From positions 1 to 36,902 of the forward strand of contig JAJPHY010000032.1 of assembly GCA_021325015.1 (NCBI GenBank): a stretch of DNA of 36,902 nucleotides, read 5' to 3'. The position numbers were made by a program, and so were the translations under genes. The DNA is from Actinomycetota bacterium (GTDB taxonomy: Bacteria; Actinomycetota; UBA4738; HRBIN12). The number at the start of each line of letters is the position of its first letter. The stretch's first letter is position 1. Under the pieces are notes generated by a model. It was not told the DNA's origin and made no database searches. It saw nothing but the letters and a program-made list of their open reading frames with translations. Shown here one piece after another: positions 1 to 36,902 of the stretch.

Positions 1-524
1 ATCTCGTCGATCTCGGCAACGTGCTGGTCGGTCAGCTTCTGGAGCTCCTTCTCCGACCTCATGAGGTCATCTTCTGAGATGGCGCGGTCGCGCTCAAGCC
101 TTTCGAGGCCTTCCTTGGAGTGCCGGCGGATGTTTCGAACGGCAACTCGCGCCTCCTCTCCGCGCTGGTGCACGAGCCGGACGAGCTCCTTGCGGCGCTC
201 CTCGGTGAGCGGCGGAAAGGACAACCGGATCACGTGGCCATCGTTCGACGGCGTGATTCCGAGGTCGCTCGCCATGATCGCCTTCTCCATAGCGGCCACG
301 GCGTTCTTGTCGTATGGCTGGATGAGCAGGGTCCGCGGCTCGGGGACCGAGAACGAGGCGAGCTGCTGGAACGGCACCTGGCTTCCGTAGTAGTCGACGA
401 CGATCCGCGAGAGCAGCGCCGGCGTGGCGCGGCCGGTCCGAATGGCGGCGAGCTCGTCCTTCAGGACCGCGACGGCCTTGGCCATCTTGTCGCGGGCCTC
501 GGCGAGCGCGGCCTCGACCGTCAC
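1..524 (-). CDS. frr: Ribosome recycling factor (C-terminus cut by window edge)
   Basis: Ribosome recycling factor splits post-termination ribosomes together with EF-G. The reverse strand from a GTG at 524 gives [20 protein letters not shown], then the family landmarks [11 protein letters not shown], a long charged helix ([20 protein letters not shown]) and [13 protein letters not shown]. About 174 residues are present of a usual 185, so only the last dozen are missing. The GTG overlaps the pyrH stop in a 4-nt GTGA, so the two genes are probably translationally coupled. The order rpsB-tsf-pyrH-frr is the classical one. No anomaly seen. Confidence 0.95.
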
Positions 525-1270
525 GACGCTCCCCCGTGGACGAGCGTCCCGATCGGCTCCCCCGACAGCGCCCGACGGATGTTGCCCTCTCGACCCAGGT
601 CGAACACGATGATCGGCAGGTTGTTCTCCATGCACAGGGAGATGGCGGTCGCATCCATCACCTGGTAGCCCTCGCGCAGGACGTCGAGGTACTGGATCTC
701 CTCGAACCGCCGGGCATCGGGTCGCATGTGCGGGTCGGCGTCGTACACGCCGTCGACCTTGGTCCCCTTCAGGATGGCCTCCGCCTTGATCTCCAGCGCA
801 CGCTGGGCGGCGGTGGTGTCGGTCGAGAAGTAGGGGGCGCCGATGCCGGCCGCGAAGATCACGACCCGCCCTTTCTCGAGGTGTCGGATCGCCCGCAGCG
901 GCAGGTAGGGCTCCGCGATCTGCGCCATCTGGATCGCGGTCTGCACGCGCGTCGTCACGTGGATCTTCTCCAGAGCGTCTTGCAGCGCAAGCGCGTTCAT
1001 CACCGTCGCGAGCATGCCCATGTAGTCGGCCCGGGCTCGGTCGATCCCCGGCGCCTGGCGTCCGCGGAAGATGTTGCCCCCGCCCACCACGACGGCCGTC
1101 TCGACGCCGAGGTCGACGACCTCGGCGAGCTGGCGGGCGAGGAGCGCGGCCTGGTCCGTCGAGATGCCGTACCCGGTCTCGGCCGGCGCGAACGCGTCGC
1201 CGGAGAGCTTCAGCAGCACCCGGTGGTAGAGGGGCCGCGAGCGCTCCTGCGATCGATCGGCCTCACCCAT
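521..1270 (-). CDS. pyrH: Uridylate (UMP) kinase
   Basis: Phosphorylates UMP to UDP in pyrimidine nucleotide synthesis; hexameric amino-acid-kinase fold. The 249-residue protein shows the N-terminal [11 protein letters not shown], the glycine loop [28 protein letters not shown] and [20 protein letters not shown]. The C-terminal part has [10 protein letters not shown] and [20 protein letters not shown], all typical of bacterial PyrH and of normal length. The ATG at 1270 follows an AGGGGGAG ribosome-binding site that overlaps the tsf stop 14 nt upstream. Its own stop overlaps the frr start. The first dozen residues are a short hydrophilic extension. Confidence 0.97.
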
Positions 1271-1284
1271 CCGCTCGCTCCCCC

Positions 1285-1889
1285 TCAGTCGGCGTCCTCC
1301 CCGAGCTTGTACCGGACGAAGCGGCGCACGGCAACCTTCTCGCCGACCTTGGCGCCCACCTCGTCCAGCAGCTCCTGGACGGTCTTCGAGTCGTCCTTGA
1401 CGAACTTCTGCTCGAGCAGGACGTGTTCCTGGTAGAAGGCCTCGAGCTTGCCCTTCACGATGTTGGGCACGATGTGATCGGGTTTGCCCATCTCGCGGGC
1501 CTGAGCCTCGTAGACGCGCCGCTCGGCCTCGACCACCTCGGCCGGCACGTCCTCGCGGGCGAGCCAGCGCGGGGCGGCCGGGCTCGCGACGTGGAGCGCG
1601 ACGTCCTTGGCGAGGCGGCGGAACTCGTCGGTGTTCGCGACGAAGTCCGTCTCGCAGTTCACCTCCACGAGCGAGCCCACCGTGTTGTTGAAGTGGATGT
1701 AGCTCTCGATGAGACCCTGGTTGGCAGCGCGGCCGGCGCGCTTGGCCACCGACGCGAGCCCCTTCTCGCGAAGGATCGTCGTCGCGCGATCGAGGTCGCC
1801 GCCCGCCTCCTCGAGCGCGCGCTTGCAGTCCATCATGCCCGCACCGGTGGCATCCCGGAGCCGCTTGACCAGCTCGGCGGAGATCTCGG

Positions 1890-1893
<4 letters not shown>
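1285..1893 (-). CDS. tsf: Elongation factor Ts, short form
   Basis: EF-Ts recharges EF-Tu by GDP/GTP exchange. The 202-residue protein has the N-terminal UBA-like domain with [20 protein letters not shown] (residues 9-28), the linker to ATTILREKG, and the core motif [16 protein letters not shown] that contacts EF-Tu. It ends with [17 protein letters not shown]. At about 200 residues it resembles the compact form known from Thermus and cyanobacteria; E. coli has 283 residues and many actinobacteria have about 275, so the second half of the core domain appears absent. The GTG start overlaps the rpsB stop (GTGA). Confidence 0.95.
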
Positions 1894-2741
<848 letters not shown>

Positions 2742-2896
2742 GCGCCTCCTCCTTTCGGTTATGCCTCCGCCCGGCTCCTCCCACGCCGGCCCGGCCTCCG
2801 CCGGGACCTCGGACGCGGTCCCCGAACGTGCGTGCTCGGCGCCCTCGCGCCGGCGAGGTGGCAGTCTAGCAGCGGCTTCACGCCGCGCCCCCGCCG
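2742..2896 (-). promoter_or_regulatory. Structured rpsB leader with a candidate -10 box
   Basis: This 155-bp gap is the longest without a gene. Read leftward, TAGACT (2868-2863) is a plausible -10 hexamer; I see no convincing -35. The roughly 115-nt leader that would follow can form several GC stems: GGACC with GGTCC around an 8-nt loop, then CCCGGC with GCCGGG around GGAG, then CCGGC with GCCGG. It ends in the AAAGGAGG ribosome-binding site. S2 autoregulates rpsB-tsf through the leader in some bacteria; whether it does here is inference. Confidence 0.4.
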
Positions 2897-3856
2897 CTAC
2901 CGGCGGCGGCGGAGCGGCTCGTCGGGAACCTCGTCCTCGATGGCCATCCACCGGTACGTGAAGGCGGCGAGGAAGCCGGTGTGCAGGAAGGTCGCGAGGA
3001 GCGCGTACAGCCACGTCGCGAACCCCGGGTTGACGGTCAGTCGGTTCGCATCGGGTGCGAACGCCACCAGGATGGGAAGCGTGAGGAAGATGTAGAGCAT
3101 CGACATGATCACGTGGCGGCTGCCCGGAAGCAGCGCGGCCCGGGCGGCGCGCCGGAGGGTGTCCTGGAGGCCGCGTCCCTCCCGGACGGCCGCCGCGGGG
3201 GCGAACACGAACAGGAACAGGGCCGCGACGAGGATCAGGATCGAACCGAGGAACCCCAGGCCGGCGCCGAGGAACGGCAGCACGATCGTCCCCGCCACCA
3301 TCATGCTCATCGAGAGCACGTTCACCGCCACGACGACCGGGTAGGCACGGAGCCCGCGCAGAACCCCCAGCATCGGGGAACCGCCGCCCTCGAGCGCCTG
3401 GACGATCAGCCCGGTGATCACCGCGATGTAGATCGAGCGAACGACCAGGAAGCCGCCGGCCGCCGCCAGACCGGACGGGCCGTACCCGAAGATCGTGACC
3501 CCGTTCAGCGCGTCGAAGTAGGTGCTGACCGGCGGGAGCGCCGCCAGGTTGACGAGTCGCCCCGGGGGCCCCTCCAGGCCGAGGGCCACCAGCCCGATCC
3601 AGGCCCCGAACACGAACAGGAACGAGATCGCGAGCAGCGCCGGCGAGGATCCCGAGACGACCAAGCCGCGGCCGATCGACCGCGGGATCGACGGCCAGCC
3701 CGAGTCTCCAGCACCGCGTGAGAGCCACCCGAGCACGCGGGGCGGCTCCGGCGCCGGCCGCCCCGGGGCGCGCCGCTCGGGCGCGCGAACGGCCGCCTCC
3801 TGCGGTGCGCGGTACCCGCTCGCGCGCGGCTTCGTCTTGCGGCGCTTCTTCGTCAT
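2897..3856 (-). CDS. Polytopic membrane protein of unknown function
   Basis: I do not recognise this 319-residue protein as a named family. It opens with a very basic stretch ([16 protein letters not shown]), then a proline/arginine-rich region to about residue 65. About six hydrophobic segments follow (roughly residues 72-97, 128-160, 173-200, 202-229, 250-268, 283-305) and the end is basic. The amphipathic loop [18 protein letters not shown] (about 225-242) resembles cytosolic helices of multi-pass carrier-like or glycerophosphodiester-associated membrane proteins, but that is weak. The ATG at 3856 overlaps the stop of the beta-propeller gene (ATGA), so the two are probably one translational unit and may act together at the membrane. 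The frame stays open upstream to 3952, inside the neighbour. Confidence 0.8.
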
Positions 3857-5355
3857 CCGGGCTCGCTCCGGTTCGGGTCCCGGTCCGAGCGGGAAGCGTC
3901 CTCGCGCCCGACCTCGTCGCCCTCCATCTCGTTCTCGTCCGAGTCCTCCCACTCACCACCCTCCTCGAGCGAGCCGCTCGAGGGGAACGGTGCGGGCCCG
4001 AGCCGGCGCGACAGGAGCCGGGACGGGACCAGGACCAGCACGAACGCAACCACGAGCGCAAGCGCGTAGTTGCCGACCAGACGCCCGGGGTTCGGCACGG
4101 TCGGGGAGGGTTCGCCTACCAGCGTCCCGCTTGGGTCGTGCTCGTACGCAACGAGACCCGGATACCTCCCGCCCTTGACCGCGATCACGAGGTCGGGCGA
4201 GAGGGCGATCGCCCCGATGAGCCCCTGGCGGGGCGCGCTCTGCCAGACGAGGTCACCCGTGGACGCATCGATCGCGACGAGCCGCCCGTCGTTCAGGCCC
4301 AGCAGGACGGTGCTGCCCGACACGACGGGCGAGCTGCGGACCACCACGTCGTTCAGCTGGTAGTCCCACGCCCGTTCGCCCGTGCCGGCGTCGAAGGCGT
4401 AGAGGCCTCCCGCCACGTCCGCGACGTACACGCGGTCCGACGTGAACGCGGGCAGGTTGGCCGGGGAGAAGAGCGACAGTCCGAGGGCGCTCCACCTCTC
4501 CGTGCCGTCGCGAGCCGAGAGCTCGCGCACCACCCGGTCGGCGAAGCCCGCCACCACCGCGCCGTCTCGGGCGGCGGCGCCCGAGCCCGTCGAGCCCGAC
4601 ACCGGAGCGCGGAACGCCGGCCATGCGGGCTTGCCGTTCGCCTGGTCGAGGGCCACGAGCTGCGACCGCTGCTCGTTCTCGTCGCGCGCGACGACGTACA
4701 CGTGACCGTCGGAGACCGCCGGGGGGGTGAGGACCTCACCGTTTGCTGCGGCCGTCCACAGGAGCGTGCCGGTGGCCAGATCGACCGCGTAGACGTTCCC
4801 GTCGTCGTCGGCGACGAAGACCTGCGAGCCGTCGATCGTCACGCCACTCCTGCTGGTCGTCTTGAGCGGCGTGCGCCAGAGCTCGCGCAGACTGCCGAGG
4901 TCGACGCCCACCAGGCTCGGACCGCCACCGGTCGACTCGTCCACGAACGCGAGCACCCGTCGTCCCCCGACCGTACCGACCGCGGGCATCGACAGCGGAC
5001 CGCCGTTGCGAACGAGCTTCCAGATCTGCTCGCCGCTCGTAAGGCCGATCCCGTACACGGCGTGATGCCCGACCGTGATGACCACGCGCCCCGCGACGAC
5101 CGCGCCGGAGACGGTCCCGTCAGTCGCGCGGAAGGTCCACGCCAGGCGGTACGGGGGCGCGGGACCGTCGCTCAGCGCTCCCGGATGCCCGGGCCCCCCC
5201 TGGGCCTGGGACCACGGCTCGACGGTCGAGCCCTGGGCGAGCGCGGGTGGGGCCCCGAGGCACAGGAGAACGAGCGCGGTGCACGCGGCGCGGCAGAGGC
5301 CGTAGGTCGGGTTGCGAGACAGGCGGGCCACCCTCCGGTCGAGCGGTCGGCCCAT
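3853..5355 (-). CDS. Secreted PQQ-type beta-propeller protein with C-terminal membrane anchor
   Basis: From the ATG at 5355 the protein has 500 residues. It has an N-terminal signal sequence (hydrophobic [17 protein letters not shown], likely cleaved near residue 40) and then successive blades with the PQQ-like repeat pattern: [74 protein letters not shown] and [17 protein letters not shown] single hydrophobic segment follows ([19 protein letters not shown], about 428-447), then a highly acidic tail of about 50 residues. The propeller should therefore face outward and the tail inward. The scaffold resembles BamB and alcohol-dehydrogenase propellers, but no catalytic residues are evident. The start has no clear Shine-Dalgarno; a TAGAAT overlaps it, so the true start could be slightly downstream. 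Confidence 0.8.
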
Positions 5356-5413
5356 TCTAGGCGCGGCCGATGGCCGCCGACCCGCCGAGGGCTCGCCGCA
5401 CCCGATCGGACGC

Positions 5414-5908
5414 TCACGGCACCGGGACCAGGCGGACGATGCCCACCACGCTCGGCGCCGACAGCAGCTCGAGCGGGTCGACGTACTCACCGTCCCGCCG
5501 CACGCCGAAGTGCAGGTGGGGGGGCGACACCCCCGGGTGACCCTGGCCCGAGAGCGCGAGCGGGGCTCCCTCTCCCACCACGTCGCCCTTGCGCACCAGG
5601 AGCGAGGAGACCCACGAGTACGAGGAGACGAGCCCTCCGCCGTGGTCCACGCTCACGAACAGGGAGCCTCCGACCGGTCCGGCGAACGAGACGACGCCGG
5701 GGGCCGGAGCCACCACCTCCGACCCGATCGCGGTCGCGATGTCGATCCCTCGATGCCCCGACCCGTAGGGGGAGGTGGGCGGGTCGAACCCGCGGATGAT
5801 CGGGCCCACGACCGGCCATCGCCACACGCCCGCGGCCAGGGCCGTCGGGGCGAGGAGGAGCAAGGTCGCGAACGCGAGCGGCAGGGCGAGCCATCGGCGT
5901 GCCGACAT
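5414..5908 (-). CDS. Secreted M23-family (LytM) metallopeptidase
   Basis: A 164-residue exported protein. A signal peptide (RRWLALPLAFATLLLLAPTALA, about residues 4-25) is followed by a LytM/M23 domain. The zinc ligands are visible as GHRGIDIA (H-x3-D) and HLHFGV (H-x-H). VVAPAPGVVSFAG and YVDPLELL are also typical. M23 enzymes cut peptide cross-bridges of peptidoglycan. This is a compact version with no LysM or coiled-coil region. An M23 gene beside rpsB is usual in actinobacteria. The ATG at 5908 follows GGAGGAGG by about 6 nt. A TAGCCT hexamer at 5942-5937 gives it its own candidate promoter. Confidence 0.92.
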   Translation of the reverse strand: MSARRWLALPLAFATLLLLAPTALAAGVWRWPVVGPIIRGFDPPTSPYGSGHRGIDIATAIGSEVVAPAPGVVSFAGPVGGSLFVSVDHGGGLVSSYSWVSSLLVRKGDVVGEGAPLALSGQGHPGVSPPHLHFGVRRDGEYVDPLELLSAPSVVGIVRLVPVP

Positions 5909-5936
5909 CGGGCCTCCTCCATGGTCGAAGGGCCGG

Positions 5937-5942
5937 AGGCTA
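5937..5942 (-). promoter_or_regulatory. Candidate -10 box of the M23 peptidase gene
   Basis: TAGCCT on the reverse strand lies 28 nt upstream of the ATG and would give a leader of about 22 nt carrying the GGAGGAGG site. No clear -35. Called by the hexamer and its position only. Confidence 0.4.
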
Positions 5943-5987
5943 TCCGGGGCTCCTCCCCCGCGCAGTGACCCGCCTCACACCGGTCGA

Positions 5988-6872
5988 CTACTCGGCCTCG
6001 ACGAGCTGCAGACGCAGCTGGTTGACCGCCTTGGTGTGGATCTCGCACACCCGGGACTCGGTCACGCCGAGGATCTCACCGATCTCGGCGAGGGTGAGGC
6101 CCTCGAAGTAGTACAGGGTCACGACGATCTTCTCGCGCTCGGAGAGCGAGTTGATCGCGGCCGCGAGCAACCCACGCGTCTCCTGACCCTCGAGCCCGGT
6201 CGTGGGATCGGTGCCGCGGTCGGCCAGCGTGTCGAGCAGCGAGACCTGCTCGCCACGGTCGCTGCCCACCGCGAGCAGCTCGTCGAGGGCGAGCACCGAG
6301 ACGAACGAGATCTGGGTGATCACGTCGTGAAGCTCGCGGACGGAAACGCCGAGACGGGCGGAGACCTCCTGTTCGGTCGGGGCCCGCTTGAGGATCGACT
6401 CGAGGTCCGCGTAGGCCTTCTCGATCTCGCGCGCCTTGAACCGGACCGAGCGGGGAACCCAGTCCATCGCCCGCAGCTCGTCGATGATCGCGCCCTTGAT
6501 CCGCGGGATCGCATACGTCTCGAACTTGTTGCCCCGGGCCGGCTCGAACTTCTCCAGCGCGTCGATCAGACCGAACATGCCGTAGGAGACGAGGTCGGCC
6601 TGCTCCACGCTCGCCGGCAAGCCGGTCGCCACCCGGCTGGCCACGTACTTCACGAGCGGCGCGTAGTGCAGGATCAGCCGCTCGCGCGCGTCGGCCGCGC
6701 CGCTCCGTTTGAACTCCCGCCAGAGCTCGGCCAGCTCGTCGCCCGGGCCCCTCGGGGCGACGTCGGCGACCGCGACGGCCGCGGGCGCAGCACGCGCCCG
6801 CCTGCGGCCCTCGGCGGGCGGCTTGGCGCCCTTGGCGGCCTTCGGCTTAGGTGCCCTGGTGGCCCCGGCCAT
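5988..6872 (-). CDS. whiG: WhiG/FliA-family RNA polymerase sigma factor
   Basis: An alternative sigma factor of the sigma-28 type (294 residues). A low-complexity Ala/Lys/Pro/Arg N-terminus of about 45 residues precedes region 2: [57 protein letters not shown] and MDWVPRSVR. Region 3 has [14 protein letters not shown]. Region 4 has [40 protein letters not shown]. WhiG controls sporulation genes in Streptomyces and FliA flagellar genes elsewhere; which applies here is unknown. Two adjacent starts are possible: the GTG at 6875 (4-nt overlap with the recombinase stop) or the ATG at 6872, which has better spacing to GAGGG. No WhiG-type promoter is obvious in the window. Confidence 0.93.
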
Positions 6873-7819
6873 CACGCCCTCGGGTGAGCCCGGCGGTAGG
6901 CCTCGAACAGCCGGGCCCGGGAGACGTGCGTGTACCGCTGCGTCGTGGCGACGCTCGCATGCCCGAGCAACTCCTGCACGGTTCGGATGTCCGCCCCTCC
7001 CTCCACCAGGTGCGTCGCGAAGGAGTGCCTGAGCGTGTGCGGAGTGACGTGACGCCCCGGCAGAGTCCTCCGCCCGTATTGTTCCACCATCGCCCGGATG
7101 TCGCGCGGGGACATCGGCTTGCTTCTGCGGTTGAAGAAGACCTGGCTCGCCCCCGGCGGGGCGAGCACGGCGCGGCCCAGACGCAGGTAGCGTTCCAAGG
7201 CGTCGCTCGAGGGCTCGGACAGGGGTACCTCCCGCTCCTTCGACCCCTTGCCGGAGACGAGCACCCGGCCTCGGTCGAGGTCCAGCCGGTCGAGCGTCAG
7301 GCCCGAGACCTCGCCCACCCGGATCCCCGACCCGTACATCAGCTCCAGCACCGCTCGGTCGCGGAGCGCGATCGCCCGCTCGACCGAATCCCCAGCGACC
7401 CGCGAGCCCTCCCCGGATCCCGCCACGGGTGCCTCCACGAGGCGCGCGGCGTCGGCGGGCCGGAGCACCGACGGGAGTCGTGAGACCACCTTCGGCCGGC
7501 CGAGCAGCTCCGCGGGATCGGCCGCCACGATCCCCCTGGCCGCGGCCCAGCGATAGAAGGTCCGCACGGCGGCCACGCGCCGCGCGACCGAGGCCCGGGC
7601 GTAGCCGAGCGTCGCCTGGTGGGCCAGGAAGCGTCGCAGGACGGGATAGGTGGCCGTCCGGAGCCCGCGACGCTGGCGGCCGAGGAACCCGGCGAGCTGG
7701 GCAAGATCGCGACGGTAGGCCGAGACGGTGTGCTCGGACAGGTGTCGCTCGAGCGCAAGGTGATCGACGAACGCGTCGATCAGCTCGGCATCGGGGCGGG
7801 GAAGGTCTTCCCGTGCCAT
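6872..7819 (-). CDS. Tyrosine recombinase of the XerC/XerD family
   Basis: A 315-residue site-specific recombinase; Xer proteins resolve chromosome dimers at dif. The N-terminal SAM-like domain ([19 protein letters not shown], then [19 protein letters not shown]) precedes the catalytic domain. The catalytic residues are visible: Arg in [14 protein letters not shown], Lys in [24 protein letters not shown] (His and Arg), the His of [11 protein letters not shown] and the Tyr of RYTHVS. Length and motif order are normal. Only one xer gene is visible, so C versus D cannot be assigned. The ATG at 7819 follows GAGGAC. Its stop overlaps the whiG start, which suggests an operon. Confidence 0.93.
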
Positions 7820-7858
7820 GTACCGTCCTCGTGTCGTCCCTGCCTGATCCTCCTGGCC

Positions 7859-7887
7859 CTTGTACCAGCGGGGCGGGGACGGTTCAA
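7859..7887 (-). promoter_or_regulatory. Promoter of the xer-whiG operon
   Basis: On the reverse strand TTGAAC (7887-7882) and TACAAG (7864-7859) are separated by 17 nt, as in a sigma-70-type promoter. It is the only promoter in the window where I can see a convincing -35. Transcription would start near 7852, about 33 nt before the ATG. Confidence 0.6.
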
Positions 7888-7930
7888 GCTTGGCACGCCC
7901 GGGACCTTCGATCCGTCCCCCGATCGGCCG

Positions 7931-7936
7931 TAGGAT
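7931..7936 (+). promoter_or_regulatory. Candidate -10 box, leaderless start of the rhodanese gene
   Basis: TAGGAT lies 9 nt before the GTG at 7946, and there is no Shine-Dalgarno in between. TTCGAT at 7907-7912 is a weak -35 with an 18-nt spacer. The mRNA would begin at or just before the start codon. Confidence 0.5.
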
Positions 7937-7945
7937 GCCGGGGTC

Positions 7946-9319
7946 GTGGGGGATGGTCTGGCGCTCGAGACGCTGGTCACGCCGGGGCTCGGCGACAGCT
8001 CCCACGTGGTCGTCTCCGGAAGCGAGGCGCTGGTCGTCGACCCGCAACGCGACGTCGCCAGGCTGCTCTCGGTCGCGGAGCGCCTGGGCGCCGAGATCCG
8101 GGCCGTGCTGGAGACCCACGTGCACAACGACTACGTGTCGGGGGCCGCCGAGCTCCGGGCGGTGACGAGGGCGGAGATCGCGGGGCCGGCGGACGCCGGC
8201 TACCGGTTCCCGTTCACGCGCCTGGAGGAGGGCTCCGAGGTCCGGATCGGCGAGCACCGGCTGATCGCGATGCGCACCCCGGGGCACACGCCCGAGCACC
8301 TCTCCTACCTGCTGGTCGGCCCGGGGTCCGACCGCCCGACGGCGGTGTTCACCGGCGGCTCGCTGATCGTGGGGAGCGCCGGCCGGACCGACCTGCTCGG
8401 ACCCGAACAGACCGACCGCCTCACGCGGGCGCAGTACCGGTCGCTCCGGCGGCTGCTCGAGCTCCCGGATGCGACGCTGGTGCTCCCGACCCACGGGGCG
8501 GGGAGCTTCTGCGCGAGCACGGAGCCGCTGGAGGAGCGATCCTCGACGATCGGCCGCGAGCGAGCGACGAACCCGGCCCTCGCCCCCATCGACGAGGACG
8601 CGTTCGTCCGCGAGCAGCTCTCCGGGCTCTCGGCGTATCCGAGCTACTACGCCCACATGGCGCCGATCAACCGGGCCGGCCCGCGCGTGTTCGGCCGCGT
8701 CCCGCTCCCCCGCCCGCTCGGACCGGAGGGCGCGGCGGACCGCCTCGCGGCCGGCGCCCGTCTGGTCGACGCGCGGCCGGGCACCCGGTTCGCCGAGCGG
8801 CACGTCCCGGGATCCCTGAACGTTCCCCTGGACGAGTCGTTCGCGAGCTACGTGGGCTGGCTCGTCCCGCTCCCCACGCCGATCGTGCTGGTGCTCCCCG
8901 ACTCGGCGGGCGCGTTGGAGGACGCGGCGACCCAGCTGTTCCGGATCGGCTACGAGCGTCTCGAGGGCTTCCTCGACGGCGGGATCGACGCCTGGCGCGC
9001 GGCCGGGCTCCGCACCGGCTCGTATCCGGTCGCGAGCCTGGACGAGGCCGTCGCGCTCGCCCGCTCGGAGCCCGCCCGACTCCTCGACGTTCGGCAACGC
9101 GCGGAGTGGGACGCCGGTCACGTCCAGGGGAGCCGGCACGCCTTCGTGGCCGACCTACCCGAGCGCCTGGCCGAGCTTCCCGCCGACCGCGAGCTCGTCG
9201 TCGCGTGCGCGACGGGGTTCCGCGCTTCGATCGCCGCCAGCCTGCTCGGGGCCGCGGGCCTCGGCGTCCGGGTGCTCGCCCGGGGAGGCGTCCCGTCCGT
9301 GCTTCGTCGCCTCGGCTGA
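7946..9319 (+). CDS. Metallo-beta-lactamase fold protein with two rhodanese domains
   Basis: A 457-residue protein. The N-terminal metallo-beta-lactamase domain has THVHNDYVSG (metal motif), TPGHTPEHLSYLL, FTGGSLIVGSAGRTDL and PTHGAGSFC. Two rhodanese domains follow. The first (about 260-350: LVDARPGTRFAERHVPGSLN) lacks the active-site cysteine. The second (about 360-457) has LLDVRQRAEWDAGHVQGS and ACATGFRAS, with Cys in the loop. Such fusions are related to persulfide dioxygenases (ETHE1) and are thought to handle glutathione persulfide or other sulfane sulfur. The third histidine of HxHxDH is tyrosine here, as I recall from many actinobacterial members. The gene reads against its neighbours and converges on dprA, 6 bp away. 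Confidence 0.9.
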   Translation: MGDGLALETLVTPGLGDSSHVVVSGSEALVVDPQRDVARLLSVAERLGAEIRAVLETHVHNDYVSGAAELRAVTRAEIAGPADAGYRFPFTRLEEGSEVRIGEHRLIAMRTPGHTPEHLSYLLVGPGSDRPTAVFTGGSLIVGSAGRTDLLGPEQTDRLTRAQYRSLRRLLELPDATLVLPTHGAGSFCASTEPLEERSSTIGRERATNPALAPIDEDAFVREQLSGLSAYPSYYAHMAPINRAGPRVFGRVPLPRPLGPEGAADRLAAGARLVDARPGTRFAERHVPGSLNVPLDESFASYVGWLVPLPTPIVLVLPDSAGALEDAATQLFRIGYERLEGFLDGGIDAWRAAGLRTGSYPVASLDEAVALARSEPARLLDVRQRAEWDAGHVQGSRHAFVADLPERLAELPADRELVVACATGFRASIAASLLGAAGLGVRVLARGGVPSVLRRLG

Positions 9320-9325
9320 CTCCCC

Positions 9326-10483
9326 TCAGGTGGGAAGGCGACGCTCCACGCGTCCACCCGCCGACCGAACGAGCCCCTTCATCTCGAGGACCATCAGCGT
9401 CGGGACCACCTCGCGCAGGGTGAGCCCGAGCTCGCGGGCGAGGGTCTCGGGCAGGACGGGCCCGGTCACCCGCTCGAAGACTGCGCGCTCGCCCTCGGAC
9501 AGCTCGACCTCTGGGACGGGACGCGACCGATCCCCGCTTCGACCCGGAAGCCCGAGGCGATCGAGCCCGAGGTCGTCCAGAAGGTCCTCGCCTCCGCGGA
9601 CCAGCGTCGCGCCCTCGCGGATCAACGCGTTCGGGACGTGGGCGAGAGGGTTCGTGACCGCCCCGGGGACGGCGAAGACCTCACGTCCCAGGTCCAGGGC
9701 GTGATCGGCCGAGATCATCGACCCGCTGCCCTCGGCGCCCTCGACCACGACCAGGGCTCGGGACAGGCCCGCGATGATCCGGTTTCGGGCCGGGAACCTG
9801 AACGGCTTCGGGGGGACGCCCGGCGGGTACTCGCTCACCGCGGTTCCGCCGGAGGCGATCCGCCCGAGCAGCGACCGCGCGCTCGACGGCCGCGCCCGGT
9901 CGATGCCGCATCCGAGCACGGCGAGCGTGTGCCCTCCCACCTCGAGCGCTCCCTCGTGGGCGGCCGCATCGATGCCCCTGGCGGCGCCGCTCACGACGCA
10001 GGCGCCCGCCCGTCCGAGGTGCCGGCCGATCGACGCCGCCAGCTCCCTTCCGGCCTGGCTGCACTGCCTGGCGCCGACCACCGCCACGGCCTCGGCGAGC
10101 GAGGGAGCCGGACGGCCGACCACGAACAGGCCCGCGGGTGGGTCGCTCAGATGCTCGAGCTGCGGAGGGTAGCCGGCGCACCCCACCGGCACGAACTCCG
10201 CGCCGGCGGCGGACACCTCGGCCTCGATCACCTCCGATCGCAGCGACCGGGCGAGCTCCCGGTCCGCGTCGCTCCCGGCCCGCCCGCGCCGCACGGCGGC
10301 GAGACAGGAGGCGGCGTCTCCCTCCCTCCGCGCGAGCGCGAGCAGCACCCTCGGCGACAGTCCGGGCAGCGACATGAGCACCAGGAGCGCCGCTCGGTTG
10401 GCCTGCCCGTCGGCGAACCCCGGGGGCCAGCGATTGGGTTCGCGGCCGACCCGACGAGCCGGACGGTCAGCCCGCGCGAACAA
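9326..10483 (-). CDS. dprA: DNA-processing protein DprA
   Basis: DprA binds incoming single-stranded DNA and loads RecA during transformation; it is also widespread in species not known to be competent. The 385-residue protein has an N-terminal helix-hairpin-helix-like region (LLVLMSLPGLSPRVLLALA), then the Rossmann-fold core: VVGARQCSQAGRELA, VVSGAARGIDAAAHEGAL, TLAVLGCGID, KPFRFPARNRIIAGLSRALV, GSGSMISADHALDLGREVFA. It ends in a winged-helix domain (LPETLARELGLTLREVVPTL). TTG at 10483 is the start because GAGGAG lies 5 nt upstream and the N-terminal domain needs this length. The start overlaps the comM stop by 17 nt. Confidence 0.95.
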   Translation of the reverse strand: MFARADRPARRVGREPNRWPPGFADGQANRAALLVLMSLPGLSPRVLLALARREGDAASCLAAVRRGRAGSDADRELARSLRSEVIEAEVSAAGAEFVPVGCAGYPPQLEHLSDPPAGLFVVGRPAPSLAEAVAVVGARQCSQAGRELAASIGRHLGRAGACVVSGAARGIDAAAHEGALEVGGHTLAVLGCGIDRARPSSARSLLGRIASGGTAVSEYPPGVPPKPFRFPARNRIIAGLSRALVVVEGAEGSGSMISADHALDLGREVFAVPGAVTNPLAHVPNALIREGATLVRGGEDLLDDLGLDRLGLPGRSGDRSRPVPEVELSEGERAVFERVTGPVLPETLARELGLTLREVVPTLMVLEMKGLVRSAGGRVERRLPT

Positions 10484-12002
10484 GGCTCTCCTCGGAGAGA
10501 TCCATGCGGTACGACAGCGCCTCGGCCACGTGCTCGGAGGACACCTCGTGGGCGCCGTCGAGGTCCGCGATGGTACGCGCCACCTTGATCGCCCGGTCGA
10601 ACCCGCGCCCCGTGAGCGCGAGGGTGTCGACCGCCCGGGCCAGCACGTCCTGGCCCCCCGCCGAGATCCCTGCCTCGCGCCTGGCGAGCGGGCCAGGGAG
10701 CTGAGCGTTGCAGGAGAAGCCCGTGTGGCCGTAGCGCCGGCGCTGCCGCTCGCGGGCCTGGTCGACGCGCTCCCGGATGCTGGCCGACGGCTCCCCGGCC
10801 GCCTCGCCCAGCAGCTCCGCCTTCGACAGTCGCGGCACGAAGAGGCGGATGTCGATGCGGTCGAGCAGCGGTCCCGAGAGCTTCTGTCGATAGGCCTGCA
10901 CGCGGTGGGGGAGGCACCGGCACTGACGCCGCGGATCCCCTTCGTACCCGCACGGACAGGGATTGGCCGCCGCGACGAGCGTGAATCGCGCGGGGAACTC
11001 GACGGAGCCGGCGGCCCGCGTGATCACCACCCGACCGTCCTCGAGGGGTTGTCGCAGACCCTCGATCGCGTCGCGGTGGAACTCGGTGAGCTCGTCGAGG
11101 AACAGCACGCCGTGGTGGGCGAGCGAGACCTCTCCCGGCCGCAAGTAGGAACCTCCCCCGCCGAGGAGACCGGCAAGCGAGATCGAGTGGTGCGGAGCGC
11201 GGAACGGACGCGCGGAGCGGAGCCCGGAGCTCCCGAGCAAGCCGGCGATCGAGTGCAGCTGGGTGACCTCCAGCGCCTCCTCGCGCGAGAGCGCCGGGAG
11301 GATCGTGGCCAGTCGTCGGGCGAGCATGGTCTTGCCCGCCCCCGGCGAGCCGACCATCAGGACGTTGTGCCCGCCGGCGGCGGCCACCTCGAGCGCCCGG
11401 CGTGCGTGCGCCTGGCCGCGGACCTCAGCGAAGTCCACGCCGGGGTCCTCTCGTGGAGGTGGGGGCGGGGAGGCGGGGAGACGAGCCGTCGACGAGCCGC
11501 GCAGGTAGGCGACCGCTTCGGCGAGCGTGCGGACCCCGATCACCTCCAGCCCCTCCACGAGCGCGGCCTCGGCGGCGTTTGCCTCCGGAACGACGACGCC
11601 CCTCAGTCCGGACCGGCTCGCTGCGATGGCCGCCGACAGCACCCCGGGGGTGGGGACGAGGGCCCCGCGCAACGAGAGCTCGCCCACGAAGGCCAGCCCG
11701 GCAGCCCGGTCCCTGGGGACCTGGGCGGAGGCGCAGAGCACACAGATCGCGATCGGGAGGTCGAGACCCGGGCCCTCCTTGCGAAGGTTGCCCGGCGAGA
11801 GGTTGACGACGACGCGCCGCAGCGGCCACTCGAGGCCCGAGCTCTCGACGGCCGGACGGATGCGGTCGCGCCCGTCCTGCACCGAGGCGCCCGGCAGGCC
11901 CGTGATCGTGAGCGAGGGCAGCCCGCGCCCGATGTGGGCCTCGACCACGACCGGGCGTCCGTGCACGCCGAGGAGGGTGACGCCGATGACCGTGCCGTAC
12001 AC
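10467..12002 (-). CDS. comM: ComM / YifB-family Mg-chelatase-like AAA ATPase
   Basis: A hexameric helicase that promotes branch migration during natural transformation in Vibrio and Acinetobacter. The 511-residue protein has the N-terminal ChlI-like domain (VVEAHIGRGLPSLTITGLPG, NLSPGNLRKEGPGLDLPIA). The AAA core has Walker A GSPGAGKTMLARRL, FRAPHHSISLAGLLGGG, Walker B GVLFLDELTEF, LVAAANPCPCGYEGDP and SGPLLDRIDIRLFVP. The C-terminal lid is LTGRGFDRAIKVARTIADL. Length is normal. The GTG at 12002 has no Shine-Dalgarno but has TAGGGT 9 nt upstream, so translation is probably leaderless. dprA is coupled downstream. Confidence 0.96.
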   Translation of the reverse strand: MYGTVIGVTLLGVHGRPVVVEAHIGRGLPSLTITGLPGASVQDGRDRIRPAVESSGLEWPLRRVVVNLSPGNLRKEGPGLDLPIAICVLCASAQVPRDRAAGLAFVGELSLRGALVPTPGVLSAAIAASRSGLRGVVVPEANAAEAALVEGLEVIGVRTLAEAVAYLRGSSTARLPASPPPPPREDPGVDFAEVRGQAHARRALEVAAAGGHNVLMVGSPGAGKTMLARRLATILPALSREEALEVTQLHSIAGLLGSSGLRSARPFRAPHHSISLAGLLGGGGSYLRPGEVSLAHHGVLFLDELTEFHRDAIEGLRQPLEDGRVVITRAAGSVEFPARFTLVAAANPCPCGYEGDPRRQCRCLPHRVQAYRQKLSGPLLDRIDIRLFVPRLSKAELLGEAAGEPSASIRERVDQARERQRRRYGHTGFSCNAQLPGPLARREAGISAGGQDVLARAVDTLALTGRGFDRAIKVARTIADLDGAHEVSSEHVAEALSYRMDLSEESLVRAG

Positions 12003-12011
12003 AACCCGGCG

Positions 12012-12017
12012 ACCCTA
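12012..12017 (-). promoter_or_regulatory. Candidate -10 box, leaderless comM-dprA promoter
   Basis: TAGGGT on the reverse strand is followed by 9 nt and the comM GTG, without a Shine-Dalgarno. It lies in the 40-nt gap between yraN and comM. Confidence 0.45.
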
Positions 12018-12042
12018 GCGCGAGCCACCGACAGTCGAGCGT

Positions 12043-12417
12043 TCAGAGGGCGTCCTCGAAGAGCTCGACGCTCGCCCGCCCGGAGGTGAGCGCGACGCTC
12101 GCGACGTCGAAGCGCACCCGCCCGGGCGAGACCCCCGTCGACTGCAAGAAGGCCTCCCCGAGTCGGCGCAGCGTTCGCCGCTTGGCCGGCGTGACCGCCT
12201 CGAACCCGCCGCCGAACGCGGTGCCGCGGCGGGTCTTCACCTCGCAGAACACGAGCAGGTCCGCGCGCTCCAGCACCAGGTCCAGCTCGCCGAGCGGGCA
12301 GCGCCAGTTGCGCGCTACCGGACGGAACCCGCGCTCGAGGTACACGCGGAGCGCAGCGTCCTCGCCCAGGAGGCCGACGCGGGCGCGAGGATCGCTCGAG
12401 TCGGCCGCGCGCGTCAC
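12043..12417 (-). CDS. YraN/UPF0102-family nuclease-like protein
   Basis: A 124-residue member of UPF0102, a restriction-endonuclease-like fold of uncertain role that often sits beside rnhB or comM. Visible motifs: GEDAALRYLERGF-type helix (GEDAALRVYLERGFRPVARN), the catalytic-like LGELDLVLE and VFCEVKTRRG (the E-x-K of the nuclease fold), and AVTPAKRRTLRRLGEAFL. I chose the GTG at 12417 because TAGCGT lies 7 nt upstream and would overlap the alternative GTG at 12426. The longer version adds only three residues. It follows DUF2469 by 30 nt. Confidence 0.88.
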   Translation of the reverse strand: MTRAADSSDPRARVGLLGEDAALRVYLERGFRPVARNWRCPLGELDLVLERADLLVFCEVKTRRGTAFGGGFEAVTPAKRRTLRRLGEAFLQSTGVSPGRVRFDVASVALTSGRASVELFEDAL

Positions 12418-12424
12418 CCCGCGC

Positions 12425-12430
12425 ACGCTA
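12425..12430 (-). promoter_or_regulatory. Candidate -10 box, leaderless yraN promoter
   Basis: TAGCGT on the reverse strand lies 7 nt before the GTG at 12417. No Shine-Dalgarno separates them. Confidence 0.4.
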
Positions 12431-12447
12431 GCAGCCCTGACCGACGC

Positions 12448-12774
12448 TCAGCTCGGGAGCGGAGGATCGGCCGAGATTGCGTCGGTCGCCAGACCGTCGC
12501 CGGGGCGGAGCTCCTCGACGTTCACGTCCCGCCGCGTCATGACGCGCACGCGCGTGACGAACCGCGCCGGGCGAAACATGTCCCACACCCACGCGTCGCC
12601 GAGTTCCACCTCCATCCAGCCGTCGTCGCGCTGGTGGACCTCGACGTGGTTCGCGAGATAGAAGCGGCGCTCGGTCTCCACGACGTAGGAGAACATCGGC
12701 ACGACGTCCCGGTACTCGCGGTACAGCTCGAGCTCGCGCTCCTCTTCGAACCGCTCGATGTCGTCGTCGCTCAC
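12448..12774 (-). CDS. DUF2469 family protein (actinobacterial signature)
   Basis: A 108-residue acidic protein with the DUF2469 landmarks ELELYREYRDVVPMFSYVVE, TERRFYLANHVEV, DAWVWDMFRPARFVTRVRV and DVNVEELRPGD. The family is nearly confined to actinobacteria and usually lies between rnhB and yraN, as here. Its function is not established; a cytosolic location is likely because there is no signal or membrane segment. The GTG at 12774 follows GGAAGG by about 8 nt. Confidence 0.93.
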   Translation of the reverse strand: MSDDDIERFEEERELELYREYRDVVPMFSYVVETERRFYLANHVEVHQRDDGWMEVELGDAWVWDMFRPARFVTRVRVMTRRDVNVEELRPGDGLATDAISADPPLPS

Positions 12775-12827
12775 GGGAGCACCTTCCTTACGTGAGTTGG
12801 GGTCGCTCCGGCCTGACGCTCATGGGC

Positions 12828-13481
12828 TCATCCTCCAGTCTCCAGGTCGGCAAGAACCCGCGAACCCACCGTCTCGCGGACCCCCCTGAACGACAGGCGG
12901 TGGATCGGGCTCGGGCCGATCCGAGAAAGGACCGCGTAGTGCTCGGCCGTCCCGTACCCGCGATGCCGGTCGAACCCGTATGCGGGATAGCGGCGATGGT
13001 ACCGGTCCATGATCCGGTCGCGCGTGACCTTCGCGACGATCGAGGCGGCCGCCACGGACGCCGTCACCGCATCGCCCTTCTTGATCGACAGGTGCGGCAC
13101 GGACAGGCGCGGGATCGGGAACCCATCGGCCAGGACGTAGTCGGGTGGCACCGGCAGCGCGCGGATCGCGCGGCCGAGCAGCCACAGGTTGGATCGGTGC
13201 AGACCCCGCCGGTCGATCCGCGACGGCATGGCCTTGCAGATCGAGATCGCGAGCGCCCCCTCGCGGATCCTGGCGTAGCACCGCTCCCGCTGCGGGCCGG
13301 TCAGCTGCTTCGAGTCGCGGATTCCCTCCAGGTCGAACTCGGGCGGCAGGATCACCGCAGCGGCCACGAGGGGGCCGGCGAGGGCGCCTCGGCCCGCCTC
13401 GTCGACGCCGGCGACGCGGTCGAAGCCCTCCTCGTGGAGCCGACGCTCGTAGCGCCCGAGGTCGAGGACTAGCGTAGCCAC
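12828..13481 (-). CDS. rnhB: Ribonuclease HII
   Basis: Cleaves RNA in RNA/DNA hybrids and at embedded ribonucleotides. The 217-residue protein has the catalytic pair GVDEAGRGALAGPLVAAAVI (Asp-Glu), then RDSKQLTGPQRERCYARI, AASIVAKVTRDRIMDRYH and the final acidic region YGFDRHRGYGTAEHYAVL. The GTG at 13481 overlaps the lepB end by 13 nt; its ribosome-binding site is weak (GGATGGG), so coupling to lepB is likely. The 53-nt gap to DUF2469 holds nothing recognisable. Confidence 0.96.
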   Translation of the reverse strand: MATLVLDLGRYERRLHEEGFDRVAGVDEAGRGALAGPLVAAAVILPPEFDLEGIRDSKQLTGPQRERCYARIREGALAISICKAMPSRIDRRGLHRSNLWLLGRAIRALPVPPDYVLADGFPIPRLSVPHLSIKKGDAVTASVAAASIVAKVTRDRIMDRYHRRYPAYGFDRHRGYGTAEHYAVLSRIGPSPIHRLSFRGVRETVGSRVLADLETGG

Positions 13482-14128
13482 CCCATCCGCGAAGGCGGCC
13501 AGATGATGACGAACGCCTTCCCCACCACCTTACTCATCGGGACGAACCCGAGCCCGAACCTCGAGTCGTTCGAGTTCAGGCGGTTGTCGCCCAGGACGAA
13601 CAGCGACCCGGCCGGCACCCGCACGGGCCCGTACGGACGCGTGTCCGGGGGCCCGTGCAGGTACGGCTCCGGGACCACCCGGCCGTTCACGTACAGGGTG
13701 CCGCGGCGGAGCTCGACGATGTCCCCGGGCATCCCGATGACCCGCTTGATGAAGTCCTCGTCCGGCGGGCGGGCAAGGCCCAGACCCTCCGACAGCCAGT
13801 GCAGGAAGCCCCCGACCACTCCCCGGTCCGGCTGCGCCCCGGGGTGCGGGTCCTGGAAGACGATCACATCTCCCCGGTGCGGGTGGTAGAGGACCTTCTC
13901 GACGAGCACGCGGTCTCCGGGCATGAGCGTGGGTTCCATCGACCCGGAGGGGATGTAGAAGGCCTGGATGACGAACGTCTTGAGCAGGAGGGCGAGCGCG
14001 AAGGCCAGCACGATCAGCACCGGCACCTCGCGCAGGAACGAGAGGAAGCCGCGGTCCTTGCGGGAGTGCGGTTCGGGTGGGGCGCCCGAGTCGGCCGGGC
14101 GGACGGCGCCCGGTGGGGCCGTGCCCAC
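13469..14128 (-). CDS. lepB: Signal peptidase I
   Basis: Removes signal peptides from exported proteins at the outer face of the membrane. The 219-residue protein has a short cytosolic N-terminus, one transmembrane helix (PVLIVLAFALALLLKTFVIQ, about 36-55), the nucleophile motif YIPSGSMEPTLMPGDRV (Ser63), RGDVIVFQDP, the general base FIKRVIGMPGD (Lys128) and FVLGDNRLNSNDSRFG. The start is the GTG at 14128, one base after the rplS stop. The single lepB here contrasts with the several tandem copies in Streptomyces. The window also encodes exported substrates (M23 peptidase, propeller protein). Confidence 0.95.
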   Translation of the reverse strand: MGTAPPGAVRPADSGAPPEPHSRKDRGFLSFLREVPVLIVLAFALALLLKTFVIQAFYIPSGSMEPTLMPGDRVLVEKVLYHPHRGDVIVFQDPHPGAQPDRGVVGGFLHWLSEGLGLARPPDEDFIKRVIGMPGDIVELRRGTLYVNGRVVPEPYLHGPPDTRPYGPVRVPAGSLFVLGDNRLNSNDSRFGLGFVPMSKVVGKAFVIIWPPSRMGWLR

Positions 14129-14129
14129 C

Positions 14130-14705
14130 CTAAGCCTTGCTTTCGACCTCGTCGTCCTCGACCGCCGGCGCCGGCTGCTCCACATCGGGAACGGCCGGCC
14201 CGGTCCCGGCGGCGTCCGAGGCGGCCGGCTCGGTCCCGGCGGCGTCCGAGGCGACCGGCTCGGTCTCGGCGGCCGGCTCGCCACCCCCGGCCTCCGCAGC
14301 CTGCTCGTCGCGCGCCTCCTCCTGCGTCGAGCCGGCGGCAAGCGCCGCAAGCTCGGCCTCGTCGAGCCGCCGCTCCTTGATGCGCGCCCGCTTGCCGCGG
14401 CGCTCGCGCAGGTAGTAGAGCTTGGCCCGGCGCACCCGACCCCGCGAGACGACCTCGAGCTTCGCGATCGATGGCGAGTGGACGGGGAACGTGCGCTCCA
14501 CACCCACCCCGAAGGAGATCTTCCGGACGGTGAAGGTCTCGTGCAGGCCCCCGCCCTGACGGCGGATCACCACGCCCTGGAAGACCTGCACCCGCTCGCG
14601 ACCGGCCTCCACCACCCGGACGTGCACGCGCACGGTGTCGCCCGGCCTGAACGCGGGCACGTCCGTGCGCAGGTAGGCCCGGTCGACGAGGTCGGTCTTG
14701 TTCAT
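14130..14705 (-). CDS. rplS: 50S ribosomal protein L19 (bL19) with acidic C-terminal extension
   Basis: bL19 sits at the 30S-50S interface. The first 115 residues or so are a complete bL19: [65 protein letters not shown] and [19 protein letters not shown]. About 75 more residues follow, rich in Ala, Glu, Pro and Asp, including a duplicated segment ending ASDAAGT. Ordinary bL19 stops near residue 115, so the tail is an addition, probably disordered and exposed. The ATG at 14705 has no clear Shine-Dalgarno; TATGAT lies 12 nt upstream. Confidence 0.96.
14201..14270. repeat. 30-bp tandem repeat in the 3' end of rplS
   Basis: Bases 14201-14230 and 14231-14260 are the same 30-bp unit with one mismatch. 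A third, partial copy starts at 14261. The unit encodes ten residues of the acidic bL19 tail, so the expansion stays in frame. Confidence 0.88.
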
Positions 14706-14717
14706 GGCGGGAGTCCG

Positions 14718-14723
14718 ATCATA
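14718..14723 (-). promoter_or_regulatory. Candidate -10 box of rplS
   Basis: TATGAT on the reverse strand, one base from the TATAAT consensus, lies 12 nt before the rplS ATG in the 45-nt gap after trmD. The leader would be only a few bases and lacks a Shine-Dalgarno. Confidence 0.5.
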
Positions 14724-14750
14724 GCAGGCGCGCCGAGCGCTCCGGCCCGG

Positions 14751-15422
14751 CTATTCGAGCAGGTCGGGGCGGTTGCGGCGGGTCTTCTCGATGGCCGCCT
14801 CCCGTCTCCAGCGCTCGACCTCGGCGTGGTTGCCGGAGAGCAGGACCTCGGGCACCCGCAAACCGCGGAACTCGCTCGGCCGCGTGTAGTGTGGATGGTC
14901 GAGCAGCCCGCCCTCGCCGAACGAGTCCCGCTCGTGCGACTCCTCCTTGCCGATCACCCCGGGCACGAGCCTCGCCACCGCCTCGAGCACCACGAGCGCC
15001 GGCAGCTCGCCGCCGGAGAGCACGTAGTCTCCGATGGAGAGCTCCTCGGCCGGAAGCCCCTCCACCACGCGCTCGTCGATGCCCTCGTAGCGCCCGCAGA
15101 TGAGCACGAGCCACCGCTCGCTCGCGAGCTCTCGAACGAGGGCCTGGTCCAGCCGCCGCCCGGACGGAGAGAGCACGATCAAGCGCCGCTCGCCCGCACC
15201 GAGCGACTCGACGGCGGCGAAGATCGGCTCGGGCTTCATGACCATGCCGGGTCCACCCCCGTAGGGCTCGTCGTCGACCTGCCGGTGGCGATCGGTGGCG
15301 AAGTCGCGGATGTCGTGGACCCGCACGTCGAGGATCCCGCTGCGGACGGCTCGGCCGAGCAGGCTCTCGCGGAGCGGACTCTCGAAGATCCCCGGGAAGA
15401 TCGTGAGAACGTCGACGCGCAT
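14751..15422 (-). CDS. trmD: tRNA (guanine-37-N1)-methyltransferase
   Basis: Methylates G37 next to the anticodon and prevents +1 frameshifting. The 223-residue protein has the SPOUT-fold landmarks VDVLTIFPGIFESPLRESLL, VHDIRDFATDRHRQVDDEPY, GGGPGMVMKPEPIF, LIVLSPSGRRLDQALVREL, the knot segment ICGRYEGIDERV, LSIGDYVLSGGELPALVVLE and LDHPHYTRPSEFRGLRVPEV. Length is normal. The ATG at 15422 has no Shine-Dalgarno, but TAGCCT lies 7 nt upstream. Normally rimM adjoins trmD; here a divergent gene separates them. Confidence 0.97.
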   Translation of the reverse strand: MRVDVLTIFPGIFESPLRESLLGRAVRSGILDVRVHDIRDFATDRHRQVDDEPYGGGPGMVMKPEPIFAAVESLGAGERRLIVLSPSGRRLDQALVRELASERWLVLICGRYEGIDERVVEGLPAEELSIGDYVLSGGELPALVVLEAVARLVPGVIGKEESHERDSFGEGGLLDHPHYTRPSEFRGLRVPEVLLSGNHAEVERWRREAAIEKTRRNRPDLLE

Positions 15423-15429
15423 CCAGGGC

Positions 15430-15435
15430 AGGCTA
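15430..15435 (-). promoter_or_regulatory. Candidate -10 box, leaderless trmD promoter
   Basis: TAGCCT on the reverse strand, 7 nt before the trmD ATG. It lies 15 bp from the oppositely directed TAGACT of the trmO-like gene, so the two promoters overlap. Confidence 0.5.
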
Positions 15436-15449
15436 GCAGCGCGGGTGGG

Positions 15450-15455
15450 TAGACT
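15450..15455 (+). promoter_or_regulatory. Candidate -10 box, leaderless trmO promoter
   Basis: TAGACT is followed by 8 nt and the GTG at 15464, with no Shine-Dalgarno. No clear -35 is present. Confidence 0.5.
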
Positions 15456-15463
15456 CGCGAGCC

Positions 15464-15958
15464 GTGGAACCGGCGATCCAGCTCCGACCGATCGGCGTCG
15501 TTCGCCGGGAGGAGCCGCGCGAGGACGTCAAGGCCCGGTGGGAAGAACTCGAGTCGCGAATCGAGGTCCTCGAGCCCTACGCCCATGGGCTGGAGGGGAT
15601 CGACGGGTTCTCGCACCTCATCGTTCTCACCTACCTCCACGAGGTGGGCGAGGACGCCCGAGCCACCCTCCGCGTGAAGCCCCGAGGGCTGCTGCGATTC
15701 GGGCTCGCGCTCGAGGAGCTGCCGATCGTCGGCGTGTTCGCGTGCGACTCGCCCGTGCGGCCCAACCCGATCGGCGTGAGCATCGTTCGGCTCCTCGGCC
15801 GCGAGGGGCGCGTGCTGCGCGTGCGGGGGCTCGACGCGTTCGACGGGACCCCGGTGCTCGACCTCAAGCCCTACGGCCCCGACCGGGCGGTGCCCGACGT
15901 GGCCGTCCCGGTCTGGCACCAGGAGCTCGCGGGACGGGCCGGCACCGACCGGGTCTAG
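15464..15958 (+). CDS. trmO: TrmO/TsaA-family tRNA m6t6A37 methyltransferase
   Basis: TrmO adds a methyl group to t6A37 of tRNA-Thr. The 164-residue beta-barrel protein has IQLRPIGVVRREEPREDV, LEGIDGFSHLIVLTYLHEV, the SAM-site signature FACDSPVRPNPIGVSIVRLL and GLDAFDGTPVLDLKPYGPD. These match the UPF0066/TsaA domain at normal single-domain length. Some archaeal and bacterial relatives have no proven substrate, so the family is sure and the exact reaction likely. The gene reads opposite to trmD and rimM and its TAG overlaps the rimM TAG, so all three are tRNA or ribosome maturation genes packed without spacers. Confidence 0.88.
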   Translation: MEPAIQLRPIGVVRREEPREDVKARWEELESRIEVLEPYAHGLEGIDGFSHLIVLTYLHEVGEDARATLRVKPRGLLRFGLALEELPIVGVFACDSPVRPNPIGVSIVRLLGREGRVLRVRGLDAFDGTPVLDLKPYGPDRAVPDVAVPVWHQELAGRAGTDRV

Positions 15959-16473
15959 GGCTCTTCGTCGTCGGGACCGGTCAGGCCCGGAACCTCGCGC
16001 ACGACGATGCGCCGGGCGGCCACGTCGACCGAGACGACGACGTCCCGGAGGGCCGGGACGAGCGTCTCGGTCTCGCCGGCCACCGCGCTCCACACGTCGT
16101 TGGCCGGCGTGTGGATCACCTCGCGGAGCTCGCCGAGCGGGCGACCGGACTCGGTGACCACCTCGCACCCGACGAGCTGGTGATCCCACCACGACCCCTC
16201 CGGGAGCTTCGGCGACGCCGACTCCGGCACCACGAGCATGCGCGAGCGGAGGGCCTCGGCCGCGGTGCGGTCCGTGACCTCGCGGAACTTCACGAGGAGG
16301 TGGCCACGGTGCGCACGCGAGCTCTCGACCGTGAGCGCACGACCGTCCTCGAGGTGGAGGACGGCGCCTCTGGCGAACCGCTCGGGGACCTCCGAGAGCA
16401 CCAGCACGGCGACCTCGCCTCTCACCCCGTGCGCGCGGGTGATTTGGCCGACCACCACGGTCGGCTCGGACAT
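15955..16473 (-). CDS. rimM: Ribosome maturation factor RimM
   Basis: Helps assemble the 30S head and binds uS19. The 172-residue protein has an N-terminal beta-barrel (VVVGQITRAHGVRGEVAVL, LLVKFREVTDRTAAEALRSR) and a PRC-barrel (SWWDHQLVGCEVVTESGRPL, GELREVIHTPANDVW). It ends TLVPALRDVVVSVDVAARRI. The ATG at 16473 lies one base after the stop of the KH gene, so it belongs to the ffh-rpsP-khpA-rimM run. The 3' end converges on the trmO-like gene with overlapping stops. Confidence 0.95.
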   Translation of the reverse strand: MSEPTVVVGQITRAHGVRGEVAVLVLSEVPERFARGAVLHLEDGRALTVESSRAHRGHLLVKFREVTDRTAAEALRSRMLVVPESASPKLPEGSWWDHQLVGCEVVTESGRPLGELREVIHTPANDVWSAVAGETETLVPALRDVVVSVDVAARRIVVREVPGLTGPDDEEP

Positions 16474-16474
16474 C

Positions 16475-16705
16475 TCAGTCGAGGATCTCGACGGCGGCGT
16501 GAACGCCCTGGCGGAGGGCCGCCGCCTTCACGACCGTGCGGATCGCGCGCGCCGTCCTGCCGCCCCTGCCGATGACCTTGCCCATGTCGTCGGGGCCCAC
16601 CCGGAGCTGGAGGAGGGTCCCGCGGTCGTCGCTCAGCTCGGTCACCTCGACGGCGTCGGGATCGTCCACCAGCTCCTTGGCGAGGTACTCGAGCAGCTCT
16701 CTCAC
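16475..16705 (-). CDS. khpA: KH-domain RNA-binding protein KhpA
   Basis: A 76-residue single KH-domain protein. The GxxG loop is visible in [19 protein letters not shown], preceded by [13 protein letters not shown]. KhpA proteins bind RNA and affect cell elongation and division in Gram-positive bacteria, and the gene characteristically lies between rpsP and rimM, as here. The GTG at 16705 overlaps the rpsP stop (GTGA), which marks the start in preference to the longer open frame upstream. Confidence 0.93.
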
Positions 16706-16989
16706 GACGCCGAGGTGCGCCGGACCCGCTTCTCGGCCTCGAACTTCTCCCAGATGCCGACCTTGGCGAGCAGCGTCTGGACCGCCTGGCTCGGCTGCGC
16801 GCCCTTGTGCAGCCATTCGAGCGCCCTCCCCTCGTCGATCTCGATCAGCGAGGGCTCCTCGAGCGGGTGGTACTTGCCGATGTTCTCGATGAAACGGCCG
16901 TCGCGCGGGCTGCGCTGATCGGCCACCACCACGCGGTAGAAGGGCCGCTTCTTCGCGCCCATCCGCCGCAACCTGATCCTCGTCGCCAT
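16702..16989 (-). CDS. rpsP: 30S ribosomal protein S16 (bS16)
   Basis: A 95-residue bS16, needed early in 30S assembly. Landmarks: [40 protein letters not shown] and [19 protein letters not shown]. The ATG at 16989 follows a GGGAGAG site. The gene is 14 nt downstream of ffh and overlaps khpA by 4 nt. An open frame continues upstream through ffh in another frame and is not coding. Confidence 0.97.
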
Positions 16990-17003
16990 CTGGCTCGCTC
17001 TCC

Positions 17004-18359
17004 CTATCCCGTGCCGGGGATCGTCGGCATCCCCGGCAGCCTGGGCGGGCGCCTGCCTCCCCGCCCGGCCATCATCGTGCGCATCATCTTCCTCGCGGCC
17101 TCGAACTCCTTCAGGAGGGCGTTCACGTCGGCCGTGGTGGTCCCGGACCCGCGCGCGATCCGCAGGCGCCGGGACCCACCGATGATAGCGGGGTTGCGCC
17201 GCTCCTCCGGGGTCATCGAACAGATGATCGCCTCCGCTCGGGTTAGCTGCGCCTGGTCGACCCCTCCGGCGAGCTCCTTGAGCGCGCTCCGCCCGCCGGG
17301 GACGCCCGGAAGCATGGCCAGCAGCTCCTCGATCGGGCCGAGCTTTCTCATCTCTCGCATCTGGACCAGGAAGTCCTCGAGCGTGAACTGGGCCTTCAGC
17401 ATCCGCTCGGCCGCCTCGCGGGCCCGGTCCTGGTCCATGGCCTCCTGCGCCCGGTCGATCAGGCTGAGCACGTCGCCCATGCCCAGGATCCGAGACGCCA
17501 TCCGGTCCGGGTAGAAGGGCTCCAAGTCGCTGAGCTTCTCGCCGGTGCCGACGAAGAACACCGGCCGGCCGGTCACGGCGGTGATCGAAAGCGCCGCCCC
17601 CCCGCGCGCGTCGCCGTCGATCTTGGTGAGCACGAACCCCGTCGTGTCCACCTCCCGCATGAACGCCCGGGCCTGCACCACGGCGTCCTGCCCGGTCATC
17701 GCGTCGCACGCCATCAGGACGTGGTGCGGTCTCAGCGCCTCCTTGACGCGACGGGCCTCGCGCATCATCTCGTCGTCGACGTGCAGGCGGCCCGCGGTGT
17801 CGACGATCACCACGTCCAGGCCCTCCCGGCCGGCCTGCTTCAGCGCGCTCCTCGCCACCTTGACCGGGTCCCTCCCGTCGGAGACGACCGGGACGCCGAT
17901 CTCGCGGCCGAGCGTCACGAGCTGCTCGATCGCCGCCGGCCGCTGGAGGTCCGCGGCGACGAGCAACGGGTGCTTGCCCTTCTCCTTGACCATCCGCGCG
18001 AGCTTCGCGCACGCGGTGGTCTTGCCCGAGCCCTGGACCCCGGCCACCATCACCACGGCCGGCCTCGCGCTCGGCAGCGTGAACGCCGCCTGCGTCCCGC
18101 CCATGGTGGCCGTGAGCTCGTCGCGGACGACCTTGACCACCTGCTGGGCGGGCGTGAGGCTCCGCATCACCTCCTCGGAGAGGGCGCGCGTCCGCACGCG
18201 CTCGAGCAGGTCCTCGGCGACCTCCACCGCCACGTCGGCTTCGAGCAGGGCCGTGCGCATGTCGGCCAGAGCGGCCTCCACCTGCTTGGGATGGAGCTTG
18301 CCGCGGGACCGGAGCTTCTTGAAGACCGCGTTCAGGCGGCCGGTCAACGTGTCGAACAT
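17004..18359 (-). CDS. ffh: Signal recognition particle protein Ffh
   Basis: The SRP GTPase that binds signal sequences emerging from the ribosome. The 451-residue protein has an N domain ([20 protein letters not shown]), the G domain with P-loop [54 protein letters not shown] and [12 protein letters not shown], then a methionine-rich M domain ([20 protein letters not shown], then a run with MMRTMM). Length is normal. The ATG at 18359 was chosen because MFDTLTGRL is the family N-terminus. A TACAAT -10 lies about 54 nt upstream. I saw no 4.5S RNA gene nearby. Confidence 0.97.
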
Positions 18360-18412
18360 AGCCGTAGGGGCGAGCCGCACCCTTGTCGGGGCGCGCGGGC
18401 GCCGGAGGTCGA

Positions 18413-18418
18413 ATTGTA
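18413..18418 (-). promoter_or_regulatory. Candidate -10 box of the ffh-rpsP-khpA-rimM operon
   Basis: TACAAT on the reverse strand, a strong -10 match, lies in the 83-bp gap between ffh and the divergent histidine kinase gene. The ffh leader would be about 46 nt. The kinase gene on the other strand has a good GGGAGGG site but no equally clear -10. Confidence 0.55.
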
Positions 18419-18442
18419 CCCAGCGAGCACCGGGAGGGCTCC

Positions 18443-20293
18443 GTGAACGGACGCAGAGCGTCGGACCTGCTCCGGGCCAAGCGTCTGGAGGTCGGGCTGA
18501 TCGGCCTGCGCTGGTTCGTCGCCGGCTTCGGCGTTCTGCAGACGCTCCTCACGCTTCGGGGGGGATCGACGGCCCGGCCGGGGTACGTGGTGCCGCTCGG
18601 GTTCGCCCTGGTCGTGGCGCTCGCCGCGGGAAACGTGCTGATCTCCGTGCTCGCCGAGCGCGCGACCCGCGCGGAACAGCTCCGCCCGGTGGGCCTGGCG
18701 GCGTTCCTGCTCGACGTCGGGATCATCACCGCCCTGGTGTGGACCTACGCGACGCCGGGCAACTCGATGTGGGTGCTGGGCTACCTTCTCCCGCTGGAGG
18801 GCGCGGTGCGCTACCAGCTTGTGGGCGCCCTGCCGCCCGTGTTCCTCGCCATGGTGCTCGAGCCCTTCCGCGAGCTCTACGTGACTCAGCGGTTCCCGAG
18901 CCACGCGTACCAGGGTGCGGCGGTCGCCTTCCGGACCGGAGTCGAGCTCGCGGTCGCGACCGTCGCGGGGCTCATGGCCCGCTCGCTTCGGCAAGAGGCC
19001 GACAAGGCCCGCCACCGCGCGTGGGCCGCGGAGGAGGCCGCGCGCGCCGCCGACGCCGCGGCCGCGCGCGAGGCCGCCGCTCGCACGGAGCTGTCGGCGT
19101 TCCACGCGGCGCTCCTGGCCGGCGTCGCGGCTTCGGACGTGGACTCGTGCATCCGCTCGATGACCGACCGCCTCGCCGCGGACCTCGGGTTCGAGGCGTT
19201 CGCGATCCTCGTGACCCAGGACGACCGGCTCATCGCCGCGGGCGTTCACGGCGACATCGGGTACGCGCGCGGCGCCGCGTTCGCCGCCGGAGAGGGAATC
19301 GTCGGATCGGTGCTGCCGGAGGGCGCGGCCGGAGAGCTCGCGCCGGACGCGGCGCGCCAGCCGGTCGAGGAGATCGTCGTCCCGATGCGGGTCGGCTCCC
19401 AGGTCCTCGGCGCGCTGCACCGCCGAGAGAGCGCTCCCCGGATCCGGCGAGAGGACGTCCGCCTCCTCTCGACGCTCGCGGACCAGGTGGCCACGGTCGT
19501 CCAGGCCGCGCTCCTGCGCGAGCGTCAGACGGAGATGCTCCGCAAGCTCCGCGAGCTCGACGAGATGAAGTCGGACTTCGTCGCGATCACGAGCCACGAG
19601 CACCGCACCCCGCTCGCCGCCGTGCGCGGATTCGTGAACACGTTGCGGCGCAGGATGAACGCGCTCACGCCGGAGGAGACCGAGGAGTTTCTCGGGATCA
19701 TCGATCAGCAGACCGATCGGCTGATCCGGCTGGTGGAGGACCTGCTGGTGGTGTCGAGGATCGAGGCCGGCAAGCTCGCGTTCGAACCCAAGCTGATCGA
19801 GCCCGCGACCTTGCTCACCGAGGTGGTGCGGGGTCTCGGCGAGGAGGCCGGCCGGGTCTCGATCTCGATCGCGCCGGCGTTCCCCGAACGCTTCCTGGCC
19901 GATCCCTACCGGCTCGGGCAGATCCCGACGAACCTTCTCCAGAACGCGCTCAAGTTCTCTCCCGAGCGAAGCCCGGTCGCGCTGTCCGCGGACGCGGATG
20001 GCGGCGACCTCGCCTTCGCGGTTCGGGACCAAGGCACGGGCATCCCGAGCGAAGAGTGGGAGCGGATCTTCGAGCGGTTTCATCAGACCGATGCCTCGAC
20101 CACCCGCCGGGCCGAGGGCGCCGGCCTCGGCCTCTACATCACGAAGCGGCTCGTCGAGGCGATGGGAGGCTCGATCGAGGTGGACTCAGAGCCCGGCCGG
20201 GGCTCGACGTTCACGGTGCGCCTTCCTGCGGGCCCGGCCCCAGCGTCCGCTCGACCGTCCGAAGCAGCGCCAGCGGCGAGAACGGCTTCGTGA
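18443..20293 (+). CDS. Membrane-bound sensor histidine kinase (GAF domain)
   Basis: A 616-residue kinase. An N-terminal membrane domain of about five or six helices (residues 15-165, e.g. [19 protein letters not shown]) is followed by an Ala-rich coiled coil, a GAF domain (about 215-365, with GFEAFAILV and [18 protein letters not shown]), then the dimerisation and ATPase domains. The phospho-acceptor His385 lies in [13 protein letters not shown], where SHELRTPL is usual. N box [13 protein letters not shown]1 [21 protein letters not shown]2 [18 protein letters not shown]. The GTG at 18443 was chosen for GGGAGGG 5 nt upstream. It diverges from ffh, and its last 83 nt overlap the response regulator gene on the other strand. 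Confidence 0.92.
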
Positions 20294-20600
20294 AGTACTC
20301 GTCGGCGCCGAGCGACAGCACGTACTCGCGCCCCTCCTCGCCCGTGGCGGTGACGATGACCACGCGAACGGAGGCCGTGGCGGGGTCCCCCTTGATCTCC
20401 CGCAGCACGTCGGCGCCGCTCGCCCCGGGGATGTTGAGGTCGAGGAACATCAGGTCGGGCGGGCGCTCGCGAACCATCGCGAGCGCGGACTGACCGTCGG
20501 CCGCCTCGCGGATCTCGAACCCCTCGTGCTCCAGCACCATGCGCATCGCCTCGCGCATGGTCGGGTGGTCCTCGACGATCAGGATGTCGGCCTTGGCCAC
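20211..20600 (-). CDS. Single-domain response regulator
   Basis: A 129-residue CheY-like receiver without an output domain. The acidic pocket is ILIVEDHPT (Glu10, Asp11), the phospho-acceptor Asp54 is in LMFLDLNIPG, Thr84 in VIVTATGEEG, and Lys105 in [13 protein letters not shown]. All switch residues are present. It starts (GTG) one base after the ftsY stop, so it is probably translated with ftsY, and it converges on the kinase gene with an 83-nt tail overlap. The kinase is the obvious partner. The output must act by protein contact; the target is unknown. Confidence 0.93.
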   Translation of the reverse strand: MAKADILIVEDHPTMREAMRMVLEHEGFEIREAADGQSALAMVRERPPDLMFLDLNIPGASGADVLREIKGDPATASVRVVIVTATGEEGREYVLSLGADEYFTKPFSPLALLRTVERTLGPGPQEGAP

Positions 20601-20601
20601 C

Positions 20602-21591
20602 TCAGCCCCCCAGGATCCGTTCGGCGAAGGCGTGGGGGTCGAACGTCTCGAGATCGCCGATCCCCTCGCCCGTGCCGATCAGCTTGACCGGTACGCCGAG
20701 CCGCTCGCGGACGGCCAGGACGATCCCGCCCTTGGCGGTGCCATCGAGCTTGGTGAGCGCGACGCCGGTCACCTCAACCGCCTCCGCGAACGCGGCCGCC
20801 TGCGCGATCCCGTTCTGGCCGGTGGTCGCGTCCAGGACCAACAGGACCTCGTCCGGCCGCCCGCCCGCCTTCTCCAGCACCCGCCGGACCTTCCTCAGCT
20901 CGTCCATGAGCGGGGTGCGCGTGTGCAGACGGCCCGCGGTGTCGACGATCAGGACGTCGACCCCCCGGGCGATCGCCGACGTCACGGCGTCGAACGCCAC
21001 CGCGGCGGGGTCCGCTCCCCGCTCCTGAGCCACCAGGTGGGCACCGGCCCGGGCGGCCCACACCTCGAGCTGCTCGGAGGCCGCGGCGCGGAACGTGTCG
21101 CCGCCCGCCAGGCTGACGGTCCTGCCCTCGGCGGCCAGCCGCGCGGCGAGCTTGCCGATCGTGGTGGTCTTCCCCGACCCGTTGACTCCCACGACCAGGA
21201 TCACCGCCAGACGGTCGCTCGGCAGCTCGAGACCGTGATCGCGCCCGAGGATCGCGACCAGCTCCTCGGCGATCAGCGCGCGCGGATCGTCGCCGGGCGC
21301 GAAGCGCTCTCGGACCTCCTTCACGATGCGGGTGGCCGTCGCCGGACCAACGTCGGCCCGCACCAGGAGCTCCTCGAGCCCGGCCCACTCCGCATCGCCC
21401 GGGGCTCCGCCGGCGAACAGCGCCCGGACCCGCGCACCGAGCCCCTCAGGGCCGGGCCGCGCCCTCGCCGGCTCCTCCCGTCCGGCCTCCTCGACCCCGG
21501 CCGCGCGTCGCGGCCTCACCCGGATCGCGTACGCGGCGACGGCGATCACCAGGACGACCCCCAACACGAGCACGACGATGTCCACGCCCAC
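20602..21591 (-). CDS. ftsY: Signal recognition particle receptor FtsY
   Basis: Receptor GTPase that docks Ffh-ribosome complexes at the membrane. The 329-residue protein has an N-terminal membrane segment (VVLVLGVVLVIAVAAYAI, about 6-23), a short charged linker, then the NG domain: VVGVNGSGKTTTIGKLAARL (P-loop), [56 protein letters not shown] and GTGEGIGDLETFDP. The transmembrane anchor is the usual actinobacterial form. The GTG at 21591 is 3 nt after the smc stop, so smc, ftsY and the response regulator form one run. Confidence 0.97.
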   Translation of the reverse strand: MGVDIVVLVLGVVLVIAVAAYAIRVRPRRAAGVEEAGREEPARARPGPEGLGARVRALFAGGAPGDAEWAGLEELLVRADVGPATATRIVKEVRERFAPGDDPRALIAEELVAILGRDHGLELPSDRLAVILVVGVNGSGKTTTIGKLAARLAAEGRTVSLAGGDTFRAAASEQLEVWAARAGAHLVAQERGADPAAVAFDAVTSAIARGVDVLIVDTAGRLHTRTPLMDELRKVRRVLEKAGGRPDEVLLVLDATTGQNGIAQAAAFAEAVEVTGVALTKLDGTAKGGIVLAVRERLGVPVKLIGTGEGIGDLETFDPHAFAERILGG

Positions 21592-21594
21592 AGG

Positions 21595-24500
21595 CTAGTG
21601 GACGGCGTCCGGCTCCGGGACCCCGTCGGGGTCGGGATCGAGGAGCGACCCCGGTTCCAGCGCCGTCCGCCCCCGCCTCGGCTCCGCGGGTACGGGGCTC
21701 TCAAGGCGCTGGGCGACCACTCGCGAGGTCCCGTCCCTGCCCATCGAGACCCCGTACATCATCTGCGCGACCTCCATGGTCCGCTTCTGGTGCGTGACGA
21801 TGATCACCTGCGCCTCCCGCGCGAAGCCCTCGATCAGCCGGAGGAACCGGTGCAGGTTGACGTCGTCGAGCGCCGGCTCGACCTCGTCCATGAGGTAGAA
21901 GGGGCTCGGTCTCGCCTTGAAGATCGCGAACAGGAACGCGAGGGCGGTGAGAGCCCGCTCCCCGCCCGAGAGCAGGGAGATGCGCCGTACGCGCTTGCGG
22001 CCCGGGCGGGCCTCGATCTCGATCCCCGTGCTCAGCGGGTCTCCCGGATCGGTCGCGACCAGCCGGCCCTCGCCGCCGGGAAACAGGTCCGCGATCAGCC
22101 GCTCGAACTCGGCGGCGACGTCGCGATAGGCCGCCTCGAAGGTCGTGATGATCTCCCGATCGATCCGCTCCACCACCTCGAGCAGGTCCCGGCGAGCCTT
22201 GCGGACGTCGTCCAGCTCGCGCGCGAGGAAGTCGTGGCGCTCCTGCAGGGCCTCGAGCTCGCCACCGGCGAGCAGGTTCACCCGCCCGAGGAGCCCCAGC
22301 CGGCGCTGCACGAGCTCGGCGCGCCGCTCGAGCGCCTGCACGGTGTCGTCCTCCGCGAGCTCGGCGACGACCTCGGCCGGTTCGCGCCCGTGGCCCTCGC
22401 GGAGCAGGCGCTCGGCGTCCCGGATCCTCCGCTCCAGGTCGCCACGGAGCCGGTCCTCGTCCTCGTACTCCTCCCGCAGCCGGTCGAGCTCGGTCGAGGC
22501 CTCCCGCCAGCGCCGGTTCACCTCCGCCTCGGCCTCGGTCGCGCGCCGCTCCTCGGCCGCGGCCTCCTGGCGGGCGGCGGCCGCCGCCTCCAGCGCCTCC
22601 TCGGCCCGCCGGAGCCGGTCCTCGGCCTCCGCACGGGCGGCCTCCGCCACCTCGAGCTCGGCCCGGAGGGCTTCCGGGTCCTGGGCGGCGAGGGCCTCGC
22701 GCTCCTCGAGCAGGGCGGCCGAACGGGACTCCAGGCGCGCCCGCTCGCGCCGGAGGGTCTCGACCGTCACCCGCTCGGCCATCGGCGCCTCGGGCGGACG
22801 GGGCACGTCGGGAAGCTCCGGCGTCGTCGTCTGGACGGCGGCGAGGCGATCGCGCCAGGCGCCGGCCGTGTCGTCCAGGCTCGCGAGCCGCTGTGCCAGG
22901 ATCTCCTCCTCCTTGGCCAGGGCGCTCGCGTCCGCCTGGAGCCGGGCCATCCGCTCGGCGGCCGAGGTGATCGCGGCGTCCGCCTCCTCGACGGCGGCAG
23001 CGAGGTCCGCGAGCTCGGCCACGACCTCGTCGAGGCGTTCGCGCCGGGGTCGCAGCGCCGCCTTTGTCTGGGCGAGGTCGTGCTCGACCACGGCCAGCTC
23101 GCGTCCCACCTCGGCGGCCCGCGAATCGCCCGCGCGGCTCGTCCGGATGAGGCCGGGGCCGATCAAGATCCCGTCCGGCGTGACGAACGAGGCCTTCGGG
23201 TGCCGGGCGCGCTTGTCGACGGCCTCCTCGAGCGCCCCGCTCACGTAGACGTCCTTCAGGACCGAGCAGACGAGCCCGCGCGCCGCCGGGTGGGCGCGCA
23301 CGACCTCGAGGAGGGCCCGCTCGCCCGGGATCACGGAGGACGACGGCCCCCCGCCCGCGATCGCAAGGGTCGCCCCGTCCCCCTGCGGGGCGTCGGCGAT
23401 CGCGTCCGACTCGTGCTCGTACACCACCGCGTCGGCCATGGGTCCGAGCGCCGCGGCGAGCGCACGCTCCCAGCCGGGCTCGGCCTCGACGAGCTGCCCG
23501 AGAAGACCGAGGGCGCGGCCGGGACGACCCTGGAGGAACCGGGATCCCGGCGTCTCCTCGAGGTCCTCCTTGCGGGCGAGCAGGATCGCCCGCCGGTTCT
23601 CGTGACGGCGGAGCACGTCCTCGAGCTCGGCCACCTTCGAGGCCAGGGCGCCCCGCTCGTCCTCCAGCGCGCCCCGTCGCTCCGACAGGGGCGAGACCTC
23701 GGCGTCCAGCCGCTCGATCTCGCGCTCGAGCCGCTCGCGCTCGTCCGTCGCGGCGGCCATCCGCCCGCGCACGTGCGCCAGGCCCTCGTCCAGCCGCGCG
23801 CGCTCCCGCTCGTACCCGGAGAGCGACCGCTGGAGGGTCTCGACCTCCGCGCGCCGGGCGGCGGCCTCCTCGAAGAGCCGCCGGCGCTCGTCCTCCGCCT
23901 GCCGGCGCGCCTCGACCCGCATCAGGTACTCCCGCTCGGCGCGCGAGAGCTCCTCCTCCCGGCGCTCGAGCTCCTCGGACACCTCGCTCAGGCGCGCGCG
24001 GACCCGCTCGAGGTCCTCGTCCATGGCGCTCAGCCGGACGTGCCGCGTCGCCTCGCGGGCCAGGCTCGTGCGGGCGGCGGACTCGGCCTCCACGGCGCGG
24101 CGGAGCTCGAGCTCCGCCGCCGACTTCTCGTTCTGGGCACGCTCGAGCGCGGCCTCCCGCTGCTGGAGGGCCCAGACGGCCCGGGCCCGCTCATCCGCCG
24201 CCCGGCCGACCTCCTCGTCGAGCGCGTCCAGGCGCTCGCGGGCCTCCTTGCGGCGGGCGAGCCCTTCGTCCCAGCCGGCGTGTCGGCGTTCGCGCTCGGC
24301 GAGCAGGTCGCGCAGGCGCGCCGCGGCCAGGCGCACCGCGACCGCGTCGGCCTCGGCCGTGAGCTCCTCGTGGCGCCGGGCCATCTCGGCCTGCTGCTTG
24401 AGCGGCTTGAGCTGCCGCCTGAGCTCGGCCAGCACGTCCTGCAGGCGCACGAGGTCCTGGTCGAGACCGGCGAGCTTGCGCTCGGCCCGCTCCCGTCGAC

Positions 24501-25014
24501 GGCGGTGCTTGGCGATCCCGGCCGCTTCCTCGATGTACCGGCGACGGTCCTCGGGCCGGGCGGTGAGCACCTCCTCGAGCTGACCCTGGCTCACGATCGT
24601 GTGCAGCGCCCGGCCGATCCCCGACTCGGAGAGCAGCTCCTGCACGTCCAGCAGCCGGACCACCTGGCCCCCGATGCGGTACTCGCTCTCGCCCGAGCGG
24701 AAGATCGTCCGACTGATCTCGATCTCGGACATCGGCACCGGGATCAGCCCGGCGGAGTTGTCGATCACGAGCTTGACCTCGGCCATCCCGAGGGCGGCGC
24801 GCTGCGGGCTCCCCGCGAAGATCACGTCGGCCATCTGCGCCCCGCGCAGGGCGCGCGGCCCCTGCTCGCCCAACACCCAACTGATCGCGTCGACGAGGTT
24901 GGACTTGCCCGAGCCATTGGGGCCGACGATGACGCTCACCCCGGGGGCGAACTCGAGCGCCGTCTTGTCGGCGAACGACTTGAAGCCTCGAATCTGGAGG
25001 GACCTGAGGAACAT
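21595..25014 (-). CDS. smc: Chromosome segregation ATPase SMC
   Basis: Structural maintenance of chromosomes protein (1139 residues), which extrudes DNA loops with ScpA and ScpB. The N-terminal ATPase half has MFLRSLQIRGFKSFADKT and P-loop VGPNGSGKSNLVDAISWVL. Long coiled coils follow, interrupted by the hinge (about 500-650, e.g. LGQLVEAEPGWERALAAALG). The C-terminal half has signature ISLLSGGERALTALAFLFAI and Walker B FYLMDEVEPALDDVN. The ATG at 25014 matches the family N-terminus; the open frame upstream is not coding. TACGAT lies 11 nt upstream. No scpA or scpB is in the window. Confidence 0.97.
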   Translation of the reverse strand: MFLRSLQIRGFKSFADKTALEFAPGVSVIVGPNGSGKSNLVDAISWVLGEQGPRALRGAQMADVIFAGSPQRAALGMAEVKLVIDNSAGLIPVPMSEIEISRTIFRSGESEYRIGGQVVRLLDVQELLSESGIGRALHTIVSQGQLEEVLTARPEDRRRYIEEAAGIAKHRRRRERAERKLAGLDQDLVRLQDVLAELRRQLKPLKQQAEMARRHEELTAEADAVAVRLAAARLRDLLAERERRHAGWDEGLARRKEARERLDALDEEVGRAADERARAVWALQQREAALERAQNEKSAAELELRRAVEAESAARTSLAREATRHVRLSAMDEDLERVRARLSEVSEELERREEELSRAEREYLMRVEARRQAEDERRRLFEEAAARRAEVETLQRSLSGYERERARLDEGLAHVRGRMAAATDERERLEREIERLDAEVSPLSERRGALEDERGALASKVAELEDVLRRHENRRAILLARKEDLEETPGSRFLQGRPGRALGLLGQLVEAEPGWERALAAALGPMADAVVYEHESDAIADAPQGDGATLAIAGGGPSSSVIPGERALLEVVRAHPAARGLVCSVLKDVYVSGALEEAVDKRARHPKASFVTPDGILIGPGLIRTSRAGDSRAAEVGRELAVVEHDLAQTKAALRPRRERLDEVVAELADLAAAVEEADAAITSAAERMARLQADASALAKEEEILAQRLASLDDTAGAWRDRLAAVQTTTPELPDVPRPPEAPMAERVTVETLRRERARLESRSAALLEEREALAAQDPEALRAELEVAEAARAEAEDRLRRAEEALEAAAAARQEAAAEERRATEAEAEVNRRWREASTELDRLREEYEDEDRLRGDLERRIRDAERLLREGHGREPAEVVAELAEDDTVQALERRAELVQRRLGLLGRVNLLAGGELEALQERHDFLARELDDVRKARRDLLEVVERIDREIITTFEAAYRDVAAEFERLIADLFPGGEGRLVATDPGDPLSTGIEIEARPGRKRVRRISLLSGGERALTALAFLFAIFKARPSPFYLMDEVEPALDDVNLHRFLRLIEGFAREAQVIIVTHQKRTMEVAQMMYGVSMGRDGTSRVVAQRLESPVPAEPRRGRTALEPGSLLDPDPDGVPEPDAVH

Positions 25015-25025
25015 CTCGGCCCCAG

Positions 25026-25031
25026 ATCGTA
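25026..25031 (-). promoter_or_regulatory. Candidate -10 box of smc
   Basis: TACGAT on the reverse strand, 11 nt before the smc ATG, in the 88-bp gap to the acylphosphatase gene. No Shine-Dalgarno beyond a GGGG run follows. The rest of the gap shows nothing recognisable. Confidence 0.4.
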
Positions 25032-25102
25032 GTGGCGCCCGGCCCCTCGATCTCGCCTTTCGGGCAGAAGTTCTCTCGCGCAGACGAGGCGGTGGGCCGG
25101 GC

Positions 25103-25372
25103 TCAGCCGGCGACGACGAATTCCCGCTCGCCTCGCGGCTCCTCGGGCTCGACGGCGACCCCGTCCACGCGCGCGTGCTCGGGACCGACCCGGCACCAGG
25201 CCACCATCGCGTCCACGTCCTCGTCGGCGCCCTCGAACGCCGCCTCGACCCGCCCGTCGGGGAGGTTGCGGACGAACCCCCCCAGACCCCGATCGCGGGC
25301 GAGCGAGGCACAGGTCCAGCGGAAGAAGGCCCCCTGCACGCGCCCGGCGACCACCACGTGGACCCGCTTCAC
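25103..25372 (-). CDS. acyP: Acylphosphatase
   Basis: A small enzyme (89 residues) that hydrolyses acyl phosphates. The catalytic Arg and Asn are visible in VVVAGRVQGAFFRWTCASLA and GGFVRNLPDGRVEAAFEG, in the usual spacing. Next come DAMVAWCRVGPEHARVDGV and a short end. acyP commonly lies between smc and mutM in actinobacteria. The GTG at 25372 begins KRVHVVVAG, the family N-terminus; TAGGAT lies 7 nt upstream and there is no Shine-Dalgarno. It diverges from the nicotinamidase gene. Confidence 0.93.
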   Translation of the reverse strand: MKRVHVVVAGRVQGAFFRWTCASLARDRGLGGFVRNLPDGRVEAAFEGADEDVDAMVAWCRVGPEHARVDGVAVEPEEPRGEREFVVAG

Positions 25373-25379
25373 GACCTCG

Positions 25380-25385
25380 ATCCTA
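25380..25385 (-). promoter_or_regulatory. Candidate -10 box, leaderless acyP promoter
   Basis: TAGGAT on the reverse strand, 7 nt before the acyP GTG. Its last two bases are shared with TAGAAT of the divergent nicotinamidase gene. Confidence 0.5.
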
Positions 25386-25389
25386 GAAT
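25384..25389 (+). promoter_or_regulatory. Candidate -10 box of the nicotinamidase gene
   Basis: TAGAAT, 17 nt before the ATG at 25407. The short leader (about 10 nt) would carry the GAGGAGGGG ribosome-binding site, so unlike its divergent partner this message is leadered. Confidence 0.5.
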
Positions 25390-25406
25390 CTCGGTGAGGA
25401 GGGGCG

Positions 25407-26039
25407 ATGGCCGAGGACGCGCGGAAGGACGCTCGGGACCTCCACACGGCCGGCGCGGCCTACGACCCGACGACCGCGCTCGTGGTCGTCGACGTTCAGA
25501 ACGACTTCGCGGATCCGCGGGGCGCCCTCTACGTTCCCGGCGGGGAGGAGGTCGTTCCACTCGTCAACCGCGAGATCGACCGGGCGCTGGGCGCCGGCGC
25601 CCTCGTCGTCTGCACACAGGACTGGCATCCCGAGCGCACCCCGCACTTCCAGACGGACGGGGGAATCTGGCCGGTGCACTGCGTTGCCGGAACGTGGGGT
25701 GCCGAGCTGCATCCGGGCCTGCGGGCCGTCGCGGGTGAGCCGATCCGAAAGGGCTCGGGTGGGGAGGACGGCTACTCGGCCTTCAGCGTGCGCGACCCGA
25801 CCAGCGGGGCGACCGCTCCGACCCGCCTCGAGCGCGTGCTGCGGGAGGGCGGGGTCCGGCGGGTCGTCGTTGTCGGGCTCGCGACCGACTACTGCGTAGC
25901 CGAGACGGCGCTCGACGCCCGGAGACTGGGGTTCGAGGCCGTCGTGCTCACCGAGGCCGTCCGCGCCGTGAACCTGCAGCCCGGCGACGGCGATCGGGCG
26001 ATCGAGCGCATGCGCGCCGCCGGCGCGACGATCATCTAG
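25407..26039 (+). CDS. pncA: Nicotinamidase / isochorismatase-family hydrolase
   Basis: Probably deamidates nicotinamide to nicotinate for NAD salvage. The 210-residue protein has the catalytic Asp in LVVVDVQNDFADPRG, the metal site TQDWHPERTPHF (Asp and two His), a Lys in IRKGSGGEDGYSAF, and the nucleophile in VGLATDYCVAETALDARRLG. HPGLRAV and VVLTEAVRAV fit PncA. The first 20 residues are a hydrophilic extension. The ATG at 25407 follows GAGGAGGGG. A 6-bp hairpin that includes the stop codon separates it from the converging mutM. Confidence 0.9.
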   Translation: MAEDARKDARDLHTAGAAYDPTTALVVVDVQNDFADPRGALYVPGGEEVVPLVNREIDRALGAGALVVCTQDWHPERTPHFQTDGGIWPVHCVAGTWGAELHPGLRAVAGEPIRKGSGGEDGYSAFSVRDPTSGATAPTRLERVLREGGVRRVVVVGLATDYCVAETALDARRLGFEAVVLTEAVRAVNLQPGDGDRAIERMRAAGATII

Positions 26040-26054
26040 TCTGCTACGGACTAG
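26036..26054. terminator. Hairpin between converging pncA and mutM
   Basis: CTAGTC and GACTAG form a perfect 6-bp stem around a 7-nt loop, starting in the pncA stop codon. There is no T-run, so it is at best a weak intrinsic terminator serving either strand. Confidence 0.35.
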
Positions 26055-26069
26055 GCGCGCGGAGACGGA

Positions 26070-26912
26070 TCAGCTCTGGCACTGCGGGCAGTAGTAGGAG
26101 CTCCGTCCGGCGATCTTCACGCTCTGGATCGGCGTCCGGCATCGGCGACACGGCTGGCCCTCGCGGCCGTAGACCTTGAGCTCGGCCTGGAACTCCCCGG
26201 GCTTGCCGAACAGGTCGACGTACGCCTCGTCCTCCAGCGTGGTCCCCCGGTAGCGGATGGCCTCCTGCAGGACCTCCTGCAGGGCGCGGTACAGCCGCCG
26301 GACCTCCTGCGAGGAGAGCGAGTCCGACATCCGGTCGTGCCGGAGACCGGCCGCGAACAGCACCTCGTCCGAGTAGATGTTGCCGAGGCCGGAGATGAAC
26401 TTCTGGTCCATGAGGAGCGGCTTGAGCTTGGACGCGCGCTGGGCGAGCAGACCGCCGAACGTCTGCCAGGTGAACACGTGGTCGAGCGGATCGATCGCGA
26501 TGTGCTGCAGCTCCTTCACCTTGCCCAGCTCGTCGGCGGTGGTGACGAACATCTCGCCGAACGTCCTCGGGTCGACGAACCGGAGGTCGCCGCCCTGGTG
26601 GAAGGTCAGGACCACGTGCGTGTGCGGCGGGAGCGACTGTCGCTTGGTCCCTCGCAGGAACCGGCCGCTCATGCCGAAATGCACGACGAGCACGTCGCCG
26701 TTGTCTAGGTGCAGCAGCACGTACTTGCCGCGCCGCTCGGCCTTGGTGATCTTGCGGCCCTCGAGCCGGGAGGTGAACTCCTTTCGCTTGCCGTGACGAC
26801 GAACGACCCGCATCGCGTTGCGCGTCGGGCGGACCTCCGCGCTTTGGATCTTCCGTCCGACCACGTCCTTCTCGAGGTCCCGACGCATCACCTCGACTTC
26901 CGGAAGCTCCAC
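26070..26912 (-). CDS. mutM: Fpg/MutM-type DNA glycosylase lacking the N-terminal proline
   Basis: Formamidopyrimidine-DNA glycosylases remove oxidised purines such as 8-oxoguanine and cut the abasic site. The 280-residue protein matches the family: ELPEVEVMRRDLEKDVVGRK, RRGKYVLLHLDNG (Lys63, matching E. coli Lys57), VHFGMSGRFL, RFVDPRTFGEMFV, LLMDQKFISGLGNIYSDEVL and a C-terminal zinc finger (CRRCRTP then YYCPQCQ). Fpg normally begins Met-Pro-Glu-Leu-Pro-Glu, and Pro2 is the nucleophile. Here the GTG at 26912 is followed directly by GAG (Glu), and no upstream codon supplies a proline. GGGGAGGGG precedes the GTG. It sits 13 nt after rnc. Confidence 0.9.
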   Translation of the reverse strand: MELPEVEVMRRDLEKDVVGRKIQSAEVRPTRNAMRVVRRHGKRKEFTSRLEGRKITKAERRGKYVLLHLDNGDVLVVHFGMSGRFLRGTKRQSLPPHTHVVLTFHQGGDLRFVDPRTFGEMFVTTADELGKVKELQHIAIDPLDHVFTWQTFGGLLAQRASKLKPLLMDQKFISGLGNIYSDEVLFAAGLRHDRMSDSLSSQEVRRLYRALQEVLQEAIRYRGTTLEDEAYVDLFGKPGEFQAELKVYGREGQPCRRCRTPIQSVKIAGRSSYYCPQCQS

Positions 26913-26925
26913 CGACCCCTCCCCG

Positions 26926-27636
26926 TCAGCTCTTCACGGCACGCTCGGACAGCTTCAGGTAGGCCTCGTGTGCCGCCTGCTGCTCGGCCTCCTTCTTGGA
27001 TCGCCCGACGCCCGTGCCCCAGGCCCGACCCGCGAGGTGCACGGTCGCCGTGAACTCCTTCTCGTGGTCGGGACCGCGCTCCGTGATCCGGTACTCGGGC
27101 AGCGCGCGAAGGTCCTGCGACGCGAGCTCCTGGAGCATCGTCTTGAAGTCGCGCTCCCCCTCGCCCCGGACGTAGGCGATCATCCGAGGGCGGAACAGGC
27201 GCTCGATCAGCCCGCGCGCGACCTCGAGCCCGAGATCGAGGTAGATCGCCCCGAGCACGGCCTCGAGCGCGTCGGCCAGGATGCTCGCCTTGCCGCGGCC
27301 GCCGCTCATCTCCTCGCCCCTGCCCAGACGCACGTGATCGCCGAGGCCGAGGTCGCGCGCGACCTCGGCGAGGGCCCCCATGTTGACGATCGCGGCCCGG
27401 AGCTTGGCGAGCTCGCCCTCGGACATCTCCGGGAACTCGCGGTAGGCGAGGTCGGTCACCACGAGCCCGAGGACGGCGTCCCCCAGGAACTCGAGCCGCT
27501 CGTTGTTCACTGGCGTGCCCTGCTCGAACGCGTACGAGCGATGCGTGAGGGCTGCCTCGAGCAGTTCGGGGCGCGCGAAGCGAACGCCGAGCGTCCGCTC
27601 GAGGGTCGACGACGGCTCCGCGCCCGCGGCGCTCAC
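26926..27636 (-). CDS. rnc: Ribonuclease III
   Basis: Cuts double-stranded RNA in rRNA and mRNA processing. The 236-residue protein has [20 protein letters not shown], the signature [38 protein letters not shown] (second catalytic acid pair), and a C-terminal dsRNA-binding domain ([20 protein letters not shown], then [20 protein letters not shown]). Length is normal. The GTG at 27636 was chosen for GAGGAG just upstream and lies 16 nt after the rpmF stop; the open frame continuing upstream overlaps rpmF and is not coding. Confidence 0.96.
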
Positions 27637-27652
27637 GCGCTCCTCGATCTCG

Positions 27653-27829
27653 CTACTCGACCTCGACCGCCTGACGGCCCGCGTAGTACCCGCAGTTGCC
27701 GCACACGCGGTGGGGCAGCTTGGGCTGGTGGCACTGCGGGCACTCCGAGTAGGTCGCGGGCTGGGCCTTCCAGTTGGCGCGTCGCTTGGCGCCGCGCGAC
27801 TGGGACTGCCTTCTCTTTGGTACCGGCAT
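27653..27829 (-). CDS. rpmF: 50S ribosomal protein L32 (bL32), zinc-binding type
   Basis: A 58-residue bL32: [20 protein letters not shown], then two CxxC pairs (CPQC and CGNC, 14 residues apart in the middle) and [12 protein letters not shown]. All four cysteines are kept, so this is the zinc-containing form rather than the Cys-free paralogue some actinobacteria use under zinc limitation. The ATG at 27829 follows AAAGGGAGGAACGG. It lies 19 nt after DUF177, its usual partner. Confidence 0.97.
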
Positions 27830-27848
27830 CCGTTCCTCCCTTTCCGGG

Positions 27849-28349
27849 CTATCGGTCGAAGGTGAGACCGCCGAGGCCGGCCCACCGCGGGTCGGAGGGA
27901 GGCTCCGCGCAGGTGCACTCACCGAGATTGCGGTCGCCGCCGCACCGCTCGCAGAGCCCGAGACAGTCGGGGCGGCAGAGCGGCGAGAACGGCATCGAGA
28001 GCACCACGGCGTCCCGGACCATCGGCTCGGGGTCGAGCGTCAGGTCGGGCGTGAGCGCGTAGTCGTCCTCGGGACCGGCCTCGCGAAGGACGAGCTCGCT
28101 CACGTGCACGCCGAGGGGCCGGTCGAACTCACGCAGACACCGGGCGCACCGCAGGGCCAGGGTGGCGGAGACCTCTCCGCTCACGTGGATGCCCTCGACC
28201 ACGCTCTCGAGGAGCAGGTCGCCCTCGACGTGACGGTCCTCCGGGACTTCGGCGAGCTCGGTCCGCAGGCCCTCGACGGCCTCGTCCAGCCGCACGGTCC
28301 TCGAGGAGCCCGGGCGCTCGAGCAGGTCGCGGACGTCGATCGCCCGCAT
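27849..28349 (-). CDS. DUF177 / YceD family protein
   Basis: YceD-type proteins accompany rpmF in most bacteria and are implicated in large-subunit or rRNA accumulation. The 166-residue protein starts [18 protein letters not shown] and carries [18 protein letters not shown] (CxxC). The C-terminus has [19 protein letters not shown] and GECTC, a probable zinc site, then [10 protein letters not shown]. The ATG at 28349 overlaps the preceding stop by one base (TGATG) behind GGGGAGGGG. A long open frame upstream of it is a shadow. Confidence 0.93.
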
Positions 28350-28879
28350 CACCCCTCCCCGGTCTCCTCGGGGGCGAACTCCTGTTGTGCGGGCGACCCG
28401 CCGCGGAGCTTGGTCCGGCCCGCCTCCACCTGCTCCACGGTCCTCGCCAGGTACTGGCCGGTCGCCCCGAGCTCCTCCGAGATGCGCTTCAAGGCCGCCT
28501 CGAGCTGCGCGAGCTTCGCGTCCACGTAGTCCTCGGCCTCGAGGCGCACGCGCCGGGCCTCCTCGCCCGCCTCGGCCAGGATCCGCTCGGCCTCGGCCTG
28601 GGCGCGCTTGACGACCTCCTCGTGGGAGGCGAGCCGGAGCTGCTCCGCCCGCGCCTCCTCCACCATCCGCTCGGCGTCGCGGCGCGCCTTGGCGAGGAGC
28701 TCCTCCCGGTCCTTGACCACCCACCGGGCCTGCTTGATCTCCTCCGGCAGGCCCTCCTTCATCTCGGTCAGGATCTCGAGCACCTCGTCGCGGTTGAGGA
28801 GCGCCGAGGAGGACAGCGGCATCGACTTGGCCTCTCGCACCAGGTCCTCGAGCTGCTGCAGGCGGGCCGCGAGATCCAT
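28349..28879 (-). CDS. DivIVA/SepIVA-like coiled-coil protein
   Basis: A 176-residue, highly charged, mainly coiled-coil protein: residues 1-20 form a first helix (MDLAARLQQLEDLVREAKSM), then RDEVLEILTEMKEGLPEEIK, and from about 55 to 150 a continuous helix rich in Glu, Ala and Arg (ARRDAERMVEEARAEQ). It has no membrane segment. By position between DUF177 and coaD, and by composition, it matches the mycobacterial SepIVA (Rv2927c) group that acts in septation and cell-envelope organisation. The role here is inferred from family and context. The ATG at 28879 directly abuts the coaD stop. Confidence 0.85.
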   Translation of the reverse strand: MDLAARLQQLEDLVREAKSMPLSSSALLNRDEVLEILTEMKEGLPEEIKQARWVVKDREELLAKARRDAERMVEEARAEQLRLASHEEVVKRAQAEAERILAEAGEEARRVRLEAEDYVDAKLAQLEAALKRISEELGATGQYLARTVEQVEAGRTKLRGGSPAQQEFAPEETGEG

Positions 28880-29362
<483 letters not shown>

Positions 29363-29917
29363 TCAGACCTCCGAACAGACCAGGACGAGGGTATCGCCGT
29401 ACTCCAGGCGCCTCGTGACGCGCCAGTCTACCGGAATCACAGGCGTGGAACTCCTGATCCCGCGGGTCAGGGCCACCGTCCAGGCCCTCCGCGCGAGCCA
29501 CCCGGAGGCGAGAGCCGCCAGCACGCGCCCCAGCTCGTCCGCCCCGGTCTCGTAGGGCGGGTCGAGCAGACCCAGGTTGAACGGCCCCAACGACTTGTCA
29601 TCATTCATGACAAACCGACGCACGTCGACCACCCGGACGACGGCGCGGGAGGCGAGCCGCGTCCGCTCGAGGTTGTCCCGGATCGTCCGGGCCGCCCGCC
29701 GGCTTCGCTCGACGAAGACCGCCGTCGAGGCCCCTCGCGAGAGGGCCTCGATCCCGAGGGCCCCCGTCCCTGCGTAGAGATCGAGGACCCGTGCCCCCAC
29801 CACCCGGTCCCCGAGGCTGGAGAACAGGCCCTCGCGGACGACGTCGGAGACCGGACGAACGCCCGGAGGGACCGGAGCCAGGCGCACCCCCTTGCAGGAG
29901 CCGGCGATGACCCGCAC
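29363..29917 (-). CDS. rsmD: 16S rRNA (guanine-966-N2)-methyltransferase RsmD
   Basis: Methylates G966 of 16S rRNA. The 184-residue protein has RVIAGSCKGVRLAPVPPGVR, RPVSDVVREGLFSSLGDRV, the SAM loop VLDLYAGTGALGIEALSRGA, FVERSRRAARTIRDNL and the catalytic LLDPPYETG. I chose the GTG at 29917 because the family starts at RVIAG and TACAGT lies 6 nt upstream. The frame is open to 29950, but that would place 11 extra residues over the promoter. The stop abuts coaD. Confidence 0.93.
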   Translation of the reverse strand: MRVIAGSCKGVRLAPVPPGVRPVSDVVREGLFSSLGDRVVGARVLDLYAGTGALGIEALSRGASTAVFVERSRRAARTIRDNLERTRLASRAVVRVVDVRRFVMNDDKSLGPFNLGLLDPPYETGADELGRVLAALASGWLARRAWTVALTRGIRSSTPVIPVDWRVTRRLEYGDTLVLVCSEV

Positions 29918-29923
29918 GGACCG

Positions 29924-29929
29924 ACTGTA
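29924..29929 (-). promoter_or_regulatory. Candidate -10 box, leaderless rsmD promoter
   Basis: TACAGT on the reverse strand, 6 nt before the rsmD GTG, in the 43-nt gap after recG. The spacing is that of a leaderless message. Confidence 0.5.
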
Positions 29930-29960
29930 GCGGGAGGGTCCGCGTCCCACGATCGACCGA

Positions 29961-32264
29961 TCAGGAATGGAAGAGCCAGTCGATCGAGCGCTCGAAGCGC
30001 GAGCGAAGCTCTCGCAGGAGCGCCGGGTGCCGCTCGAGCTCGGGGTCCTCCTCGATCAGGGCGAAGGCGCGGGCGCGGGCGCGCCCGACGAGCTCGAGAT
30101 CCTCGGCCAGACGCGCGAGCTTGAGATCGGGCATCCCGGACTGGCGAACGTCGAACAGGGTTCCCTCACCGCGCAGCCGAAGGTCCTCGTCCGCGAGCTC
30201 GAACCCGTCGGTGGTCGCGACCATCGCGTCCAGCCTGGCCCGGGCTTCCTGGTTGTCCTCCCGGCTCTCGTCGAACAGGAAGCAGAGGGAGTCGTGGGCG
30301 CCTCGCCCGATCCGCCCCCGGAGCTGGTGGAGCTGCGCGAGCCCGAAGCGCTCGGCGTTCTCGACGAGCATGACGGTCGCGTTCGGGACGTCGACCCCCA
30401 CCTCGATCACCGTGGTGGAGATCAACAGGTCGTACGCGCCCGAGCGGAACTCCTCCATGATCCGCGCCTTCTCCGCCGGCCGCATCCGGCCGTGCAGCAG
30501 CGCCACGGACAGGTCGGGGAAGACCGTGGTGGCCAGCCGACTCGCCTCGTGCTCGGCCGCGCGCACCTCGGCGCGGTTCGATTCGTCGATCGCCGCGCAG
30601 ACCACGAACGCCTGACGGCCGGCCTGGACCTCCCGACGGACGACTTCGTACGCGGCCCGGCGCTCGGCCGGCGTGCGCACGATCCGCGTCGTGACGGGAC
30701 GGCGACCGGCCGGCATCTCGTCGAGGACGACGACGTCGAGGTCGCCGTAGTAGGTCAGCGCGAGCGTTCGAGGGATCGGCGTCGCGGTCATGACCAGCAC
30801 GTCCGGGGCGACGCCCTTGCCGGTGAGCGCCATGCGCTGATGGACCCCGAAGCGATGCTGCTCGTCGATCACGGCAAGCGATAGGTCGCGGAACTCGACG
30901 CCCTCCTGCACCAGCGCGTGCGTGCCCACGGCGAGGTCGAGATCTCCGGACGCGATCCCCTCGAGGACTCGCGCGCGCGCCCTGCCCGTGACGCCGGCCG
31001 TGAGCAGGGCGTAGGTCAACCGCCGGTCGACCCGCGCCACCGGCCGGGCGAGGTCGCCGGCGGGCGTCCCCTGAGCGTCCTCGAGCAGCGAGAGCTGCGC
31101 GCCTGCCGACTCGCTCGCGGACGCCCGGGAGCGGGAATCGAGATACGGAACCGCGCCCATCGGGGTCAGGAGCTCGGAGGCGGACCGCAGGTGCTGCCCG
31201 GCGAGAACCTCGGTCGGGGCCATGATCGCCGCCTGGTGCCCGGACTGGATCGCCACAAGCGCCGCGTACAGGGCCACCAGCGTCTTGCCCGACCCGACGT
31301 CTCCCTGCAGCAGGACGTTCATCGGGCGCGGCGCGGCCATCGCCCGGCCGATCGTCCGCATGGCGCGCTCCTGCGCGGCGGTCGGGGCGAACGGCAGGCA
31401 CGCGCGCAGGCGCTCGACGAGCGGGCCCTCCGGGTCGTGCGCGACCCCGCGCTCGGCGGTCTCCACGCGCCGCTTGCGAAACGCCACGCCGAGCTCCAAG
31501 GTGAACAGCTCGTCGAACTTCAGCCGCTCCCGCGCCCGGGCGAGCTCCTCGGCGGAGTCGGGGAAGTGCACGGACCGGATCGCCCGGTCGAAGGACTGGA
31601 GCGACTCGGCCTCGACGACGCCGGGAGGTAGCGGGTCCGGGATCGGCGCAAGCTGCTCGAGCGCCCGGAACACGAGCTCGCGGATCGTCCGCGTCGCGAC
31701 CCCCTCGGCGGCGGGGTGGATCGGCGTGATGCGACCGGTGTGGACCTGCTCCGCGTCCTCGCCGCGGAGCACCTCGACCTCGAAGTTGCCGAGCTGCAAC
31801 CCGCGCCGGTAACGTTCGACCACGCCCCAGGCCGCGAGCTCCTGCCCCTCCCGGTACTTGGGCGCCCAGCGTCTGGTAAAGAACGTGAGGTCCAGGGAGC
31901 CGGTGCGGTCGTAGATCGTCACCGTCGTGACCAGCAGGCCGCGCTGCGCGCGCGCCGGGCGGGTCTTCGCGGCGGTGACCTTCCCGATCACGGTCGCCTG
32001 CTGACCGACCCGCAGCTCCCGGATCTTCGAGACCTGCGACCGATCGATGTAGCGGCGCGGGTAATGGTGCAGGAGCTGCCCCACCGTGGAGATCCCGAAC
32101 GCCTCCGCGAGCACGGCGGCGGCCGGGCGGCCCTTGTCCTGCCCGCCCGGCCGCCGCGCGGCCAGGCGCCGGTCGATCGCGGAGATCGGCGAGGCCAGGG
32201 TGAGCGTCACGGCGTCCCGACCGCCCCCGGTGCCGCCGCGTATCCCATGCGTGGGTTCTACCAT
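29961..32264 (-). CDS. recG: ATP-dependent DNA helicase RecG
   Basis: Reverses stalled replication forks and migrates Holliday junctions. From the ATG at 32264 it has 767 residues. A wedge/OB domain (GISTVGQLLHHYPRRYIDRS, VIGKVTAAKTRPAR) precedes helicase motifs: LLQGDVGSGKTLVALYAALV (I), APTEVLAGQHL (Ia), VIDEQHRFGVHQRMAL (II), TATPIPRTLALT (III), LHGRMRPAEKARIMEEF, STTVIEVGVDVPNATVML and QLHQLRGRIGRGAHDSLCF (VI). The C-terminal RecG motif is EDLRLRGEGTLFDVRQSGMP. The N-terminus is uncertain: the GTG at 32210 (start TLTLASPISA) is also possible and would fit a weak TAGAAC box at 32260-32255. Confidence 0.95.
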   Translation of the reverse strand: MVEPTHGIRGGTGGGRDAVTLTLASPISAIDRRLAARRPGGQDKGRPAAAVLAEAFGISTVGQLLHHYPRRYIDRSQVSKIRELRVGQQATVIGKVTAAKTRPARAQRGLLVTTVTIYDRTGSLDLTFFTRRWAPKYREGQELAAWGVVERYRRGLQLGNFEVEVLRGEDAEQVHTGRITPIHPAAEGVATRTIRELVFRALEQLAPIPDPLPPGVVEAESLQSFDRAIRSVHFPDSAEELARARERLKFDELFTLELGVAFRKRRVETAERGVAHDPEGPLVERLRACLPFAPTAAQERAMRTIGRAMAAPRPMNVLLQGDVGSGKTLVALYAALVAIQSGHQAAIMAPTEVLAGQHLRSASELLTPMGAVPYLDSRSRASASESAGAQLSLLEDAQGTPAGDLARPVARVDRRLTYALLTAGVTGRARARVLEGIASGDLDLAVGTHALVQEGVEFRDLSLAVIDEQHRFGVHQRMALTGKGVAPDVLVMTATPIPRTLALTYYGDLDVVVLDEMPAGRRPVTTRIVRTPAERRAAYEVVRREVQAGRQAFVVCAAIDESNRAEVRAAEHEASRLATTVFPDLSVALLHGRMRPAEKARIMEEFRSGAYDLLISTTVIEVGVDVPNATVMLVENAERFGLAQLHQLRGRIGRGAHDSLCFLFDESREDNQEARARLDAMVATTDGFELADEDLRLRGEGTLFDVRQSGMPDLKLARLAEDLELVGRARARAFALIEEDPELERHPALLRELRSRFERSIDWLFHS
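32259..32264 (+). promoter_or_regulatory. Candidate -10 box, leaderless start of the TlpA-like gene
   Basis: TACCAT lies 7 nt before the GTG at 32272. It overlaps the recG start codon and a weak reverse-strand TAGAAC (32260-32255). No -35 or Shine-Dalgarno. Confidence 0.4.
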
Positions 32265-32271
32265 GGCCCCC

Positions 32272-32820
32272 GTGACCCTTCGGCGAACGGCCGCGCTCGC
32301 GCTCGCCCTGTCGCTCGCCGTCGCGGGCTGCGGCCGGTCCGGGACCGCCGCCGAGCCGTCGTCCGGGCCGCCCGCGCGGAACGCGACGAGCGCCCCGCTG
32401 CTGCCGACCCGGGTGAGCGCGCTTCCGAGCTTCGACCTCGACGCCTACCGGACCCTGCTCGAGCAGCTCCGGGGGACCCCGGTCGTCGTCAACATCTGGG
32501 CGTCCTGGTGCGGTCCGTGCCGGGAGGAGGCCCCTCACCTCGCGGAGGCCGCCCGCCGCTACGGATCCCGGGTCCAGTTCCTGGGGATCGACATCCTCTA
32601 CCAGCGACCGGCCGCCGCGTCGTTCATCGCCCGGTACGGCTGGCCGTACCCGAGCGTGTTCGATCCCTCGGGCGACATCCGCGACGGCCTCGGGTTCCTC
32701 GGCCAGCCCGTGACCCTCTTCTACTCGGCCTCGGGCCGCCTCGCGTCGAGCTGGAGCGGCCCCCTCACGCCCTCGGTCCTCACCGAGCGCATCGCGTCCA
32801 TCCTCGGCCCGAGCGCCTGA
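32272..32820 (+). CDS. TlpA/ResA-like thioredoxin-fold lipoprotein
   Basis: An exported thiol-disulfide oxidoreductase, about 182 residues. The N-terminus is a lipoprotein signal: basic TLRR, hydrophobic AALALALSLAVAG and a lipobox cysteine (Cys20). A low-complexity linker follows, then a thioredoxin fold with VVVNIWASWCGPCREEAPHL (redox CxxC), VQFLGIDILYQRP, YPSVFDPSGDI and the cis-Pro region LGQPVTLFYSASG. Relatives reduce apocytochrome c or act in envelope thiol repair; no cytochrome maturation genes are in the window. The start could also be the ATG at 32263, three codons earlier. Confidence 0.9.
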   Translation: MTLRRTAALALALSLAVAGCGRSGTAAEPSSGPPARNATSAPLLPTRVSALPSFDLDAYRTLLEQLRGTPVVVNIWASWCGPCREEAPHLAEAARRYGSRVQFLGIDILYQRPAAASFIARYGWPYPSVFDPSGDIRDGLGFLGQPVTLFYSASGRLASSWSGPLTPSVLTERIASILGPSA

Positions 32821-32860
32821 GGCCGCGTGCCCGGGTCAGCCTCGGCTGCGATCTCGTCGA

Positions 32861-32866
32861 TAGAAT
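32861..32866 (+). promoter_or_regulatory. Candidate -10 box of the PAS-GAF kinase gene
   Basis: TAGAAT, 26 nt before the ATG at 32893, giving a leader of about 20 nt with TAGGGGGG as the ribosome-binding site. No clear -35. Confidence 0.45.
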
Positions 32867-32892
32867 TCCGAGTTGCGTAGGGGGGCTACGTC

Positions 32893-34530
32893 ATGGCCCA
32901 GAACGCGGATCGAGAGCGAGACCCGCCTGTCGACGTCGTTCCCCGGCGGCTCGACCGGCTGTTCCGGGCCTTCATGGATCACGCGCCCGCCATCGCCTTT
33001 CTCAAGGACGACGCGGGGCGGTACGTGTACGTCAACACCACCTTCGAGCGGATCTTCGGCCGCTCCCGCGCCGACCTCATCGGGCGGACCGCGTTCGACC
33101 TGTTCCCTCCGGAGGTGGCCACGACGCTTCGCGAGCACGACCTCGCGGTGGCGCGCGAGCGCCGGCCCATCGAGCTCATGGAGGACGCCCCGATCGCCGA
33201 CGGATCGATCCGCCACTTCCAGATGATCAAGTTCCCCCTCGATCCGGAGACCTCGGGCTTCCTGGCCGGCATCGGCATCGACGTCACCGACCGGCTCCTG
33301 GCCGAGCAGGGTCTGATCCGGGCAAGCGCCCGGCTCGAGATGCTGCACGAGATCGACCGCGCGATCCTGCACGCCGAGTCGTTCGACGAGATGATGACGA
33401 GCGCCCTTCGGAACGTCCGAAGGCTGGTCCCCTGCCGCCGTGCCTCGATCGTCGTCGTCGACCCGGACCGGCGGGGCGCGAGGCGGGTGGCGGTCGACGC
33501 CGAGGAGGGGTTCGCCGCGCCCGGAGCCTCCCCGGTCCCGGTGGGCGACCTGGCGCCCACAGAGGGATCCGTGCTGGGCGTGCGGCGGATCGACGACCTC
33601 GCCGCCATGACGGACCTCCCGTCGTCCCTGGCCGAGCTCGCCCGGTCGGGGCTCCGGAGCGTGGTGACCGCCGCGCTCGCCGTCGGCGACTCGCTGGTCG
33701 GCGAGCTCGAGCTCGCCTCCGACGAGATCGGCGCCTTCTCGCTCCTCGACGAGGACGTGCTCCGTGACGTGGCCGACCAGCTCGCCGTGGCGATGCGGCA
33801 GGCCCAGCTTCGCGAGGAGGTCGAGCGCTACGCCCGGGAGCTGGAGGGCACGGTCGAAGCGCTGCGAGCGGCCGACGAGCAGCGGCGGGATCTGCTCGGC
33901 CGGCTCCTTCGCGCCCAGGAGGAGGAGCGCCGCCGCGTGGCCGGCGAGATCCACGATGACCCGCTTCAGAAGATGACCGCGATGGCGATGCGCCTGGACA
34001 TGCTCCGGCGGAGCCTCACCGACCCCGATCAACTCGCCGCGGTGAACGGTGTGATCGAGATCACCCACACGACGATCGACCGGCTGCGCCACCTGCTGTT
34101 CGTTCTGCACCCCTCCGTGCTCGAGGAGGGCGGGCTCGCCGCGGCGGTGCGCGTGCTGCTCGACGACCTGGAGCGCGAGACTGGGACCGCCGGCACGCTT
34201 CGCAACGACCTACGGGCCGAGCCCGCGGACCACGTCCGGACGATCGCCTACCGCATCGTGCAGGAGGCGATCACGAACGTGCGCAAGCACGCTCGCGCTC
34301 AGAGCGTCGAGGTCGCGCTCACGCAACGGGACGGCGGACTCGAGGTCGTGATCGCCGACGACGGGCGGGGATTCGACCTCGAGTCGACCGCCTCGGGCGG
34401 GCAGCGGGACCTCGAACCGCACCTCGGCCTCGTCTCGATGCGCGAGCGCGCCGAGTCCGCCGGGGGGACGCTCGCGGTCCGTTCGGAGCCGGGCCGCGGG
34501 ACGACGGTCGAGCTCTGGCTCCCGGCCTGA
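32893..34530 (+). CDS. Soluble PAS-GAF histidine kinase (NarL-type, HisKA_3)
   Basis: A 545-residue cytosolic kinase without membrane segments. A PAS domain (about 22-135: FMDHAPAIAFLKDDAGRYVY, VNTTFERIFGRSRADLIGRT, GFLAGIGIDVTDR) is followed by a GAF domain (about 145-295) and a coiled coil. The HisKA_3 dimerisation domain has His354 in RRRVAGEIHDDPLQKMTAMA. The ATPase domain has YRIVQEAITNVRKHARA, VIADDGRGFDLE, HLGLVSMRERAESAGG and SEPGRGTTVELWLPA. Kinases of this type usually pair with a NarL/LuxR regulator, but none is adjacent, so it is an orphan here. The ATG at 32893 follows TAGGGGGG. Confidence 0.93.
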   Translation: MAQNADRERDPPVDVVPRRLDRLFRAFMDHAPAIAFLKDDAGRYVYVNTTFERIFGRSRADLIGRTAFDLFPPEVATTLREHDLAVARERRPIELMEDAPIADGSIRHFQMIKFPLDPETSGFLAGIGIDVTDRLLAEQGLIRASARLEMLHEIDRAILHAESFDEMMTSALRNVRRLVPCRRASIVVVDPDRRGARRVAVDAEEGFAAPGASPVPVGDLAPTEGSVLGVRRIDDLAAMTDLPSSLAELARSGLRSVVTAALAVGDSLVGELELASDEIGAFSLLDEDVLRDVADQLAVAMRQAQLREEVERYARELEGTVEALRAADEQRRDLLGRLLRAQEEERRRVAGEIHDDPLQKMTAMAMRLDMLRRSLTDPDQLAAVNGVIEITHTTIDRLRHLLFVLHPSVLEEGGLAAAVRVLLDDLERETGTAGTLRNDLRAEPADHVRTIAYRIVQEAITNVRKHARAQSVEVALTQRDGGLEVVIADDGRGFDLESTASGGQRDLEPHLGLVSMRERAESAGGTLAVRSEPGRGTTVELWLPA

Positions 34531-34548
34531 GCCCGACCCCGCGTCTGC

Positions 34549-34554
34549 TACCCT
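34549..34554 (+). promoter_or_regulatory. Candidate -10 box, leaderless rpmB promoter
   Basis: TACCCT lies 9 nt before the rpmB ATG in the 33-nt gap after the kinase gene. No Shine-Dalgarno. The hexamer is weak and is called mainly because its spacing agrees with the other cases. Confidence 0.35.
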
Positions 34555-34563
34555 GGCTCGGCC

Positions 34564-34755
34564 ATGGCTGCGGTGTGCGATATCTGCGGGAAGAAGCCGT
34601 TCTTCGGCAAGCGCGTCTCCCACTCCCACCGGCGCACCAACCGGCGGTGGAACCCGAACGTGCAGCGCGTGCGCGCGCTGGTGGACGGCACGCCCAGACG
34701 TCTCCACGTCTGCACCAGCTGCCTGAAGGCCGGCAAGGTCCGCCGCGCCGGCTGA
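34564..34755 (+). CDS. rpmB: 50S ribosomal protein L28 (bL28), zinc-binding type
   Basis: A 63-residue bL28: [36 protein letters not shown], then [15 protein letters not shown]. The paired cysteines CDIC and CTSC make this the zinc-containing form, matching the zinc form of bL32 in the same window. rpmB near recG and thiL is the common actinobacterial arrangement, though here a kinase and a lipoprotein gene lie between rpmB and recG. It converges on thiD. Confidence 0.97.
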
Positions 34756-34779
34756 GCGGCCGGTCGCCTTGCGCGGTCG

Positions 34780-34797
34780 GCCGGGAGCGGCCCCGGC
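34780..34797. terminator. GC hairpin between converging rpmB and thiD
   Basis: GCCGGG and CCCGGC form a perfect 6-bp stem around a 6-nt loop immediately before the thiD stop. It could terminate either strand; there is no T-run. Confidence 0.35.
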
Positions 34798-35631
34798 TCA
34801 CCGCGCCGGCAGGCTCCAGGTCGGATCGACCGGACCGATTCCCTGACCGATCGCGAGCGCGTGCCGGATCGCCTCGGTGACGAAGGCCTTCCCGAGCCGG
34901 ACCGCCCGGTCGAGCTCCTCTCCCCTGGCCAGATGCGCCGCGATCGCCGAGGAGAGCACGCAGCCGGTGCCGTGCGTGTTGGGCGTGTCGATACGCTCGC
35001 CGCGGATCCACTCCACGCGCTCCGCGTCGGCGAACAGGTCGTCGGCGCGATCGCCGTCGGCGAGGTGCCCTCCCTTGACCAGCACGGCGCGCGGCCCGAG
35101 CGCGAGGATCGCCCGCGCCGCCCGCTCCATGTCGGCCCTGCCCTCGACCCGGAAGCCGGCGAGGCCGCTCGCCTCCGGGAGATTGGGCGTCACGATCGTC
35201 GCGAGCGGGAGGAGCCGGGTCCGCAGCGCCTCGACGGCGTCCTCGGCGAGCAGGGGATGCCCGTGCTTGGAGACGAAGACCGGATCCACGACGAGGTTCG
35301 GGATCCGCGTCTCGGCGACCGCGCCGGCGACCGCCTCGACGATCGCGGAGGACGCGAGCATCCCGGTCTTGGCCGCGTCGACCCCCAGGTCGCCGACCAC
35401 CGCGCGGATCTGGTCGGCGACGATCTGCGGCGACAGCTCCTCGTAGCCGGCGACCCCCTTCGTGTTCTGCACGGTGACGGCGGTGATCGCGGTCATGCCG
35501 AACACGCCGAGCGCGGAGAACGTCTTCAGGTCGGCCTGGATCCCCGCACCGCCGCCCGAGTCCGACCCGGCGATCGTGAGCGCGCGCGGCCTCCCGCGCG
35601 CCCTCGGCAGCGACTCATCTCCCGTCGGCAA
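34798..35631 (-). CDS. thiD: Hydroxymethylpyrimidine/phosphomethylpyrimidine kinase
   Basis: Phosphorylates HMP and HMP-P for thiamine synthesis; ribokinase fold. The 277-residue protein has [79 protein letters not shown] and the anion-hole motif [20 protein letters not shown] with the catalytic Asp replaced by Cys in the usual GTGC form. The only suitable start is the TTG at 35631, 17 nt inside the end of thiL, which suggests coupling. Confidence 0.94.
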
Positions 35632-36625
35632 AGTGGTCCCACCCCTTGGGCTCGAGCGGCGCGGTCTCCCCCGTCGGCCGGACGGCGAGGAGCCCCTCCT
35701 CGATGATGACGCCGACGTCGGTGAGCGTCACCCCGAAGCGCTCCTCGAGCTCGCGCCGGGCGAGCTCCAGGTTCGTCACGTCGATGGTCGCGAGCAGCTC
35801 GTAGTCCTCGCCGCCCGAGAGGGCGAGCTCGAGCGGGTCGAGCCCCAGGACCTCCGCCGCCGGGCGGAGCGCCGGCGCCACCGGGACGCGCCCGAGCTCG
35901 ATCCGGGCGCCGACGCCGCTCTCCGCGCACAGGCGGGACAGGTCCTTCGCGAGCCCGTCGGAGATGTCCATCATCGCGGTCGCGCCGGCCTGCTGCAGCG
36001 TCTGACCCTCCCCGACCCTCGCGACCGGGCGGGCGAAGGCGTCCAGGAGCTCCCGTCCCCACGGCGCCGCGAGGGCGCGCCCGACCTTGGACGGATGCGC
36101 TCGCGAGAGCGCGAACCCCCCGGCCGCGGCTCCGAGCGAGCCCGTGACGACGATGAGGTCGCCCGGGTGAGCGCCCGCACGCGTCAGGGCTCGGCCCGGC
36201 GCTACCTCGCCCACGACGCTCACCGAGATCACGATGCGATCCGCGCGGTCGGTGTCTCCGCCGACGAGCGTGAGCGCGTACTCCTGACAGGCGGCGCGCA
36301 TCCCGCCGACGAGCTCGATTACCCACGCTGCCTCCAGGTCGCTCGGGATGCCGAGCGACACGAGCGCGTACCGCGGGCTCGCGGCCATGGCGGCGACGTC
36401 CGAGACGTTCACGACGATCGCCTTCGCCCCGAGGTCCCGCGGCGAGGCGAACGCCCGCTCGAAGTGGACGTCCTCCACCAGCATGTCGGTGGTGAGCACC
36501 TGGGAGCCGCTCCCCGCCTCGACGACGGCGGCGTCGTCCCCGATGCCGACGATCACGCCGGCGGGCGCGTCCGAGAGCACCCGCCGGATCGCCTCGACGA
36601 GCTCGTCCTCGCTGAGATCCATCAT
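35615..36625 (-). CDS. thiL: Thiamine-monophosphate kinase
   Basis: Converts thiamine phosphate to thiamine diphosphate, the active cofactor. From the ATG at 36625 the 336-residue protein has [90 protein letters not shown] and the second-domain [20 protein letters not shown] and [14 protein letters not shown]. All AIRS/PurM-type ATP and Mg ligands appear present. A second ATG follows at 36622. The open frame upstream (to 36700) lies over the promoter region. thiD is overlapped downstream. Confidence 0.95.
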
Positions 36626-36671
36626 CGATCGCCCACCCGTCCCGGGCGAAGGGGACCGCCCGGCGGTCGGG

Positions 36672-36680
36672 TAGAATCTA
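36672..36680. promoter_or_regulatory. Overlapping divergent -10 boxes (thiL and last gene)
   Basis: TAGAAT (36672-36677) reads rightward to the last gene; TAGATT (36680-36675) reads leftward to thiL. They share three base pairs. Both leaders would be about 45-60 nt. The thiL leader shows no TPP-riboswitch core that I can recognise. In the other leader a perfect GGCTCC/GGAGCC hairpin lies at 36702-36717, upstream of the AAGGAG site. Confidence 0.45.
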
Positions 36681-36739
36681 GCCCCTTCGCCGATGGACAA
36701 GCGGCTCCCCGTGGAGCCCGAAACCGCAAGGAGTCTTCG

Positions 36740-36902
36740 TTGCAGCTCGAAGCCCGTTCGCTGCTCCGCAATCCGAGCCCCGAGGAGCTGCGCACCTTCA
36801 CCGAGGAGATGCCCCAGGCGCGCGTCACCGAGTTCGGCAACGTGAACGTGCAGACCCGCGTCACCGCCCGGAGCAGCGGCAGCACGTTCGTCGTGACCGA
36901 CC
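36740..36902 (+). CDS. N-terminal part of a conserved protein, possibly ATP-type PEP carboxykinase
   Basis: The first 54 codons of a rightward gene cut by the window edge. A TTG at 36740 with AAGGAG 6 nt upstream is the best start. The peptide begins [20 protein letters not shown], then [20 protein letters not shown] and [10 protein letters not shown]. This wording resembles the N-terminal region of a group I associate with ATP-dependent phosphoenolpyruvate carboxykinase, but no catalytic motif lies within the visible part, so the assignment is a guess. The reading frame itself is well supported by the ribosome-binding site and codon use. Confidence 0.6.

Follow-up and report, generated by a model that had tools for sequence, protein, structure and literature searches.

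The window, that is, the whole stretch of 36,902 nucleotides that was analysed, carries on its minus strand the gene mutM (fpg), with rnc, encoding RNase III, lying directly upstream (Table 1). Convergent with mutM is a plus-strand open reading frame (25407-26039) which, given its motifs VVVDVQNDF and GLATDYCV, we take to resemble a nicotinamidase/isochorismatase. The N-terminal proline is regarded as the catalytic residue that defines MutM. In a normal Fpg the initiator methionine is removed by methionine aminopeptidase (MetAP), such that proline becomes residue 1 and stands directly before the glutamate which protonates O4'. The minus-strand frame of the window gene, by contrast, reads ...TGA AGA GCT GAC GGG GAG GGG TCG and then GTG GAG CTT CCG GAA GTC GAG..., i.e., the N-terminus is Met-Glu-Leu-Pro and the proline codon after the start is absent. 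A preliminary description of this DNA was correct, that is, in seeing GAG directly after GTG with no proline codon between, and also in giving the preceding codons as GGG-GAG-GGG-TCG, with no upstream start that would supply the proline. Indeed, an in-frame TGA is found at codon -8, and between it and the GTG there is no ATG, GTG, TTG or CTG.

Table 1. Features of the mutM locus, as positions in the window; residues are numbered from the initiator Met, with the numbering of Bst MutM in brackets.
Feature	Position	Strand	Remark
mutM/fpg coding sequence without Pro codon, 280 aa (VELPEVEVMRRDLEKD...PQCQS)	26070..26912	-	stop codon 26070-26072
GTG initiation codon; initiator Met in place of Pro1	26910..26912	-	GTG (20) or ATG (6) in 26/26 genomes
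GAG, Glu2 (Bst Glu3)	26907..26909	-	invariant in 97/97 aligned sequences
Shine-Dalgarno-like GGGGAGGGG, directly upstream of GTG	26916..26924	-	relatives: G-rich purine stretch upstream
In-frame TGA, codon -8, closing the frame to an earlier start	26934..26936	-	
Lys63 codon (Bst Lys60), retained	26724..26726	-	26/26
Asn178 codon (Bst Asn174), retained	26379..26381	-	mapped to Bst numbering
Arg270 codon (Bst Arg264, zinc finger), retained	26103..26105	-	mapped to Bst numbering
rnc (RNase III), directly upstream of mutM	26926..27636	-	start codon at the 27636 end likely; same linkage in relatives; rate yardstick

By domain content the protein is an Fpg, with Pfam domains Fapy_DNA_glyco, H2TH and zf-FPG_IleRS present, and with scores of 290 bits against the NCBIfam fpg profile (cut-off 203) and of 301 against PRK01103 (cut-off 212), both profiles matching from position 3, i.e., past Met-Pro. 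An AlphaFold2 model (mean pLDDT 94, and 95 over residues 1-10) displays the Fpg fold and finds as its best PDB match the MutM-oxoG complex 1r2y, with a TM-score of 0.89-0.92 at 37% identity. P2, E3, K60, N174 and R264 have been named as conserved across the entire Fpg family (PMC3188539), with Glu3, in the numbering of the MutM of Bacillus/Geobacillus stearothermophilus (Bst), being the residue which protonates the deoxyribose O4' (PMC4445063, PMC10164570). The window protein has that glutamate directly after position 1, along with the ELPEVE helix, and has as well the beta-hairpin lysine (Lys60), Asn174, Arg264, the void-filling Met77, Arg112 and Phe114, the H2TH domain and a zinc finger of four cysteines. 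Across the 26 orthologues of its order, described below, the void-filling Met and Arg are found in 26/26 and Phe in 24/26, Leu being found in the other 2. What is absent, in 26/26, is the N-terminal proline that removal of Met should expose. By descent and by profile the gene is thus a genuine MutM/Fpg orthologue that was passed on vertically, and the earlier statement that all other Fpg features are present agrees with domains, profile scores and catalytic residues alike. It does not resemble pseudo-glycosylases, which have lost several catalytic residues, as only the proline is missing here; nor is it of the NEIL3 type, in which Met is followed by Val and then removed, as GTG here is the start codon itself. 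Since it fails in one feature of the catalytic definition, the N-terminal proline, it should properly be named an Fpg/MutM homologue lacking Pro1, and not a canonical bifunctional Fpg.

The Pro-less MutM is not confined to the window but recurs throughout an uncultured order of Actinomycetota. The gene is present in 26 of the 27 genomes of this order that were searched, these being separate MAG assemblies, and in all 26 the start codon is followed directly by GAG or GAA. Among the relatives, identity to the window protein is 74-85%. The genomes span 19 genera and 3 families, with records that include HRbin12, KatS3mg013 (a contig of 1.4 Mb), UBA5176, UBA5182 and MAGs from soil and groundwater. 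The alignment of N-termini with orthologues that had been proposed thus finds Glu in the same place in every relative possessing the gene, which is far beyond chance. In six of the 26, furthermore, an in-frame stop (TAG or TAA) abuts the start codon. Searching 397 Actinomycetota genomes for the pattern start-Glu-Leu-Pro-Glu-Val-Glu returned the same 26 genomes plus three further hits, of which two are chance sites and one is the pseudo-MutM of a single genome of family f12 (below). A scan for MELPEVEV, which detects ATG starts only and is the sole basis for the distribution outside of Actinomycetota, gave no match outside the order that lacks the proline. Our searches of the open literature turned up no account of a MutM that naturally lacks the proline. 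As a separate observation, one genome carries, beside a complete mutM, a second Pro-less mutM start (L129; G026:C146:2-232) of 77 aa that is ended by the contig edge, i.e., either a duplicate or a product of mixed strains.

The most similar Pro-bearing MutM found is that of family f13, at 64-70% identity, where the mutM start is GTG-CCN-GAG in 4/4 genomes with a readable N-terminus. In a tree built without the trait column, a quick tree whose support is by SH-aLRT and not bootstrap, the Pro-less proteins of the order form one clade (SH-aLRT 99), and one loss therefore suffices. The alignment holds as well 44 Pro-bearing proteins, a count that in itself is no test because all of them were gathered by their Pro start. 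The deletion and its single origin are in this manner established at the level of sequence comparison, which places one loss of the proline codon in the ancestor at the base of the order. Of the possibilities raised by the preliminary description, loss of a codon in the genome is thus upheld. The simplest event would be an in-frame loss of CCN from between the start codon and GAG. Substitutions found in the Pro-less clade and not in its nearest Pro-bearing relatives, e.g., Phe79 for Leu, prove nothing. Separately, the MutM of a record titled Bifidobacterium breve (L052; CAMDCC010000267.1) groups with Acidimicrobiia MAGs, and its organism name looks wrong.

Retained in 26/26 are Glu2, Glu5, Lys63, His78, Met81, Arg116, Asn178, Tyr180, Glu183, Arg270 and the four zinc cysteines, sites which include, in Bst numbering, Glu3, Glu6, Lys60, His74, Met77, Arg112, Asn174, Tyr176, Arg264 and the zinc Cys. 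Close mutM pairs within the Pro-less clade have dN/dS ratios of 0.03-0.06, as simple Nei-Gojobori counts that are unreliable for distant pairs. The ratio of mutM to rnc distances is 0.93 in the Pro-less clade; for Pro-bearing lineages it is 0.87, and for f12 it is 0.99. Given this low dN/dS, and a pace of change equal to that of the neighbouring rnc, the Pro-less mutM is under purifying selection and not decaying. With the other catalytic residues kept as well, only the nucleophile is gone.

Family f12 presents, at this locus, a case in which the active site is truly lost, 33/35 of its genomes encoding an Fpg-like protein. In the 27 members that were aligned, the proline position is occupied by Leu, the active-site His, Met, Arg and Asn along with the zinc-finger Arg are gone, Lys is gone in most, and the zinc cysteines mostly remain; rnc is found in the same locus in 26/27. 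These proteins (L130-L159, e.g., L105:1501-2340) are full-length and conserved, with a Met-Leu-ELPEVEV start, and their closest pairs have dN/dS ratios of ~0.08-0.15, i.e., purifying selection. The rnc-linked f12 copy is a conserved pseudo-MutM, possibly with a non-catalytic role in DNA binding or as a scaffold. A further homologue, of family f5 (L031:1495-2337; G056), is partly decayed, with active-site Lys changed to R, Asn to D and Met to P and with the zinc-finger Arg gone. The N-terminal proline there is kept, and decay therefore does not have to begin with loss of the proline.

The window's genome (G000) carries one other Fpg-family gene, the only one found there besides the window mutM (L002:1453-2283, i.e., G000:C2:7318-8148, minus strand; MPELPEVQALDERL). 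Its product starts MPELPEVQ, thus keeping the proline, is without the Asn and the zinc-finger Arg of MutM (GIGRGY and ESHEVTYC) and falls under the NCBIfam fpg cut-off, and therefore would be a poor replacement; compensation by another canonical MutM in this genome was rejected on these grounds. Within the order, 21/27 genomes were found to have a paralogue of this type, and G001 carries in addition to these a fragment of 45 codons. In some relatives (G004 and G009) an additional Fpg-like gene with the proline occurs, such that compensation is possible in these, though not in general.

The reading that we prefer is of a working glycosylase whose nucleophile would be the alpha-amine of Met1 and whose AP lyase activity would be weak, our confidence in this being evenly balanced. 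We infer that, following deformylation, the initiator Met stays on the Pro-less protein because MetAP does not cut before Glu, its need for a non-bulky, uncharged second residue being described in PMC3154147. Both peptide deformylase and MetAP are encoded in the window's genome. Met1, being kept, would therefore take the seat of Pro1, exactly one residue before the catalytic Glu, as in the processed normal enzyme, with the register unchanged and a primary amine swapped for a secondary one. Oxidised purines most likely would still be excised: Glu2 would protonate O4', and C1' would be attacked by the free alpha-amine of Met1, giving a Schiff base. Cutting of the strand by AP lyase action would probably be slow or weak, leaving AP sites to an AP endonuclease. 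Nfo is encoded by the window's genome and by 15/27 genomes of the order; the window's genome also has a MutY-like protein, which is under the family cut-off in all 27.

The expectation that excision is kept while AP lyase is weak follows from precedents in which a primary amine stands at the N-terminus. In hNEIL1 P2G the primary amine of Gly2 is seen in the crystal covalently bound to C1', with residual activity kept (PMC10164570), and E. coli Fpg P2G and P2T reportedly retain 10% activity on Fapy-dG (as cited in PMC10164570). Nei2 P2A of M. smegmatis displays full 5-OHU excision with lyase at ~3%, and P2C is inactive both as lyase and on 5-OHU (PMC11323726). NEIL3, which employs a Val nucleophile that is exposed as Val2 only upon removal of Met, is described as essentially monofunctional, and V2P regains coupled cutting (PMC5727206). 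The fuller statement, of a natural glycosylase employing the alpha-amine of a retained initiator Met after a one-codon deletion that kept the register and became fixed across the order, we offer tentatively, with doubt slightly the heavier. Against use of the Met1 amine weigh that Met has a side chain of greater bulk than the N-terminal residues examined in the studies cited, and that most primary-amine mutants made in the laboratory are much weaker than Pro. The Pro-bearing paralogue of the window's genome could, in addition, cover some of the repair.

The preliminary description had offered three readings: that the enzyme employs a different nucleophile, that it is a binding protein, or that a codon went missing in the genome or the assembly. 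Loss in the assembly, or an error of binning, might be suspected of what are all draft assemblies, nearly all labelled as MAGs. The same start recurs, however, in separate assemblies from different groups across those 26 genomes, 19 genera and 3 families, some of the contigs being as long as 0.8 Mb and, in KatS3mg013, 1.4 Mb; independent assemblies thus refute the error, the chance of which is practically nil. Very improbable is that the protein has another N-terminus in the cell, whether by non-canonical upstream start, frameshift or processing, that would put Pro or Val at position 1. An internal GTG would indeed give Val, as in NEIL3, and in some relatives the frame is open upstream of the start. 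Nevertheless, six genomes have ATG at the start, where Val is impossible, the stops noted above abut the GTG or ATG in six, and upstream codons are not conserved. A Val nucleophile from an internal GTG was discarded on the first two of these grounds, and an alternative upstream start by the in-frame stops together with the lack of any conserved start.

More substantial, though still unlikely, is that the enzyme is a monofunctional glycosylase, with Glu2 and an activated water releasing the base, Met1 not becoming covalently bound, and AP endonucleases finishing repair. The full excision by Nei2 P2A with its residual lyase (PMC11323726), the character of NEIL3 (PMC5727206) and the occurrence of Nfo are all consistent with this. 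P2A still has a free N-terminal amine, however, and so is no proof that the amine is unneeded, and a register of one residue before Glu, conserved in 26/26, would not obviously be required by a hydrolytic enzyme. The binding protein of the preliminary description, that is, a non-catalytic, lesion- or DNA-binding pseudo-glycosylase, we judge to be distinctly improbable. The nucleophile is lost, the rnc-linked f12 orthologue did become a conserved pseudo-MutM, and most of the order has a Pro-bearing paralogue, but the active-site Lys, His, Met, Arg, Asn and Arg that the window clade keeps in 26/26 are missing from most or all of the f12 proteins, and the window's own paralogue would substitute poorly. 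With other catalytic residues invariant and selection strong, another nucleophile therefore is the best supported of the functional readings.

An order without the proline, in which the other active-site residues are preserved, lets nature itself test whether it is the glycosylase or the lyase step that the secondary amine serves, with the f12 pseudo-MutM as a paired case. Profile-based annotation, moreover, would label such proteins as 'bifunctional Fpg' though the lyase nucleophile is absent.

As compared with Bst MutM (1r2y, 1l1z), the window protein shares the fold, H2TH, zinc finger, Glu2, Lys, Asn, Arg and the void-filling Met/Arg/Phe, but lacks the N-terminal Pro, the initiator Met being there instead. 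With the f12 pseudo-MutM it has in common being an rnc-linked Fpg orthologue without Pro1, though f12 has Leu in that position and has lost the other catalytic residues. In vertebrate NEIL3, too, a primary amine replaces the secondary amine of Pro, but there it is exposed by removal of Met, whereas in the window MutM position 1 is the Met, which should stay, and the sequence is that of an Fpg and not of a NEIL3. Comparable, too, are hNEIL1 P2G, Fpg P2G and P2T, and Nei2 P2A, which likewise combine a primary-amine N-terminus with an otherwise intact Fpg/Nei active site; these, however, are engineered substitutions, while the window MutM is a natural deletion that is fixed across an order.
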